Assembly (NCBI RefSeq): GCF_000305775.1
Contig: NC_018866.1
Location: 496,001 to 560,000, forward strand
Direction: 5' to 3'
DNA length: 64,000 bases
Origin: Dehalobacter sp. DCA
GTDB lineage: Bacteria; Bacillota; Desulfitobacteriia; Desulfitobacteriales; Syntrophobotulaceae
Part shown: in pieces, positions 1 through 64,000 of the stretch
Layout: every line of letters begins with the position of its first letter
How positions within the stretch are numbered: position 1 is the stretch's first letter
Position numbers and translations under genes: made by a program
The notes under the pieces: model-generated
Database searches by the model: none
Told to the model about the DNA's origin: nothing
The model's input: the letters and a program-made list of their open reading frames with translations, nothing else

Positions 1-417
1 AAATTAAATTATGACGGAGCGGAATCTGATTTGATTATCGCTCTCTTGGAAATTATCAATAATTTCCCGTTTTATAAAAAAAGCAACAATGAAAAGGAAT
101 TTATTGCTTATATAACCGTGTCGATTAAAAATGAGTATATCAAGTTATCAAAAAAATACTGTAAAATTCTCAACTTTGAAGTTGAACTTAAAGAAGATAT
201 TTATAAGGATCCATTGATGGACATTGACCCTGAAAATATGGTTTTATTAAACATGTTACTTGAAGAATTGCCGGAAAATCAACAAAAAATTTTAAAAGAG
301 TTATTTATTAATGGTTTTTCTGAAAATGATTTGGCCGAAAAACTCAGAGTAACACATCAGGCGGTAAATAAAACCAAAAGAAAGGCGATTAATAATTTAA
401 AAAGGTTAATTGGATAA
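1..417 (+). CDS. Sigma-70-like small regulator, 5' end outside the window
   Basis: The reading frame is open from base 1, so the N-terminus lies upstream of the window; the TTG at position 31 is internal. The visible part begins with a KLNYDGAESDLI segment, like the region-2-type start of small sigma-like proteins found near mobile and toxin loci in Clostridia. It ends with a region-4-type helix-turn-helix (LPENQQKILKELFINGFSENDLAEKL region followed by VTHQAVNKTKRKA). It is AT-rich compared with the housekeeping genes further right. It probably acts as a small sigma factor or sigma-like DNA-binding regulator, but the target is unknown. A bidirectional terminator follows at 462-506. Confidence 0.7.
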   Translation, partial: KLNYDGAESDLIIALLEIINNFPFYKKSNNEKEFIAYITVSIKNEYIKLSKKYCKILNFEVELKEDIYKDPLMDIDPENMVLLNMLLEELPENQQKILKELFINGFSENDLAEKLRVTHQAVNKTKRKAINNLKRLIG

Positions 418-461
418 GATAAGAAAAGATACATAAAAAAACAAATTTAATCAGCAAAGGA

Positions 462-506
462 AAAAAAGGATACTATGCCTATATCTAACAGGAAGTAGCC
501 TTTTTT
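462..506. terminator. Probable bidirectional terminator
   Basis: The arms AAAAAAGGaTAC and GTAgCCTTTTTT are inverted with a 21-base loop. It lies between the convergent ends of the sigma-like gene (+) and the lipoprotein gene (-), with T-runs suitable for both strands. Confidence 0.55.
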
Positions 507-572
507 CTTGACTGTCTTTAAGAAACTCAAGGATAGTGAAGAAAACCCAGCATATATGTTGCAAAAAGGTAT

Positions 573-1820
573 TTATTTCAAACCCTTAGAGGTCAGTACG
601 CGGTCTGCCTCTTCAAAATAATCTTTAATAGATCTCCATGCTCCATTGAAGAATACTTCTTCTTTTTTTGCTCCAGCTTCTCCAGTGATTGGGATACGGG
701 TTGTAAGAATCTCCCCGATATAATAGGAACTTCCGGTCAAAACTAAGTAATCCTGAGTAATATCGAAAGCATGGATATTCATTTTATCTAAAGCTCCGTT
801 TACCGCTGATCCTTGGGTATCTACCGGGCTATGATAAATAAAGATAAGACGCTTGTCTGTACCGTCTAAATTCATTGAAGTATAGATATGTTTTTCTGAA
901 GATGAATATTCTTCCGCGTAGATCCGATTGTTATTAATTTTAAAAGATTGGATTTTAGTGCCGTCAGGAGTATATACTTTTTCGCTGTGTCCCCCTGTAA
1001 TATTGATGCGTTGGATGCTGTAATCTTTCACAAAATAAACGGAGTCTTGATACGGTTGAATAAGTGATACTTTATAATAATCTTCACTCATCAGGAGATC
1101 TTTTTTTGACCCGTCTGCCGAGAGTTCCCATATCTTGGACGTAGTAATAATCTTTTGAGGTTTTCTTACAGTTTCTCTTTCAATAACGAGTATAAAATCT
1201 CCCCGTGCGATAAGAGAGTCCAAGTCCGCGAATTCAGCAATTTTTTGAGGTTTAGCCCCATGGGTTGCTAAATCCAGGCGATAAAGCGAGGAATCTTTTT
1301 TATCCCAATAAAAAGCCCAATGGTCATAAAGGGAATATAAGTTTACGTCTTCTTTAACTATTTCTTCTTTCGGATTCGCCGTTTTGGTATTGATACGGCA
1401 TAATTGCATTAAATGATATACGTTAGCTTCTCCTTGTTTAAGATAATAAACATAATCTCCCGCAGTTTGGAGATATTCAATCTGACCAATGGCCAGGCGC
1501 ACCGCAGAGGATTCATTAATACCCTGACGATAAAGGCTGGTATCAACAAGGTAACCGGCTCTGTCTCCGTCATGTGAAAGAAAATAGCGATGACTATCTT
1601 TTTCAGCAACGATTGAGTTTAACGGGACGTTACCTTGCAGCGCGGGATTATCTTCGGAAGAAATCTGGTTATTCTCAGTTGAATTAGAAGAGGTATTGGA
1701 ATTTAGATTTGCTGGGTTCGTGCCAGTTTTTTGACAGCCTGAGACAACAAGAACTAAAGACAGGATCACTAGAATATAGGTAATAGTAATAAAAGAGTGA
1801 TGGATTCTCCTAAAAATCAT
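573..1820 (-). CDS. Predicted lipoprotein with beta-propeller-like repeats
   Basis: Start chosen at 1820 because AGGAAGG lies 7 bases upstream; a longer frame to 1865 has no better ribosome site. The 415-residue product begins with a signal peptide ending in a lipobox (VVSGC, Cys about residue 29), so it should be anchored to the outer face of the membrane. After a Ser/Asn/Thr-rich linker come repeated segments such as YLVDTS, YYLKQG, FYWDKKDSSLYRLDL and VYFVKDYSIQRINI, typical of the DUF5050/propeller-like proteins of Clostridia. No catalytic motif is seen. It follows the carboxypeptidase gene on the same strand but is separated from it by a strong terminator, so it probably has its own promoter. 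The function is unknown. Confidence 0.75.
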   Translation of the reverse strand: MIFRRIHHSFITITYILVILSLVLVVSGCQKTGTNPANLNSNTSSNSTENNQISSEDNPALQGNVPLNSIVAEKDSHRYFLSHDGDRAGYLVDTSLYRQGINESSAVRLAIGQIEYLQTAGDYVYYLKQGEANVYHLMQLCRINTKTANPKEEIVKEDVNLYSLYDHWAFYWDKKDSSLYRLDLATHGAKPQKIAEFADLDSLIARGDFILVIERETVRKPQKIITTSKIWELSADGSKKDLLMSEDYYKVSLIQPYQDSVYFVKDYSIQRINITGGHSEKVYTPDGTKIQSFKINNNRIYAEEYSSSEKHIYTSMNLDGTDKRLIFIYHSPVDTQGSAVNGALDKMNIHAFDITQDYLVLTGSSYYIGEILTTRIPITGEAGAKKEEVFFNGAWRSIKDYFEEADRVLTSKGLK

Positions 1821-1920
1821 ATAAACCTTCCTATCGATAAAAGATAGTGCTGCTCGAACGATCATGTTAGAGATTATACCATAACTTCAGAACAAATATT
1901 ACAAAATATTGAAATAAATA

Positions 1921-1957
1921 CAAAGAGAGGGATCCAAAAGAAGGATCCCTCTCTTTG
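1921..1957 (-). terminator. Rho-independent terminator of the carboxypeptidase gene
   Basis: Perfect 15-base arms, CAAAGAGAGGGATCC (1921-1935) and its complement (1943-1957), followed on the minus strand by a T-rich stretch. It sits 28 bases after the carboxypeptidase stop codon. Confidence 0.85.
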
Positions 1958-1985
1958 ATTATGCAAAGTGTCCCAGATCGATCAA

Positions 1986-4313
1986 TCAATAAGGCTCTTC
2001 GTTAATAAGGGACATAATAGCATTGACGAAAGCAGCCTTGTAACCTAAAACCTGGATATCTGCAGGATGCGTTACATTTGTAGGAAATTCAAACAAACAA
2101 GCTTCCATTCCCAAAGAATATGCATAAATAGATACATAGCCGTTAGCGCCATTTAATGACATCTGCGTATTTTGCGGGAAAAAGTATTTAAAGAGTCTGG
2201 ACAAATAAGCCTGACTACCATCAATAGTGTAAATTTGCTGTAGCCAACCATGGCTATCTATCATAACGTTTCTGTAAGAAGCAGATTTGTTGGCAACAAG
2301 AAAATCTCTTAGAGCTTCCGATTCCTTTGCCCAGTTTGGATAAGGCCCGGTATAGTTTCGTGAATCTGTATTGACAGCAAAGTTGATATCAAAGCTTCGA
2401 TTAAGGTCAACTCCGCCTTGAACCAATTCAGCCCGTGTGCTGCCGTACCGCCATGTTGTGCACCGACCGGGACCGTTATTTGTATTTCCATCAATCAGAC
2501 CATCAGGATTTGCAGATGGAATAACAAAAACCGACCAGTCATGACTATTAACGGAAGAAATATTATCAGAAAGCATCTGGATTACGCCGCCTGCGACATC
2601 GACTAATTCAGCTCCGTCTTGGTTAAAATTGTCTTCAAACCCATGAATCGCAAAGTTCAAAAACAGACGTTTGTTTCCGGAGCCAATTCGATAGTATTCC
2701 AAATTTCTTCCGGCTCCGCTTTGCCCATAATTACCTTTCGTAACATTCGCATAGGTGAAATCCGGAATAACGACTTGATAAGAAGACAGCCCAGACGAAA
2801 GGACATACCCGCGTTTTGTTGTGTTAGATCCTGTATATTGAATATAGGAATAGCCCAACACGTTAGCTGCTAATCGGATAGCAGGCTCATATTGATTTAG
2901 GCTGCCGACTTGAAAATAGGCACTACTTGGTCCAGCATAGACGGGAATGTCTGTGTTTGCTATATACGTGTCGCTTGACAGGCTGGGGAGCGGGCTGACG
3001 TTACCCATGTTTTTATAAGTATATCCGGAAGCAGTGGTGTATCCGCGTTTTCTAGCTGACGACGTATTATATTCCACATAGCAACGTGTATCATTCTTCT
3101 CTAAAATTACAACATATTCGCCTTCACCAATAGCTCCGTATTGAGGCGATGTGGGATATAAGTCAGGAGTGTGGTACACGACAATTGGTCCGCCGTTAAC
3201 GATAGCAAGTCCGCCTAAATTATAATGATGCAATACATTGTCCGGGATAAAACCGCGTTTCGGACCGGCAGCGGTTGTATATTCGATCTGGTAGAATGAA
3301 TTTTCCGCACCTGCAAAAACCGTAACGCCTTCGTTCGCAGCCAAACTGCCAATTGATGCATAGCTCGTACCCGGGCCAGCATAGACTGGGGTTGCGGCAT
3401 TCGTCAAATCGCCCCAGCCAGTATAGCTGTTTGTCTTGTCTTCCAGATCATCAACGGTGCCTTCTCCAACAAAGAATACAAGATCTGCCATGGCTGACGA
3501 GATAAATCCCCGTTTTGGCCCTCCAGTAGTGGCATATTGAATATAGATCCAATTGTTTTCCTTATGGATCATGCCAATATCCTCAAGGGGACCTACGGAT
3601 CCGATAACGGCATAATTATCCGAGCTCGGTCCTCCGTATACATCCACGGCATTATTGATGAAAGCGAAAATGTAATCGTTGGAGACCTCAAGATTTGGTA
3701 CTTGTTCGGTGGTATTAACGCGGGTTAGCTTATAGTTGAAAACATAGGCTCGTTTTCTCCCACTCGTTGTGTTGTATTCGATATAAGCCATGCGGCTATT
3801 TTGCTGTAGAACGACAACGTATTCTTCTTCAAATAAGGAACCGATTTGTTGTCCATAAAGGTAAGGTTCCGAATAGGTTGGTGTATCGTAATTCATTTTT
3901 GCTAAAGCTGTAGTACTTGTCATAGTTAAAGTACTGGCACTGACATATGCTCTTTTTGAACCATTACTGGTGCTATATTCTATAAAAGCAAATCCAGATA
4001 CATTTGGGATAAGCACCGTTACTTTTTCATTTGCGGAGACAGATCCCATTGAAGCATAGAGCGTTGTGCTGGGACCACCATATACGTATTGAGCTGAATT
4101 CATAGCTCCTAAAACCCCTGATTGGAATGAACTCGGAAACGGATTCCATGCTCCTCCTGGCAGATACGCTCTCTTTTTTTTGGATCCCGATGGGTATTCA
4201 ATAAATTTCCATCCGTATTCCTCCCATAGGACAGTGTAGGGATCGAGTGCATCGAGATATCCCACTACGGCATACGCTTTGTTTCCTGGGCCTCCATAAA
4301 CATTTGTACTCAT
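1986..4313 (-). CDS. M14-family zinc carboxypeptidase with seven SH3-like repeats
   Basis: Start chosen at 4313 (MSTNVYGGPG) because AGGAGG lies 8 bases upstream. An ATG at 4391 would add a hydrophobic leader but has no ribosome site. The 775-residue protein has seven repeats of about 65-75 residues with the pattern YGGP...IGS...IEY...KRAY, over roughly residues 1-530, then an M14 peptidase domain. Visible catalytic features are the zinc ligands HGFED (HxxE), the substrate-binding region around GVDLNRSFD, the third ligand in DSHGW and the catalytic Glu in CLFEFP. By family it should cleave peptides, probably cell-wall peptides such as gamma-D-Glu-diaminopimelate bonds, with the SH3-like repeats binding wall material. 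The preferred start gives no clear signal peptide, which is odd for a wall enzyme. Confidence 0.85.
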   Translation of the reverse strand: MSTNVYGGPGNKAYAVVGYLDALDPYTVLWEEYGWKFIEYPSGSKKKRAYLPGGAWNPFPSSFQSGVLGAMNSAQYVYGGPSTTLYASMGSVSANEKVTVLIPNVSGFAFIEYSTSNGSKRAYVSASTLTMTSTTALAKMNYDTPTYSEPYLYGQQIGSLFEEEYVVVLQQNSRMAYIEYNTTSGRKRAYVFNYKLTRVNTTEQVPNLEVSNDYIFAFINNAVDVYGGPSSDNYAVIGSVGPLEDIGMIHKENNWIYIQYATTGGPKRGFISSAMADLVFFVGEGTVDDLEDKTNSYTGWGDLTNAATPVYAGPGTSYASIGSLAANEGVTVFAGAENSFYQIEYTTAAGPKRGFIPDNVLHHYNLGGLAIVNGGPIVVYHTPDLYPTSPQYGAIGEGEYVVILEKNDTRCYVEYNTSSARKRGYTTASGYTYKNMGNVSPLPSLSSDTYIANTDIPVYAGPSSAYFQVGSLNQYEPAIRLAANVLGYSYIQYTGSNTTKRGYVLSSGLSSYQVVIPDFTYANVTKGNYGQSGAGRNLEYYRIGSGNKRLFLNFAIHGFEDNFNQDGAELVDVAGGVIQMLSDNISSVNSHDWSVFVIPSANPDGLIDGNTNNGPGRCTTWRYGSTRAELVQGGVDLNRSFDINFAVNTDSRNYTGPYPNWAKESEALRDFLVANKSASYRNVMIDSHGWLQQIYTIDGSQAYLSRLFKYFFPQNTQMSLNGANGYVSIYAYSLGMEACLFEFPTNVTHPADIQVLGYKAAFVNAIMSLINEEPY

Positions 4314-4571
4314 TACGGTATCCTCCTTTTTACTCATCGAATTAGCTAATTCAATAAGTAAAAAGAAAAATAGTAAGGGTTTAGCAACCATTCTAAAAAT
4401 ATATTTTAGAACTTAATTCTTTCTTGCCTGCTTTGCATTTTTGATTTATGTCTAAATTTAAAGGGGGGTAGTCGGTTAGCTCCAGTTGAAAATAATATTG
4501 ATACTAAAAGTACCAATTGGCGCCGTTTCCGTTTTAGGGACAGTCTCAGGAGTAAAAAAATCCTAAATATG

Positions 4572-4600
4572 TGTTGCAAAAAGTAATCTATGTTGTCTAT
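4572..4600 (+). promoter_or_regulatory. ECF-type promoter, copy 1
   Basis: TGTTGCAAAAA (from 4572) and TTGTCTAT (ending 4600); TTGCA to TGTCT is 20 bases start to start. The same two blocks occur at 5799, 6634 and 8080. It lies 38 bases before the start codon at 4638. It is assigned to the ECF sigma factor at 6737 because one copy precedes that gene. Confidence 0.65.
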
Positions 4601-4637
4601 TAGTATTCGAAGGGAAAATATTATAAAGGAGTATAAT

Positions 4638-5075
4638 ATGATTAGAAAGTTAAGAGTTTCTTTCATATCATTTTTTCTTGGTTTATTTCTCTCTGTTGCG
4701 ACCATGGTATATGCAGGTCAAGCATCCAGCCCAGTAACAAACGTTGGTATGAATTATGGAGGGTATGCCTATAACGGTTATTGCACAATTACGACATCTC
4801 CTAGTTTTGCTTCAGCCAGTGCTATAATGTCCTGCACAAATGGAAGTGCGTCAACAGGTTATATGGGGGTTAGTGCTTATATGTATAATGACGCAGGGAC
4901 ATGTGTTAAGTACAGCCCTTGGGCATACAATAGTTCTCCTCAGGTAATGTTAACTGCTACTTCTCCATATACAAGTGTCAAAGGGACATATTATGCAGGT
5001 GGAAGTTTTAGAATGTACAATGGGAGTGGTTATTTAGAAGAACCGTGTGCTTACTCACCAAGACAAAGTAATTAA
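4638..5075 (+). CDS. Small secreted protein, paralogue of the one at 8145
   Basis: Start at 4638 is supported by AAAGGAG just upstream; an in-frame ATG at 4590 falls inside the promoter. The 145-residue product has a signal peptide (MIRKLRVS...VYA, cleavage near residue 26) and a mature part rich in Gly, Ser, Thr and Tyr, with several Cys, probably beta-rich. The C-terminus (MYNGSGYLEEPCAYSP) matches that of the 8145 protein (VYNSSGNLLETVTAYSP), so the two are paralogues. It may belong to a family of small secreted Firmicutes proteins of unknown function. It carries ECF promoter copy 1 and is followed 19 bases later by another secreted-protein gene, probably the same operon. Confidence 0.75.
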   Translation: MIRKLRVSFISFFLGLFLSVATMVYAGQASSPVTNVGMNYGGYAYNGYCTITTSPSFASASAIMSCTNGSASTGYMGVSAYMYNDAGTCVKYSPWAYNSSPQVMLTATSPYTSVKGTYYAGGSFRMYNGSGYLEEPCAYSPRQSN

Positions 5076-5094
5076 AGAAGGGGCGTTGAAAAAT

Positions 5095-5556
5095 ATGTTA
5101 AAAAAATCTGGTATTTTTACTATCGGTATAGCTTTAGCTATAGGTCTTTTAGCAGGCTCTTTGAGTCTTGGAGCAATATCTACGATAGCAGACTCGGATA
5201 ATTCTAATGTTGCTCCTAACTACAAAGTAAATGCTCATGGACGAACCTATGGCGCCAACATGGCATCCACATCTGTGCAATTTCCAGATTTGATACAGGC
5301 TCAGGGAACTGATGGAACAGTTGGATATATTAAGAAAGCTGATTTAGACAAAGATCAACCTCAGAATCCGCAGGAAGCCGTTGCGTATATGGAGAAAATG
5401 AAAAATGCCCCTGCATATTCAGAGATTCCATTATATGCGTCTGATGGCGATACGGTAATAGGAAAATTTGAAGTCTTCAATTCAGCCTCCGATGCAGGCC
5501 AAGCAGAATTAGCCAAACAAGAAGCAGCCGCAAAAGCTGCAGCTGTAGGCAAATAA
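5095..5556 (+). CDS. Small secreted protein of unknown function
   Basis: Start at 5095 has GAAGGGG about 11 bases upstream. The 153-residue product has a long N-terminal signal or anchor segment (MLKKSGIFTIGIALAIG... to about residue 30). The mature part contains NAHGRTYG, PDLIQAQGTDGTVGYI and a short acidic, Ala-rich tail. Similar proteins occur in Bacillus and Clostridia near regulators, sometimes labelled as BlaR1-related, but no peptidase motif is visible here. It follows the 4638 gene closely without a promoter between, so the two are probably cotranscribed from the ECF-type promoter. A strong terminator follows at 5589. Confidence 0.72.
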   Translation: MLKKSGIFTIGIALAIGLLAGSLSLGAISTIADSDNSNVAPNYKVNAHGRTYGANMASTSVQFPDLIQAQGTDGTVGYIKKADLDKDQPQNPQEAVAYMEKMKNAPAYSEIPLYASDGDTVIGKFEVFNSASDAGQAELAKQEAAAKAAAVGK

Positions 5557-5588
5557 GTTTCAAATTACAGGTGAGTTTTTCCTAACAT

Positions 5589-5612
5589 AAAGAGGGGTTT
5601 TATCCCCTCTTT
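5589..5612 (+). terminator. Rho-independent terminator
   Basis: AAAGAGGGG and CCCCTCTTT separated by 6 bases, 32 bases after the stop of the 5095 gene. Confidence 0.8.
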
Positions 5613-5745
5613 ATCTAAAATCTAAAATTACGGGGGATTCTTAAACCGTGAGCAATGAAAAGAAAATGTGCAATTACGGGAGGGATAAAGCTAAAATATT
5701 AGAGATAAAATTTAGAATCTATTTGGTAATTCTTATTACGTGTCA

Positions 5746-5774
5746 AAAAGACCGTCTAATCAGGACGGCCTTTT
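5746..5774 (+). terminator. Terminator-like hairpin
   Basis: Arms AAAAGACCGTC and GACGGCCTTTT (one mismatch) end in a short T-run. It lies just upstream of ECF promoter copy 2 and would insulate the next unit. Confidence 0.6.
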
Positions 5775-5798
5775 AAATACAGAAAAATGCACAATATG

Positions 5799-5828
5799 TG
5801 TTGCAAAAGCACTTTAAGTTGTCTCTTT
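5799..5828 (+). promoter_or_regulatory. ECF-type promoter, copy 2
   Basis: TGTTGCAAAAG and GTTGTCTCTT with 19 bases from TTGCA to TGTCT. It precedes the cell-wall-binding pseudogene at 5935 with a leader of about 105 bases. Confidence 0.6.
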
Positions 5829-5934
5829 ATAATAAAATAAATGTAATAAAAGATGTAGTAACAAATCTTTTACCTCACCAACAAAAGAAAGTTGATCGTC
5901 AATAAAGTCTAGATTTGATACGAGGAGTTTTCTT

Positions 5935-6533
5935 ATGAAAAATCTATCTCTGTTATCTGTTCTCTGTATTCTAGCGTTGTTATTATGCCCTTCAGCAAAG
6001 TTATATGCCGATTCTCCGTTGCAAAGGGTTGCCGGAAATGACCGTTACCAAACGACAATCCAGATCTCGCAAAAAGGCTGGCCCGATAAATCTGCATATG
6101 TAATCATAGCAACCGGTCAAAACTTTGCTGATGCGCTCTGTGCCGCGCCGTTATCGCAAAAATACAATTGCCCGATTTTGTTAAACATCAAAGAGAATTT
6201 GCTCAGCAGTACAAAAAAGGAAATTCAAAGACTTGAGGCCAAGAATGCTGTTATTATCGGTGGTACGGGAGCCATCTCGGAAAACGTTGAAAACGAGCTT
6301 AAAGCTATAGGTCTAAGCTGTACGCGCATTTCAGGTCAAGCAAGGAACAACCATCAAGCAATACCAGTATGCTTGGGGCAGCTATACGTCAATATGCAAG
6401 CACGAGTACGACTACTCCTGCGGGCACAGGTACAGCCACTTACGGGATCGGCTATTTATCTGTCCAGAGCATTTTTGACCAAGTCTACAATGCCAAATAT
6501 AGTTATTACCATTTACCGCCTACAACTTATTAG
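5935..6533 (+). pseudogene. Decayed cell-wall-binding repeat 2 (CWB2) surface protein
   Basis: A signal peptide (MKNLSLLSVLCILALLL...YADS) is followed by one CWB2 repeat: RVAGNDRYQTTIQIS, IIATGQNFADALCAAPL, PILLN and VIIGGTGAISENVENEL. Normal CWB2 modules come in sets of three. The second repeat begins (RISGQ) but coding sense then moves to another frame at about 6340, where KEQPSSNTSMLGAAIRQY continues to YHLPPTTY and stops at 6533. The original frame runs on to 6576 with a nonsense-like tail. The simplest reading is an internal deletion plus frameshift that joined the first repeat to the protein's original C-terminus. The ancestral protein would have been held non-covalently in the cell wall. 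Confidence 0.75.
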
Positions 6534-6633
6534 TGAACTTTCCGCTGCCTTAAGTAAGCTTAACAAATACAGATAATCTTAAAATATATAGTAATAATTT
6601 ACTGTATTACAATATCAAAAAACGATTAAAAAA

Positions 6634-6662
6634 TGTTGCAAAAATACTTCATGATGTCTTTA
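6634..6662 (+). promoter_or_regulatory. ECF-type promoter, copy 3 (autoregulatory)
   Basis: TGTTGCAAAAA and ATGTCTTT with 19 bases from TTGCA to TGTCT. It is directly upstream of the sigma/anti-sigma operon, which suggests the sigma factor drives its own transcription. Confidence 0.65.
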
Positions 6663-6736
6663 GATATTATATTTCTTTCCATATCTTTGTCTTTTGATAC
6701 CCAGAATATGTTATTATTGTTATCAAAGGAGTGGTT

Positions 6737-7300
6737 TTGATAATAATGATGATAATGACTGCATTGGCAAATGATGACGATAAGGATTTTATGGTGGACT
6801 TATATCGAAACTATTACGGCCTCGTACGGAAGACCGTTTATAATATCACGCATGATACGAACATTGTAGAAGACCTGATTGATGATACTTTTCTCAAACT
6901 TATCGTTAAAATTCCCTTACTGCGTACATTTGAAAGTTGCAAAACAGCTGCTTATGTTGTCTATACTTCCAGGAGCGTGGCAATTAATTTTATTAAACAT
7001 CGCGATGTGGAAAAAAAGCATATGTATTATGGGGAGGACACAGACCTGGCTGAAAGGGTTATCGACCTTAAAGGCGGTGTGGAGGGTATGATCATTAGTC
7101 AGGAAGAGGCATCGGAGATGAAGGAAGCTATTTTAAGACTTCCTGAGAAAGAGAAAGATTTATTATATTTCAAATATATCTTAGAAATGGATAATGAAGA
7201 ACTCGCAGAAGTTTTGGGAATTAAACCGGGCAGTGTCCGGCAGTATTTGACCCGAGCAAGAAGAAAAGTCCAAAAACTGATCCATAAGGAGGTGGTATAA
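6737..7300 (+). CDS. ECF RNA polymerase sigma factor
   Basis: The start is uncertain: AAGGAG (6726-6731) favours TTG at 6737; ATG at 6746 is also possible. The product of about 187 residues has a sigma region 2 (LYRNYYGLVRKTVYN, DLIDDTFLKL, RSVAINFIKHR) and region 4 (LPEKEKDLLYFKYIL, DNEELAEVLGI, GSVRQYLTRARRKVQKL). It lacks regions 1 and 3, as ECF sigmas do. The next gene begins one base after its stop and encodes a membrane protein of anti-sigma type. Promoter copy 3 upstream suggests autoregulation, and identical promoters nearby suggest that its targets are secreted surface proteins. Confidence 0.88.
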   Translation: MIIMMIMTALANDDDKDFMVDLYRNYYGLVRKTVYNITHDTNIVEDLIDDTFLKLIVKIPLLRTFESCKTAAYVVYTSRSVAINFIKHRDVEKKHMYYGEDTDLAERVIDLKGGVEGMIISQEEASEMKEAILRLPEKEKDLLYFKYILEMDNEELAEVLGIKPGSVRQYLTRARRKVQKLIHKEVV

Positions 7301-7301
7301 C

Positions 7302-8066
7302 ATGTTGAATAATAGTTCGCAATCAATGCAGAAGAAACTCTATGAGGAATATGAAGATAGTTTATTCAGGCTGGTTATGTACGAGACAGTGGAAAAAGAA
7401 GGAAAAGTCTTACTGGAAGAAAGAGAAAAGCTGAAATATGATCCCGCATTTGTTCCATCGGAGGAAGCCGTTCAAAAGTTCAGCTCTCAATTGGATAATA
7501 TCTTAAAAAGAAAAAAGGCTTATGCTTTAAGGCAAAAAACTTTCAGGATCTTAAATAGGTCTGCGGTAGCTATGCTGATTGTTATTATTCTATTGTTTAC
7601 CACCGTAGCCAGCGTACAAGCGATTAGAGTCAAAGTATTGAACTTTTTCATGGATATTCAGCCGAAATATACATCTTATCAGGTAAATGAAAGTGGTAAT
7701 GGATCGGGCAACGGGGGGGCGGTTGTCAACTGGACAAAAGCCTATGTTCCAACTTATATACCGGAAGGATATAAAGTCAATAACTCTTCCAATAGTGAAA
7801 CCTTTAAAAAAATTGTATTTAGAAATCAGCAGGATATGGTTATTTTATATACGGAATTAAATGAAGGCAGTATTGTCCAGTCGGACACGGAAAACGCATC
7901 CGTCTTTAAAGAAATTAGTATAAACGGCCACAAGGGGACGCTTACAGTGAAAAACTCGACGGTTACAATCGTATGGGAAATAAAAGGCCGTATATTTACG
8001 GTCAGCGCATCGACGGATCAGGATACTGCGCTAAAGATTGCTGAAGGAGTAAAATATATTAATTAA
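7302..8066 (+). CDS. Membrane anti-sigma factor, DUF4367-like C-terminus
   Basis: The 254-residue protein has a cytoplasmic, charged N-terminal part (about 1-85), one membrane segment (AVAMLIVIILLFTTVASV, about residues 88-106) and an external domain. That domain has the WTKAYVPTYIPEGYKVN segment and an ending typical of DUF4367 domains. The ribosome site AAGGAGG lies inside the end of the sigma gene, so the two are translationally coupled. By analogy with other sigma/DUF4367 pairs, it should hold the sigma factor at the membrane until an envelope signal is sensed. The signal is unknown. Confidence 0.82.
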   Translation: MLNNSSQSMQKKLYEEYEDSLFRLVMYETVEKEGKVLLEEREKLKYDPAFVPSEEAVQKFSSQLDNILKRKKAYALRQKTFRILNRSAVAMLIVIILLFTTVASVQAIRVKVLNFFMDIQPKYTSYQVNESGNGSGNGGAVVNWTKAYVPTYIPEGYKVNNSSNSETFKKIVFRNQQDMVILYTELNEGSIVQSDTENASVFKEISINGHKGTLTVKNSTVTIVWEIKGRIFTVSASTDQDTALKIAEGVKYIN

Positions 8067-8079
8067 ATTGTAAAAATTT

Positions 8080-8108
8080 GTTGCAAAAAACCTTCTTTGT
8101 TGTCTTTC
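8080..8108 (+). promoter_or_regulatory. ECF-type promoter, copy 4
   Basis: TGTTGCAAAAA and GTTGTCTTT with 20 bases from TTGCA to TGTCT, 14 bases after the anti-sigma stop codon. The leader between it and the start codon also resembles that of copy 1, including the AAAGGAG ribosome site. Confidence 0.65.
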
Positions 8109-8144
8109 ATAGTTGGAAGATATTACAAAGGAGGTTTTTTATTG

Positions 8145-8585
8145 ATGAAAAAAATAATCTGTATGAGTCTAATTGTACTTATGGCCATTTTTTCTGCCGT
8201 TCCGGCTTATGCTGCTATTGATGAGAATAATATCAGAACACAAGGATCAGGAACGGTAAGCCCTTTATTTACTTACATTTTACAACTAAATGTAGGTCTT
8301 AATATCGATTCATCAGGGAAAGCGGCCTGTATGGGTGATGTTAGCTTATACTCTGGTACCAACCGTGTAGATTTAACGGTACAATTGCAGAAATCTACAG
8401 GCAGTGGCTGGAGTGCAATTAAAACCTGGACATCATCGGGAGTTGGGATGCCTGGCACGACAATATTACAAAACTATTATGTTGTCAGCGGGACCTATCG
8501 GGTATCTGCTACTGCTAAAGTCTATAATTCATCTGGAAATTTACTGGAAACTGTGACCGCATATTCTCCGACGTCAACATATTAA
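8145..8585 (+). CDS. Small secreted protein, paralogue of the one at 4638
   Basis: Start at 8145 is supported by AAAGGAGG 10 bases upstream. The 146-residue product has a clear signal peptide (MKKIICMSLIVLMAIFSAVP, cleavage after AYA). The mature part looks like a single beta-sandwich, with SLYSGTNRVDLTVQLQKS, WSAIKTW and YYVVSGTYRVSATAKVYN. It may belong to the family of secreted Firmicutes proteins labelled DUF6147, but that needs a profile search. It is transcribed from ECF promoter copy 4, directly after the anti-sigma gene. Its role is unknown; secretion and its regulation suggest an envelope-stress effector. Confidence 0.78.
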   Translation: MKKIICMSLIVLMAIFSAVPAYAAIDENNIRTQGSGTVSPLFTYILQLNVGLNIDSSGKAACMGDVSLYSGTNRVDLTVQLQKSTGSGWSAIKTWTSSGVGMPGTTILQNYYVVSGTYRVSATAKVYNSSGNLLETVTAYSPTSTY

Positions 8586-8653
8586 TTTGATAAAATCAGT
8601 GGAAAAGACCAACATATCTTCCTCTTTTCTACCGATCCTTATCAACCAATTAA

Positions 8654-8866
8654 CATTCTCAGTTAAAAAACAAATACGAAAGGGTCGATTCCTATAACAC
8701 TGATGATAAAAGTATTTATGTAGACAAGGGAGGGACGTAGTTACTAACAAATAAGAAGCTTTTTTCTTCGGCAGTCAATCCGATTGCAGTGGCTGCTGCC
8801 GTTGGTTTCTGTGTCATTTTAGGAGTAGGATATCTTATTAGAAAGAAAAAATATTGGTTCAATTAA
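8654..8866 (+). pseudogene. Remnant of a membrane-anchored surface protein C-terminus
   Basis: An open stretch without a start codon reads ...NKYERVDSYNTDDKSIYVD, meets one in-frame TAG at 8738-8740, then continues NKKLFSSAVNP..., a hydrophobic segment (AVAAAVGFCVILGVGYLI) and a basic tail RKKKYWFN before TAA at 8866. The single frame on both sides of the TAG and the anchor-like end suggest the 3' end of a decayed surface-protein gene. The stop at 8651 closes it upstream. Nothing else is seen in the gap 8586-8949 apart from the hairpin at 8911. Confidence 0.4.
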
Positions 8867-8910
8867 GCCGATGAGGATTTCAATGATTTATAAAGGTACC
8901 GGTGGGGTCG

Positions 8911-8943
8911 ACGCCATGTAGGGAAAGAATTCTTGCATGGCGT
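8911..8943 (-). terminator. Hairpin after the transporter gene
   Basis: Arms ACGCCATG (8911-8918) and CATGGCGT (8936-8943), just beyond the transporter stop codon on the minus strand. There is no strong T-run, so it may serve RNA stability. Confidence 0.5.
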
Positions 8944-8949
8944 TCTGGG

Positions 8950-10230
8950 CTAAATCAAATAGCGCAGAACAAGGTAAACCGTGCTGATGGCGACGGTGAT
9001 CAGCATCACGGGGAAGCAGACTTTAAAGTACTGGCCGAAGGTAATTTTGTATCCTGCTTCTTCGGACATACCAGAAGCTACGACATTGGCGCTTGCACCG
9101 ATAATGGTGCCGTTTCCGCCCAGACAGGCCCCCAGTGAGAGCGCCCACCATAATGGTGTAATATCCATTCCGGTCAGCACGCCGACTTCCTGAATCAGCG
9201 GGATCATGGTCGCGGTAAACGGGATGTTGTCAACAAAGGCTGAAGCGATCGCTGAAACCCAGAGAACGGCCATTCCGAGTAAAAACATATCACCGTTGGT
9301 TTGCTGAACGATGCTTTTCGCAAGCACTTCCAAAACTCCGGCCCGTTCCAGACCGCCCACCAGCATAAAAAGACCGGCAAAGAAGAAGATCGTTTTCCAC
9401 TCGACTTCTTTAAATACTCTCTCCGGGTTGACTCTGGAAATCAGCAGAAGAAGGACTGCACCGGTCATTGCTACGACCGAAGACGGATAATTTAAAATGC
9501 TATGCAGGATAAAGCCCAGGATGGTCAGGCCCAGTACGATCAGGCATTTCGTAAGGAGCTTCTTATCCTTGAGTGCTTCGTATTCGTTGAACAGCAGAAC
9601 CTTTTTTTTGTTCTCTTCGTTTGTATGGAGATATTTTTTATAGACCAGCAGAAATGCTCCAATGGTGACGAGCAGGATAGGAACAATGATTGGCGCAACA
9701 TTCATAACAAAATCCATAAAGCTTAAGCCCGTTTTCGTCCCGATCATGATATTTGGCGGGTCGCCGATCAGGGTTGCCGTGCCGCCGATATTCGAAGCAA
9801 AGATCTGGCTGATGACGAACGGGACAGGCTTTAACTTGAGCTCCCTTGTTACATCCAGCGTGATCGGGAGAATCAACAGAATTGTGGTTACATTGTCCAG
9901 AAAGGCTGAAGCAATCGCTGTAATGAAGGAAAGGTACACCAACACTTTCCAGGGTTCGCCTTTGGCCAGCTTGACAACTTTAATGGCCAGAAATTCGAAC
10001 ACACCGGTGCGCTGGGTGATCATAACGATCACCATCATGCTGATCAGCAGGGCAAGTGTATTAAAGTCGATGGCTTCGTAAGGATTTTCATGGTCTAATA
10101 GCCCCGTAAGCGCCATCAGAACGCCGCCGCCGAGCGCGATGATCACTCTGTCGATCTTTTCAGTAACGATGAGCAGATAGGCAGCTGCAAAGATAATGAC
10201 AGACAGTGTCATGGCAGGTGTGAATTCCAT
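8950..10230 (-). CDS. ArsB/NhaD-family ion transporter
   Basis: The 426-residue protein is almost entirely hydrophobic, with about 10-12 membrane segments. Family hallmarks are the two inverted halves with SAFLDNVTTILLILPITL and SAFVDNIPFTATMIPLI, and GGTATLIGDPPNIMIG with its counterpart GGNGTIIGASANVV. Start 10230 has AAGGAGG about 12 bases upstream. It should exchange or export an ion (Na+/H+, arsenite or an anion) at the cytoplasmic membrane; the substrate cannot be told from sequence. No ars regulator or other ion gene is adjacent, so an arsenic role is not supported. Confidence 0.85.
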   Translation of the reverse strand: MEFTPAMTLSVIIFAAAYLLIVTEKIDRVIIALGGGVLMALTGLLDHENPYEAIDFNTLALLISMMVIVMITQRTGVFEFLAIKVVKLAKGEPWKVLVYLSFITAIASAFLDNVTTILLILPITLDVTRELKLKPVPFVISQIFASNIGGTATLIGDPPNIMIGTKTGLSFMDFVMNVAPIIVPILLVTIGAFLLVYKKYLHTNEENKKKVLLFNEYEALKDKKLLTKCLIVLGLTILGFILHSILNYPSSVVAMTGAVLLLLISRVNPERVFKEVEWKTIFFFAGLFMLVGGLERAGVLEVLAKSIVQQTNGDMFLLGMAVLWVSAIASAFVDNIPFTATMIPLIQEVGVLTGMDITPLWWALSLGACLGGNGTIIGASANVVASGMSEEAGYKITFGQYFKVCFPVMLITVAISTVYLVLRYLI

Positions 10231-10489
10231 TGCCGAAAGGCCTCCTTCGTCTTTTCTGAATCGGTGTACATAGGGTACGGCTTCGACAGTAAACTTTTTC
10301 CTAATACATTATGGCACTCCTGGCAAATTAATCAACAAGTATCCGGCTAACAGTCTCAATATATTTTTATATTTTTATTTTCCAAATTCTTTATTTTCTT
10401 ATATAATAGATAGGAATTAAGATAGATAGGGATTAAAATCAAGATCAAAAAGATCGTTTCTATCTGAAGAGGAGATACAGGAGGGTACA
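10231..10489. promoter_or_regulatory. Divergent promoter region with a tandem 16-base repeat
   Basis: An AT-rich gap between divergent genes. A TATAAT-like sequence occurs near 10402-10407, followed by two tandem copies of AGATAGGrATTAArAT (10408-10423 and 10424-10439) before the 10490 gene. The repeat could be an operator, but no regulator is identified. Confidence 0.4.
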
Positions 10490-10837
10490 ATGGACGAAAA
10501 AATAGCCAAATTGAAGGAATACCTTCAAATGGAGACAGAGATTACCTTTGAAGAATTCAAAACCTATTATACCGGTGTGATTGAACAGCTGAACAAAACA
10601 TATAACGAGATGGACCAGGCTGCCTGTTTCCAAGCCAGGTATATTTGCAGTATCGTTCAGGGCAATGCCGAATCTCGTGCCCAGAGAAGTAAAGTGAATG
10701 GGAAAGCCTTCAAAAAAATGGCTGCCAAATGCGGATTTTGGGTTGATGCGATTGATTATCGGCTGAAAAAAGAAGGCCTGACCCAAAATCAGATTGACGC
10801 GATGATGAGTGAGATGAACGAGGCTGCTGAGCAGTAA
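10490..10837 (+). CDS. Conserved hypothetical protein, 115 residues
   Basis: A good AGGAGG ribosome site precedes the ATG. The product is soluble, mostly helical and charged (MDEKIAKLKEYLQMETEIT at the start, acidic end EMNEAAEQ), with three Cys (CFQARYIC and KCGFW) that are too scattered for a clear metal site. It has no signal peptide and no recognised domain. It ends 47 bases before the DHH-CBS-nucleotidyltransferase gene on the same strand and may be cotranscribed with it. The function is unknown. Confidence 0.7.
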   Translation: MDEKIAKLKEYLQMETEITFEEFKTYYTGVIEQLNKTYNEMDQAACFQARYICSIVQGNAESRAQRSKVNGKAFKKMAAKCGFWVDAIDYRLKKEGLTQNQIDAMMSEMNEAAEQ

Positions 10838-10884
10838 GGACTTAGGAATTTATAGGCGAAAAGGGTATGGATGGAGAATCAGCG

Positions 10885-13470
10885 ATGATCATTATCCTGT
10901 CACATCAATTTCTCGATTTTGATGCGCTTGCAGCGATGGCCGCAGCCCAAAAGCTATGTCCTGAAGCCGTGTTGGTGATCGACGGCAAATACGGTTCTTA
11001 TGTACAGGAATTTTTATCGCTGGCCAAAGAACAATTGCCCTACTACCGCTTCAAAGATATTGACGTGGACAAGGTAGAAAAGATCATTCTCGTGGATACA
11101 CAAGAAATCGAACGGTCCATCGGTAATAAAAATCTTATGGACCGACTTCGGGCCATCCCAATTGAGATCATTGACCATCATCCTGTCGTCGAACCGGATG
11201 GTCAGAACCGGATTATTGAAATGGTTGGAGCCTGTACAACGATTCTGGTCGAACAGATTCAGCAAAGAGGCATTAACCTGACCAGTTTCGATGCGACGTT
11301 AATGGCTCTGGGAATTTATGATGACACCGGGAGCCTGCTTTTTGCAAACACAACACCTAGGGATCTGCTGGCAGCCGCCTATCTTGTGGAAGAAGGGGCT
11401 GAGCTTGCCGTTATGGCGGAGTATCTGCAGAGACCGCTTACCTCGGAGCAAAAGGACTTATTCCAGCAGTTACTGGATAACGGCGTGATCGAAAAATATA
11501 ATGAAATGCCGGTTTTTATCTCCTATGCCGAAAGCAGGGAGTATTTTTCAGGGCTGGCTTTGCTTGCTCACCGGATCGGTGAATTTGAGAATGCGGAGAT
11601 CTTTTTCCTCGTCGTGAAGATGGAAGACCGGGTCTATCTTGTCGGCAGAGCAAGAGGAGGCAGCAGCCTGCCGCTCAATGAAATTGTTCAGGCTTTTGGC
11701 GGCGGAGGCCATGAAAAAGCCGCTTCAGCCGTAATCAAAAATGGCAATATAGACAGCATCATCAGGCTGTTACGAGAAGAGATCAAGCTGAGGGCAGAGA
11801 AACCAACGACGATACGCGACATTATGAGTTATCCTGTTAAAACGGTTTTCCCGGATACCTCGATCGAAGAGGTAGGCAAGATGCTTTTAAAGTACGGGCA
11901 TACCGGTCTGCCTGTTGTCCAGGCTGAAAAACTTGTCGGGATTATCTCGCGCAGGGACGTGGACAAGGCCTTGAAACACGGGCTGCAGCATGCTCCGGTG
12001 AAGGGGTTTATGACCCGGGACGTGATCACGGTCCAGCCGGATTTAAGTTGGGAAGAAGTCCAGAAGCTGATGGTTTTACATGATATCGGCAGAATCCCGG
12101 TGGTGGAAAACGAGATCCTTACCGGCATTGTGTCGAGATCCGATGTGATGCGGCTCATTTATGGCAGCGTCGTACCGACCTTAAATGAGCTTGCCAGGGA
12201 CAGAAGCATAGCCAGACGGGAAGAAATCCTGCGGCATATTGCAGGGCTTCCCCAGTACATTCAGGATGATCTGGCGGCAATTCGGGAAGCCGCTTCGGAA
12301 ATGGGGAACCAGGTCTATCTGGTTGGCGGTTTTGTCAGGGATTTACTGATGAATATGCCGAACAATGATCTGGATATTGTTGTCGAAGGCAAAGGGATTG
12401 AGCTGGGTAGGATTCTGAGTAAAAAACTGGCTTGCGACAAATTGGTCTTGCATGCGTCCTTTGGTACAGCCAGTCTGATTTTCAGCAACGGCACACATTT
12501 GGACATTGCTTCAACCCGCCGGGAAGATTATGATTTTCCCGGAGCTTTGCCGGTTGTGGAGGAGTCAACCCTCAGAGAGGATTTGCTCCGGAGAGATTTC
12601 ACCATTAATGCCATGGCTTTATGTTTGAACGAAGACAGCTTTGGCCATATCATTGATTATTATGGCGGTTTTCGTGACCTGCAGCAAAAGGAAATTCGTT
12701 TCTTGCATAACCTCAGCTTTATTGACGATCCTACCCGGATGCTCAGAGCGATAAAGTTTGCAGTTCGGTATGCGTTTAAGCTTGCCAAGGTGACGGCGGA
12801 TGCGATACCGATCGCCTTAAAAGAGGACGTTTTTGCCAAAATCAGTGCGGAACGCTTTACGGAAGAACTGATCCTGATCTATAAGGAAGCTAAATTTCAG
12901 CGTATGGGCCGCGAATTAGTACGGAACGGTATTTTCAAAGCCTGGTTTAAAGCAGATTATGCCTGGAATTTTGAGGAGGCGGAGTCTGTCGGTGAGCAAA
13001 GGTCATTGACCGAACGATGGCTCATCAGCCTGAAAAATCTGGACAGTAATGAGATTTCCGCTGTTTTGGACAGACTGACCTTACCTAAATCTCTCAAAAG
13101 GATTACACTGGAATACCTGCGGCTGAAGCAAGCCTTAAAACTGGAAGATCTTACCGATCTGAAAAACATTGATGAATTACTTGCAGGAGTTCCGTTATTG
13201 TTGTTTAATATTCTTGGCAGTGATGATGCCTATACGGATTCTCTGAAAAAATACCGTTTGGTGCGCGAGGGAATCCAGATGAAAATAACCGGAAAAGATC
13301 TGCGGCAATCAGGCGTCAGGGAAGGACCGGAAATCGGCAGCATCCTGAAACAAATTCGGCTGGCCTGGCTCGAAGGAAAAATCCGGACTCCGGATGAAGA
13401 AAAAAGGTATCTCAAAATCCTGCTCGAAAAAAATGACAGAGCTGATTGCATAGATAATAAACCAATATAA
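10885..13470 (+). CDS. DHH phosphoesterase-CBS-tRNA nucleotidyltransferase fusion
   Basis: About 861 residues from ATG 10885 (GGAG 8 bases upstream; ATG 10867 is an alternative). Four parts are visible. The first is a DHH phosphoesterase (DFDALAA, DHHP near residue 100) with a DHHA1 end (GGGGHEKAASA). The second is a pair of CBS domains (about 310-430: TIRDIMSYPVKTV, VKGFMTRDVITV). The third is a poly(A) polymerase/CCA-adding head (YLVGGFVRDLLM, DLDIVVEG, RRDFTINAMAL, DDPTRMLRAIKFAVRYAF). The last is a helical tail. This matches the long class of bacterial tRNA nucleotidyltransferases of the A-adding/CCA type with N-terminal DHH and CBS regions. It probably repairs or builds tRNA 3' ends, perhaps sensing adenine nucleotides through CBS. 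Confidence 0.88.
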   Translation: MIIILSHQFLDFDALAAMAAAQKLCPEAVLVIDGKYGSYVQEFLSLAKEQLPYYRFKDIDVDKVEKIILVDTQEIERSIGNKNLMDRLRAIPIEIIDHHPVVEPDGQNRIIEMVGACTTILVEQIQQRGINLTSFDATLMALGIYDDTGSLLFANTTPRDLLAAAYLVEEGAELAVMAEYLQRPLTSEQKDLFQQLLDNGVIEKYNEMPVFISYAESREYFSGLALLAHRIGEFENAEIFFLVVKMEDRVYLVGRARGGSSLPLNEIVQAFGGGGHEKAASAVIKNGNIDSIIRLLREEIKLRAEKPTTIRDIMSYPVKTVFPDTSIEEVGKMLLKYGHTGLPVVQAEKLVGIISRRDVDKALKHGLQHAPVKGFMTRDVITVQPDLSWEEVQKLMVLHDIGRIPVVENEILTGIVSRSDVMRLIYGSVVPTLNELARDRSIARREEILRHIAGLPQYIQDDLAAIREAASEMGNQVYLVGGFVRDLLMNMPNNDLDIVVEGKGIELGRILSKKLACDKLVLHASFGTASLIFSNGTHLDIASTRREDYDFPGALPVVEESTLREDLLRRDFTINAMALCLNEDSFGHIIDYYGGFRDLQQKEIRFLHNLSFIDDPTRMLRAIKFAVRYAFKLAKVTADAIPIALKEDVFAKISAERFTEELILIYKEAKFQRMGRELVRNGIFKAWFKADYAWNFEEAESVGEQRSLTERWLISLKNLDSNEISAVLDRLTLPKSLKRITLEYLRLKQALKLEDLTDLKNIDELLAGVPLLLFNILGSDDAYTDSLKKYRLVREGIQMKITGKDLRQSGVREGPEIGSILKQIRLAWLEGKIRTPDEEKRYLKILLEKNDRADCIDNKPI

Positions 13471-13508
13471 AATAGATCTTTATGAATTGTAAAATTCTGA
13501 AGGGAGAA

Positions 13509-14489
13509 ATGACTTTGAGAAACAGAATTTTTAGCGGTATGCGGCCGACAGGTTCGCTGCACATAGGACATTTAAGCGTTCTACAGAATTGGGCTGCGCT
13601 CCAGGATGAATATGAATGCTATTTTGGTATTGTCGACTGGCATGCGCTGACCACTGGTTATGAAGATAAGCTTGACCTGAAGGCTTTAATCCGAGAAATG
13701 GCTCTGGACTGGCTGAGTGTCGGCATTGATCCTGAAAAGAGCGCCGTGTTCATTCAATCCCAGGTCAAGGAACATGCGGAACTTCACCTTTTGTTTTCCA
13801 TGTTCACGCCGATTTCGTGGCTGGAAAGAGTGCCAACGTATAAGGATCAGCTCCAGCAGCTCGGGAATGAAGGCAAAGACCTGCATACGTATGGTTTTCT
13901 CGGTTATCCTTTACTGCAGGCGGCGGATATTCTCGTCTACAAGGCCAAAGCCGTCCCGGTAGGAGAAGACCAAATCCCGCATATCGAGCTTTGCCGGGAA
14001 GTCGGACGCCGCTTTAATTACCTGTATGGGAACGTTTTTCCCGAGCCGCAGGCCCTTATCGGCAAAGTGCCGCTGCTGCCGGGTGTTGACGGCCGAAAAA
14101 TGAGCAAAAGCTATAACAACGCAATCTCGCTTACAGCCTCAACCGAAGAAATCAATACCAGGGTCAAACAGATGATCACGGATCCCGAGCGCCTCCGCAA
14201 GGACGATCCGGGACATCCGGAAGTCTGTGTGGTTTCCAAATTCCATCATATCTACACGCCGGATGTGAACCGGGTCGAAGAAGAATGCTGTGCCGGCAGG
14301 ATCGGCTGCGTCGCCTGTAAGAAGTATCTGGCTGAAAACATCGATAAAGTGCTTGCCCCCTACCGGGAAAGAAGATTATTCTGGGATGAAGACGGGAAGG
14401 TTGAGAAAGTACTGCAGGAGGGCGCCGAAAAAGCCGGAATTACCGCTGCAGCAACCATGGCGGAAGTCCGGTCAGCGCTGGGGATCTGA
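13509..14489 (+). CDS. trpS: Tryptophan--tRNA ligase
   Basis: The start is ATG 13509 with AAGGGAG upstream; the frame is open to 13482 without a better site. The 326-residue product is normal for TrpRS. Class I signatures are visible: PTGSLHIGHLSVLQNW (HIGH) near residue 10 and KMSKSYNN near residue 195. It charges tRNA-Trp in the cytoplasm. Its last codon overlaps the scpA start (TGATG), suggesting an operon trpS-scpA-scpB. No T-box precedes it, unlike the trp operon at 23.9 kb. Confidence 0.95.
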   Translation: MTLRNRIFSGMRPTGSLHIGHLSVLQNWAALQDEYECYFGIVDWHALTTGYEDKLDLKALIREMALDWLSVGIDPEKSAVFIQSQVKEHAELHLLFSMFTPISWLERVPTYKDQLQQLGNEGKDLHTYGFLGYPLLQAADILVYKAKAVPVGEDQIPHIELCREVGRRFNYLYGNVFPEPQALIGKVPLLPGVDGRKMSKSYNNAISLTASTEEINTRVKQMITDPERLRKDDPGHPEVCVVSKFHHIYTPDVNRVEEECCAGRIGCVACKKYLAENIDKVLAPYRERRLFWDEDGKVEKVLQEGAEKAGITAAATMAEVRSALGI

Positions 14490-15265
14490 TGGATGATGCT
14501 CTAAAACATAAACCTTATGTTGAAATTCCCAATTTTCAAGGCCCTCTGGATTTACTCCTTCATCTGATCCAGGAGCATAAAGTTGATATTTATGATATTC
14601 CGATCGCGCTCATTGCCGATCAATTTATCGCTACTGTCCGCAGATTAGAAGCGCTGGATATGGAAGTGACTTCGGAATTTCTGGTGCTGGCGGCCCATCT
14701 GTTGTATCTGAAATCACGGCAGCTGCTGCCAAAACCGCAAAAGACCGAAGAGGAACTGCTGCTGGAAGAAGAGATGAAACAAGACCTTGTGGAAAGGCTT
14801 GTCACCTACAGGGCTTTTAAAAACATTGCCTCTTTTTTGAGTTCGAGGGACGAAACACTGGGCAGCAGGTATTTCCGGGAAATCGATCTGGAAGAGATCC
14901 TTTCCAGAATCCCGCCGCCGAACCCGTTGCAGGGCATTGTCATGGAGGATTTGTTCAAGGCGTTCCAAGCTGTTCTGGAGCGGGTTGAAAAAGGTGAGGA
15001 TATCCAGTATGTGCAGGTCGAAGAAATCCCTGTGGAGATGATGACGAGCGACATCATGCGCAGAATGATCCTGCATCCCAGAGGGTTGAAGTTTAGTCAG
15101 CTTCTAAGATACGGGTCGAGAGTAGAAATTGTGGTAGCCTTTATTGCTTTGCTTGAGCTGCTCAAAGAAGGAAAAGTCAGGGCGGAGCAAAGCAAGGAGG
15201 CCAATGAAATATTTTTGGTTCCAACCGAAAAAGCTTGGGACTTTCGAAATGAGGAATCGGGATGA
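14489..15265 (+). CDS. scpA: Segregation and condensation protein A
   Basis: The 258-residue product starts with the family pattern VEIPNFQGPLDLLLHLIQEHKVDIYDI and contains LVLAAHLLYLKSRQLLP. The C-terminal winged helix is the part around VAFIALLELLKEGKV. ScpA is the kleisin that bridges the SMC heads and organises the chromosome. Its ATG overlaps the trpS stop by one base and its end overlaps scpB by four bases, so translation is coupled. Confidence 0.95.
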   Translation: MDDALKHKPYVEIPNFQGPLDLLLHLIQEHKVDIYDIPIALIADQFIATVRRLEALDMEVTSEFLVLAAHLLYLKSRQLLPKPQKTEEELLLEEEMKQDLVERLVTYRAFKNIASFLSSRDETLGSRYFREIDLEEILSRIPPPNPLQGIVMEDLFKAFQAVLERVEKGEDIQYVQVEEIPVEMMTSDIMRRMILHPRGLKFSQLLRYGSRVEIVVAFIALLELLKEGKVRAEQSKEANEIFLVPTEKAWDFRNEESG

Positions 15266-15798
15266 TGCTGTTTCAGGATACGGAAATTGCTGCCCTGGAA
15301 GCTTTGCTTTTTGTGGCCAAGGAACCGCTGAGCATGACGAAAATTGCAGAGATACTGGAGATACCGGCCGATCATGTACCTGAATTTCTGCAGGCACTAA
15401 AGGACAGATATGAAGATCCCGCGAGCGGTTTGGTGCTTATTGAGCTGGAACAGGGTTTCCGGATCGGAACGAAGCCTGAACTTGCCGGTTATATCGAAGT
15501 CTTGTACAAACAGCCTTCTCAGATACTGTCGAATGCAGCGCTGGAAGTCCTGTCGATTATTGCTTACAAACAGCCGATTACCCGCGGTGAAATTGATTTC
15601 ATCCGCGGCGTCCAATCCGACCGGGCGCTGGCCACGCTGGTTGAAAGAGGGCTGGTCAAAGACTTGGGACGGAAGGATGGTCCGGGACGGCCGATCCTTT
15701 ACGGGACAACCGAAGATTTTCTTATCCACTTTGGCCTGAAATCTATTCAGGATCTCCCGCCGCTGGAGCATACGGCAGAAGAGGAAGAGGAAGCTTAA
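15262..15798 (+). CDS. scpB: Segregation and condensation protein B
   Basis: The 178-residue protein has the two winged-helix domains of ScpB. Typical stretches are EALLFVAKEPLSMTKIAEIL near the start and AALEVLSIIAYKQPITRGEI with IRGVQSDRALATL in the second half. It works with ScpA and SMC in chromosome condensation. Overlap with scpA is ATGA. The acidic end (EHTAEEEEEA) is common for the family. Confidence 0.95.
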   Translation: MMLFQDTEIAALEALLFVAKEPLSMTKIAEILEIPADHVPEFLQALKDRYEDPASGLVLIELEQGFRIGTKPELAGYIEVLYKQPSQILSNAALEVLSIIAYKQPITRGEIDFIRGVQSDRALATLVERGLVKDLGRKDGPGRPILYGTTEDFLIHFGLKSIQDLPPLEHTAEEEEEA

Positions 15799-15884
15799 TC
15801 GATCAGATAGGAATTATTCTTATCGGAAGTTGTCTTTTTCTGTCGGATGTGCTAAAATAACTGGGCAAATTGAATATTTTTAGG

Positions 15885-16041
15885 GATAGAGGCGCAGTGC
15901 TTAAGAGTAATTATTCCGAGATGCCAGTCGATGACGAATAAAGAAAGGAAACACTGCCGAAGCCGGATGATGGCCAAGAGTCGGGCTGGGTTTATACTGA
16001 AAGAGTATAAAACTGTCATTCTGAAACGGAATGAAGCGCTA
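15885..16041 (+). ncRNA. Lysine riboswitch (L box)
   Basis: Conserved L-box blocks occur in order: ATAGAGGCGC, AAGAGTA, AAAGAAAGG, GCCGAAGCC, GGGCTGGGT, ACTGTCA and the closing GCGCTAT that pairs with the first block (P1). It lies upstream of lysA, as expected. A terminator hairpin with a T-run follows at 16098. High lysine should favour that terminator. Confidence 0.92.
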
Positions 16042-16097
16042 TTCGGAACCTTTCAAATTACCGTCGTTTGAAATGCCGGTAAAATAGGATTTTTCAG

Positions 16098-16126
16098 GTT
16101 TACGGGTAGTATCCGTAAACTTTTTT
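16098..16126 (+). terminator. Riboswitch-controlled terminator of lysA
   Basis: GTTTACGG and CCGTAAAC with a 7-base loop, then six T. It stands between the L box and lysA and is the likely expression platform. Confidence 0.85.
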
Positions 16127-16215
16127 CGTGTATTTGAAAATACGGTAAGCGCTTTCTGATACATCGAATTTCAGCTTAGGCTGCCGCCAATTTACCTTTA
16201 TAGGAGGATGCGACC

Positions 16216-17469
16216 ATGTCGAATAAATCACTGCCTTTTTCCAGTCAGGAAATTGAAAGAATTGCCCAGGAGTATGGAACGCCTTTTCATATTTACGATG
16301 AAAAAGCAATTCGGGAGAACGTACGCAGGCTTCAGGCTGCCTTTGCCTGGAATCCAGGCTTTAAAGAATATTTTGCTGTAAAGGCGACGCCTAATCCGTA
16401 TATCTTAAAAATTTTAGCCGAAGAGGGCACCGGCGCGGACTGCAGTTCTCTTCCAGAACTTATTTTGGCCGAGAAGGCCGGATTGGAAGGGGAAAACATT
16501 GTATTCTCTTCAAATGATACGCCGGCAGCCGAATTCTGCAAGGCCAGGGACCTTGGAGCGATCATCAATCTGGACGATATCACCCATATCGATTTTCTGG
16601 ACAGAGAAGCCGGAATACCTGAAATGATCTCTTTCCGCTATAACCCCGGTCCGCTGCGCGAGGGCAATACGATTATCGGAAAACCCGAAGATGCCAAATA
16701 CGGACTGACAAGAGAGCAGCTTTTTGAAGCGTATGCCAAAGTGAGAAGTCTCGGTGCCAAAAGATTCGGTATTCATACCATGGTAATTTCCAATGAACTT
16801 GATCCGGAGTTTTTTGTCGAGACGGCCCGGATGATGTTTGAACTGGCGGTGGAACTGAAAGAAAAGCTCGGTATCCGGATTGAAATCATTAATCTTGGCG
16901 GTGGAATCGGAATTCCGTACCGGCTGGGTCAGGATCCTGTAAATCTGGAATATGTCGGGAAACGGATCAAACAGGTTTACGAACAACTGCTTGTTCCGGC
17001 AGGACTGGACCCGTTGAAGGTAGCCATGGAGTGCGGACGGATGATTACAGGACCTTACGGTTATGTGGTTGCCAGGGTGCTTCATAAAAAAGAAATCTAC
17101 AAGAACTACATCGGACTCGATGCCAGCATGGCTGATCTGATGCGTCCGGGGATTTACGGCGCTTATCATCATATCACGGTTGTCGGGAAAGAACAGTTGG
17201 TACCGGACCATCAGTATGATGTGACCGGAGGGCTTTGTGAGAATAACGATAAATTTGCGGTAGACAGGATTTTGCCCAAAATGGATATCGGGGATCTTGT
17301 GGTGATTCATGACACGGGTGCCCATGGACATGCCATGGGATTCAATTATAACGGCAAGCTCAGATCAAAAGAACTTCTTCTGAAAACTGACGGCCGGGTT
17401 GAGATGATCAGAAGAGCCGAAACCATTGAGGATTATTTTGCGACGCTGGATTTTTCCGGGCTTAATTAG
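16216..17469 (+). CDS. lysA: Diaminopimelate decarboxylase
   Basis: The 417-residue protein belongs to the fold-type III (alanine-racemase-like) PLP decarboxylases. The PLP lysine is in YFAVKATPNP. Further motifs are IINLGGGIGIPY, MECGRMITGPYG and VTGGLCENNDKFA with the active-site Cys, and DTGAHGHAMGFNYN. It makes L-lysine from meso-diaminopimelate, the last step of the pathway. An AGGAGG site precedes the ATG. The lysine riboswitch upstream agrees with this function. Its 3' end overlaps the convergent BrkB gene by 8 bases. Confidence 0.93.
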   Translation: MSNKSLPFSSQEIERIAQEYGTPFHIYDEKAIRENVRRLQAAFAWNPGFKEYFAVKATPNPYILKILAEEGTGADCSSLPELILAEKAGLEGENIVFSSNDTPAAEFCKARDLGAIINLDDITHIDFLDREAGIPEMISFRYNPGPLREGNTIIGKPEDAKYGLTREQLFEAYAKVRSLGAKRFGIHTMVISNELDPEFFVETARMMFELAVELKEKLGIRIEIINLGGGIGIPYRLGQDPVNLEYVGKRIKQVYEQLLVPAGLDPLKVAMECGRMITGPYGYVVARVLHKKEIYKNYIGLDASMADLMRPGIYGAYHHITVVGKEQLVPDHQYDVTGGLCENNDKFAVDRILPKMDIGDLVVIHDTGAHGHAMGFNYNGKLRSKELLLKTDGRVEMIRRAETIEDYFATLDFSGLN

Positions 17470-18277
17470 CCCTGTCAATTAACGCAGCATTCAGTGCGCT
17501 GCCGAGCAGGAGTATAACACAGCTCCAGTACAGCCACAACAGAAGAATGATGATGCCTGCAATGCTTCCGTAGGCCAGGGTATAGCTGTTGAAATGATTC
17601 ACGTAATAGGCAAAGGCCAGAGAAATAATAATCCATCCGCCTGCGGAAAATAACGAACCAGCAAAGTAACTCCGGATCGGATATTTGTTGTGGGTTGCGA
17701 TGATATTCAGCAGGATGAAGATCATAATCAGAAAAATAAGCTGGATAAGCAGGCGAAGGTTCTGCCAGATGAGCGGAAATATATTGTCCGGCCCTAAAAG
17801 ATAGACAAAAATATTGGCCAGTTTTTGACCGAAGATTAATACCAGGAATGAACCAACAATAGCCAGCGCAACGATAACAAAAAAAAGCAAAGCCGAAAGT
17901 TTTAAACGAAAAAACGACCAGGTTTCCTGAAGACCGTAGGCTTTGCCGGCTCCTCTCATCAAGGCATTGATACCATTCAACGATGCCCACAGAGCGCCAA
18001 TCATGCTTAAGACAAGCAAAGCAGGGCTGCTGCGAACGCTGAAGACCTCATTGACAATGGTTTCAACCATTTGGACGGTTTCCGCAGGCAGCAGGAACTT
18101 AAAACTGCTGAAAAACTCAGCATTGCTAATGTTCAGAAAACCGACCAGGGTCAGAAGAAAAATAACAAACGGAAAGAAGGACAGGATGATGTAGTAGGCG
18201 ACCTGTCCGCTAAGCGCAAATAATTCATTGATGGAGATGATCCGAACATACTTCCGGAAAAAGCTATGCCAGTTCAT
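17462..18277 (-). CDS. YihY/BrkB-family membrane protein
   Basis: Start placed at ATG 18277 (MNWHSFFRKY); a TTG start at 18304 is possible and neither has a strong ribosome site. The 271-residue protein has about six membrane segments. Family features are AYYIILSFFPFVIFLLTLVG near the start, MIGALWASLNGINALMRGAGKAYG in the middle and YGSIAGIIILLLWLYWSC near the end. The family was once called ribonuclease BN but is now regarded as a membrane protein of unclear, possibly transport, function. Confidence 0.88.
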   Translation of the reverse strand: MNWHSFFRKYVRIISINELFALSGQVAYYIILSFFPFVIFLLTLVGFLNISNAEFFSSFKFLLPAETVQMVETIVNEVFSVRSSPALLVLSMIGALWASLNGINALMRGAGKAYGLQETWSFFRLKLSALLFFVIVALAIVGSFLVLIFGQKLANIFVYLLGPDNIFPLIWQNLRLLIQLIFLIMIFILLNIIATHNKYPIRSYFAGSLFSAGGWIIISLAFAYYVNHFNSYTLAYGSIAGIIILLLWLYWSCVILLLGSALNAALIDRAN

Positions 18278-18321
18278 ATTTGTTAGCCCCGCAGTTTTGA
18301 ACAAGTCTGATCGTTTAACTT

Positions 18322-18702
18322 TTACAAAATGTTATTTAACTTCAGTGTTTCTGATTTTGGGACCTCCTGCAACAGGAAAGTCAGGGTATTCAATTCAGCC
18401 ATGGAATGGCTTTTTTCTTTGTACTTAACGTATTGGGAAAGGCGTTTGTAGGAGATTTCTATATTATTCAGGATACTGTGATTGAGAAAAATGGACCACC
18501 AATCGTGCAGTTTGGTCCAATGATCATAGGTTTGCTGTATCTTTAGGGAGGCTTCGTCCCATTTATCAGAGGCGATCAGAAGCTCGACCTGATTCAGATT
18601 ATCCAGAACAGCGCCGGAAGTAGAATCGATCCTGTCGGCCACCCATAAGGTCGATCCGATTAGAATCACGAAACCCAAGATAATGGTGAGCGTCGAACGC
18701 AT
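18322..18702 (-). CDS. DUF4363-type membrane-anchored protein
   Basis: The 126-residue product has one N-terminal membrane segment (LTIILGFVILIGSTLWV) followed by a helical domain with DNLNQVELLIASDKWDEA and a Trp-rich stretch (WTKLHDWWSIFLNH). These agree with the DUF4363 family. An AGGAGG-type site precedes the ATG. It follows the DUF421 gene by 39 bases on the same strand; the two families are often neighbours in Firmicutes, sometimes linked to spores. The function is unknown. Confidence 0.78.
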   Translation of the reverse strand: MRSTLTIILGFVILIGSTLWVADRIDSTSGAVLDNLNQVELLIASDKWDEASLKIQQTYDHWTKLHDWWSIFLNHSILNNIEISYKRLSQYVKYKEKSHSMAELNTLTFLLQEVPKSETLKLNNIL

Positions 18703-18741
18703 GCTGTCTCCTCCTTCCCTAAAGAGAATATTTATTTGGAA

Positions 18742-19425
18742 TTATTTGTTTGGGTCTGCTTTTGGCTGAATATAGAGCTTGCGCTGGGAGTCGATGCTCG
18801 CAAAAAACACCTTCTTAATATCCGGAACATTTGCTTTGGTCAGTTCCTTATTCAGCCATTGAATATTGACACCCGATTTCTCCAGATTCTTTTGCTGGAG
18901 CTTACCGTCCATGATCAAGGCTAAAGGCAGACCTTCAGCGATTACCTGCAGCTTCAAATCCTGCATATTCACCGGACGTTTGCCTGTTTTGGGGATAACA
19001 CTAAGCTGACCGTTGGTTTCTAGAATCGCATATTCAACATCGGCGATGTTAGGCAGATTTTTAGCCCGGAGCTGTTCAAGCAGGTCACTGAGGTTGTAGC
19101 GAAGTTTCCGAAGCTCGGCTTCGAGGATTTGTCCTTTATTGATCAGGATCGTCGGTTTACCGCAGATAATTCCGCGGGCTTTTTCATACTTTAAAGCGAT
19201 TTCCGAAATGGCCAGGCCAAGCAAAAGCAGGATCAGGACCGGAAATAAGCCCGCCACCAGCGGAATACCGGAATCCTGACTCGGGATAACGGCAAGTTCG
19301 GAAATCATCAGAATGATGACCAGCTCAAAAGGCTGGAGCTGACCAATTTGTCTTTTGCCCATGACTCTTAAGACGAGGACAATAATCAAATAGAGGATAA
19401 TCGTTCGAACAATACCGATCAGCAA
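18742..19425 (-). CDS. DUF421 (YetF-like) membrane protein
   Basis: Start chosen at TTG 19425, 9 bases after AAGGAG; the open frame to 19491 has a poor, charged leader. The 227-residue protein has three N-terminal membrane helices (TIILYLIIVLVLRVMGKRQIG, ELVIILMISELAV, FPVLILLLLGLAI). A cytoplasmic alpha/beta domain follows, with RGIICGKPTILINKGQI and LRAKNLPNIADVEYAILE, the core of the DUF421 family. A short C-terminal domain follows. In Bacillus, YetF-like proteins form membrane complexes of uncertain role. It probably forms an operon with the DUF4363 gene. Confidence 0.88.
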   Translation of the reverse strand: MLIGIVRTIILYLIIVLVLRVMGKRQIGQLQPFELVIILMISELAVIPSQDSGIPLVAGLFPVLILLLLGLAISEIALKYEKARGIICGKPTILINKGQILEAELRKLRYNLSDLLEQLRAKNLPNIADVEYAILETNGQLSVIPKTGKRPVNMQDLKLQVIAEGLPLALIMDGKLQQKNLEKSGVNIQWLNKELTKANVPDIKKVFFASIDSQRKLYIQPKADPNK

Positions 19426-19651
19426 TGGCGTGTGCTCCTTTCGGCCAATATCTCTATTAATTTTTTCCCTGTCCGGGCAATTTATTCTCAATTTCCTGAA
19501 AGTTATGAGGAAAATGCCATGTGATTACCAAAAAAATCAAGAAAATGGAGTGTTTAAAATCTTCCCAAGAACTTTGTTTTGATATACAATGAATAGAATG
19601 ATAGAATTAATTTGGAAATTCATATTTTTTGTAGAATAAGGAGGAAAGCAC

Positions 19652-20758
19652 GTGTTCGAAAACGACATACTGGTTGCTGGTGCAGATCCTGGTTTTGGCG
19701 CCATAAAGCTCGATATTGGCGATACGAAGATATTATTTCCTGCAGTCATCTGTAACGGTAATGAGAGAATTTTCTCAACCTTGGGCAGAACTGAGCTTGA
19801 AAAAGGATCGGATCTCGATAAACAAATCGCTTCTCTTGATGTCATTGTCAGAAATAATTCCAGCGGCGTAGAACGGCATTATTTTATGGGAAGCCTGGCC
19901 GAGAGTCTGAATCCCAAAGAAGCTCATTATTGTTGGGATGAAGATAAATCTACGGACGAAGAAGCGATGTCTTTGCTGATCGTGGGCTTAGCTTTGGCCC
20001 AGCCTTATCCTAAGACGAACATCTATCTCGGAACCGGGGTTCCTGTCAAATTCTACGCCTCTCTGAAAGACAAATACGAGGCGGAATTAAAGGGTTCTTT
20101 TTCTGTGACTTTTCTGTCCGGCACATTCAAGGGACAAACGCGCAGTATGAACATTCTCCGTTCGAGAGTGCTGCCTCAAAGTTACGGCGTATTCATCAAG
20201 GAAACACTGACTGAAGACGGCAAACCGACCAATCCGAAGCTTTTCGGCGGTTATGTCGTTGTCATAGATCCTGGTTTCAGAACCACGGATATTGCCACAT
20301 TTTACGATGGCATTATGCTTGATCCGCCGAATTCATTCAGTATTGAGAAGGGGCTGCAATGGGCCTATGCCGGAGTAGCTGAAAAACTCAAAGAAATGAC
20401 CATGAACCATACCAACCCGATCGAGACGGATGACAAGGAACTTGATAAAATTTTCAGAGTGAATAAAGGATTATATCCGTGGAATAACGGAGCAATTGAC
20501 CTTAATCCTGTCATGAAGAAGATGCTGGCCCAACTGGCCGCTGATATTTCCAGGGAAATTATGAAGACGCTGAAACCGATGGCCGGCAGGATTCATACAA
20601 TTCTTGTCGCCGGTAAAGTTGGGGAGATGATCTTTGAATATCTGAATCTGGAAAATAAGGTTCTGATTGACGATCCTCAGTTTGGAAATGCAGCAGGTTT
20701 CCGGATTATGGCCGCAAACCTGGTCAATAATCTTACCAGGAAAGTAAATGTTGAATAA
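19652..20758 (+). CDS. ParM/StbA-like actin ATPase
   Basis: GTG start with AAGGAGG upstream. The 368-residue protein has the actin-fold signs of the ParM/StbA group: an N-terminal phosphate loop (GADPGFGAIKLDIGD), LGTGVPVKFY, a second phosphate loop (VVVIDPGFRTTDIATF) and an adenosine-binding region (ILVAGKVGEM). Such proteins form filaments that segregate low-copy plasmids, phage or conjugative elements. No phage or plasmid gene lies beside it here, which is unusual. Its stop overlaps the next gene (TAATG), so the pair is translated together; the second gene may encode the DNA-binding or regulatory partner. Confidence 0.8.
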   Translation: MFENDILVAGADPGFGAIKLDIGDTKILFPAVICNGNERIFSTLGRTELEKGSDLDKQIASLDVIVRNNSSGVERHYFMGSLAESLNPKEAHYCWDEDKSTDEEAMSLLIVGLALAQPYPKTNIYLGTGVPVKFYASLKDKYEAELKGSFSVTFLSGTFKGQTRSMNILRSRVLPQSYGVFIKETLTEDGKPTNPKLFGGYVVVIDPGFRTTDIATFYDGIMLDPPNSFSIEKGLQWAYAGVAEKLKEMTMNHTNPIETDDKELDKIFRVNKGLYPWNNGAIDLNPVMKKMLAQLAADISREIMKTLKPMAGRIHTILVAGKVGEMIFEYLNLENKVLIDDPQFGNAAGFRIMAANLVNNLTRKVNVE

Positions 20759-21267
20759 TGAAAACAACAGGTCATCTTGTACTCTATATTTCTGAAAATG
20801 AAGATTTTGAGCTCTGGAGGGTTCTTTCGCAGATCCCTCCGGAGGAACGGTCTGCTTTTGTCAAAAACGCCCTGAAAACTGCGATTGTCCAAAACAACGA
20901 GTCCAGAAATTCTCAGGATCATTGGGCAAGGCAAAATAACGTTCTGCGGCTTGATAAGAGCGCCGGTCAAAGCCCGCTGATGAATGAGGTGGCCATAGAG
21001 GAGCTGGGCTACAACACGATTGCTGCTGCGGATGAAAAAGTCATGCGGCCGTTAATGAACGGTATTTCTCAGAGCAGGGGAAATCCCAGACCCGAGGTGG
21101 ATTTTGATCTTGTACGCGTGGAAGAATTGCTGCAGACCGGTGAGGCAAGGCCCAAGACCTCACTGCCGGGTCTTGACTTCCTGCTTGCGAATGTCATCGG
21201 TGAAGAGGATGATGAAAAAGTTATTGAATTTGTCCGAAAAAGTCAAACTGCCTCCGGAGAAGAATAA
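20758..21267 (+). CDS. Partner protein of the ParM-like actin, unknown family
   Basis: The 169-residue protein starts inside the actin gene's stop codon (TAATG). It is soluble. The N-terminal part (about 1-50: HLVLYISENEDFELWRVL, PPEERSAFVKNALKTAI) resembles a small ribbon-helix-helix or ParR-like module, although this is only suggestive. The rest is poorly structured (NESRNSQDHW, GISQSRGNPRPEV) and acidic (VIGEEDDEKVIEFV). The tight coupling suggests it binds the actin or its DNA site. I do not recognise the family. Confidence 0.7.
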   Translation: MKTTGHLVLYISENEDFELWRVLSQIPPEERSAFVKNALKTAIVQNNESRNSQDHWARQNNVLRLDKSAGQSPLMNEVAIEELGYNTIAAADEKVMRPLMNGISQSRGNPRPEVDFDLVRVEELLQTGEARPKTSLPGLDFLLANVIGEEDDEKVIEFVRKSQTASGEE

Positions 21268-21323
21268 AGCAAATGTTCTCCGCGAGGCAGTTAATTATTT
21301 TGTTAACACGATATTTGGGGTTG

Positions 21324-21426
21324 CGTCATGTACCCTAACCGCTCTTCGGCTGTTGTGCCCTCCCTGGCACAAATAGCCGCGCTTCGCCATCCGGGCTACG
21401 CTTGGCCGCGGATAGACTACATGACG
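21324..21426. repeat. Structured inverted-repeat element
   Basis: Outer arms CGTCATGTA (21324-21332) and TACATGACG (21418-21426) enclose a GC-rich core. The core has a perfect nested hairpin (CGGCT, TTGTGCC, loop, GGCACAA, AGCCG; 21347-21379) and a further CCGCG/CGCGG pair. It lies between the convergent ParM-partner gene and asnB, where a dispersed palindromic element or stable RNA is plausible. No second copy was found in the window. Confidence 0.55.
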
Positions 21427-21560
21427 TTAAATTTCGCGTATTTAAGCGATCGTATGCAGAATACGGGATCCGAATCTTGGCGAATTCTGAATAGCAAAAG
21501 CGCTACGTTTAGGCATTATGGCCTCTTCGATGTAACCGCCTGTATAATTTCCTCTGAAGA

Positions 21561-23402
21561 TCAGATGATGCTGATCTTATATTTTTTGAACCAGAAATCC
21601 AGCTGCAGCAGAAAAGCAAAAAGTCTGGGTGTGTCCATCAGCTGACCGAACCATGGTCGATTGGCATCGGATGACGGGTTGGCCATTAAGTCCTGAAGCT
21701 GTTTTTTATTCACTAACTCATACAGCGGTGAGGCAGAGTCTTCCAGAACAGTACGAAGTCTGCCGGTGACCATCTCCAGGAATTGGGGATGGTGGGTTTT
21801 GGGGTAAGGGCTTTTGCGCCGCCATAGAACATCTTCAGGAAGGATGCCTTCCAGGGCGGTTCGCAAAAGGCCTTTTTCGCGATTTTGCCAGTACTTCATT
21901 TCCCACGGAATATTCCAGACATATTCAACAATCCGGTGGTCACAGAAAGGCACGCGGACTTCCAGACCGGAAGCCATCGTCATTCTGTCTTTGCGGTCAA
22001 GCAGGGTGGGCATGAATCTGGTCAAAGTCAGGTAACTGATTCGTTTATCTTTGTCTGCTTTGGCGTTCCCGGTCCCCGAAACGGGAACTTCTGAAACGGC
22101 TTCCCGGTAGCGCTCTCTTACATAATCTAAAGGTGCGATGATCTGGAGAATTTCCGGTGATAGGATCTGGAGGCGGGTTTGAAGGTCCGTTGACCACGGA
22201 AAGGTATCTGCATTTTTAAGATCATCCCGGTGAAACCACGGATATCCGCCAAAAACTTCATCTGCGCATTCCCCGGAAAGTCCGACCGTTACCGACTCTT
22301 TGATTCTCCGGCTGAACAGCAGCAGGGAAGAATCAACATCGGCCATACCCGGCAGGTCTCTGGCTGCGGCAGCGTCTGTCAAAGCTTCGACCAGTTCTGC
22401 AGTATCCAGAAACAGATTATGGTGGTTGGTGTTGAAGTAATTGGCCATTTTACGCACCCATGGAGCATCCGGATCCGGCTGGTAGTCATTTGCTTGAAAA
22501 TATTTGTCGTTGGCGATGTAGTCAATAGAGAACGTGGGGAGGATTTTTCCTTCAGCCTGATACTTCTTGGCAGCGATAGCCGTTATGATACTGGAATCCA
22601 GACCTCCGGACAATAAAGTCCCGAGGGGAACATCGGAGACAAGCTGACGGGAAATGGCATCGATGACCAGCTCGCGAACATGATCAACCGTTGTTCGGAT
22701 ATCATCTGTATGAGGTTTGTTTTCAAGCTGCCAGTACGGCCACTGTCTCATCCCTTCAAACTTAACCAGCATCGCGTATCCGGGTTTCAGTTCACAAATG
22801 TTTTTAATAACACCAAAACCCGGAGTCCTGGCCGGGGCAATCATAAAAAGTTCGGCGAGGCCTTCACGGTCAATGACCGCAGGGATATCCGGATGGGCAA
22901 GCAGCGCTTTAAGTTCTGAAGCAAAAATGAACGACGGGTATTTGTGATAATAAAACAGCGGTTTAACGCCCATTCTGTCCCGGGCCAGAAAGAGAGACTT
23001 TTCTCGGCAGTCCCAGATCCCAAACGCGAAAATGCCATTGAGTTTCTGAACGCAATCCACGCCCCATTCCAGATAAGACAGAAGCAGGACTTCCGTATCA
23101 GAATGCCCTTGGAAGGAATACCCTTTCGCTGAGAGAGCCTGGCGGACTTCTTCGGTGTTATACAATTCTCCGTTATAAGTAATCGTATAGGCCCAGCCGC
23201 CGCGCCAGCGGGTCATGGGTTGTTTTCCTCCTTCAATATCTACAACCGCCAGCCTGCTGTGGCCCAAAGCAATTTCGGGATAAAGCCATTTTCCCCGAGC
23301 ATCAGGACCGCGGGGGGTAAGGGTGTCGACCATTCTGTCAATGATTGGGCCGGATTCCGACAGATCCTGCGTCCAATCCAGCCAGCCTGTAATTCCGCAC
23401 AA
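21561..23402 (-). CDS. asnB: Asparagine synthetase (glutamine-hydrolysing)
   Basis: The 613-residue protein begins MCGITGW, leaving the N-terminal Cys nucleophile of class II glutaminases. Glutaminase motifs are RGPDARG, ALGHSRLAVVD, NGELYN and HSDTEV. The synthetase half has the pyrophosphate loop LLSGGLDSSIITAIA and, later, GLSGECADEVFGGYPW. It makes asparagine from aspartate, glutamine and ATP. The gene is alone on the minus strand and ends opposite the element at 21324. Confidence 0.93.
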   Translation of the reverse strand: MCGITGWLDWTQDLSESGPIIDRMVDTLTPRGPDARGKWLYPEIALGHSRLAVVDIEGGKQPMTRWRGGWAYTITYNGELYNTEEVRQALSAKGYSFQGHSDTEVLLLSYLEWGVDCVQKLNGIFAFGIWDCREKSLFLARDRMGVKPLFYYHKYPSFIFASELKALLAHPDIPAVIDREGLAELFMIAPARTPGFGVIKNICELKPGYAMLVKFEGMRQWPYWQLENKPHTDDIRTTVDHVRELVIDAISRQLVSDVPLGTLLSGGLDSSIITAIAAKKYQAEGKILPTFSIDYIANDKYFQANDYQPDPDAPWVRKMANYFNTNHHNLFLDTAELVEALTDAAAARDLPGMADVDSSLLLFSRRIKESVTVGLSGECADEVFGGYPWFHRDDLKNADTFPWSTDLQTRLQILSPEILQIIAPLDYVRERYREAVSEVPVSGTGNAKADKDKRISYLTLTRFMPTLLDRKDRMTMASGLEVRVPFCDHRIVEYVWNIPWEMKYWQNREKGLLRTALEGILPEDVLWRRKSPYPKTHHPQFLEMVTGRLRTVLEDSASPLYELVNKKQLQDLMANPSSDANRPWFGQLMDTPRLFAFLLQLDFWFKKYKISII

Positions 23403-23566
23403 AGCTGTTCACTCCTTAAATAATAAAATAATGATAACTGGTATCACCTAATACTATATATATGACCGGCATAACCGAATGTTTCAAAATAATTTTTGTG
23501 AATTCACTTGCTAAATAAAAAGCATTTGTATATAATGATTTACAATAACTGCATAGCTTTAAAGCG

Positions 23567-23826
23567 AAGATTGAGAATAGTAATCATGAACGGAAAATTA
23601 CAGAGAGTCGCAGGTTGGTGTGATTGCGGCAGGGAAGTTTATGACGAATGGCCTCATGAGTACGACCCGAAATCATCGATAGTAGGCGTCGTCGGGAATC
23701 CTACCCGTTATCATCAGGACGTGTATGATCGTACATGTTTGAGCGGGTATAGTAATATACCAATTTGGGTGGTACCGCAGGAGATATAGCCTCTTGTCCC
23801 TTTCTAGGGATAAGGGGCTTTTTATA
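23567..23826 (+). ncRNA. T-box leader, tryptophan specifier
   Basis: Stem I has the AGAGAGTCGCAGG and TTGGTGTGATTGCGG type elements. The T-box sequence GGGTGGTACCGCAG is at 23767-23780, and a terminator hairpin follows (AGCCTCTTGTCCC with GGGATAAGGGGCT and a T-run). The codon TGG at 23649-23651 sits in the specifier position, matching tRNA-Trp and the trp operon downstream. Uncharged tRNA-Trp should allow read-through. The open frame at 23508-23789 overlaps this RNA and is not regarded as a gene. Confidence 0.92.
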
Positions 23827-23918
23827 TTCACGGAAGACTTGATGCCGAACGGAGACCACGCATTAGCGAGGTACCATGTTTACCGGGCATCCAAAGGATA
23901 GATTTGGCGCATCGCTTT

Positions 23919-23940
23919 TACCAGGATGGCAAGGAGCGGC
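23919..23940 (+). repeat. Short dispersed repeat, copy A
   Basis: The 22-base stretch contains GGATGGCAAGGAGCGGC. It agrees at most positions with 56037-56058 and with the reverse complement of 31761-31782. It lies between the T-box terminator and trpEG. Confidence 0.4.
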
Positions 23941-23973
23941 GTTCTATAGCAAGCTCGAGGGAGGCTAATCAAT

Positions 23974-26160
23974 ATGAATACTTCAATAAAATCTTATTAC
24001 ACCAGCGGCGGACTTCTGATTCATTCCGTAACGGAAGAAATTGATAAGTCCTATCGTGAGAAAATCATCATGGAGCTGAATGATGTTCAGGGCGCTTACT
24101 TTTGCAGCAGCTTTGAATATCCGGGCAGGTATACCCGCTGGGACATCGGATTTATCAATCCTCCGATCGAGATCCGGACATTTGGCCGAAATATTGAAAT
24201 AACGGCGTTAGATCAAAAAGGGCTGATCCTGCTGGAATTTATCTATGACGTTCTGAAGCGGGAAACATATTTGGAAACCCTGATCCGCGGGCAGCACAAA
24301 ATAACGGGCAGGGTAGCTCCGTGTCAGGAAATTTTTCCGGAAGAGCAAAGAAGCAGGCAAAAATCTGTTTTTTCTGTGGTCCGCAGCCTGCTGGAAGCGT
24401 TTTACTCTGATCTGGACGCTTTTCTCGGTCTATATGGAAGCTTCGGCTATGATCTGATCTTTCAGTTTGAAAGCATCCATCTGAAAAGGCCGCGGGATGA
24501 AGCGCAGGCCGATATGGTCTTGTTTATCCCCGATGAAATCTTTGTCATCGACCATCAGAAGGATGACTGCTTCCGTATTCGGTATGATTTTGAATTCGAC
24601 GGTCTTTCCAGTCTGGGTCAGGCCAAAACGATGCTGTCAGCTGCCGGGAGAATAAAAAATGACGGCCGGACTATTCCGGCGCAGGAAATATCAAATGATA
24701 CCGAAGGACGATATGCGGAAAAAGTCCGGATTGCTAAAGCGTACTTTAAACGCGGTGACTTTTTCGAGGTCGTTCCGTCTCATACCTTTTACCGGCGCTG
24801 TGAGATCAGGCCTTCGGAAATATTTGAAAACTTGACAAAGATTAATCCGAGTCCTTATGGGTTCCTGATTCATCTTGGCAATGAGCACCTGATTGGTTCC
24901 TCGCCGGAAATGTTTGTCAGGGTCGAAGGCAGAAGAATCGAGACCTGTCCGATATCCGGCACAATCCAAAGAGGATGCAATGCGCTGGAAGATGCCGAAA
25001 GGATTCGTCAGCTGCTGAACTCCCATAAGGATGAGTCCGAACTTACGATGTGCACGGACGTCGACCGCAACGACAAATCCAGGATCTGTGTACCGGGTAC
25101 GGTTAAGGTGCTGGGACGGCGCCAGATTGAAATGTATTCGCACCTTATTCATACCGTGGACCATGTCGAGGGGATTCTGGCCGATGGGTATGACGCCTTG
25201 GATGCTTTTATGACCCATATGTGGGCGGTAACAGTGACCGGGGCTCCCAAAAAAGCCGCCGTCCAATGGATTGAAGACCACGAGGAGTCCAACCGGATGT
25301 GGTACGGCGGGGCAGTCGGAATCCTTAGTTTTGACGGCCGGATGAATACAGGACTCACGCTCAGAACCATCCGCTTAAAAGACGGGATCGCCGGGGTCAG
25401 AGTCGGAGCAACGCTGCTGTATGATTCCATTCCCGAAGAGGAAGAAAAAGAAACGATCGTCAAGGCTGAAGCCCTTCTCAAAGTATTGGGTGATGCGGAA
25501 GCCGGTATGACTGAAAATAGAAACGATCTGCTCACAGCTTGTTCATCGCGGCAAGAAAATGCGGCTGATCCTTTTCAAGTGCTGCTGGTTGATCATGAAG
25601 ATTCCTTCGTGCATACACTGGCCGGTTATTTCCGTAAAGCCGGCTGTCAGGTGGTCACGATGCGGCACCATCTGGCCAGAGAAGCCTTGAAGAAAGAACG
25701 GTATGATTTGGTCGTGCTGTCCCCGGGTCCGGGCAAACCGTCTGATTTTAAACTCCGGGAAACAATCGGGCTCTGTCTGGACAAAGGAATTCCTCTCTTT
25801 GGGGTCTGTCTGGGGCTGCAGGGGATTGTCGAATATTTTAACGGAAAGCTTGGCGTATTGGATGTACCGGTGCATGGCAAACAATCGGCGTTAAAAATAT
25901 CCTCGGAATCAGTAATCTTTAAAAAATTGGCCAATCTAAGAGTAGGCAGATACCATTCGCTGTTTGCTGAAAAAGTACCGCCGGAACTTGAGATTACGGC
26001 CTGGACTGAAGACGGTGTGGTTATGGCAGTAGAAAGCAAAGATAAAAACATTCTGGCAGTCCAGTTCCACCCTGAATCCATCATGTCGATGGATGAGGAT
26101 AAAGGATTCCGGATCATCACCAATATTTTGCATAAACGAGGAGGTGCATACGATGCGTAA
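23974..26160 (+). CDS. trpEG: Fused anthranilate synthase TrpE-TrpG
   Basis: The 728-residue protein joins both anthranilate synthase parts. The TrpE part (about 1-510) has the chorismate-binding signatures SSPEMFVRVEGRRIETCPIS, DRNDKSRICVPG and GAPKKAAVQWI. The glutaminase part (about 530-728) has VLLVDHEDSFVHTL, GVCLGLQG with the catalytic Cys, and VQFHPES with the catalytic His. Chorismate plus glutamine gives anthranilate. Such fusions are best known in rhizobia and a few other bacteria, whereas most Firmicutes have separate genes. The gene is first in the operon behind a Trp T-box. Its last 8 bases overlap the next gene. Confidence 0.93.
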   Translation: MNTSIKSYYTSGGLLIHSVTEEIDKSYREKIIMELNDVQGAYFCSSFEYPGRYTRWDIGFINPPIEIRTFGRNIEITALDQKGLILLEFIYDVLKRETYLETLIRGQHKITGRVAPCQEIFPEEQRSRQKSVFSVVRSLLEAFYSDLDAFLGLYGSFGYDLIFQFESIHLKRPRDEAQADMVLFIPDEIFVIDHQKDDCFRIRYDFEFDGLSSLGQAKTMLSAAGRIKNDGRTIPAQEISNDTEGRYAEKVRIAKAYFKRGDFFEVVPSHTFYRRCEIRPSEIFENLTKINPSPYGFLIHLGNEHLIGSSPEMFVRVEGRRIETCPISGTIQRGCNALEDAERIRQLLNSHKDESELTMCTDVDRNDKSRICVPGTVKVLGRRQIEMYSHLIHTVDHVEGILADGYDALDAFMTHMWAVTVTGAPKKAAVQWIEDHEESNRMWYGGAVGILSFDGRMNTGLTLRTIRLKDGIAGVRVGATLLYDSIPEEEEKETIVKAEALLKVLGDAEAGMTENRNDLLTACSSRQENAADPFQVLLVDHEDSFVHTLAGYFRKAGCQVVTMRHHLAREALKKERYDLVVLSPGPGKPSDFKLRETIGLCLDKGIPLFGVCLGLQGIVEYFNGKLGVLDVPVHGKQSALKISSESVIFKKLANLRVGRYHSLFAEKVPPELEITAWTEDGVVMAVESKDKNILAVQFHPESIMSMDEDKGFRIITNILHKRGGAYDA

Positions 26161-27085
26161 TCTGACCATTCTGGACTGTACGCTCAGAGACGGAGGACTG
26201 ACCAACAACTTCCGGTTCCCGGAAAAATATATCAAAGACCATATTCAAAAGATCTCCGAAGCGAAGGTCGATTATCTTGAACTTGGGTATAAAGCAGATC
26301 CCGCGTATTATGAACGGACAGCCTACGGCAAACTTAAATTCTGTGATGACAGCGAGATATATGACATCATCAAAGGAATTCCGGGGCTTCCCAAAATGGC
26401 CTTTATGGTGGATGTCGGCAGATTTGACCGGCGATCGGTTGAAAATGCCTCAGTTTCACCGTTCACCATGGGCCGGGTTGCCTGCTATTTAAACCAGATT
26501 GAAGAAGCCGTCGAAGATGTCCGCTTTCTGCAAAATAAAGGCTATGAGACAACGCTGAATATCATGGCAATTTCCAGAGAAAGTATCCCGGAAATTGTTT
26601 GCGGCTTAAGAAAAATCAAAGCGCAAATCCCTGCAGCAGCAGTCTATGTGGTAGACAGTTACGGGGCGCTTTATCCGGATGATGTCAAAAAGCTGGTATC
26701 GCTGTACAAGGAAGAATTAAATGGTATGAATGTGGGAATTCACGTGCACAACAATATGCAGCTGGCCTTCTCCAACACCATTACGGCGGTTGAAAGCGGC
26801 GCGAGCTTCCTTGATGCGAGTGTCAACGGAATGGGCAGGGGAGCCGGCAACTGTCCGCTGGAATGTCTTTTGCCGTATGCCGGCAAAGACCATTATGATT
26901 TAAAGCCTGTACTCGCGCTGATTAATGATTACTACATCCATGATGGTGACGAACATTCTTGGGGGTACTGCCCCAAACAGCTCTTAACGGGGATTTTCAA
27001 CCAGCATCCTGTCTATAGTATCCAGGGGGCGGGCGAAGATCTGATTCGAATCTATGATCATTTTCAAAGTGAGGTACAGGTATGA
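26153..27085 (+). CDS. DRE-TIM aldolase-like protein inside the trp operon
   Basis: Start at ATG 26153 has GAGGAGGTG just upstream and overlaps trpEG; the frame to 26093 is not used. The 310-residue protein has the DRE-TIM metallolyase motifs DCTLRDGGLTNNF at the N-terminus and the metal-binding HVHNNMQLAFSN, then GMGRGAGNCPLE. Family members include 4-hydroxy-2-oxovalerate aldolase, HMG-CoA lyase and homocitrate synthase; the compact size fits a lyase better than an acyltransferase. Its 3' end overlaps trpB by four bases. No tryptophan step needs this enzyme, so its substrate and its link to the operon are unknown. Confidence 0.85.
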   Translation: MRNLTILDCTLRDGGLTNNFRFPEKYIKDHIQKISEAKVDYLELGYKADPAYYERTAYGKLKFCDDSEIYDIIKGIPGLPKMAFMVDVGRFDRRSVENASVSPFTMGRVACYLNQIEEAVEDVRFLQNKGYETTLNIMAISRESIPEIVCGLRKIKAQIPAAAVYVVDSYGALYPDDVKKLVSLYKEELNGMNVGIHVHNNMQLAFSNTITAVESGASFLDASVNGMGRGAGNCPLECLLPYAGKDHYDLKPVLALINDYYIHDGDEHSWGYCPKQLLTGIFNQHPVYSIQGAGEDLIRIYDHFQSEVQV

Positions 27086-28335
27086 AAAACGAAATGGTTA
27101 ACTATCTTGGGGAAAATGGTTATTTTGGCGCCTATGGCGGGAGATTTGTCCCGGAAATCCTGATACCGGCTGTCGATGAACTGAGTCTGGCTTTTCAGGA
27201 AATATTGCGGGACGAGGACTTCTATAAGCAATACTATAACCTCCTGATGGACTTTTCGGGCAGGCCGACACCGCTGACGTATGCGGAAGGGCTTAGTGCC
27301 TATTTTGGTAAAGCCAAAATCTTTATCAAGCGGGAGGATTTGAATCATTCCGGCGCCCATAAAATCAATAATGTGCTCGGGCAGGGCCTGCTCATGAAAA
27401 AACTGGGCAAGACCAGAGTCATCGCTGAGACCGGCGCAGGCCAGCACGGTGTGGCAACGGCGATCATGGCGGCGAAAATGGGATTTCAGGCGACGATCTA
27501 TATGGGGGCTGAAGACGCTGAACGGCAATATGCCAATGTCTTCTGGATGAAACAGCTCGGAGCTGAAGTTATTCCTGTGACAACCGGGACGGCAACGCTT
27601 AAGGATGCCATTAACGAAGCGCTTCGCGACTGGGCAGGAAATTTTGATAACACGCATTATGCACTTGGCACGGCGTGCGGACCGAGGCCATTCCCGGAGA
27701 TGGTCACTTTCTTTCAGTCCGTAATCAGTAAAGAGATGAAAAAACAAATCAACGATATCTGCGGCAAAAATCCAGACCGGATCTATGCCTGTCTGGGCGG
27801 CGGTTCCAATGCGATGGGCGCTTTTGTGGAATTCCTGCAGGAGCCCGGCGTAGAACTTGTTGCCGTCGAGGCAGGCGGAAAGGGCGAAGCTTCCGGAAAA
27901 CATGCTTCGCGGATCGCTTATGCCAAAGCCAAAACCGGCGTCTCTCAGGGCTACAAGACATTGTTTCTCCAGGATGATGACGGACAGATGCTGGATACCT
28001 GGAGCATTTCCGCCGGACTTGATTATGTAGGCGTATCACCAATCCTGGCTCATTTGGCGGAAACCAAGAGGGTCCGGGTTTTAGCCGCCACAGATGCCGA
28101 AGTCATTGAGGCCTTTAAACTGATCATCAGCAAGGAAGGGCTGATACCGGCGCTTGAATCCACGCATGCTTTCGCCGGACTTTTCAGGGAAATTGCTGAC
28201 ACCAAACCGGAAGATGTCATCGTTGTCAATATGTCCGGCCGCGGAGACAAAGATATCTTCAACATTGGGGAAGCATTGCAGGATCAGGGCTGGAAAACAT
28301 TTGTCACAGAAAGAGGTAAGGCATATGCAGATTGA
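27082..28335 (+). CDS. trpB: Tryptophan synthase beta chain
   Basis: The 417-residue product is close to the usual length. It has the PLP-lysine region HSGAHKINNVLGQG, the AETGAGQHGVATA loop, GTACGPRPFPEMV and the phosphate-binding GGGSNAMG. It condenses indole and serine. The gene overlaps the upstream aldolase-like gene (ATGA) and its end overlaps trpA by 11 bases. In most Firmicutes trpB lies near the end of the operon; here it precedes trpD, trpC and trpF. Confidence 0.95.
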   Translation: MKNEMVNYLGENGYFGAYGGRFVPEILIPAVDELSLAFQEILRDEDFYKQYYNLLMDFSGRPTPLTYAEGLSAYFGKAKIFIKREDLNHSGAHKINNVLGQGLLMKKLGKTRVIAETGAGQHGVATAIMAAKMGFQATIYMGAEDAERQYANVFWMKQLGAEVIPVTTGTATLKDAINEALRDWAGNFDNTHYALGTACGPRPFPEMVTFFQSVISKEMKKQINDICGKNPDRIYACLGGGSNAMGAFVEFLQEPGVELVAVEAGGKGEASGKHASRIAYAKAKTGVSQGYKTLFLQDDDGQMLDTWSISAGLDYVGVSPILAHLAETKRVRVLAATDAEVIEAFKLIISKEGLIPALESTHAFAGLFREIADTKPEDVIVVNMSGRGDKDIFNIGEALQDQGWKTFVTERGKAYAD

Positions 28336-29107
28336 AAAACAAATTGAAGCTATGAGAAAAGAGAAGAAAATACTGCTGATGACCCACCAAATTATTGGCT
28401 ATCCTGATTTTGCCGCCAATGAAAAAGTGATTGAATGCTTTTATAACAACGGGGTCGACCTGATTGAACTGCAAATACCTTTTTCTGATCCGATTGCTGA
28501 CGGACCGGTATTCACCAAGTCCAACCAGGCCGTATTGGAAAAAGGGATTAAAGTCAGCAACTGCCTGAAGTTTATTGAGAGAATGGCCAGCAAATACCCG
28601 ATCCCGTTTTTGGTCATGACCTACTACAATATTCTGTACCAATACGGCGTCGAAGCATTTATTGACCGGTGCAAAGAGATTGGCGTCCAGGGAACCATCG
28701 TGCCGGATGCTCCGCTTGATGAGGCCAGAGCCTACTACGATTATTCCCGCCAACAGGGATTGGCTGCAGTAAGTATAGCGACACCTTATTCCGATCCGAA
28801 GCGACTGCAGGAAATTGCAGATATCGGGAGCGGATTCATCTATTACGTTCCCCGCAAAGGGGTAACCGGCAGCAAAACAACTTTTGACTCTGAAATTTTG
28901 GACGGAATCCAAAAAGCAAAGAAAGAGACCGGCAAAACAATCGCCGTAGGTTTCGGGATTCAAGGCCCGGAAGATGTCGCCCGTTTAATTGGAACTGCCG
29001 ATATAGCGATCATCGGCAGTAAGATCCAGCAGGTGCTTGAGACTGAAGGGCTGTCCGGTCTGGATCAGTTTTTAGGCGATATGGCGCGTGTTAATAAGGA
29101 GGAATGA
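28325..29107 (+). CDS. trpA: Tryptophan synthase alpha chain
   Basis: The start is ATG 28325 (MQIEKQIEAMRKEKK) inside the end of trpB with AGAGGTAAG upstream; the frame open to 28154 is a shadow of trpB. The 260-residue TIM-barrel protein has the catalytic Glu and Asp in DLIELQIPFSDPIADGPVF and the phosphate-binding region VGFGIQGPEDV. It releases indole from indole-3-glycerol phosphate. The N-terminal MTHQIIGYPDF differs from the common YITAGDP-type start, but the rest is standard. Confidence 0.93.
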   Translation: MQIEKQIEAMRKEKKILLMTHQIIGYPDFAANEKVIECFYNNGVDLIELQIPFSDPIADGPVFTKSNQAVLEKGIKVSNCLKFIERMASKYPIPFLVMTYYNILYQYGVEAFIDRCKEIGVQGTIVPDAPLDEARAYYDYSRQQGLAAVSIATPYSDPKRLQEIADIGSGFIYYVPRKGVTGSKTTFDSEILDGIQKAKKETGKTIAVGFGIQGPEDVARLIGTADIAIIGSKIQQVLETEGLSGLDQFLGDMARVNKEE

Positions 29108-30127
29108 ATGATGGGAATGGAGATAGCTTTAAAAAAACTTTCCAATAGAGAGGATCTCAGTGCTCAGCTGGCCTATGATTCCATGACGGAGATTATGAGC
29201 GGTGAAGCCAGTGAAATCTCCATGGCAGCCTTTTTAACGGCGCTCCGCCTGAAAGGAGAGACCATTGAAGAGATTTACGGGACAAGTAAGGTGATGCGGG
29301 AAAAAGCCCTCAAAGTGGCGTGTGCATCAGAAAATCTGGTGGACACCTGCGGAACTGGCGGGGATGGCGCTCATACGTTCAATATTTCCACAACGGCAAT
29401 GTTCGTCGCTGCCAGTAATGGCGTAAAAATTGCCAAGCATGGCAACCGGAGCATTACCAGCAAGAGCGGGGCTGCGGATGTCCTCGAAGCTTTAGGGATC
29501 GAGATTGCACTGACACCGGAAGCAATCGGGAAGTGTATCGACCAGGTGGGCCTTGGTTTTATGTTCGCTCCGCATTTCCATGCTTCGATGAAATATGCGA
29601 TGCCGGTGCGTAAAGCACTTGGCTTCAAAACCATCTTTAATATCCTCGGGCCATTAGCCAATCCGGCCGCAGCCCCAAGACAGCTGATCGGCGTTTACGA
29701 CAAAAGCCTTGTGCCCGTGGCTGCAGAAGTACTGAAAAGACACCAGGCTGTCCATGCGATCATTGTCCATGGCAGTGACGGTCTCGACGAAATCACCCTG
29801 ACAGGACCGTCTTACGCAGCAGAACTCAAGGACGGAAAGGTAACCGAGTATGTCATCCATCCGGGAGATTATGGTTTTTCCCTTTGTACGCCGCAGGATC
29901 TTGTAGGCGGAACGCCACAGGAAAACGCGCGGATCACCTTGGATATTCTGGCAGGAGGTCAGGGCCCCAAAGCAGACACCGTCATCCTGAATGCCGGAGC
30001 GGCTATTTATGTCGGAGGTAAAGCCGCAAGTTTGCAGGAGGGAATCGAGATGGCCCGTGCTACTGTACGGGAACAAAAAGCGCTGCCGGTTCTTAACGAG
30101 TTTATCGCTGTGACTAGGCAGCATTAG
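29108..30127 (+). CDS. trpD: Anthranilate phosphoribosyltransferase
   Basis: The 339-residue protein has the PRPP-binding motif DTCGTGGDGAHTFNISTT, KHGNRSITSKSGAADVLEALG and GPLANPA. It joins anthranilate to PRPP. AAGGAGG lies just before the start, which follows directly after the trpA stop codon; ATG 29111 is an equally good start. A gap of 107 bases separates it from trpC. Confidence 0.94.
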   Translation: MMGMEIALKKLSNREDLSAQLAYDSMTEIMSGEASEISMAAFLTALRLKGETIEEIYGTSKVMREKALKVACASENLVDTCGTGGDGAHTFNISTTAMFVAASNGVKIAKHGNRSITSKSGAADVLEALGIEIALTPEAIGKCIDQVGLGFMFAPHFHASMKYAMPVRKALGFKTIFNILGPLANPAAAPRQLIGVYDKSLVPVAAEVLKRHQAVHAIIVHGSDGLDEITLTGPSYAAELKDGKVTEYVIHPGDYGFSLCTPQDLVGGTPQENARITLDILAGGQGPKADTVILNAGAAIYVGGKAASLQEGIEMARATVREQKALPVLNEFIAVTRQH

Positions 30128-30234
30128 CATTCGGTAGAAAACGGCTTTATCAAGTCAGGGTTTAAGTACAGGTCTCAGTTTAGTGCCATAAAGGGGCTTG
30201 CACCTGTGGAGAGTTTGAAGAAGGGGGGATAAAA

Positions 30235-31086
30235 ATGATCCTTGATAAAATTGTAGAGGCCAAAATAAAACGGCTTTCCGATCAGAAGAAAAAAATTTCC
30301 GGCGAAGAGCTCATCGAAAAGCTAACAAAAAAACTAAAAATCAATGATGATCGTGATAATCTTAAGCATGATGTTAACATGGAGCGGCCTGCAGGCGTCT
30401 TTGCCTCAGCCCTGACTGCGGGACGCCTGAGCAAAGAAAAAGCAGGGATTTCCATAATCGCGGAAGTCAAGAAAGCTTCTCCATCCAAAGGAATCCTGGC
30501 TCCGGACTTCGATTATCTGCAAATAGCCAGCATGTATGAACAGCTGGGGGCTGCGGCAATCTCCGTCTTAACAGAGCAGGATTACTTTCTCGGGAGTCCG
30601 GATTATCTGAGGGAAATTAGAGAATCCGTCAAGATTCCGCTGCTGCGAAAGGATTTTATGATTGACCCTTATCAGATTTACGAAGCAAAGATTTTGGGGG
30701 CGGATGCTATTCTGCTCATCGTAAAAATATTAGATGATCAGCAGCTGAAAGAATATCTTGGAATAGCTGAACAGATCGGCCTGGATTGTCTTGTGGAAGT
30801 GCATAACGAAGCAGAAGCTGAAAGGGCCATGGCAGCAGGAGCCGGCATCATCGGAATCAATAACCGGAACCTGGAGACGTTTGAGGTGGATTTGAACCAC
30901 AGCCGCAGAATCGGCGCGATGGTCCCGGATCATCTGATCAAGGTCTCAGAAAGCGGGATTCATACGGGCGAGGATATCCTAACGGCGCAAGCGTGGGGAT
31001 TTGATGCTGTTCTGGTCGGAGAGGCTTTTATGAAGGCAGGCAGTCTTGAACAAAAATTTGCTGAGCTCCTCTTCGGGATATTCTGA
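30235..31086 (+). CDS. trpC: Indole-3-glycerol phosphate synthase
   Basis: The 283-residue protein has IIAEVKKASPSKGIL, LLRKDFMIDPYQIYEA, LDCLVEVHNEAEAERA, GINNRNLETFEVD and VSESGIHTGED, the full set of TrpC barrel motifs. It forms the indole ring. A GGGGGGAT site precedes the ATG, and the stop overlaps trpF (TGATG). Confidence 0.95.
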   Translation: MILDKIVEAKIKRLSDQKKKISGEELIEKLTKKLKINDDRDNLKHDVNMERPAGVFASALTAGRLSKEKAGISIIAEVKKASPSKGILAPDFDYLQIASMYEQLGAAAISVLTEQDYFLGSPDYLREIRESVKIPLLRKDFMIDPYQIYEAKILGADAILLIVKILDDQQLKEYLGIAEQIGLDCLVEVHNEAEAERAMAAGAGIIGINNRNLETFEVDLNHSRRIGAMVPDHLIKVSESGIHTGEDILTAQAWGFDAVLVGEAFMKAGSLEQKFAELLFGIF

Positions 31087-31757
31087 TGACAAAAGTTAAG
31101 ATTTGTGGGATTCGTACCCTGGAGGATGTCAGGGTCATCAATGAGCTGAAACCGGATTTTTCCGGATTTGTGCTAGCCCCGAGCAAAAGACAAGTCTCGC
31201 TCAGCGAACTGAAAATGCTGATCGCTTCCTTGGACAAAAATATTATCCCGGTTGGGGTTTTCGCCAACCAGGACCCGGATGTCTTACTCCGCGCCGTGGA
31301 AGCCGGTCTGCAAATCTTACAGCTTCACGGTGATGAGCCACCGGAATATATACGTCAATTACAAGCGCGGATCGTGGAAAAATACCAGGCTAATCGTCAA
31401 GTAACGATCTGGAAAGCTGTCAGGGTAGGACATGCGGACCGGACAGAGCTGAACCTGGAAGCGTATCAGGGTTTGGTTGACGGTTTTGTTTATGATAAAT
31501 ATGATCCTGAGGCTTATGGCGGTACCGGAGAAAGTTTTGACTGGAATCTTCTGCAAAGAAATCAGAGCGGCCAAATTGAAAAAAACAAAGGCCGGGATAT
31601 TCCGATGATTTTGGCCGGAGGTTTGAATGAAGAGAATGTCGGGTCGGCAATTTCTTTATTCCATCCCTATTGCCTGGATGTCAGCAGCAGTGTCGAGACG
31701 GAAGGGCAAAAAGACCCGGATAAAATAAAAAGGTTTATCGACCGTGTCCGTGCTTAA
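31086..31757 (+). CDS. trpF: Phosphoribosylanthranilate isomerase
   Basis: The 223-residue barrel protein starts VKICGIRTLEDV (active-site Cys) and contains GVFANQDP, LQLHGDEPPEYI, ILAGGLNEENV and LDVSSSVET. It isomerises phosphoribosylanthranilate. It is the last trp gene of the operon, which completes the pathway from chorismate to tryptophan without a gap. Confidence 0.94.
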   Translation: MTKVKICGIRTLEDVRVINELKPDFSGFVLAPSKRQVSLSELKMLIASLDKNIIPVGVFANQDPDVLLRAVEAGLQILQLHGDEPPEYIRQLQARIVEKYQANRQVTIWKAVRVGHADRTELNLEAYQGLVDGFVYDKYDPEAYGGTGESFDWNLLQRNQSGQIEKNKGRDIPMILAGGLNEENVGSAISLFHPYCLDVSSSVETEGQKDPDKIKRFIDRVRA

Positions 31758-31760
31758 CGT

Positions 31761-31782
31761 TCCGTTCCTTGCTATCCGTGGC
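31761..31782 (-). repeat. Short dispersed repeat, copy B
   Basis: On the minus strand this reads GCCACGGATAGCAAGGAACG, matching copies at 23919 and 56037 at most positions. It lies directly after trpF. Confidence 0.4.
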
Positions 31783-31790
31783 TTCCAAAG

Positions 31791-32046
31791 CAAAGGGGCT
31801 GCATCTGAACTAGCCCACCAAAGGCGTCTCATTTCATAGAGGCGTCTTTACTTTTCTTGGGGTTTTGTAGCCTTGCACAAATACTTTACTCGCTCGCTTT
31901 CGCATATTGTGCAAGTCTACAATATTTGAAGTAATCAGAAGAAATATAGAGAATTTAAGATGTAATAATGGATAAAAAGCTCTAATAAAATTGGGTTAGA
32001 TAGGTGAAGGGGACGCCGCGAAACTAAGTTTCGTTACGTCCCCTTT
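31791..32046. mobile_element. MITE-like, transposase-less relative of the 40.1 kb IS
   Basis: The left part (AAAGGGGCTGCATC, a GGCGTCT hairpin, GTGCAAGTCTACAATATTTG, AATATAGAGA) matches the left end of the IS at 40128-40410. The right part is a hairpin (GGGGACG...CGTCCCC, 32009-32043, with GTTTCGTTACG inside) that matches the IS right end at 42116-42153. The transposase and most of the interior are absent. It looks like an internally deleted derivative. Its right hairpin also lies 5 bases after the yidC-like stop codon, where it can end that minus-strand transcript. Confidence 0.65.
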
Positions 32047-32048
32047 GC

Positions 32049-32699
32049 TTAAAGTCTTTGTACCATCTCTTCCGGAGAAGGGATATTCAAATATTTTCGC
32101 TGGATAGGGCCTAGATGAAAGATCTGGACTTCTACAAACCGAAGGACCGAGTTGGCAATCCAGTAAGCGCTCAGGGCAACAGGTGCTTTCCACAGAAAAA
32201 CGACGCCAATAGCAACCGGGAATATGAACATCAGTAAATTTTTGTTTTCTGCTGTAAATACACTCAGCGTCTGAAGCAGACCGGCAATAACCGGCAAAAT
32301 ATGAAGATGATCTGCCATATGGAGATCAGATACCCACGGAATAAGAATACTGCCAACTGGTATACTCAGATGCGTAATAGCAACGTACAAGGAGAAAAAA
32401 ACCGGGGCCTGGATAATAAGTGTTGCAAACGTAAACAGTGGATTGATTTTATATTTAGATGCAATTTTCATTGATTCAGAGTTAACTTTTTTAATTTGAT
32501 TTTGAAATTTTCCAGATAAAATTGTTCTGGCTTTGGTCAGATTTGCGGTTAATAATTGTACTTTTTGCTGTTTTATTGACAAAGGAAATAACAAGAGTTT
32601 TATCCCTAATGTAATCAGAGCAACCGCAATGAACCAATCGCCCGTAGTACTGACAAGGAATGCTAATAACTGGGAAAGGACTGTGCTAATCATATTCAT
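32049..32699 (-). CDS. YidC/Oxa1-family membrane insertase, paralogue
   Basis: Start at ATG 32699 is supported by GGAGG 10 bases upstream. The 217-residue protein has five hydrophobic segments: AVALITLGIKLLLFPLSIKQ, FATLIIQAPVFFSLYVAI, HILPVIAGLLQTLSVF, LLMFIFPVAIGVVFLWKAPV and AYWIANSVLRFVE. This is the YidC core; the FLWKAPVALSAYWIANS stretch is typical. It should insert proteins in the membrane. It has no lipoprotein signal and no rnpA or rpmH neighbour, so it is probably a second YidC beside the housekeeping copy. A small membrane protein gene precedes it. Confidence 0.85.
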   Translation of the reverse strand: MNMISTVLSQLLAFLVSTTGDWFIAVALITLGIKLLLFPLSIKQQKVQLLTANLTKARTILSGKFQNQIKKVNSESMKIASKYKINPLFTFATLIIQAPVFFSLYVAITHLSIPVGSILIPWVSDLHMADHLHILPVIAGLLQTLSVFTAENKNLLMFIFPVAIGVVFLWKAPVALSAYWIANSVLRFVEVQIFHLGPIQRKYLNIPSPEEMVQRL

Positions 32700-32725
32700 T
32701 GAAACATCCTCCAAAGTTTTATTTC

Positions 32726-32980
32726 TTATAAAACAAGGAGGTTTGAATAAGGTGAGTCATCATCCTGGTCAGTTTTGATCTTTCTTCTAAATATCAAATG
32801 CTTTTTTACCTTAATATTTTGGGGAGATGAGGAGCTGATTGGACAACTCGAAAGATAAGTATCAGCAAATCTGATACAGATGGAAGAAGAATGCACAAGT
32901 TTGATACTGGCCCAGGAAACGGCTAAGATCAAAGTCAGATTAATGATTAGAATAAGCAGTATGCCGGCGTCAAATTGCAT
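32726..32980 (-). CDS. Possible small membrane protein, 84 residues
   Basis: ATG 32980 (MQFDAGILLILIINLTLILA) has GGGGGTGAG upstream. One N-terminal membrane segment is followed by a basic, Ser-rich tail. The gene ends 12 bases before the ribosome site of the yidC-like gene, which suggests an operon. The tail shows no known domain; a chance open frame cannot be excluded. Confidence 0.5.
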   Translation of the reverse strand: MQFDAGILLILIINLTLILAVSWASIKLVHSSSICIRFADTYLSSCPISSSSPQNIKVKKHLIFRRKIKTDQDDDSPYSNLLVL

Positions 32981-33093
32981 TTTCTCACCCCCAAAAACTA
33001 AATTTATTATATAATTGATAAATGGGAATAGCAAGAGACGGACGCATCGTTGAATGCTGCCAGCAGAATATAGGAATAGGCAAGGTATGAAAA

Positions 33094-33774
33094 ATGAAGA
33101 AGCGCTTGAAAATACGTATTCAATATCTGATTGGCTGCCTTCTGGCGATATCGGTTGTTCTGATTATTTATATGCTGATCATTAATCACTATGTGGAACG
33201 GGTTGGTACGAAATACATCTGCGATGTGGATCAGGTACCTGAGGTTGACGCAGTCCTGGTGTTAGGTGCCTATGTTTTCCCGGATGGAACTGCTTCATCC
33301 ATGCTTGCCGACCGATTGACCGTGGGCTATGAGCTTTACCAGCATGGCAAGGCCCCCAAAATTCTTGTGAGTGGTGACCATGGCCGAACAGATTATGATG
33401 AAGTCAATGCTATGAAGAGGTTCCTAAAGGAGAAAGGGGTCGCGGGTCAGAATATCTTTATGGATCACGCCGGTTTTAGTACGTATGAAAGTCTTTATAG
33501 AGCAAGGGATATATTCCTCGTTAAAAAGGTAATCATCGTGACTCAGGAATATCATTTAAAGCGGGCCGTTTTTGTTGCCAGGTCTTTGGGTCTTGAAGCC
33601 TATGGGGTCCCCTCAGACCAGCATGATTACGGACAGGCAATGGCATACTATCAGATAAGAGAGATTGCAGCCCGAAATAAAGATTTTCTCTGGACAAAAA
33701 TAATCAAGCCCAAACCGACTTTTTTGGGCGATGTCATTCCGGTATTTGGCGATGGCGGGGCTACTGACGATTAA
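33094..33774 (+). CDS. SanA/YdcF-like DUF218 membrane protein
   Basis: The 226-residue protein has one N-terminal membrane segment (YLIGCLLAISVVLIIYMLII) and an external DUF218 domain with VDAVLVLGAYVFPDG, RLTVGYELYQHGKAPKILVSGDHG, DEVNAMKRFLKEKGV and VTQEYHLKRAVFVARSLG. Length and order match SanA, which affects envelope permeability in enterobacteria. The enzymatic activity is not established. It ends at a strong bidirectional terminator. Confidence 0.88.
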   Translation: MKKRLKIRIQYLIGCLLAISVVLIIYMLIINHYVERVGTKYICDVDQVPEVDAVLVLGAYVFPDGTASSMLADRLTVGYELYQHGKAPKILVSGDHGRTDYDEVNAMKRFLKEKGVAGQNIFMDHAGFSTYESLYRARDIFLVKKVIIVTQEYHLKRAVFVARSLGLEAYGVPSDQHDYGQAMAYYQIREIAARNKDFLWTKIIKPKPTFLGDVIPVFGDGGATDD

Positions 33775-33815
33775 ATAAATAACTGGAGAATGAAGTGAAC
33801 AGAATTATTCAATGG

Positions 33816-33846
33816 AAAAAGTCATCCTTGCGTGGATGACTTTTTT
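33816..33846. terminator. Bidirectional terminator
   Basis: AAAAAGTCATCC and GGATGACTTTTTT with a 6-base loop, between the convergent SanA-like and deacetylase genes. It includes the last codons of the deacetylase. Confidence 0.85.
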
Positions 33847-35087
33847 GTCAGGTATTTCTCAAGCAGGGCGTCTTTACTGATCCAGACGACTTTGGGCTTT
33901 GTTCCAAGTCTTTCTGTATCTTTTTTCGCGGACGGGTTATAGACCCGGTAAACAATTTTTTGCATGAAACCAATGAATCCGGCATTACCATTCGTATATT
34001 CAGTAACGTTAAACCCAAGGCCTTTGACACCACGGTTGATGAGTGTAACACCCAGGAAAACCTTGATATCTTTATAACCTGGATTCAAAGAGATATAGCT
34101 TGCCAGAACAGGCAGGGAGAGCCGGGCTTGTTTTAAAGCATTATAGCCGATTTTTTGGATATTGGCACCAAGGCTCTGGAAGCGGGTATTGTCTAAGTGG
34201 ATTTCACCGACCAGATCACCTGCTGAGGCGATTAATTCACCGTTTTCATTAAACAAGTCAGGTCCATGGTAGCGGGTAAGACCCAGGCGAAAAATATTGC
34301 GTTCATCAATTCTGGTAATTTGTTTACGCTGCGCGTAAAAATGCTCCCATTTCTCCCAAACGCGGAAACCAATCCTTTTCGGCAGTGACCAGTCGGGAAG
34401 CTGAAGCGGAACGAGCGGCAGCTTGCGTTCTTTTTGTATTTTCATGATCAGTGGTTTCAGGGCAGCTAAGGTATTTTCAGGAGCGCCCTCATCGCCGCCG
34501 CTGTCATGAAGCAGGACAATCGTGCCTTCTTTGGTAAGACCGGTTATTTTTTGCATAATGTGATCCGGAGTTCTTTCAATGCGCCAGTCTCTGCCGTCGG
34601 CACTCCAACTAATCAGCTTTTTGCCTTTGAAATGGCACCAAAATAAAAAGGAAAGGTTAACCCCTCCCCAGGGAGCTCTGACATAGACTGGTTCCTGACC
34701 GGTCAGACGGTGCATTTCCTCCATCGCTTTATTCCACAAGTTCCAGGTCTTTAGCGGGGGCATCAGCCAAGCGTGCCGGTGACGGTAGCCGTGACTGCCG
34801 ATGATATGACCGTGGTCTAGGATGCTCTTGACAAGTTCCGGCTGTTTTTCAGCCTTTTCAGCGACCAGAAAAAAACAGGCCTGAACATTTTGCTCGGCTA
34901 ATACTGCCAGGAATCTCGGGGTGTATCTGGGGTCGGGTCCGTCATCAAATGTTAAGGTGACACCTGGAGAATAATGACGTTTCCAGGAACCAATACCGAA
35001 AAAATGCACAAACAGTTCGGGAATAAGGGTATAGACCGCAAAGACTGAAATTGCGACGATAAAGGCGCACAGCAAGGTTGTGGACAC
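33822..35087 (-). CDS. Polysaccharide deacetylase with YkoP-like C-terminal domain
   Basis: The 421-residue product begins with GTG and has one N-terminal membrane anchor (LLCAFIVAISVFAVYTLIP). The NodB-type deacetylase domain (about 40-235) has TLTFDDGPDPRYTP, the zinc ligands SHGYRHRH, RAPWGG and IVLLHDSGGDEG, so the catalytic set looks complete. From about residue 265 follows a second domain (FRLGLTRYHGPDLFNENGE, GVTLINRGVKGLGFNVTEY) that resembles Bacillus YkoP. It probably removes acetyl groups from a wall or surface glycan. The glycosyltransferase gene upstream, resembling YkoN, is 61 bases away on the same strand. The start lacks a clear ribosome site. Confidence 0.83.
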   Translation of the reverse strand: MSTTLLCAFIVAISVFAVYTLIPELFVHFFGIGSWKRHYSPGVTLTFDDGPDPRYTPRFLAVLAEQNVQACFFLVAEKAEKQPELVKSILDHGHIIGSHGYRHRHAWLMPPLKTWNLWNKAMEEMHRLTGQEPVYVRAPWGGVNLSFLFWCHFKGKKLISWSADGRDWRIERTPDHIMQKITGLTKEGTIVLLHDSGGDEGAPENTLAALKPLIMKIQKERKLPLVPLQLPDWSLPKRIGFRVWEKWEHFYAQRKQITRIDERNIFRLGLTRYHGPDLFNENGELIASAGDLVGEIHLDNTRFQSLGANIQKIGYNALKQARLSLPVLASYISLNPGYKDIKVFLGVTLINRGVKGLGFNVTEYTNGNAGFIGFMQKIVYRVYNPSAKKDTERLGTKPKVVWISKDALLEKYLTKKSSTQG

Positions 35088-35148
35088 TGCAGATTCACTT
35101 CCCTTAAGTTGACTTTAAGTTCTATCCGAATCCTTGAGGTCCGCGAAA

Positions 35149-36306
35149 TCAGCTCGGGACTTGGGAAATATTGACCGTTTCTTTGTAGATCGGGGACTTT
35201 ACGGATTGACCTAGGGCTAGTTCCAAAATCTTTTCCCAGGCATGGTACTCTATTTCCGATAAGTAGCTGTCAACGCGGTTTTGCCAAAGTATTTGTTCGT
35301 TTTGATCTTTAAAAAAGGCGTCTAACTGTTTGGCGACCGGATAATTCAAATCTAAATCATAGATTAATTTTTTCTCGCTGAGATAATTCTTATTGATTTG
35401 TTCCTGTCCCGGAAGTGCGGAATGGACAAAAATCGGCAGTTTTTTATGAAGCGTCTCACTGATGGTTACGCCGCCGGGTTTGGTAATAATGGCATCGGCC
35501 TCGTCATACAGTGCGTTGAGGGTTTCCCTGGATGAAATATAGGACAGGGGCTTTAAGTTAGGCAGTTTCAGGGAGCGGATATCTTTATACAGTTTCTTGT
35601 TTTTGCCGCATAGCAGGGAAAAAGTGTAGGATTTTTCTTTTTTACCCGGCAGGCTGTAAAGCAAATGTTCAATATCGCCGAGACCGCCGCTTCCGCCGGA
35701 AATCAGAATATGGTAAGGAAGCGTCGGTTCGGAGGCTGTCCGAGGCAGGAAGCAGTCATCAACAGGAATACCCGTCACAAATATTTTAGACGGATCAATG
35801 TTATTCTGGGAGATTAATTGCGCCTTAATATGTTGATCAGGGACAAAATGGTAATCTATGTATTCAGTTCCCCAAAGCTTATTCACAAAGAAATCAGTGT
35901 AGACATTGATTACGGGCGCAGTTGCGATACCGGAATTTTTAAGCCTGTCGATTAAGAAGGACGGGAAGGCCTGGGTGCATACGATCAAATCAGGCTGTTC
36001 TTCTTGCAGCAGGCTATTCATTTTGTCAAGAAATTTATATTCATACCAGTTAAAGTGCTTGGTTGATTTGGTCGGGTACACAAAGTTCCGGTAAATCCAG
36101 ACGAAGGTTTGGGGCGAATGGTCGATCCAGGTCAGGTAAGTTAACCGAAATGCTTTCTCCAGCCGTTTGTCCGCATAACTGAAGAAATCTATCTTTGAGC
36201 ATTCAAGATTACTGATTCGGTTTTCTAAGGAACGAATCATTGCATCGGCTACGGTATGATGACCCGTAGGGATCTGAAGGAACGGAAGAAAAAGTATCCG
36301 CATCAT
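35149..36306 (-). CDS. MGDG-synthase-like glycosyltransferase
   Basis: The 385-residue GT28-type protein has an N-terminal acceptor domain (FLPFLQIPTGHHTVADAMI) and a C-terminal nucleotide-sugar domain (LISGGSGGLGDIEHLL, ADAIITKPGGVTISETLHKKLP). This matches the monogalactosyldiacylglycerol synthase/UgtP group, which adds sugar to diacylglycerol. AAGGGGAAG precedes the ATG. Together with the deacetylase it probably makes a surface glycolipid or glycan; the same pair of families occurs near each other in the Bacillus yko region. Confidence 0.85.
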   Translation of the reverse strand: MMRILFLPFLQIPTGHHTVADAMIRSLENRISNLECSKIDFFSYADKRLEKAFRLTYLTWIDHSPQTFVWIYRNFVYPTKSTKHFNWYEYKFLDKMNSLLQEEQPDLIVCTQAFPSFLIDRLKNSGIATAPVINVYTDFFVNKLWGTEYIDYHFVPDQHIKAQLISQNNIDPSKIFVTGIPVDDCFLPRTASEPTLPYHILISGGSGGLGDIEHLLYSLPGKKEKSYTFSLLCGKNKKLYKDIRSLKLPNLKPLSYISSRETLNALYDEADAIITKPGGVTISETLHKKLPIFVHSALPGQEQINKNYLSEKKLIYDLDLNYPVAKQLDAFFKDQNEQILWQNRVDSYLSEIEYHAWEKILELALGQSVKSPIYKETVNISQVPS

Positions 36307-36633
36307 AACTTCCCCTTTCCAGCAACCTATTATTGTCCAAAGATCATTGAAGGTAGCTATACATTTATAATTTTACTTTTTAATAGTGGTTTTTGTAAAC
36401 CTAGTTTTTCCATTTATTTTATATATATTCTTAAACAGAGCGAAGCTAGTACCTAGTTAATCCTAAAATTATAAAGATATAGGGTTGACATGGTGCCGGC
36501 CTGTGTAAAATAAAACATATCAACGAAAAGACAATAATATATTAAAATGAAAAAATTGCATTCTGCATTTCGTTTAGATTTCTGTGAACCTGCAAATAAT
36601 GATTTTGTTTAACGATAGCTGGGAGTGTGCAAA
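36307..36633. other. Intergenic region with a possible promoter
   Basis: AT-rich and without coding sense. TTGACA at about 36485 with an AT-rich -10 area could serve the 36634 gene. No repeat or RNA structure was recognised. Confidence 0.35.
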
Positions 36634-37212
36634 TTGTCAAAGAAAAAAAACAAACTAATCAGTTATTCCAATATGATTGCCACTGTTGGGACAGCCATAC
36701 TTGCTGTGACGGCACTGATCACCGTCTATATCACCGTATCTGCCTGGAACGAGGAGAGAGAAGCCAACCGTCCGTACTTTACGTTCAAGGATTCTCCCGA
36801 AGTGGTATTGAGAGAGTCACCTGAATTTGAGATGGTTTTTACCAATGTCGGCGAGCATCCGGCTGTTAGTCTTTGGAGCAAGTCTATTGTTTTTCAGGCC
36901 GGTTTAAAGGAAAAACCGGTCACAATTGACGAATACGCGCTCGTCAATGATATTCCTAAAAATGCTTCGGCCACCTTACTGATTAGTCTCCAAGGCATAA
37001 ACAAACAAAAGACATTAAAAGATGTGCCTCCGTATTTCTTCGTAATTGTTTTGAGATATGAAGACCCGATCATCAATGAAAGCTTTGAACAAACGCTGTA
37101 TATCAAATGGAATGGTATGAAAGGCGGGGAAATCCTCACAACCAACCATGCGGAAGAAGCCGAGAAGGAACAGATCATTCAGTATTTTAAGCAAAATAGA
37201 ATTAATTTATAG
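36634..37212 (+). CDS. Single-pass membrane protein, unknown function
   Basis: TTG 36634 is preferred because GGGAG lies 9 bases upstream; GTG 36625 is possible. The 192-residue protein has one membrane segment (MIATVGTAILAVTALITVYITV) and then a beta-rich domain (PYFTFKDSPEVVLRESPEFE, FTNVGEHPAVSLWSK, VIVLRYEDPI). This arrangement is common among membrane proteins of unknown role with one immunoglobulin-like domain. Neighbours give no hint. Confidence 0.65.
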   Translation: MSKKKNKLISYSNMIATVGTAILAVTALITVYITVSAWNEEREANRPYFTFKDSPEVVLRESPEFEMVFTNVGEHPAVSLWSKSIVFQAGLKEKPVTIDEYALVNDIPKNASATLLISLQGINKQKTLKDVPPYFFVIVLRYEDPIINESFEQTLYIKWNGMKGGEILTTNHAEEAEKEQIIQYFKQNRINL

Positions 37213-37374
37213 ATAGCTGAATGCAAATGATCTGGATATTTAAAGATATTTAGTCACCGTTTATTTGAAATTCGGATAGCTCATTTTGAAATGAAAGTGT
37301 TATGATAACGGTATAGCAATTAATGGTTGCAACCTCAACAAGAAGTTGCGCGATTTGGATAAGGGGAAAACAAA

Positions 37375-38295
37375 ATGGCAGATCTTATTTCCAGAGCAAG
37401 GGGAGCAATGCTCGGGGTGGCAGCCGGGGATGCGCTTGGGGCAACCCTTGAATTTATGAACCGCGAAGAAATTGTTCATACCTATGGCCGACACCGGGAT
37501 ATGACCGGCGGGGGATTCTGGAAATTGGCACCCGGAGAAATTACCGATGATACAGAAATGACCCTTGCGGCAGCCAACGGGATTCTTGAAGACCCTGCAG
37601 ACCCAGTAAAGCACGTCGCCCGTCATTTTCGGGAATGGTCCCGGCAAGAGCCCAAATGTATCGGAAATATCTGCCGGATGGTTCTGCAGGAAGGAATCCG
37701 GACAGAAGCGGATAACGAACAGGAATGGCTGCAAATCGCTGAGAATGCCCATCGACTCAGCGGCGGGAGAAGCGGCGGCAATGGTTCACTGATGAGAACG
37801 GTCCCGGTGGTCATTGCCTATCACAATAACCTGCCGAAAATGACGGATCTAGCGGCAAGATTATCGGCTCTGACCCATTATGATCCACTAGCAGGAGCTT
37901 GTGTGGTTTTTTACTGTAAAATTGTCAGGGAATTGCTTTTAGGCGGAGAACTCCGCATCGTGCTGGAAAAGGCCCAGGCGGATGCTCCGTTTGCCCTGCA
38001 AATGAACTTAAGTGCTGATCAAATGAAAACAAGCGGTTACGTTGTCCATACATTGGAAACTGCTTTAAACTGTGTCTTTCAGACCAATTCTCTGGAAGAA
38101 GCGCTGGTGATGGCCGTAAACCTCGGAGGAGACGCGGATACGATCGGCGCAGTAACCGGCGGGATGGCCGGAGCCTGCTATGGCATAGAGAACATACCTT
38201 CCAGGTGGCTGGAGAAGCTCTCGCGAAGAGATGAACTCTTAGCGCTGACGGACAGGCTGCTTGCTATTGGCAGGGGGACGAAAATAGGTATTTGA
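37375..38295 (+). CDS. ADP-ribosylglycohydrolase family protein
   Basis: The 306-residue protein has the DraG-type metal-binding pattern: AGDALGATLEF, DDTEMTLAAANGI in the N-terminal half and NLGGDADTIGAVTGGMAGACYG near the end. Such enzymes remove ADP-ribose from proteins or free ADP-ribose compounds with magnesium. No DraT gene or nitrogenase gene is adjacent, so nitrogenase control is not supported. AAGGGG lies upstream of the ATG. Its last codons overlap the glnS promoter. Confidence 0.88.
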   Translation: MADLISRARGAMLGVAAGDALGATLEFMNREEIVHTYGRHRDMTGGGFWKLAPGEITDDTEMTLAAANGILEDPADPVKHVARHFREWSRQEPKCIGNICRMVLQEGIRTEADNEQEWLQIAENAHRLSGGRSGGNGSLMRTVPVVIAYHNNLPKMTDLAARLSALTHYDPLAGACVVFYCKIVRELLLGGELRIVLEKAQADAPFALQMNLSADQMKTSGYVVHTLETALNCVFQTNSLEEALVMAVNLGGDADTIGAVTGGMAGACYGIENIPSRWLEKLSRRDELLALTDRLLAIGRGTKIGI

Positions 38296-38319
38296 TATTT
38301 TTTAGAAATCTACTATACT
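38292..38319 (+). promoter_or_regulatory. Probable sigma-A promoter of glnS
   Basis: TTGATA (38292-38297), 16 bases, TATACT (38314-38319). The expected transcript starts about 30 bases before the ATT start codon. Confidence 0.6.
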
Positions 38320-38356
38320 AAGATAATATAAGTGTTTTTCGTAGGGGGTTACTGCT

Positions 38357-40069
38357 ATTAATACATCAAATACATCGAATACATCGAATTCTTCTTATTC
38401 ATCGTCCAATTTCATTCATAACATCATTCGGGAAGATTTAAAGCTGAATAAAAACAACGGCAGGGTACATACACGTTTTCCGCCTGAACCTAACGGCTAT
38501 CTTCATATCGGACACGCCAAATCCATCTGTTTGAATTTTGGCACCGCGCTGGAATTTAACGGATGCTGCAATCTTAGGTTTGACGACACCAACCCGAGCA
38601 AAGAGGAAACTGAGTTTGTCGAGTCGATTCAGGAAGATGTCCAATGGCTGGGGTTTTCCTGGCAGGACAGGATGTACTATGCTTCCGATTACTTTGAAAA
38701 GCTGTACGCGTTTGCCGTAGAGCTGATTGAAAAAGGCAAGGCTTTTATCTGTGATTTGTCGGCAGAGGAAATACGGGAATACCGTGGGACGCTGACCCAG
38801 CCTGGAACGGACAGCCCTTACCGGGGCCGTTCCGTAGAAGAAAGTCTTGACTTGTTCCAAAGAATGAGAGCCGGAGAATTCCCGAACGGCGCGAAAGTGC
38901 TCAGAGCAAAAATTGATATGAGTTCTCCGAATTTAAATATGCGCGATCCAGTGATTTACCGCATCATGCATGCGTCGCATCATCGGACCGGAGACACCTG
39001 GTGTATTTACCCGATGTATGACTTTGCTCATCCTTTATCGGATGCGCTTGAACATATTACCCATTCGATCTGCACGATGGAGTTTGAAGACCACCGGCCG
39101 CTCTATGACTGGCTGACAGAACAGCTGATTGAAGAGGACAGGCCCCGGCAATATGAGTTTGCACGTCTGGATCTAACGAATACAGTCATGAGCAAAAGAA
39201 AGCTTCGTCAGCTGGTTGAAGGCGGCTATGTTCAGGGATGGGATGATCCCCGGATGCCGACGATCTCCGGTTTAAGGCGCAGAGGCTATACGCCGGAAGC
39301 GATCAGAGATTTCTGCGACCGTATCGGGGTAGCTAAAGCTAACAGCATTGTCGATGTCGCTTTACTGGAACATTGCCTGCGTGAAGATCTGAATTCCAAA
39401 GCCAAGAGGGTCATGGCTGTTTTGGATCCAATCAAGGTTGTTCTGATCAATTATCCTGAAGACCAGGATGAATTCCTGGAAGCAGAGAACAGTCCGGAGC
39501 ATCCGGAGGCAGGAATCAGATTGATCCCGTTTTCGCGGACCCTATATATTGAACGCGAAGACTTTATGGAGGAGCCGCCCAAAAAATTCTTCCGTCTTTC
39601 CCTCGGTAATGAAGTCCGGCTAAAACATGCCTATATTATTCAATGTGAAAGAGTCCTGAAAGATGAAGATGGCCGGATCATCGAAATCCATTGTACGTAT
39701 GATCCGGACACCAAAAGCGGCGGTTCGGCCAGCTCAAGAAAAGTCAAAGGGACGCTTCATTGGGTCTCGGCGCCCCATGCTGAAAACGCTGAGATACGCT
39801 TGTATGACTATTTGATCAGGGATGACCAGTATACGGAAGATGATTCGGCAGAGAGTGACGACTTCCTTGCCAGAATCAATCCGGATTCTCTGCGAATTCT
39901 GAAACAATGCAAAATTGAACCGGGTTTGAAAGAAGCTGATCCCGGCAGCAAATATCAATTCTTGAGACAGGGTTATTTCTGTGCGGACTTGAAAGACCAT
40001 TCCACTGATCATCCGGTCTTTAACCAGATCGTCGGACTGCGGGACAGTTGGGCAAAGATGAATAAATAA
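38357..40069 (+). CDS. glnS: Glutamine--tRNA ligase, apparent ATT start
   Basis: The protein reads back from TTG 38531 without a break through [17 protein letters not shown] (HIGH motif) to position 38345, after an in-frame TAG at 38342-38344. No ATG, GTG or TTG occurs in that stretch. ATT at 38357, 8 bases after AGGGGG, is the best start, giving 570 residues, close to other GlnRS. The other active-site loop is [12 protein letters not shown] three-copy 9-base repeat (NTS NTS NTS) follows the start. The enzyme charges tRNA-Gln directly. Many Firmicutes use the amidotransferase route instead, so this gene may have come by transfer. Confidence 0.9.
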
Positions 40070-40233
40070 TCTTGGAAATAATCTTGGAAACATGGTGAGA
40101 ATTTTTTTGTTTTATGAAAGTAAAGGGGCTGTATCACAACTTAGCCCCAAGCGAAAGACGTCAATTTAAAAAAATGGCGTCTTTTCTTTTTGGGGTAGTG
40201 CAGACTCGCACAGTCCACCGCTCCCCCGTTCTC

Positions 40234-40339
40234 GCAGCTAAAAACAGAAACCCTCGCTAACATGCCAAAACCCCGCTGTTTACTGCAAGTTAACCGTTGG
40301 CATGTTTTAACGCTGCGGATTTCTGTTTTTTAACGCTGC
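40234..40339. repeat. Long palindrome in the IS left end
   Basis: Outer arms include GCAGC and TAAAAACAGAAA paired with TTTCTGTTTTTTA and GCTGC. Inner arms are AACATGCCAA (40259-40268) and TTGGCATGTT (40297-40306). It forms a stem of about 106 bases. The short copy at 31791 lacks it, so it may be a separate insertion. Confidence 0.65.
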
Positions 40340-40474
40340 TGCCACTAACGTCCGCTTGTGAATCTGTGCAAGTCTGCAATATTTGAAGAAATCAGCAGAT
40401 ATAGGGAGATATTTTGACGTGAATGTGGTATAATGTCTATGGATATAAATATTGCCATATTTGGAGGTATTTGA

Positions 40475-42079
40475 ATGTCTAAGAAAGGGCAGAAAGTACA
40501 TACCAAGAAAGTATTTAAACCTTATGTGCAGGAACAACAAACACTGCCGTTAAGCATCGACAGCCTGATTCCTCAAAACCATGTCGTCCGAGTTGTGAAT
40601 CGTGCTATCGATCGCATGAATCTCGAACCCTTGTTTGCCAAATATCCTGGAGGCGGCCGTTCCAGCTTTCACCCTGTCATGATGACCAAGTTATTGGTTT
40701 ATGCGTATACGGACAGGGTTTTTTCATGCCGCCGGATAGCAAAAGCGGCCCGTGAAAATATTATGTATATGTGGCTGTGCGGCGGCAATCAGCCGGATTT
40801 CATGTCAGTTAACCGCTTCCGGAGTGAACGGATGAAAGAGGTTATTCTAGAAGTATTTGCTGAAGTTATTGAACTCTTAGTCAAAGAAAAATACATCAAG
40901 CTGGAAAATTATTTTTTAGACGGGACAAAAATTGAGGCCAATGCCAATAAATACAGTTGGGTATGGGGCAAATCCACGAAGCGCTATAAAGAAGCGTTAA
41001 GGGAGAAATGCCGGGAATTATTTAAAGAAATCGATCAGATCAATGAAGAAGAAAATGCGGAATACGGCGACAGTGATTTAGAAGAGCTAGGCAATGGCAA
41101 GCCCATTGACTCAGAGGCTATTGAAGAAGCCGTAAGGAAAATTGACGAGAGACTGGCTAAGAAATCGGAAGAAGAGACAGTAGATGCTGAAACCAAAAAG
41201 TTAAAGAAAACAAGAAACACCCTTACGAAAGATTATCTGCCAAGAATGCAGAAATATGAACAGCAAGAACTGATCCTGGAAGAAAGAAACAGTTACTCCA
41301 AGACAGATCACGATGCCACCTTTATGCGAATGAAAGAAGACCATATGAAAAACGGTCAGTTAAAGCCAGGTTACAATGTCCAGATCGGGACGGAGAACCA
41401 GTTTGTGGTCGGTTACAGTGTTCATCAGAGACCGGGCGATACCAGCTGTATGAAGGATCACCTGGAAGAATTAAAAACGCTCCTGCATGGGGAATTACCA
41501 AAGAATATTATTGCCGATGCCGGCTATGGCAGCGAAGAAAATTACGACTATCTGCAGGAGAAAAAGCTTGTGTCTTATGTCAAATATAATACCTTCCACA
41601 AAGAAGCCAGTAAGAAATGGAAAGAAGACATAACGAAACCACAGAACTTCACCTATGACCATGAAAATGATGAATATATCTGCGGTTATGGGAGAACACT
41701 CATTTTCTTATACGAGCGGCACCAAAAAAGTGACAATGGCTATAGGAGTTTGATCCGAATCTATGAATGCCTGAATTGTTCCGGGTGTCCTCATCGGAAC
41801 CAGTGCGTGAAGTCATCCGATCCATACGCTAACAGAAGAATATATGTCAATCGCAAACTGAATGCCTATAAAGAACAGGCCCGCAGGAATTTGTGTTCAG
41901 AAGAAGGTTTGCGCATGAGGAGCTTGAGGCCGGTCGAGGTTGAAAGCGTCTTTGGAGACATTAAAGGGAATCACGGTATGCGAAGATTCCTGTTAAAAGG
42001 GCTAGAAAAGGTTAAAATTGAGTGGGGATTACATTGCATCGCTCATAATATGAGAAAAATGGCGTTGATCACTGGATAG
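40475..42079 (+). CDS. IS1182-family transposase
   Basis: The 534-residue protein has the N-terminal DUF772 region (SLIPQNHVVRVVNRAIDR, FHPVMMTKLLVYAY). DDE catalytic parts follow: DGTKIEANANKY, IADAGYGSEENY and the late Glu region RRFLLKGLEKVKIEWGLHCIAHN. A Cys cluster (CLNCSGCPHRNQC) lies between. It is full length with no frameshift, so it is probably active. A good ribosome site (TTTGGAGGT) precedes the ATG. Confidence 0.92.
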   Translation: MSKKGQKVHTKKVFKPYVQEQQTLPLSIDSLIPQNHVVRVVNRAIDRMNLEPLFAKYPGGGRSSFHPVMMTKLLVYAYTDRVFSCRRIAKAARENIMYMWLCGGNQPDFMSVNRFRSERMKEVILEVFAEVIELLVKEKYIKLENYFLDGTKIEANANKYSWVWGKSTKRYKEALREKCRELFKEIDQINEEENAEYGDSDLEELGNGKPIDSEAIEEAVRKIDERLAKKSEEETVDAETKKLKKTRNTLTKDYLPRMQKYEQQELILEERNSYSKTDHDATFMRMKEDHMKNGQLKPGYNVQIGTENQFVVGYSVHQRPGDTSCMKDHLEELKTLLHGELPKNIIADAGYGSEENYDYLQEKKLVSYVKYNTFHKEASKKWKEDITKPQNFTYDHENDEYICGYGRTLIFLYERHQKSDNGYRSLIRIYECLNCSGCPHRNQCVKSSDPYANRRIYVNRKLNAYKEQARRNLCSEEGLRMRSLRPVEVESVFGDIKGNHGMRRFLLKGLEKVKIEWGLHCIAHNMRKMALITG

Positions 42080-42115
42080 GAAACTAAATTTTAAAAAATT
42101 CACCATAAAAAGTGA

Positions 42116-42153
42116 GGGGGCGCAACCGAAACCTAAAGTTTCGTTACGCCCCC
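42116..42153 (-). terminator. Hairpin at the IS right end, ends the spore protein transcript
   Basis: GGGGGCG and CGCCCCC with an inner GAAAC/GTTTC pair. It stands 35 bases after the SASP stop codon on the minus strand and can act as its terminator. The counterpart is at 32009-32043. Confidence 0.6.
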
Positions 42154-42187
42154 TTGTACGTTGCTTCTAAAAGTGAACAAAGAGAAG

Positions 42188-42394
42188 TTAGATTCTCTGT
42201 CCGTTTTTCAACTGCTGCTCAGCAAATTGTATCATGCGTTTGGTCATATTGCCGCCGACAGTTCCGTTTTCACGGGAAGTGCGGTCTGCACCCAGCGTAG
42301 CGTTCATTTCATTAGCGATCTCGTATTTCAGTTGATCCAATCCTTTTCCTACGCCCTGGACGGCAGGAGTGTTTGAATTTCTTTCACCAGCCAT
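42188..42394 (-). CDS. Alpha/beta-type small acid-soluble spore protein
   Basis: The 68-residue protein has the SASP signatures LDQLKYEIANEMNATLGADR (including the germination protease site region) and GGNMTKRMIQFAEQQL. It coats and protects DNA in dormant spores. AGGAGGA precedes the ATG. It indicates that the organism carries sporulation genes. It should be made late in the forespore, but no promoter was assigned. Confidence 0.93.
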   Translation of the reverse strand: MAGERNSNTPAVQGVGKGLDQLKYEIANEMNATLGADRTSRENGTVGGNMTKRMIQFAEQQLKNGQRI

Positions 42395-42555
42395 GTCATT
42401 TTCCTCCTTAAAAATATAAGTTTTTTTGTTTGGGAGTCGTTCTTATTATTTGTGAATTTGATTTTCTTAAACCCGGTAATTGTTTGCTTATATTTTAGGA
42501 AGTAACATATCTGGGAAAAGCTCAATATAAATATTTCTTAAAAAATTTATGCCTT

Positions 42556-42894
42556 TTAGACGGCTTTTTCTCCCGATTCTCCTGTTCTGATCCGTACGGC
42601 ATTCAGCACATCATAGACGAAGATTTTTCCGTCACCGATTTCTCCCGTTCTGGCAGTTTCGGTAATGATTTCGATAACTTTATCCACGGATTCGTCCGGG
42701 ACAATAATTTCGATTTTGTATTTGGGCAATAGATTGATGGTATAGGCATTTCCACGGTATACTTCTGTTTTTCCCTGCTGCAGTCCGCAGCCGATTACGT
42801 TGGTGACCGTCATTCCTTTGATACCAAATTTTCCGAGGGCTTCTTTCACATTTTCTAATTTGGCTGGCCGAATAATACACTCAATTTTTTTCAT
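42556..42894 (-). CDS. glnB: Nitrogen regulatory PII protein
   Basis: ATG 42894 has AGAGGTGG upstream. The 112-residue size is standard. Features are [20 protein letters not shown], the T-loop with its Tyr in TEVYRGNAY, and [23 protein letters not shown] senses 2-oxoglutarate and ATP/ADP and controls nitrogen proteins. No amtB is adjacent, so it is an orphan copy; GlnB or GlnK cannot be told apart. A hairpin with a T-run in its leader suggests attenuation. Confidence 0.9.
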
Positions 42895-42951
42895 TTTATC
42901 CACCTCTTTGATCAATAATATTTTTGATAAACAGTATTTGCAAAAAAAATA

Positions 42952-42976
42952 GTCCCCGGGATTAAATCCCGAGGAC
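42952..42976 (-). terminator. Terminator-like hairpin in the glnB leader (candidate attenuator)
   Basis: On the minus strand, GTCCTCGGGATT and AATCCCGGGGAC are followed by TATTTTTTTT, 58 bases before the glnB start. An alternative hairpin, GGACAACGATGTCC, uses the first arm and excludes the terminator. A promoter-like TTGCAT-16-TACGAT lies further upstream near 43015-43042. Confidence 0.55.
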
Positions 42977-43160
42977 ATCGTTGTCCGTGTTTACTATTTA
43001 TCTGAATCTATCGTAGCAGAATGCCGGCATAATGCAAGAAATTTAACCAAAGAATTTTGTATTCATTGCCGATCGGCCAATAAAAGTCCGGCGTTTCAAG
43101 GATTATGCACATTTTTGGAGAATTAATAGGTGATACTTATCCGATACAGGAGTTGACGAT

Positions 43161-44354
43161 ATGCCGGAAAACGAACGAATCACAGCCATTAGCGGACTTG
43201 TTGCCGAAAGGAACGAAGAAATCATCGATCTGAGGAGGACCTTTCATCGCTATCCTGAATTATCTTTTCAGGAGTATCATACAGCAGATATGATCTTCGA
43301 CAGATTGCATGAAGTTCCGGGCATTGAGGTGTCGAGACCGACAGAGACCAGTGTTCTGGCTGCCATTAAAGGCAGTATGCCGGGAAAAATGGTAGCGCTC
43401 AGGAGTGATATTGACGCGCTGCCGATCCAGGAAGAAAACGATCTGCCTTACCGGTCCCAAAATATTGGAACCATGCATGCCTGCGGTCATGACGGACACG
43501 CGGCCATGCTGGTCGGGGCTGCCAAAGTTCTTGCGGAACTAAGATCCGACATGAAGGGAGAAATCCGCTGCATCTTTCAGCATGCTGAAGAAAAACATCC
43601 CGGCGGAGCCAAAGATCTTGTCAAACTTGGTCTCCTGAACGGGGTCGATGCGATTCTTGCTCTTCATCTCTTTACGTCTTTGCCTGCTGGCAAGATCGGC
43701 TTAGCCTCGGGCCCTTTAATGGCTGCCCCGGATAACTTTACAATATCGATATGGGGTAAAGGAGGTCATGCCGCGATGCCAGAGGATACCATCGACCCGG
43801 TATTGATCAGTGCACAGATCGTTACCGCTCTGCAAAATATCGTATCCCGTCAGACCAGCGCTCTGAAATCCGTAGTCTTGTCTATTACGAATATTCAAGG
43901 GGGATCGGCCTTTAATATCATACCGGAGCGGGTAGACCTGAAAGGAACTGTCAGGACATTTGACAGGGACACCCGTTTGGAAGTTCCGAAACGAATGGAA
44001 AATATCATTAAAGGAATCTGTATTGCTTATGGCGCAAAATACACCTTCGATTATGAGCTCGGTTATGATCCTGTTGTTAACAGCAGTTCCGTTGTCGGCA
44101 AAGTAACGGAAATACTAAAAGAAGAATTCGGAGCAAAAGCATTGGTTAAAGCCAATCCGGTGATGTGGGGCGAAGACTTTTCCGCTTATCTTCATCGCTT
44201 ACCCGGCATGCTGATATTCATCGGGGCGGGGAATAAGAAGAAAGGAATCAGCCATCCGCACCATCATCCGTGCTTTAATATTGATGAAGAGGCACTTAGC
44301 ATAGGAACCAGGGTTCTGGCATGCTCTGCGCTCGGACTGCTGGAAAGGATGTAA
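43161..44354 (+). CDS. M20-family amidohydrolase/peptidase
   Basis: The 397-residue protein has the metal-binding set of the M20D group: DIDALPIQEENDLPY, MHACGHDGHAAMLVGAA, FQHAEEKHPGGAKDLV and MWGEDFSAYL, and the dimerisation part GKGGHAAMPEDTIDPV. Members hydrolyse N-acyl amino acids, hippurate or amino-acid conjugates; the substrate here is unknown. It is followed by a CPBP membrane protein only five bases later, suggesting cotranscription. Confidence 0.9.
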   Translation: MPENERITAISGLVAERNEEIIDLRRTFHRYPELSFQEYHTADMIFDRLHEVPGIEVSRPTETSVLAAIKGSMPGKMVALRSDIDALPIQEENDLPYRSQNIGTMHACGHDGHAAMLVGAAKVLAELRSDMKGEIRCIFQHAEEKHPGGAKDLVKLGLLNGVDAILALHLFTSLPAGKIGLASGPLMAAPDNFTISIWGKGGHAAMPEDTIDPVLISAQIVTALQNIVSRQTSALKSVVLSITNIQGGSAFNIIPERVDLKGTVRTFDRDTRLEVPKRMENIIKGICIAYGAKYTFDYELGYDPVVNSSSVVGKVTEILKEEFGAKALVKANPVMWGEDFSAYLHRLPGMLIFIGAGNKKKGISHPHHHPCFNIDEEALSIGTRVLACSALGLLERM

Positions 44355-44359
44355 CGGCG

Positions 44360-44923
44360 ATGGAAATATCTAAAAAGATGCTGGGTTTGAATATCCTGTT
44401 ATCGCAGGTGATCCTGATTGTTATTGCCCTGGGCCTCTGGGTCATGCTGAAATCATTGGACAGAGAAATCGTGCTGGCAGAAATGTTCACGATCGGTAGT
44501 TTAAGTAAAGCCTTGATTACGTTGGCCGTCGGCTGTGCCGTTCTGATTGCGTTTCAATTTTTCTTCTTGAAATATCTGCCGAAGGAAAGGCTGTTTGATG
44601 AGATTAACCTTATCCTGATGGACAAATTCTCACTAACAGAGCTATTTCCAATATTTTTCCTCGGTGCTTTCAGTGAGGAATTCCTGTTCAGAGGCATGAT
44701 TCAGCCAATTTTAGGGTTATGGTTGACGGCTGTTGTCTTTACACTGATTCACTACAGATATTGGCGTCAGGTGTTTATCCTTGTGGAAGTCTTCTTGATG
44801 GGAATCCTTCTCGGAGTTGCCTATGCCGTTTCTTTAACACTCTGGGTTCCCGTGTTATGTCATTTCATCGTCAACATGACAACAGCTTATTGGATGAAAA
44901 AGGGCACTTTTGAATTGATTTGA
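44360..44923 (+). CDS. CPBP-family intramembrane metalloprotease
   Basis: The start is ATG 44360; the open frame to 44321 overlaps the M20 gene. The 187-residue protein has about five membrane segments and the CPBP (Abi) motifs SEEFLFRGMI (EExxxR), FTLIHYRY and CHFIVN. Family members are thought to be membrane proteases involved in prenyl-protein processing or bacteriocin immunity. The specific role is unknown. Confidence 0.83.
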   Translation: MEISKKMLGLNILLSQVILIVIALGLWVMLKSLDREIVLAEMFTIGSLSKALITLAVGCAVLIAFQFFFLKYLPKERLFDEINLILMDKFSLTELFPIFFLGAFSEEFLFRGMIQPILGLWLTAVVFTLIHYRYWRQVFILVEVFLMGILLGVAYAVSLTLWVPVLCHFIVNMTTAYWMKKGTFELI

Positions 44924-45001
44924 AAGACCAAAAACGTTTGCTATAATTGAATTGGGTTAAAGCATCATGACAAGATAGGAACAGGAATAGAAGGAGAACA
45001 A

Positions 45002-45541
45002 ATGGCAACCGATTTGTGGAATTTGTTTATCGCTTTTTTTCGGGCGAGCAACTTGTCCTTTGGCGGCGGGCCGGCGATGATTCCGTTGATTCAGGCAGAG
45101 ACCGTTGATAATCATCACTGGCTGACCAATGCTCAGTTTGCCGATACCATTGCCTTGGCAAATGCGCTTCCCGGACCGCTTGGAACCAAAGTAGCGGCCT
45201 ATCTCGGCTATCAGGTTGCTTCCTGGCCGGGAGCGATCGTCGCCTTACTGGCAACGATCCTGCCCACGGTGCTTATATTGATTGTCTTAGGCGGTATCTT
45301 AAAAAAATATGCGAATTCCAGTAATCTAAAGGCTGCACTGACAGGTGTGAGACCCATTGTTACTGCTTTGCTGATCATCGTAGCTTATGAGATGGCTGTT
45401 GATGCTTTTCAGATCCAGGTACCCCTGGATTACGCCACCGTGCTGATCGCGGTCGGGTCCGCGGCAGCCCTGTATTTTTTAAAACTGCATCCGGTATTGC
45501 TGATTGTCCTTTCCATGGTCATCGGTTACCTGATCTATTGA
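45002..45541 (+). CDS. Chromate transporter half, first of a pair
   Basis: A 179-residue ChrA-domain membrane protein. Typical are FFRASNLSFGGGPAMIPLIQAE and ALPGPLGTKVAAYLGYQVASWPGAIVALLATILPT. Short ChrA proteins work as pairs of half-size subunits. This gene and the next, 45 bases away, are such a pair. They may export chromate or another oxyanion; many such genes have no proven role in chromate resistance. Confidence 0.9.
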   Translation: MATDLWNLFIAFFRASNLSFGGGPAMIPLIQAETVDNHHWLTNAQFADTIALANALPGPLGTKVAAYLGYQVASWPGAIVALLATILPTVLILIVLGGILKKYANSSNLKAALTGVRPIVTALLIIVAYEMAVDAFQIQVPLDYATVLIAVGSAAALYFLKLHPVLLIVLSMVIGYLIY

Positions 45542-45586
45542 TTTGCCCGGTTTGAACATTTCAAATTCAGATTTTGGGAGTATGAC

Positions 45587-46138
45587 ATGAAAGTGCTTTG
45601 GGACTTATTTATTGCTTTTTTCAGAGCCAGTAACTTTAGTTTCGGCGGCGGGCCGGCCATGATTCCGATCATCCAGAATGAAACGGTGCACAAATATCAA
45701 TGGCTTACCAATGAAGATTTTACAAACATTGTGGCCATATCCAATTCTTTGCCGGCACCGATCGCGACGAAACTGGCAGGAATGATCGGACATAGAGTCA
45801 AGGGTTGGAGCGGGGCGCTGGCTGCAATCATTGGCACTGTTCTGCCGACGGCGCTTATCATGATATTCTTGGGCCACCTGATGATCAACTATGCTGACTC
45901 ACCTGCACTGCAGGCTATGCTGAAAGGGGTCAGACCTGTCGTTGTAGTGCTTTTGGCTCAGTCGGCGCTGCAGATGGGTCAGAGTGCTTTTAAGGATAAA
46001 GTGACCTGGGTCCTGGGGATCACAGCTTTTGCCATTATGCTGATTTGGCCCGGACTAAATCCGGCATTTCTGGTTGTCATTTCCATGATTCTGGGGATAT
46101 TCATTTTTAAAAAAAATTTTGAATCAGAAATACACTGA
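45587..46138 (+). CDS. Chromate transporter half, second of a pair
   Basis: A 183-residue ChrA-domain protein closely similar to the preceding one (FFRASNFSFGGGPAMIPIIQNE, SLPAPIATKLAGMIGHRVKGW, IIGTVLPTALIMIFLG). The two presumably arose by duplication and form a heteromer in the membrane. Confidence 0.9.
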   Translation: MKVLWDLFIAFFRASNFSFGGGPAMIPIIQNETVHKYQWLTNEDFTNIVAISNSLPAPIATKLAGMIGHRVKGWSGALAAIIGTVLPTALIMIFLGHLMINYADSPALQAMLKGVRPVVVVLLAQSALQMGQSAFKDKVTWVLGITAFAIMLIWPGLNPAFLVVISMILGIFIFKKNFESEIH

Positions 46139-46204
46139 TCTTTCCGTCTATACTGTTGCCCGGGTAGAATTCAATGTTTCGGTTTAAGGGGGGTGGGTCT
46201 GGGT

Positions 46205-46714
46205 ATGAATCAAACAGAGGTCTCATTTGATGAAATCTATGAGGAACTATTCCCGTCTGTTTACAGGTTTGTCTGTCTGAGGATTCCTTCACCAGAAATT
46301 GAAGATGTTACTTCCGAAGTCATGGCTAAGGTCTGGAGATCACTGGCCGGCTTTGAAGGAAGAAGCTCTTTGAAAAGCTGGGCGTTAAAAATTGCTTCGA
46401 ATTATATCGCGGATTTTTATCGGGGCAGGAAACAGGTTAATATGATTCCAATTACAGAAGAGATCCAGGATGCAAATAACAGCAGGGATTATGGGGAGGA
46501 CCTGGGTACTGTCCTTTCTGTAAGTAATACCCTTTCTCAGTTGTCAGAACATCAAGTAGCTGTGATTCAATTACGGCTAATCGATGGATTCAGCGCATCC
46601 GAAACGGCGACAATTCTCGGTACCACGCAACAGGCGGTAGACAGCCTGCTATACAGGGCCAAAAAAAGTTTCCGGACAGCCTATCAGGCGGAAGTGGCTG
46701 GAGGTGAATGCTGA
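46205..46714 (+). CDS. ECF RNA polymerase sigma factor, second pair
   Basis: ATG 46205 lies 12 bases after AAGGGGGG; GTG 46193 is possible. The 169-residue protein has region 2 (YEELFPSVYRFVCLRIPSPEIEDVTSEVMAKVW, RSSLKSWALKIASNYIADFYRG) and region 4 (LSEHQVAVIQLRLIDGFSASETATIL, TTQQAVDSLLYRAKKSF). Its stop overlaps the next gene (TGATG). No shared promoter motif with the 6.7 kb sigma was found upstream. Confidence 0.88.
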   Translation: MNQTEVSFDEIYEELFPSVYRFVCLRIPSPEIEDVTSEVMAKVWRSLAGFEGRSSLKSWALKIASNYIADFYRGRKQVNMIPITEEIQDANNSRDYGEDLGTVLSVSNTLSQLSEHQVAVIQLRLIDGFSASETATILGTTQQAVDSLLYRAKKSFRTAYQAEVAGGEC

Positions 46715-47988
46715 TGTCTGAAGATAAAATAAAAGCCATGTGGGAAGAAGATGGTGATCTCATGCGTCTTAAGAAATTTTTTGGTTATGTCTATCAGGAC
46801 GACGGTCTTAAGGAGCGGATCAAAGATAAAACCCGGGGGAAAATTTTGGATTCTGTTAAAAATCAGCCGCTGGAAAACATGACGTTCGTGGCTGCTGTAA
46901 AGAAGAACAGATTATCTGCGCTTGTAACACGGATTAAAAATAAACTTTTATATGGAAATAAAAAAGCATTTGCATTGATCGGCTGCGCCGCTGTCGTAGT
47001 GCTGGCCGTTGGTCTTGGCGTGAATGGAATCCTGATGGGGGATGGTTTGCAGAAACAGGTCAGTTCACTGCAAACGGCAACAGATCGTACCACGGATGAT
47101 ATGGGGAATGAACTTGCAGCGAGCCCTGATGCCGGTGTTGCGGCTGAATCTGGAGGGGCAGTAGCTGACTCCGGTAATACGGTTCCTTCCTCGTTTACTG
47201 AGTCTGCTGCACAGAAAAAAAGTTCGGAGAATTTGATTCCGAGCGGATCTGCAGCCTATGATTTTTCCCGGCAGAAAATAATCTATTCGCTCGATGTTTT
47301 CCTGAAGGCAGATGATGTCGCCGCTGCGGCAAAGGCTATCGAGGAGAAAACCAAGGCCCTTGGCGGATATATCGCCGAATCAACCCGCAGTAATTATGAC
47401 AACAGTGTGATGGCTTTTCTCTCCTTAAGAATACCGGCCAAACAATTCCAAACGTTTCAAGACAGTATTCCCCAGTTCGGCACCATCGTCAATCAACACC
47501 AGTATACCGAAGATGTATCGACAGCTTATTTTGATACCGAAACTCGTTTGAGATCTTGGGAGGCTCAGGAACAACGGTACTTGGAAATTCTCGAAAAAGC
47601 GAATTCCGTCGAGGACATTCTGAAAATTGAAAATTCCCTGGTTACAGTCCGTCAAGAGATCGAAAGCCTGAAAGGGCAGCTCAAATACTATGACAACCGG
47701 GTGGAATACTCAACGGTTACCATCAATATTGAGCAAGCCCAGAGTGACTTGACGGTTAAGGATCCCTGGCAGCCGATATCGCTGAAGAATACCTTGATTG
47801 CCGTAAAGAATGCTTTGATCAAGACTGTAAGCTTCCTCTGGAATGCGCTCAACTATGTGTTGGTCTTCATCGGCTATGCGCTGCCGGTATTGGTGATCCT
47901 GCTGCTGATCTGGCTGGTCTATCGGATCATTAAAAAACGCAGGATGCTTTCGGAGAAAAGCTTTAGACGAAAGGAAGATGAAGAATAA
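46714..47988 (+). CDS. Membrane protein with DUF4349, likely anti-sigma factor
   Basis: ATG 46714 has GGAGGTGA upstream and overlaps the sigma stop codon. The 424-residue protein has a charged cytoplasmic N-terminal part (about 1-85), a membrane segment (AFALIGCAAVVVLAVGLGV) and a Ser/Ala-rich linker. A DUF4349 domain follows (SLDVFLKADDVAAAAKAIEE, GGYIAESTRS, LRIPAKQFQTF, YFDTETRLRSWEAQEQRY) with a coiled-coil stretch. A C-terminal membrane segment (LPVLVILLLIWLVYRII) closes it. The pairing with an ECF sigma suggests it controls that factor in response to an envelope signal. Confidence 0.82.
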   Translation: MSEDKIKAMWEEDGDLMRLKKFFGYVYQDDGLKERIKDKTRGKILDSVKNQPLENMTFVAAVKKNRLSALVTRIKNKLLYGNKKAFALIGCAAVVVLAVGLGVNGILMGDGLQKQVSSLQTATDRTTDDMGNELAASPDAGVAAESGGAVADSGNTVPSSFTESAAQKKSSENLIPSGSAAYDFSRQKIIYSLDVFLKADDVAAAAKAIEEKTKALGGYIAESTRSNYDNSVMAFLSLRIPAKQFQTFQDSIPQFGTIVNQHQYTEDVSTAYFDTETRLRSWEAQEQRYLEILEKANSVEDILKIENSLVTVRQEIESLKGQLKYYDNRVEYSTVTINIEQAQSDLTVKDPWQPISLKNTLIAVKNALIKTVSFLWNALNYVLVFIGYALPVLVILLLIWLVYRIIKKRRMLSEKSFRRKEDEE

Positions 47989-48242
47989 AGCCTTTATCAG
48001 AATGCAGTGGTTATACCTGAATCATTGTGCCACTCATTAAATACCATCGGTAATATAGATATTCATTAGTTCCTATTTCCCATAAGCATCAATTATGAGT
48101 TGCCATAACATATATTTAAACCAAACGATCGATGAAAAAGCTAGGATGTTGTTGTACGACGCTGCATCCTAGCTTTTTATTGTTTTTATAAATGTCTTTT
48201 AAAAAGCGGAGAAGTTCCTGTAATTAGAAAAATAATCGCTAA
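47989..48242. other. Intergenic region before the dehalogenase cluster
   Basis: AT-rich with no coding sense. It holds the terminator at 48135 and ends at the regulatory palindrome at 48243. Confidence 0.4.
48135..48178. terminator. Strong terminator hairpin
   Basis: AAAAAGCTAGGATG (48135-48148) and CATCCTAGCTTTTT (48165-48178), perfect 14-base arms with T-runs both ways. It isolates the rdh cluster from the sigma operon. Confidence 0.85.
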
Positions 48243-48284
48243 TTAGTAGCTACTAAGAGATATTACGTATTACAGAGATATAAT
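48243..48284 (+). promoter_or_regulatory. Dehalobox-like operator and promoter of rdhBA
   Basis: The perfect palindrome TTAGTAGCTACTAA (48243-48256) fits the TTAAT-N4-ATTAA pattern of the CprK box with one change per arm. A TATAAT -10 box lies at 48279-48284 and no -35 box is recognisable. With transcription starting about 48291, the palindrome centre is at -41.5, the usual place for class II CRP/FNR activators. The regulator gene is at 50417. Confidence 0.7.
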
Positions 48285-48346
48285 GCGAGTGACTTGAGTT
48301 TATTCTATAGACTTGATGTGAAAAAGTATGGAAAGGGGGTGTTAAA

Positions 48347-48661
48347 ATGTTGAATGTGGTTCTCATTTTTGTTGTCGGAATGCTTTTTTTAGCAGGTATT
48401 TTAGCCCTGAGACCTTACGCAAACAAGGCGGACAAAAAGAAAACTGTGCTTAATTGGTCTCTGTATTTGGTATGGTTTATGATTACTTGTATCGGATTAT
48501 CTTTCATTGTGCTGAATGCTCAGATTGGTCATGTCAAAGCTACCAGTACCGGAATCTTTCTCTTCTTCGGATTATCTGTCGTCATCGGAATAGTATTAGC
48601 AAGATTAGTGGGATTGATAGGTCTAGGTAAAAAACAGAAAAGTTCTAATTTGACGAGTTAA
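48347..48661 (+). CDS. rdhB: Reductive dehalogenase membrane anchor protein
   Basis: A 104-residue protein with three membrane segments (VVLIFVVGMLFLAGILAL, YLVWFMITCIGLSFIVL, IFLFFGLSVVIGIVLARLVGL). Size and position just before rdhA fit the RdhB/CprB family, which is thought to fix RdhA to the outer face of the membrane. AAAGGGGGTG precedes the ATG. The rdhB-rdhA order matches the Desulfitobacterium cprBA arrangement, whereas many pce clusters have A before B. Confidence 0.87.
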   Translation: MLNVVLIFVVGMLFLAGILALRPYANKADKKKTVLNWSLYLVWFMITCIGLSFIVLNAQIGHVKATSTGIFLFFGLSVVIGIVLARLVGLIGLGKKQKSSNLTS

Positions 48662-48674
48662 GAGGTGAAAAGTA

Positions 48675-50021
48675 ATGTCAAAATCTTTGGAACAAGAAGA
48701 AAAACAGCAGAGACAAAAATTTCAGATGAACCGGCGTAAATTTCTAAAAGCAGGGGCTGCTTCTGCACTGGCAGCAGGGATTGTTGGCGCAATCGGAGTT
48801 TTGCCGTCAGAAGCTATGGCAAGCCAGACAGGTCCCAAAAACGGAGCCAAATCCAAGCTGCATCCCAATGCAAATTATGGTGGTGCCAGTGTCCGATTTG
48901 TTGAGAATAACGACCAATGGCTCGGAACTTCAAAGATCGTCGGTCCTATTAAAAACACCCATGCAGCAGACGCAGGATTCAATTATGCTATTCGTGGTAA
49001 ACTAACCCCCGAAGCTCAAAAAGAATCCTTCCACTATCACTTTGTTGGTAAACATCCTCTTAATGCTGCTCTTATGGGATTCGTCGGTGTTATCGGTCCA
49101 GACGCACTGTGCGGCGGGAAACCGGCTCCTGAAAAGCTGCCGATTCCAGATCCTGCACAAATGTCCCAACACATTAAGGATTGCGCGTATTTTTTGCGGG
49201 CTGACGAAGTTGGAATCGGCAAGATGCCCGCTTATGCTTATTATAGTTACAGGTCCCCTTCGCAGGATAATTTGTTTAAGAATGGGGATGATTTGTCTAA
49301 ATCAATTCCGGTCACGGAGAGGATGCCTTATGTCATTACGTTTATGGTTGACCAGCATTTGGAAACGATGTTGGGTTCGACCGGATATGATGGTATCAGT
49401 GCCGGTCAATCCTTCCGTTCATATCATGCCTCCGGTGTTATTGCTGTCATCTTAGCGAGTTATATTCGTAACCTGGGTTATAATGCCAGAGCAAATCATA
49501 TTTCCAACTATGAAGCAGTCATGGGTCCCTGCCTGATAGCGTCGGGATTGGGTGAACTATCCAGAACAGGAGACTGCGTAGCTCATCCCCGGCTGGGATT
49601 CCGCCATAAGTGTGCAGCTGTAACCACGGATTTGCCGCTCGTTCCCGATAATCCCATTGATTTTGGCTTACAGGATTTTTGTCGGGTGTGTAAAAAATGT
49701 GCTGATAACTGTCCAGGGGGCGCTATTACATTTGATGATGAGCCAGCCGAGCATAATGGATACTTGCGATGGAACACTGACTCTCTAAAATGCACAATAT
49801 TCCGCTCAACGAACAAAGAAGGATCTTCCTGCGGCAGGTGTATGAAGGTATGCCCCTGGGACTCTAAAGAGCAGTCCTGGTTTCACGAGGCAGGCACTTG
49901 GATTGGTAGCCATGGAGAAGCTTCTTCCAGTCTGTTGAAAACAATCGATGATATGTTCGGTTACGGTACGGAACAAATTGAGAAATACAAATGGTGGCTG
50001 GAATGGCCTGAGAGGTATTAG
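48675..50021 (+). CDS. rdhA: Reductive dehalogenase catalytic subunit, CprA-like
   Basis: A 448-residue protein with a twin-arginine signal ([17 protein letters not shown], about residues 19-35, cleavage after AMA). The mature part has the corrinoid-binding core regions typical of RdhA, e.g. [18 protein letters not shown] and [10 protein letters not shown]. Two [4Fe-4S] sites follow: [16 protein letters not shown] and CTIFRST...[10 protein letters not shown]. The ending WLEWPERY and the general pattern resemble the ortho-chlorophenol dehalogenase CprA of Desulfitobacterium. It removes halogen from organic compounds as the terminal step of respiration. The actual substrate cannot be told. The gene is intact and 13 bases from rdhB. 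Confidence 0.95.
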
Positions 50022-50416
50022 CCGCCAAGCAATAATCAGTTCAGTTTTCTCATTAGGTATATCTTTAAGCGGCCGAGGTCTTATCTTGCCGCTTAAAGAT
50101 ATACGAAAACAGATGTTTATTACTTGCAATTGGTCTTAGATTATGTTTTCCTGTCTTTAGTCTTTATCAGAAATATTGCAGAGATTCAGTCGTCATTTGA
50201 AAAGAATCTTACTTCTTTTTTCTAATGACTTTTTTGGTTTCAGCAAATAGCTACGCACAACCTATTGTAATGTTATATTAACCCATTGATAATATCCGCT
50301 TCGAGAAATTTCTATAATTCGGCATAACTTCTTAACAGCATATTTGAAGCGGTATTTGAAAATAATCAGTATTAAGCCTAATAGTTTATATTTTCTTTTA
50401 AAAGGTGGGGATAACT
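50022..50416. other. Intergenic region rdhA-rdhK
   Basis: Contains the long inverted repeat at 50057 and a second CprK-box-like palindrome, TATTA-AGCC-TAATA (50370-50383), directly before the regulator gene. Otherwise AT-rich without coding sense. Confidence 0.4.
50057..50104 (+). terminator. 17-base inverted repeat after rdhA
   Basis: GTATATCTTTAAGCGGC (50057-50073) and its exact complement (50088-50104), 14-base loop. There is no T-run, so it may stabilise the rdhBA mRNA or act as a poor terminator. It begins 35 bases after the rdhA stop. Confidence 0.55.
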
Positions 50417-51124
50417 TTGGAGAACGGGAAAATACCAGATTGTATAATAAAGATGCCTATTATTCCAACATTTGATCCCATTGAAGAGCTAAACATGTAT
50501 ACTTCTCTTGGAAGCCTGCATACATTTGCAAGGGGAAGCAAGATCGTTTCGCCCGGCATACCTTTTAGTAATGTTATTTTCTTGATTTCAGGACAACTTG
50601 ATGTGAGTATGGTATCGCGGAATGGTGAGGAGAAGTATCTGCTTGAAGTTTTTAAGAACGGCATAGCGGTGGCTTTTAACCAAAATGATGATCATGAATT
50701 CCAAATTACTGCAGTAAAAGATTGCACTGTCTGTTTTTTTCCTTTGGACATGATGGTTGCAATATTATCGCAGAATACTCGTTTGTTAAAAAATTTTATC
50801 TTGAATCTTATACAAAAAACGCAATACTTTATGTATCAATCAAGGGACTTCTATCAAAGCCGTCCTTCTGCTAGGGTATTCTCTTTTCTATATAACCTCT
50901 GTCTGACAAAAGGAAATCGGGTGAATGACTATTATGAGTTAGCGGTTGAGAATGTGTCACAAAAGACGATTGCCAAAATAACAGGAACCCATCCTGTGAC
51001 CGTTTGTAAATTATTTACTTATCTTAGTAAAGAAGGCATTATAAAAAAGAATAGAAAAGTCATTAAGGTTTACGATCTCAATAAATTATGTAACCTTATT
51101 GCAAATGAGGAATTAACCTATTAA
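50417..51124 (+). CDS. rdhK: CRP/FNR-family regulator of the dehalogenase (CprK-like)
   Basis: TTG 50417 is preferred (AGGTGGGG 6 bases upstream); GTG 50405 is the alternative. The 235-residue protein has an N-terminal cyclic-nucleotide-like effector domain (LNMYTSLGSLHTFARGSKIV, LISGQLDVSMVSRNGEEKY). A long helix and a C-terminal winged helix with VSQKTIAKITGTHPVTVCKLFTYLSKEGII follow. This is the CprK/RdhK type, which binds halogenated aromatic compounds and activates dehalobox promoters. Several Cys are present (PDC, DCTVC, NLC, TVCKL, LCNL), which could allow redox control as in CprK. It is downstream of rdhBA on the same strand. Confidence 0.88.
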   Translation: MENGKIPDCIIKMPIIPTFDPIEELNMYTSLGSLHTFARGSKIVSPGIPFSNVIFLISGQLDVSMVSRNGEEKYLLEVFKNGIAVAFNQNDDHEFQITAVKDCTVCFFPLDMMVAILSQNTRLLKNFILNLIQKTQYFMYQSRDFYQSRPSARVFSFLYNLCLTKGNRVNDYYELAVENVSQKTIAKITGTHPVTVCKLFTYLSKEGIIKKNRKVIKVYDLNKLCNLIANEELTY

Positions 51125-51161
51125 ATCAACCTGATCATTAAAAATGCGGCAGGGGTAATGT

Positions 51162-51193
51162 AAAATATCAAGGGATCTGTCCCTTGATATTTT
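51162..51193 (+). terminator. Terminator of rdhK, group II intron target
   Basis: AAAATATCAAGGGA (51162-51175) and TCCCTTGATATTTT (51180-51193), perfect 14-base arms. The intron begins four bases after the second arm, where the T-run would continue. Confidence 0.85.
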
Positions 51194-51197
51194 ATAA

Positions 51198-53092
51198 GTG
51201 CGCCCGGCATGGGCAACAACTCGGCGGTGAGAGTCCGCTGCACGCTTGGTAGTAGGAAGTGCTAGCCGAACGGCAAGGGTGTCCATCGTGAGGTGGAATC
51301 TAAAGGAAGCCGTAAGCAAAGTCCTGAACCGACGAACAGAAACCGCATATAAGGCTGAATCAGGGTGGACGAGTTTGCTTAATAAAACAAAGTCCAATAC
51401 TACCCGAACCCTGTACAGTAAATGCGGCGGTTACATGGGATGAAGGTTGTTGTTCTTACCCGGGGAGATCTCATACCACGCTCCCGACAAGAGGGACGCA
51501 TTCGACGACCCACAGGAGCAAACCGCGCAGTGATGTGTAGCTGAGGCATGAGAAGTCAGCAGAAGCTATAGTACCGCGGAAACGCGGGAAGGGCTGAACA
51601 GTAGTAGTCTTTTGAAGAAGGAAGAAGGTGGACGATGTGAAGAAGGCAGAATACGAGGGAAACCTTGGCTGCCGCCCGGAAGATAGGGTGGAACCCGAAG
51701 ACAACGGCGGAGCGCGGAGCATCGTTGAACGAGAAACCAAGGAAAAAGACGGTGCAGTCGACCTAATGAAAAGACTTCTGGACAGAGAAAACCTGAACAG
51801 GGCTTTCAAAAGGGTTAAGTCAAACGGTGGAGCAGCAGGAGTCGACGGAATGACCGTGGATGAAATGCTGCCCTGGCTCAGGAAACACAGAGAGGAGTTG
51901 CTACAGAGTTTAGGAAACGGGATGTACAGGCCTCAACCGGTTAGGAGAGTAGAGATACCCAAACCGGATGGAGGAGTACGAAAACTTGGTGTGCCAACGG
52001 TCATTGATCGGATGGTGCAACAGGCATTGGTGCAGATATTGCAACCAATCTTTGAACCGCTGTTTTCGGAGGCAAGCTACGGCTATCGACCGGGGCGCAG
52101 CGCACAGCAAGCCATGAAGGAAGCGAAAGAGTACTACGAACAGGGATATACCCGCGCAGCGGATATCGATCTGTCAAAATACTTCGATACGATGAATCAT
52201 GAACTGCTGATGAATATAATACGCAAAGAAGTAAAAGATAAGCGGATTATAGACCTCATCAAGAAGTTTCTGAAAAGCGGAGTCATGGAGAATGGAGTGA
52301 AAAGCAAGACGGAGGAAGGCAGCCCACAGGGAGGCCCGTTATCTCCGTTACTTTCGAATATCTACCTCAATGAATTCGACAAGGAAATGGAAAGACGGGG
52401 GCACAAGCATTTGCGATACGCGGATGACATTGCTGTCTACACCAAGAGCCGCAGAGCAGCAGAACGTGTATTAGAAAGCTGTAAGCAGTACCTTGAGAAG
52501 AAACTAAAGCTGAAAGTGAACTCGGAAAAGAGTAAAGCGGGATCACCGCTGAAGCTTAAGTTCCTTGGCTTTGCCTTGTACAGGACGGGCAAAGGTACGG
52601 GAATACGGGTGCATGAAAAGTCAATGAAGAAATTCAAGGAAAAGCTCAAAGGCATCACAAAACGGAATCGCGGAAGGGCCATTCAACAGATTCTGAAGGA
52701 ACTGAAGCTATATACAACGGGGTGGCTTAATTATTACGCTATTGCCGGTATGAAGAGCAGAATTCAGGAACTGAACAGGTGGCTGAAACGACGGATACGG
52801 ATGTATATCTGGAAGCAGTGGAAGAAACCAAAAACCCGAATCGGGAACTTGATAGCACTCGGCATGTCGGTTTACTGGGCACACAAGAATGGGTACACTG
52901 GCAAAGGCTACTGGAGAGTAGCCGGGAGCGGGATACTTAATCATACGTTGACTGACAAATACCTCGAATCCCTCGGCTATGATGACATAGCCAAGAAATA
53001 CGAGGTACTGCACTTAAACTATTGAACCGCCGTACGCGGAACCGCACATACGGTGGTGTGAGAGGCCGGGGGCGAGACGCCCCCTCCTACTC
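51198..53092 (+). mobile_element. Group II intron with its own reverse transcriptase
   Basis: The 5' end GTGCGCCCGGCATGGG is typical of group II introns. The structured 5' part (51198-51627) precedes the maturase gene. Domain V (GAACCGCCGTACGCGG...CATACGGTGG, about 53025-53060) and domain VI (GGGGGCG...CGCCCCC then CTCCTACTCGAT) follow it. The exact 3' end, about 53084-53092, is uncertain. Insertion directly behind a terminator hairpin is the habit of the bacterial class C (IIC) group. Confidence 0.85.
51628..53025 (+). CDS. Group II intron reverse transcriptase/maturase
   Basis: The 465-residue protein begins at GTG 51628, or GTG 51637 with a better-spaced AAGG site. Reverse transcriptase blocks are RPQPVRRVEIPKPDGGVRKL, GVPTVIDRMVQQAL, YGYRPGRSAQQAM, DIDLSKYFDTMNHELL, GSPQGGPLSPLLSNIYLNE and the catalytic RYADDI. 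The maturase domain with WLNYYAIAGMKS and WLKRRIRMYIWKQWKKPKTR follows. No HNH endonuclease is seen. The frame is intact, so the intron may be mobile. Confidence 0.93.
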   Translation: MDDVKKAEYEGNLGCRPEDRVEPEDNGGARSIVERETKEKDGAVDLMKRLLDRENLNRAFKRVKSNGGAAGVDGMTVDEMLPWLRKHREELLQSLGNGMYRPQPVRRVEIPKPDGGVRKLGVPTVIDRMVQQALVQILQPIFEPLFSEASYGYRPGRSAQQAMKEAKEYYEQGYTRAADIDLSKYFDTMNHELLMNIIRKEVKDKRIIDLIKKFLKSGVMENGVKSKTEEGSPQGGPLSPLLSNIYLNEFDKEMERRGHKHLRYADDIAVYTKSRRAAERVLESCKQYLEKKLKLKVNSEKSKAGSPLKLKFLGFALYRTGKGTGIRVHEKSMKKFKEKLKGITKRNRGRAIQQILKELKLYTTGWLNYYAIAGMKSRIQELNRWLKRRIRMYIWKQWKKPKTRIGNLIALGMSVYWAHKNGYTGKGYWRVAGSGILNHTLTDKYLESLGYDDIAKKYEVLHLNY

Positions 53093-53146
53093 GATTGATG
53101 ATATGCTTTAATAAAACTTTTTATATCTTTTGATTTGTGTAAAATT

Positions 53147-53413
53147 TTATCTCCCTAACTCGCTTTTTCGGGTATTGTATTCTTCCAGATCGATTTCCCC
53201 TTTGGCATATCGTTCGCGCAAGATGGCCATAGCGTGGTCTTCCGGTTTACCGGAGGTGTTCTGTCTGTCCAGATAATTTCTAATCAGCCTGACTGCAAGA
53301 AAAATAATTCCCAGCCAGAAAAGCAATTGGATGATCATGACTGCAAATCCCATCCAGGAATAATTGCCTCCCATCATCCAGTCTCCACCTGGTCCATACC
53401 AGCCTCGCATCAT
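53147..53413 (-). CDS. Small SHOCT-domain membrane protein
   Basis: An 88-residue protein with a Gly/Trp/Met-rich start (MMRGWYGPGGDWMMGG), one membrane segment (MIIQLLFWLGIIFLAVRLI) and a C-terminal SHOCT motif (AILRERYAKGEIDLEEYNTRK). AGGAGGTAA precedes the ATG. SHOCT modules are short C-terminal oligomerisation or binding motifs; the role here is unknown. Confidence 0.85.
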   Translation of the reverse strand: MMRGWYGPGGDWMMGGNYSWMGFAVMIIQLLFWLGIIFLAVRLIRNYLDRQNTSGKPEDHAMAILRERYAKGEIDLEEYNTRKSELGR

Positions 53414-53828
53414 TTTTAGTTACCTCCTTTTATATTCTCTTGGATTTTCTAGGCCATTAAAAAAGTAAATCCTAGTTTTGAAAACTATTTTTTTGATTAA
53501 ACCATTGTCATCAATATCTTGTACCATTTGTACCTGATTTATGATGGTTGCAAATCTGAGGGAAGGAAATCAAATCAATGAAATAGGTAATGAATATGCT
53601 GCAGGTTTTTGGCAAGTATAGTGACAGAATGAAAGCCTTGCAGTTTGATCCTAGGAATATTTGTGAAGAAAGTACTGCATGAACGATGGCAGGAAAAAAT
53701 AATTTTTCGCGTGTAAAGGGGATTTCTAAAAATTAGCGAAACAATATGTTTAAAACTAAACCATGCCAGTGGATGAACAGAGAAAAATGATCGAGAAAAT
53801 GACCGAGAAAAACTAAGATGATAGGAAG
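53414..53828. other. Intergenic region, no feature recognised
   Basis: AT-rich, with no consistent coding sense on either strand and no repeat or RNA fold recognised. It should hold the promoters of the divergent SHOCT and lipid-kinase genes. Confidence 0.35.
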
Positions 53829-54779
53829 ATGAGAATGAGCCAGCAGAAATCGCAGAAATCATGGTTTGCTGTTGTGAATCCCCGGTCAGCAAATGGAAAA
53901 ACGCAGGGACTTTGGCCAGGGTATTACCAGCAGCTTCAGCAGGCGGGAATACAGGTCGATTATGCGCTGACCTCCCGCTCCGGGGGAGGAACAGAAATAA
54001 CACGTATGGCTCTGGACGAAGGGTATCGGAGGATGATTGCGGTCGGAGGAGACGGAACTGTCAATGAGGTGCTTAATGGTCTTATTGAGAATGACCGGCT
54101 TGTCGCGGACGATATCGAACTGGCTGTTTTTGAACAGGGAACAGGCGGGGATTTTGTAAGGACAATAAAAACAGGCAAAGAAAAAGGTCTGAACGCCTTG
54201 ATCAGGATGCTGAAGGAGCCCAATATTATTCTTTCTGATCTTGGCCGAGTCGACTTTCTGAATTTTGAAGGGGAAGAACGGACACGTTATTTTCTGAATG
54301 CATCCAATGTCGGAGTCGGCGCGGAAGCGGTCCACAGGACCAATTGCCGGAGTAAAGCGATGGGTAGCAAGCTCTCTTATCTGACCAGTACTTTAGAAGC
54401 CGTTCTATCGTACAAGAGCGTCTGTGTTTCTCTGAAAATGGACCAGGATACATTCTGGGAAGGGAATATCTGGGGGCTTATGGTCTGCAACGGTCAATAT
54501 ATTGGCGGCGGAATGCGTATTGCGCCTGATGCCCGCCTGGATGATGGTTTGTTCGATCTGGTTGTGATAAAAGAAATGAAGCTGTCCAGACTCTTTTCAC
54601 GCTTTCCGCTGCTTTATAAAGGGCAACATATCCATCTTCCTGAAGTCCAAGTGTTCCGCTGTAAGGAAATTGAACTGCATATGCCGGATTCCATACTTTT
54701 TGAAACCGACGGGGAGATCCCGGGGGTATGTCCGAAGGCATACCGGGTAATCCCTAAGTGCTTGAAACTATGGGTATAA
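53829..54779 (+). CDS. Diacylglycerol kinase-type lipid kinase (DagK/YegS family)
   Basis: The 316-residue protein has the family pattern: VVNPRSANGKTQ at the start, MIAVGGDGTVNEVLNGLI (GGDGT catalytic motif), GTGGDFVRTI, GGGMRIAPDARLDDGLFDLVVI and FETDGEIPG near the end. It phosphorylates diacylglycerol or a related lipid at the membrane. ATG 53835 is an alternative start. The next gene follows after 164 bases. Confidence 0.9.
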   Translation: MRMSQQKSQKSWFAVVNPRSANGKTQGLWPGYYQQLQQAGIQVDYALTSRSGGGTEITRMALDEGYRRMIAVGGDGTVNEVLNGLIENDRLVADDIELAVFEQGTGGDFVRTIKTGKEKGLNALIRMLKEPNIILSDLGRVDFLNFEGEERTRYFLNASNVGVGAEAVHRTNCRSKAMGSKLSYLTSTLEAVLSYKSVCVSLKMDQDTFWEGNIWGLMVCNGQYIGGGMRIAPDARLDDGLFDLVVIKEMKLSRLFSRFPLLYKGQHIHLPEVQVFRCKEIELHMPDSILFETDGEIPGVCPKAYRVIPKCLKLWV

Positions 54780-54943
54780 GTTTCCGTTAACGTTAAAACC
54801 ATACGGATGAATACGCATATAGATGAAGATTCTGCAAGGTCAGCTGAAGACAAATATATGTCTGACCAATATTGACCTTTAAAAGGATTTTGCATATAAT
54901 ACAATTAATGGGTAAGGAAAGCAGTTTTGAGGTGGTGAGGACA

Positions 54944-55933
54944 GTGGATTTTAAAGATTATTATCAAATCTTAGGCGTTTCTCCGGATGCAGACAATAAG
55001 GCCATCAAAAAAGCATACCAGGCACTGGCCAAAAAGTATCATCCTGATTTAAACCAGGGTGATAAAGCCTCAGAAGAGAAATTTAAGGAAATTAATGAAG
55101 CCTATCAGGCGATATCCGATCCTGCCAAAAGAAAAAAATATGATGATTTAAGGGCAAACTACCAGCAATGGCAGTCGCACGGCGGCAGAGGGAATTCTTT
55201 TGACTGGTCGGCCTGGCAGGAATCACCGGGGAGCAACCGCTATACCCGTACAATGACGCCGGAAGAGTTCGCGGAAACATTTGGGGACAGAGGTTTTGGC
55301 TCTAGTGCCGGCAGGGGTATGGGGGGATTTTCTGATTTCTTTTCCTCTATCTTTGGCATGGGAGCAGACTATGCTGATGAGTCCGATGATTATTATTCGA
55401 ATAGGATCAGAAGACCGCAGGCCGGCAGGGACATTGAAGGTGAAATCAGTATTACGCTTGAAGAAGCCTATCATGGAACCAAACGGATGATTGAAGTCGG
55501 CGGCCGGAGAATTGAAGCCACTGTTCCGAAAGGTATTAAGAATAACAATAAAATTAGGCTCAGCGGACAGGGACAAGCAGGAGCGAAAGACGGAAACAAA
55601 GGAGACCTTCTGTTAACGGTAAAAATCGTTCCACATCCTGTCTATACCCGGGACGGAGATGATTTGTCCGCCAACATCGAAATCGATTTCTTCAAGGCTG
55701 TACTTGGCGGAGAAGCCCGAGTCAAAACATTAGGCGAAGAAATATCCATCAAGATTCCTCCGCGCACCCAAACCGGAAAAAGTTTCCGTCTGAGAGGGAA
55801 AGGAATGCCTATTCTCAATAAATCCGGCCATTTTGGCGATTTTTACGCAAAGATTACGCTTGTCCTGCCCGAAGAGATGTCTGAGAAAGAAATTAGTATG
55901 CTTCAGGAATTAAGCCAGGAAAGAAACAGCTGA
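54944..55933 (+). CDS. DnaJ-class co-chaperone, CbpA-like
   Basis: GTG 54944 (VDFKDYYQILGVS) with GAGGTGG 8 bases upstream is preferred over the longer frame to 54872. The 329-residue protein has an N-terminal J domain with HPD (KKYHPDLNQ, about residue 35) and a Gly/Phe-rich linker (about 75-150). Two C-terminal substrate-binding domains follow (DIEGEISITLEEAYHGTKRMI, VKTLGEEISIKIPPRTQTGKSFRLRGKGMP). It lacks the zinc-finger of DnaJ, so it is the CbpA type. It stimulates DnaK. clpB follows downstream. Confidence 0.92.
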   Translation: MDFKDYYQILGVSPDADNKAIKKAYQALAKKYHPDLNQGDKASEEKFKEINEAYQAISDPAKRKKYDDLRANYQQWQSHGGRGNSFDWSAWQESPGSNRYTRTMTPEEFAETFGDRGFGSSAGRGMGGFSDFFSSIFGMGADYADESDDYYSNRIRRPQAGRDIEGEISITLEEAYHGTKRMIEVGGRRIEATVPKGIKNNNKIRLSGQGQAGAKDGNKGDLLLTVKIVPHPVYTRDGDDLSANIEIDFFKAVLGGEARVKTLGEEISIKIPPRTQTGKSFRLRGKGMPILNKSGHFGDFYAKITLVLPEEMSEKEISMLQELSQERNS

Positions 55934-55949
55934 TTACTCCAGAGTTAGG

Positions 55950-56100
55950 TCTGCATGCCGCAATTACCGGCGTCAAGCGGAGCATGGAGTGCGCAGCGCG
56001 GCTGTTTGACAGCCACGGATGGACTAATGTTGCGATGCCATGGATGGCAAGGAGCGACTCGCCATGGAGGGCGCAACCTGCCGAAAACGGCTATATATTC
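55950..56100 (+). repeat. Degenerate array of about 25-base repeats
   Basis: Four units with the core GCCATGGATGG start at about 55982 (degenerate), 56012, 56037 and 56061, spaced 24-30 bases. The unit at 56037-56058 matches the dispersed copies at 23919 and 31761. It fills the gap between cbpA and clpB. Confidence 0.45.
56037..56058 (+). repeat. Short dispersed repeat, copy C
   Basis: GCCATGGATGGCAAGGAGCG, matching copies at 23919 and, reversed, 31761. It is one unit of the degenerate array at 55950. Confidence 0.4.
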
Positions 56101-56149
56101 CGTTGACCTACCACAAATACCGGTATGTTAACTCAAAGGAGTGATACGC

Positions 56150-58735
56150 ATGGCTTTTGATACCAACCGTTTTACCCAAAAATCCCAGGAGGCAATCATC
56201 GCTGCGCAAAACAACGCAGAAAGTAACCATAACAGTCAGGTGGAACCCGAACATCTGCTACTAGCCTTATTGGAACAAAATGAAGGCGTTGTGCCTCAAA
56301 TCCTGAATAAATTAAATATTTCGCTAGCTAGCGTCAGCGAGAAGACCAAATCCAGCATCGCAAGACTGCCCAGAATGATGGGAGCGGCTTCTCAGTTGAG
56401 CATTTCTCCGAGAATGAGAACCGTTTTGGTTAACGCTCATGATCAAATGGAGCCGTTTGGAGATGATTATGTCAGCACGGAACATCTTTTACTGGCCGTT
56501 GCTGATCAGGCCGGCGGAGATGCCGGAAAGATCCTGAAAGAAGCCGGAGTTACCCGGGAAGCCCTGTTGAAAGTTCTAAAGGAAATCCGCGGATCTCAGC
56601 GGGTTACCGGTCAAAATCCGGAAGGAACCTATGCTGCCCTGGAACAGTACGGCCGAAATCTCGTGACACTGGCCAGAAGAGGAAAACTAGACCCAGTTAT
56701 CGGCAGGGATGAGGAAATCCGCAGAGTACTGCAGATTCTGTCCCGCCGGACGAAAAACAACCCGGTTTTGATTGGCGAACCAGGCGTAGGAAAGACGGCT
56801 ATTGTCGAAGGGCTGGCCCAGCGAATCGTGCGCGGTGATGTTCCTGAAGCGATTAAGAATAAAGAAGTAATCTCCCTTGATATGGGCGCACTGATTGCCG
56901 GGGCCAAATACCGCGGGGAGTTTGAAGAGCGGCTGAAGGCTGTTTTAAAGGAAGTTGAAAGCCGCGAAAATATTATTTTGTTTATTGATGAACTGCACAC
57001 CGTCGTCGGGGCAGGAGCTGCCGAAGGCGCAATGGATGCCGGCAATATGCTGAAACCGATGCTGGCCCGCGGGGAGCTCAGGATGGTTGGGGCAACGACC
57101 TTGAACGAATACCGCAAGCACATCGAAAAAGATGCGGCGCTGGAAAGACGTTTTCAGACGGTGATCGTTGCACCGCCGACAGTCGAGGATACGATCTCGA
57201 TCCTGAGGGGCTTGAAAGAACGTTATGAGACGCATCATGGCGTCAGGATTACCGACAGTGCGATCATCGCAGCGAGTATCCTTTCCGACCGCTATATCAG
57301 TGAACGGTTCCTGCCGGACAAGGCGATCGACCTGATTGATGAGGCAGCAGCCAGGCTGCGGATGGAAATCACCAGTGAGCCGCAGGAACTCGACGATATC
57401 AAACGCAGAGTCATGCAGCTCGAGATTGAAAGGGAAGCTCTGAAAAAAGAAAAAGACAAAGCGAGTCAGGAAAGACTGGCCAATATTGAAAAGGAACTTG
57501 GGGACCTGAAGGAAAAAAGAAGTGCCCTAGAGGCCCAGCTTCAGGAAGAACGCGAAAAATTGGGCAATATTCACAAGCTGAAGGAAGATATTGACCGGAC
57601 GAGGGTGGAGATTGAAAATGCCCAGCAAAAATACGACTACAATAAGGCTGCCGAACTTCAGTACGGCGTACTGCCAAAGCTTGAGAAAGAGCTGGCCGAA
57701 CTTGAACAGCTCGTATCGGGCCGGGAGAATACGCTGCTGAAGCAGGAAGTCTCAGAAAGCGATATTGCTGAGATCGTTGCCAAATGGACGCATATCCCAG
57801 TCTCCAAGCTTCTGGAAAGTGAAGCCGAAAAACTGATTACGATGGAGGAAAACCTGCATCAACGGGTCATCGGTCAGGACAAAGCTGTCCAAGCGGTAGC
57901 TGATGCGGTCCGGAGAGCTCGTACCGGTTTGCAGGACCCTAACCGTCCACTGGGTTCATTCCTGTTCCTCGGCCCTACCGGAGTAGGGAAGACAGAGCTG
58001 GCCAAAGCCCTGGCAGAATTTCTGTTTGATAATGAACAAGCCCTGATCCGGATTGACATGTCGGAATATATGGAGAAGCATTCCGTGGCCCGGCTGATTG
58101 GGGCCCCTCCCGGCTATGTCGGCTATGATGAAGGCGGACAGCTGACGGAAGCAGTCCGCAGAAAACCGTACGCCGTCATTTTACTTGACGAGGTTGAAAA
58201 AGCGCATGGTGATGTCTTTAATGTTCTGCTGCAGCTGCTTGATGACGGCAGACTCACAGACGGCCAGGGCAGGATTGTCAATTTCAAGAATACGGTTGTG
58301 ATCCTAACCAGCAATATTGCCGGACAGGAGATCCGGGAAATGAATGAAAACCACAGCAGTCGGGAATTGATTCGTAAAACCATTGAAGCCGAGTTAAGCC
58401 GGTATTTCCGGCCGGAATTTATCAACAGGCTTGATGAGACGATCATCTTTGATCCGTTAAAGAAAGAAGATCTTGTCCGGATTGTGGAAATTCAGCTTGA
58501 CCTGCTACGGAAACGGCTGAAAGAAAGAGGACTTACCCTGACTTTATCCGATAAGGCTTTGTACATGCTCACCGAGGAAGGTTATGATCCCGTATTCGGG
58601 GCCAGACCGCTGAAGAGAGTGATTCAGCAGCGAATCCAGAATCCGCTGGCTAAACAGATTCTGCAGGGCGAATTTCCAGAAGGCACCAAAATCCTCGTGG
58701 ATTATGACCAGGACTATCAGTTTAAGAAGATTTAA
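56150..58735 (+). CDS. clpB: ClpB disaggregase
   Basis: ATG 56150 with AAGGAG upstream; the upstream GTG 56141 is not needed. The 861-residue protein has the Clp N-domain ([14 protein letters not shown]), a first AAA+ module ([26 protein letters not shown]), a coiled-coil middle domain (about 400-520, [20 protein letters not shown]) and a second AAA+ module ([33 protein letters not shown]). It rescues aggregated proteins together with DnaK/DnaJ. No CIRCE or CtsR box was recognised upstream. Confidence 0.96.
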
Positions 58736-58774
58736 CAAAAAAACGATCGAACGAGTCTGAAACATTAATATAAA

Positions 58775-58815
58775 AAAACAACATGGGTTTTATCTGTTAA
58801 ACCCATGTTGTTTTT
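58775..58815 (+). terminator. Terminator of clpB
   Basis: AAAACAACATGGGTTT and AAACCCATGTTGTTTTT with an 8-base loop and a T-run, 40 bases after the stop. Confidence 0.88.
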
Positions 58816-58914
58816 ATTATTATGACAGGGAATAATGCATAAATTCAGCTCTTTTTGTATATCCTGAAAATACTTAATTCTAAAATACTTAAGAATTTTG
58901 GAAGGTGGGATATC

Positions 58915-59124
58915 ATGCAGCATAGTCAAAGCGAAATCAAGAAAATTCTCGATCAGGGAATGATAACAAGATCTTTAGTTGAAAGCGAAGTATCGATGAG
59001 GAAATGTGAAATGTTCAGTGAAATGGCTCACGACAGGGAAGTAAAAGCATTTTTTAAGGATCAGGCAAGCGCACTCGAGGGAGTAACCGGCTTCCTTAAA
59101 AGTAAACTTGCTCAAATCATGTAG
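58915..59124 (+). CDS. Small protein, likely coat-associated
   Basis: ATG 58915 (MQHSQSEIKKILDQ) has GGAAGGTGGG upstream. The 69-residue helical protein lacks a signal peptide. Size, helical pattern and the position just before a coat F-like gene suggest a spore-coat related small protein; the assignment is tentative. Confidence 0.6.
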   Translation: MQHSQSEIKKILDQGMITRSLVESEVSMRKCEMFSEMAHDREVKAFFKDQASALEGVTGFLKSKLAQIM

Positions 59125-59143
59125 GAAGGGGATTATTAAGTTT

Positions 59144-59341
59144 ATGAGTAATTTTTCGGATCTAGATATGATGTATGACTACGAAAAAGATGTCTCGGCA
59201 GCGGCTTCCGGGTATATGACATTTGCCACCAAAGCCTCGAATGATGAAATCCGGCACCGCTATCTTCAGCTGGCGAATGAAGCAAGCAAAGTCTATGAAC
59301 GTCTGGGAAAACTTATTGAAAAATCCGGAGGATCGATCTAA
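59144..59341 (+). CDS. Small coat F-like protein
   Basis: ATG 59144 is preceded by AAGGGG 14 bases upstream. The 65-residue product (MSNFSDLDMMYDYEKDVSAA, LQLANEASKVYERLGKLIE) resembles short spore coat F-type helical proteins of Clostridia. It follows the 58915 gene after 19 bases and probably shares its transcript. A terminator follows. Confidence 0.65.
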   Translation: MSNFSDLDMMYDYEKDVSAAASGYMTFATKASNDEIRHRYLQLANEASKVYERLGKLIEKSGGSI

Positions 59342-59374
59342 GATTATTTGTTAGCAAGTGGAGATCCATGCGTA

Positions 59375-59421
59375 AAAAAGACGGGTAAGGTTATATAGCG
59401 GTATATCCTTCCCGTCTTTTA
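59375..59421. terminator. Terminator between convergent genes
   Basis: AAAAGACGGG(TAAGG) and (CC)TTCCCGTCTTTT, with TTATATAGCGGTATAT in the loop. It serves the coat-like operon (+) and perhaps ribH (-). Confidence 0.8.
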
Positions 59422-59447
59422 TTTGCCTTGTTTTAAGAATCGATCTA

Positions 59448-59912
59448 CTACGCAAGCTGCTTAAACAGATTCGCGGTTTCAATCGCGGTTACGGCAGCAT
59501 CAAAACCTTTATTGCCGGATTTCGTGCCTGCCCGTTCAATGGCCTGCTCAATCGTGTCGGTGGTCAGAACGCCGAAGATCACAGGAACGCCTGTTTCCAG
59601 ACCGACATTAGCGACACCTTTGCTGACTTCGCTGCTGACATAGTCAAAATGCGGCGTAGCCCCCCTGATCACTGCACCAAGGCAGATGACCGCATCAAAC
59701 CGTTTTTGTTCAGCAATTTTTTTGGCGGCCAGCGGAATTTCAAAAGCACCGGGGACCCAGACGAGCTCGATATTGTCTTCATCAGCGCCATGTCTTTTCA
59801 GCGCATCCAAAGCGCCGCCAATAAGTTTATTCGTAATAAACTCATTAAATCTTCCGGCAACAATCGCAAATTTGAGGTTTTCGGCCAACAGTTTTCCTTC
59901 AATGGTTTTCAA
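59448..59912 (-). CDS. ribH: 6,7-Dimethyl-8-ribityllumazine synthase
   Basis: A 154-residue protein from TTG 59912 (AAGGAAGG upstream). Motifs are [59 protein letters not shown] and [15 protein letters not shown]. It forms the lumazine precursor of riboflavin. It is the last gene of the rib operon. Confidence 0.95.
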
Positions 59913-60039
59913 ATGATATCCTTCCTTTCTTTTACAGCCTGTTTGGTCTTATTTCTTTTATGCTATTTGGTCTCTTTCGTTCTCTATTTTCTTTAATGTC
60001 TTTGTCATTCGTCAATTAAGGATTGCCGATTATCACTGG

Positions 60040-61257
60040 TCAGCGAATATTGGTCAGAAAATGGCCCATTTTTTCTTTTTTGGTTGTCAGGTAGTATTCA
60101 TTTTCCGGTTTCGCGGGCATTTCGATCGGGACGCGTTCGGTGACTTGAATGCCGTAGCCTTCCAGACCTACGATTTTCTTAGGATTATTCGTCATCAGAC
60201 GGACTTTGGTGATACCGAGATCAGCTAATATTTGGGCGCCGACGCCATAATCACGCAGATCAGGAGGGAAACCCAGCGCCAGATTTGCTTCGACAGTGTC
60301 TTTGCCTTCTTCCTGAAGTTTATACGCTTTCAATTTATTCAGAAGTCCGATTCCGCGGCCTTCCTGGCGCATATAGAGAAGTAGGCCGCGCCCTTCGCGT
60401 TCGATTTGCTGAATGGCTGCCGTTAACTGGTCCCGGCAGTCGCATCTTCGCGAGTAGAAAACGTCTCCGGTCAGACATTCGGAGTGGACTCTGACCAAAA
60501 CGGGTTCCCCGTCGTCGACATTGCCTTTGACCAGGGCCAGATGTTCCTTGCCGTCAATTTTGCTTTTAAAACCGACTGCTTTAAACGTCCCAAATTCTGT
60601 TGGAAAATCAATACTTTCGGCTCTTTCAATAAGTCTTTCGTTCAGGCGGCGGTAACTGATCAAGTCTTTGATCGTTACCATTTTCAGATTATGTTTCTCC
60701 TTGAATTTCAGCAGGTCGTTCACCCTGGCCATGGTCCCGTCTTCATTCATGATTTCACAAAGGACACCAGCCGGTTCAAGACCGGCCAGCCGGGCCAGAT
60801 CGACCGATCCTTCGGTGTGGCCGGCTCTGACCAGGACACCGCCTTCCCGGGCCTGCAGCGGAAAAATATGACCCGGTCTGCGCAAATCCTGCGGTTTGCT
60901 GTCTTTGTTAATCAGAACCTGAATCGTATCGGCTCTTTCAAACGCTGAAATCCCGGTGGTACTGGTTGCGGCATCGACGCTTATCGTAAAAGCTGTGCCG
61001 TGGGGATCTGTGTTGTTCTGGACCATCAGATCCAAATTCAGCTCTTTAAGCCGTGCAGCAGTCAGGGAAGTACAGATCAATCCCCGGCCGTAGGTGGCCA
61101 TAAAATTGATCCCTTCGGGAGTCACCTTGGAAGCAGCCATGATAATATCGCCTTCATTTTCCCTGTCTTCATCATCGACGACGATAATCATTTTGCCCTG
61201 ACGAATATCTTCGATGGCTTCCGGAATGCTTGCAAAAATATTTTCTTGTTGTGTCAT
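60040..61257 (-). CDS. ribBA: Bifunctional DHBP synthase / GTP cyclohydrolase II
   Basis: The 405-residue fusion has RibB in front ([44 protein letters not shown]) and RibA behind ([19 protein letters not shown] with the zinc Cys, [29 protein letters not shown]). It makes both starting precursors of riboflavin from ribulose-5-phosphate and GTP. It lies between ribE and ribH in the operon. Confidence 0.96.
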
Positions 61258-61298
61258 CTGTTTAAGCTCCTTTCGTTAGATAAAACGTTTGCTAAACG

Positions 61299-61955
61299 TT
61301 AGATAAAACCATTTTCAGTTAAGAATTCAACGGATATATCTTTTTTGGTTTGGGGTGGGCTGTGGTCCTTTTGCAGGAATCTGGCCACATATTTTCCGAT
61401 GATATCGGTTTCCAGATTCACCGTAGAACCAATGCGTTTAAAGCCGAGTGTCGTATGCTGAAAGGTGTGGGGGATCAGGGAGACCGTAAAAAAGTCATCC
61501 CCGACATCAATGACCGTTAACGAGATTCCATCGATGGCCACTGACCCTTTCGGCAGCAGGGAGGAGGTTATCTTCGGGGACGTTTGAATTCGATAGGTTT
61601 GAGCAATGCCGACTGGAGTCATTGCAGTAATTTTTCCGATGCCATCGACATGGCCGCTCACCAGATGGCCGCCCAAACGGCTTTGCAGCTGCAGTGCTCT
61701 TTCCAGGTTGACTTTGGTATGCTGCTTTAATTCTTGAAGGTTTGTTCGCTGGAGCGTTTCGTACATAACATCGACAGAAAAACTTCCGGAACCGATGGCG
61801 GTCGCTGTAAGACAGACCCCGTTGACGGCAATGCTGTCTCCGATTTGGGATCCCTTCAGTACGAAAGAAGCTTCAATCGTTAATCTGGCGGAGTCTTTCA
61901 GCAGATCTAGACTCTTTATTATGCCCAGTTCTTCAATGATTCCTGTAAACATCAT
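61299..61955 (-). CDS. ribE: Riboflavin synthase alpha chain
   Basis: The 218-residue protein has the duplicated lumazine-binding fold: MFTGIIEELGII, GDSIAVNGVCLTA, GGHLVSGHVDGIGKI and GSVAIDGISLTV. It converts lumazine to riboflavin. ATG 61955 overlaps the ribD stop (ATGA). Confidence 0.95.
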   Translation of the reverse strand: MMFTGIIEELGIIKSLDLLKDSARLTIEASFVLKGSQIGDSIAVNGVCLTATAIGSGSFSVDVMYETLQRTNLQELKQHTKVNLERALQLQSRLGGHLVSGHVDGIGKITAMTPVGIAQTYRIQTSPKITSSLLPKGSVAIDGISLTVIDVGDDFFTVSLIPHTFQHTTLGFKRIGSTVNLETDIIGKYVARFLQKDHSPPQTKKDISVEFLTENGFI

Positions 61956-63097
61956 TTGTCACTTCCCATTTTGTTGGTATGGTTATAGTCAACTGTCCCG
62001 GTAAAACTATAATTTCCTCCCAGTTCGCAGACCACCAGTTGACTGACAGTTACTGCCTCGGACATGCTGGCGAGGTGCAGGCCTGAGAGCGGGGAGAAGC
62101 CGGATCCGGCCAGTTTCGGGGCCAACATAAACATGATTTGATCAATCAGCCTGGATTCCAGCATTTTACCGGCGAGCGTGCCGCCGCCTTCCAATAAGAT
62201 GCTGTTTAAGCCTCTGGCCGCGATATCTCTCAGCAGGTCCGGCAAGGGAACCTGCCTGGACGTATCATACTGCCAGATCTCAACCTTGTCGGCAGCAAAT
62301 GTTTCACGCATCCGCAGCAGTTTATTCTCGTCAGCAGCCTTTGTTGTCGCGATGATGCAGCGGCTGGCGGATTCGTTCCGGAGGATCTGAGCGTTTAAAG
62401 GAACAGACAGGGAACCATCGACGATCAGCCGGACCGGGTCCCGGCCATTCTCAATATTGCGGCAGGTTAAGAGCGGGTTATCCTGAAGGACTGTTTGACT
62501 GCCGACCATAATGACGTCAAAAGTATTTCTTAACCCATGAACGAAATGTCTGGCCTCTTCCGAAGTGATCCATTTGGAGTCTCCTGATTCTACGGCAGTC
62601 CGGCCATCGAGCGTCATTGCAGCTTTATACAGTACAAAGGGCATTTTTGTGATAATCGCTTTCAGAAAAGGCTCATTAATTTTTCGAGCTTTTTCAGCCA
62701 GCAGACCGGTTTCGACAAGAATACCGGCATCCTGCAGCTTTTTCACACCCTGACCGCTGACCAGCGGATTCGGGTCCGTCATCGCGACAATCACTTTCTT
62801 TACGCCTGCTGCAATCAGCGCATCGGTGCAGGGAGGTGTACGGCCGTAATGGGAGCAGGGTTCCAGTGTGACATAGACATCGGCACCTTCTGCGCTTGAT
62901 CCTGCAGCATTTAAGGCATGGACTTCCGCATGCGGCGTACCGGCTTTCCTATGGCAGCCTTCCCCGACAATCTGCCCATCCCGGACAATGACACAGCCCA
63001 CAAGCGGATTTGGACTGGTTCTGCCTGCTGCCAGTAAGGCAAGATTCAGCGCGCGTTCCATGTAGTTTTTATCTTCTGCGGTAAAACGATCAGGCAA
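61952..63097 (-). CDS. ribD: Bifunctional riboflavin deaminase-reductase
   Basis: The 381-residue protein starts at TTG 63097 (GGAGGG 8 bases upstream). The deaminase part has the zinc site PHAEVHAL and TLEPCSHYGRTPPC; the reductase part has KAAMTLDGRTA, SQTVLQDNPLLTCR and EGGGTLAGKMLE. It performs two steps after GTP cyclohydrolase II. It is the first gene behind the FMN riboswitch. Confidence 0.95.
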   Translation of the reverse strand: MPDRFTAEDKNYMERALNLALLAAGRTSPNPLVGCVIVRDGQIVGEGCHRKAGTPHAEVHALNAAGSSAEGADVYVTLEPCSHYGRTPPCTDALIAAGVKKVIVAMTDPNPLVSGQGVKKLQDAGILVETGLLAEKARKINEPFLKAIITKMPFVLYKAAMTLDGRTAVESGDSKWITSEEARHFVHGLRNTFDVIMVGSQTVLQDNPLLTCRNIENGRDPVRLIVDGSLSVPLNAQILRNESASRCIIATTKAADENKLLRMRETFAADKVEIWQYDTSRQVPLPDLLRDIAARGLNSILLEGGGTLAGKMLESRLIDQIMFMLAPKLAGSGFSPLSGLHLASMSEAVTVSQLVVCELGGNYSFTGTVDYNHTNKMGSDK

Positions 63098-63169
63098 TGG
63101 ATGTACCCTCCAGTCATTAGCGTGTCAACGACAAATGAAAATATAAATCATTGATAAATCATAGAAAAA

Positions 63170-63199
63170 ATAATAAAAATGCCCGGAAATACTCCGGGC
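63170..63199 (-). terminator. FMN-riboswitch-controlled terminator
   Basis: On the minus strand GCCCGGAG and TTCCGGGC are followed by ATTTTTATT. It lies between the FMN aptamer and ribD and is the likely expression platform. Confidence 0.8.
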
Positions 63200-63287
63200 G
63201 TCATCATTCAGATCAACAGTCATTCAAAACAAGCAGGTGAGAGGCTACGCGACAAACACGACAAGCACGTGCACGATCACACCATGT

Positions 63288-63398
63288 TTTGCTCTTTCCA
63301 TCCAGACTTTAACTGTCGGCTTCGTAATTTCAACGAATCTGCCATAAGGCTCGCGGGCTGTACCGCCGGTAAGGAATTACACCTATCCCCAGAGTAAA
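63288..63398 (-). ncRNA. FMN riboswitch (RFN element)
   Basis: Reading the minus strand: GATAGGTGTAATTCC, ACCGGCGGT, AGCCCGCGAGCC, GGCAGATTCG, GAAATTACGAAGCCGACAGT and GTCTGGATGG, the conserved RFN blocks in order. It precedes ribD. FMN binding should promote the terminator at 63170. Confidence 0.93.
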
Positions 63399-63496
63399 GA
63401 ACGTATTCAGTTTTACTGCATAGATCGGTCAAGCTGCAATTATCATACTGCAATCCTGTCAAGAATGCAACCATTTTGCACAGAGATCAAGAGAGT

Positions 63497-64000
63497 CTAA
63501 AGGCGGACGACCTCGGCATAATCTTTTTTTAATAAACCTAAGATGATTGCGTCATAATATTGCCCTTCCACATAATAGGCTTCACGCAGCCTGCCTTCGG
63601 CAATGAAGCCGAGCCTTTCATAGCAGGAGAGAGCTCTGGTGTTATTGACCCAGGTTTCGGCGGTCAGTCTCCGGAAATTCCACTGGCCAAACAGGTAGCG
63701 GATAAAAGCAGTCAGCGCATCGGTCCCATAACCCTTTCCCCAGTAATCTTGGAGACCAATTCCGATATAGATGCGGGCCGATCTGGCCGGAATATTGACC
63801 TGATCGAAACCAATTGTACCGATAAGGCTGCCTTGTAAATCCGTAATCGCATAGCGGTTGGTATCCTCTTCAAAAAGTTTGCTCTCCAGATCTTCCCGGC
63901 GCAGCAAGGTTGCAAGCGGCCAATTGCCGCTGATCCAGTAAGAGAAGTCGTGATCATTATACCATTCATACAAGGTGTCCAGATCATCAATTTCGAGCGG
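63497..64000 (-). CDS. GNAT acetyltransferase, N-terminus outside the window
   Basis: The frame is open to the window end (reading ...EIDDLDTLYEWYNDHDF), so the start lies beyond 64000. The visible 167 residues have the Acetyltransf_3 (RimJ/RimL-like) pattern: IGTIGFDQVN, ARIYIGIGLQDYWGKGYGTDAL with the acetyl-CoA loop (GKGYGTDA), NTRALSCYERLGFIAEGRLREA. It acetylates an amine of unknown kind, perhaps a protein N-terminus or polyamine. It is separated from the rib operon by the FMN riboswitch and probably forms its own unit. Confidence 0.85.
   Translation of the reverse strand, partial: PLEIDDLDTLYEWYNDHDFSYWISGNWPLATLLRREDLESKLFEEDTNRYAITDLQGSLIGTIGFDQVNIPARSARIYIGIGLQDYWGKGYGTDALTAFIRYLFGQWNFRRLTAETWVNNTRALSCYERLGFIAEGRLREAYYVEGQYYDAIILGLLKKDYAEVVRL

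Follow-up and report, generated by a model that had tools for sequence, protein, structure and literature searches.

The rdhBA operon and its promoter

The window analysed here is a stretch of 64,000 nucleotides, positions 496001-560000 of the closed 3,069,953-bp genome of Dehalobacter sp. DCA (G000). It contains a reductive dehalogenase cluster with the following features:

48135..48178, + strand: hairpin resembling a terminator, with T-rich DNA after it, that closes off the upstream unit (14-nt perfect inverted repeat; fold -24 kcal/mol, z -6.3)
48243..48256, no strand assigned: predicted dehalobox and RdhK dimer site, TTAGT-AGCT-ACTAA, centre -41.5; invariant, and of a type enriched before rdh genes
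48279..48284, + strand: -10 element TATAAT, invariant in four species, with no -35 better than 3/6
48291, + strand: predicted transcription start, from the position of the -10 element
48347..48661, + strand: rdhB, 104-aa membrane anchor; a family built from its own sequence finds rdhB beside rdhA throughout
48675..50021, + strand: rdhA, Tat-exported corrinoid/Fe-S reductive dehalogenase of 448 aa (TIGR02486, E 2.4e-73; Fer4; TAT signal)
50057..50104, + strand: rdhA-rdhK intergenic hairpin, probable rdhBA terminator (fold -29.7 kcal/mol, z -7.4; stem kept in orthologs)
50405..51124, + strand: rdhK, CRP/FNR-type regulator (CprK PDB chains, E 7e-33; 96-98% identity in three other species)

Pfam and NCBIfam searches with the rdhB product gave no match. 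For rdhK, the TTG codon at 50417, which follows AAAAGGTGGGG, is a likelier start than the GTG at 50405. Because one hairpin precedes the box and a second, conserved one follows rdhA, rdhBA looks like a transcription unit of its own. A group II intron reverse transcriptase/maturase ORF (window 51628-53025) lies directly downstream of rdhK, and a transposase-like ORF of 534 aa (window 40475-42079) is found ~6 kb upstream of the operon.

The dehalobox is the docking site of organohalide-sensing CprK/RdhK regulators, and its textbook form is TTAAT-N4-ATTAA. Ahead of rdhB, the 14-nt sequence TTAGTAGCTACTAA is a palindrome whose arms match perfectly, and each arm differs from the textbook form by one base. 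A gap of 22 nt separates it from TATAAT; if 6 nt are allowed between TATAAT and +1, the start falls at 48291 and the centre of the box, 48249.5, lies at -41.5. When a -35 hexamer was sought against TTGACA at spacings of 15-19 nt upstream of TATAAT, the best match was 3/6. The perfect palindrome, its centre at -41.5 as judged from the TATAAT at 48279, and the absence of a -35 box had all been claimed in the initial annotation and are borne out.

When the 358-nt intergenic region is shuffled with a Markov model, 1.5% of the shuffles contain a TTART-N4-AYTAA box, 0.24% contain such a box with a -10 of at least 5/6 TATAAT at 21-23 nt, and 4.7% contain a perfect 14-nt palindrome of any kind. Taken alone, the rarity of box plus -10 is only suggestive of function; what places the palindrome beyond chance is its conservation in four species together with the enrichment of boxes of its type at rdh genes.

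The same operon, with the order rdhB, rdhA, rdhK unchanged, is present in four Dehalobacter species. Among these, variable columns number 0/14 in the box, 0/6 in the -10 element and 1/22 in the stretch between them, compared with 13/53 just upstream of the box, 18/70 farther up and 16/105 at the third codon positions of rdhB. Strong conservation is also seen in the rdhBA untranslated leader (window 48285-48346), with 4/51 columns variable in 48285-48335, below the rate at those codon positions. Because a whole block of ~100 bp is conserved (5/101 variable columns in 48224-48324), the four species alone do not separate the box from the promoter, and the alignment indicates that the whole promoter is under constraint as one unit. 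The box site and the adjacent rdhK are co-conserved in the four species, at scattered single-cluster loci.

Probable dehaloboxes at other rdh genes

A collection from ten genomes comprised 98 rdhK, 116 rdhA and 110 rdhB matches, and 40 non-redundant rdhB promoters were tested. Five of the 40 have TTART-N4-AYTAA with a -10 of 4/6 or better at a distance of 21-23 nt, where 0.09 were expected, and none of 300 shuffles reaches five. The looser TTA-N8-TAA with a -10 occurs in 21 of the 40 (3.4 expected); since this pattern still scores 8-14 at other box-to-minus-10 gaps, the spacing is added support rather than the mainstay. Unbiased palindrome discovery first returned the Shine-Dalgarno sequence, which was masked for a second run, and the best motif was then TTA...TAA-like with only a slight excess (34.7 versus 21-30.5 in shuffles); the case for enrichment is therefore built on the defined-pattern tests. 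A single scan of the genome contigs gave only four distant loci.

In four rdh-rich Dehalobacter genomes, TTAGT-N4-ACTAA sites stand just upstream of rdhB or rdhK in 12 of 14 cases, mixed-arm sites are ahead of an rdh gene in 8/29, and the canonical TTAAT-N4-ATTAA in 2/19, where "ahead" means at most 350 bp upstream, a space that makes up 0.8% of the four genomes. The nominal binomial value of 9e-24 for 12/14 overstates independence, as the 12 sites form six locus groups by gene context; still, six groups at rdh genes versus two elsewhere is far beyond chance. The RdhK encoded at these rdh genes differ widely. In one ortholog pair (G000:2236072/G003:999261) the arms are the same and the spacer is AAAT in one and AATT in the other.

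The sequence TTAGTAGCGACTAA, with 13/14 identity to the window box, precedes rdhB at G003:C1:778363 (L107 3363) and G004:C10:149909. The RdhK beside it is only ~28% identical to the window RdhK, and it is possible that TTAGTAGCGACTAA and the window box are a site shared by different RdhK. Further recurrent inverted repeats 21-23 nt before a -10 are seen at rdhB promoters of G003, G004 and G005 (TCAATTTAGATTGA, TTAACAGCCGATAA, TTAAACCGGTTTAA), and these may be additional dehalobox types with truly different arms.

Some sites in the host genome were set aside. The fourth G000 site, at 1361787, is taken as chance, as it lies inside a fabH-like coding sequence; a candidate second box before rdhK (ATAATCAGTATTAA, 50362) has one mismatch, lacks a -10 at a suitable distance and is not conserved in the three orthologs; and TTAAGAAATACTAA (G000:1191095), although correctly spaced, coincides in part with an apparent terminator stem, which makes it a doubtful box. 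An exact second copy of TTAGTAGCTACTAA lies at G000:C1:1241615-1241628 (L011 9616-9629), between MarR-like and GNAT acetyltransferase genes, in a locus that is absent from other Dehalobacter genomes. Elsewhere in the genome, an rdhK-rdhB-rdhA cluster (L012 9189-13858; G000:C1:2236188-2240858) has an IS110-like transposase ORF (L012 10677-11738) between rdhB and rdhA, and at G000:C1:2425982-2428270 an rdhK is split into two pieces ~1.6 kb apart. The latter resembles a transposase-disrupted regulator adjoining dcrA that has been reported in Dehalobacter strain DCA (PMC4751268).

The probable regulator and its expected reading of the box

The window RdhK (50405-51124) has the domains of the CRP/FNR fold (PF00027, PF13545), and its matches to CprK chains in the PDB come well before NtcA (E 2e-7). 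Its K138, V198 and T199 align with CprK Lys133, V192 and T193, so that the ligand lysine and the DNA-reading residues are kept, and its C-terminal Tyr239 is a candidate counterpart of CprK Tyr230. In the recognition helix, Cys195 and Lys196 (CprK numbering) are common among RdhK, and a Pro at 191 is seen in no other RdhK outside its own ortholog group. In CprK, Gly85, Tyr130 and Leu131 close on the chlorophenol, Lys133 contacts the phenolate, and Cys11-Cys200 form a redox pair (PMC2610375). The window RdhK has Val, Leu and Ile at the first three of these positions and Tyr at position 200, and it thereby differs from CprK proper, the ortho-chlorophenol sensor, in both pocket residues and redox pair. 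With Gly85, Tyr130 and Leu131 replaced, a compound other than a chlorophenol could be the effector. The earlier suggestion of chlorinated phenols as effector is accordingly weak: Lys133 alone is kept among the pocket positions compared, and nearly all RdhK retain this residue.

Binding, activation, the effector and the choice among the RdhK of the genome are inferred. The palindrome is very probably a dehalobox of class II, from which an activator of the RdhK/CprK type turns on rdhBA; the likeliest activator is the RdhK whose gene lies about 1.7 kb downstream. An organohalide would activate a dimer of the regulator; the activated dimer would bind the TTAGTAGCTACTAA box at -41.5, take the place of the missing -35 element and contact RNA polymerase, as CRP and FNR do at class II sites; and rdhBA would thus stay off unless its substrate is present. 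The direct activation by the downstream CprK-like protein that the initial annotation proposed agrees with the CprK-type box, the class II geometry and the co-conserved rdhK, although the shifted specificity attached to it is not supported. Points against this explanation are that another RdhK might bind, the Pro191 in the recognition helix and the conservation of the promoter as a whole block.

The host genome encodes several further RdhK, and the box might function mainly through one or several of these by cross-talk, with the downstream rdhK not the main regulator. RdhK6 of Desulfitobacterium hafniense binds boxes from other clusters (PMC7062800), near-identical boxes such as that at G003:778363 stand beside a distant RdhK, and a conserved hairpin lies between rdhBA and rdhK. 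We consider this rather unlikely, however, given that in all four species, at scattered loci, the box is still accompanied by its adjacent rdhK. For the palindrome, an origin by chance or a role as operator for an unrelated regulator, such as one of the MarR type, is far less probable. The exact copy between the MarR-like and GNAT genes and the frequency of perfect palindromes in shuffles would fit such a reading, but most TTAGT-N4-ACTAA sites are at rdh genes, one of the remaining two is inside a coding sequence, and the window box is invariant at exact class II spacing.

There is also the question of whether the changed arm base marks a shifted specificity, such that the RdhK reads TTAGT/ACTAA and not TTAAT/ATTAA (TTAGTAGCTACTAA over TTAATAGCTATTAA). 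An RdhK can differ in this way, as D. hafniense RdhK1 prefers the TTAGT-type box DB8 over DB7 (PMC7062800), and the Pro at 191 is a peculiarity of the window ortholog group. Nonetheless, DB8 is also a target of the canonical CprK1/RdhK6, which binds it almost completely in vitro and gives 106-fold activation from it (PMC7062800). The CprK-DNA structure shows that positions 18 and 19 need only a purine and a pyrimidine, via Thr193 and Tyr230, and that position 20, where a pyrimidine is required, is tied to Val192 (PMC2610375); TTAGT-AGCT-ACTAA keeps the outer TTA/TAA, and its A18, C19 and T20 fit these rules. Two orthologs of a different rdh promoter, with TTAATTCATACTAA in G004 and TTAGTTCATACTAA in G005, have one a TTAAT and the other a TTAGT arm, with RdhK DNA-binding domains that are 82/84 identical and the same helix. 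More broadly, TTAGT-N4-ACTAA often accompanies rdh genes whose RdhK are quite unlike one another, and a Mantel test of box arms against RdhK DNA-binding domains gave r 0.03 and p 0.37, a low-powered result from 19 RdhK-box pairs assigned by adjacency. Together, DB8, the structure, the kept V192/T193, the G004/G005 pair and the Mantel test indicate that either A or G can stand at arm position 4 without switching the specificity, and a shifted specificity is improbable.

Implications and comparison with known systems

Dehalobacter strains clean up chlorinated solvents, and their genetic manipulation is hard. To our knowledge, most of their many rdh operons are without a known inducer. Where this box is joined by a -10 at 21-23 nt, the pair is a reliable promoter signature that indicates both where an rdhBA operon starts and which regulator is likely, and the boxes so found can serve directly as DNA targets in the published hybrid-RdhK screen. 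A genus-level preference for TTAGT-N4-ACTAA may be new, and it means that most such promoters would escape a search based on the canonical TTAAT-N4-ATTAA. Our literature search, which lay short of a main Dehalobacter regulation study and the primary CprK papers (Gabor et al.), found no description of this preference. We tentatively suggest that TTAGT-N4-ACTAA could be a Dehalobacter-wide dialect of the dehalobox, favoured over TTAAT-N4-ATTAA and common to quite different RdhK, which would let rdh clusters be cross-induced via one site.

The closest parallel is DB7 (TTAATacacATTAA), the dehalobox of cprBA in D. hafniense DCB-2, to which CprK1/RdhK6 binds with the centre at -41.5 (PMC7062800). 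Both sites are 14-bp inverted repeats of 5-4-5 whose centre precedes the start of an rdhBA-type operon by 41.5 bp, and both have a CprK-family gene in the cluster. The arms differ, TTAAT/ATTAA in DB7 and TTAGT/ACTAA in the window, and for DB7 the start is mapped and binding proven (PMC7062800), whereas the window site is known from sequence and its start is predicted. DB8 (TTAGTatacGCTAA), the target of RdhK1 (CprK4) in the same strain, is bound by both RdhK1 and RdhK6 (PMC7062800). It has the identical left arm TTAGT and a C at the equivalent place in the right arm, but that arm is GCTAA rather than ACTAA, so that DB8 is an imperfect palindrome and the window box is fully symmetric. A search for the D. 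hafniense DB8 in 73 genomes of the order did not find it.

The FNR box has the consensus TTGAT-N4-ATCAA. It equals the window box in length, spacing and class II use (comparison in PMC2610375); however, position 3 of the window box is A and not G, and RdhK has V198 where FNR has Glu209, so that the window site is not an FNR box. With its place in an rdh promoter and an rdhK in the same cluster, the window site appears to be a well-supported, well-conserved and ordinary member of the dehalobox class.
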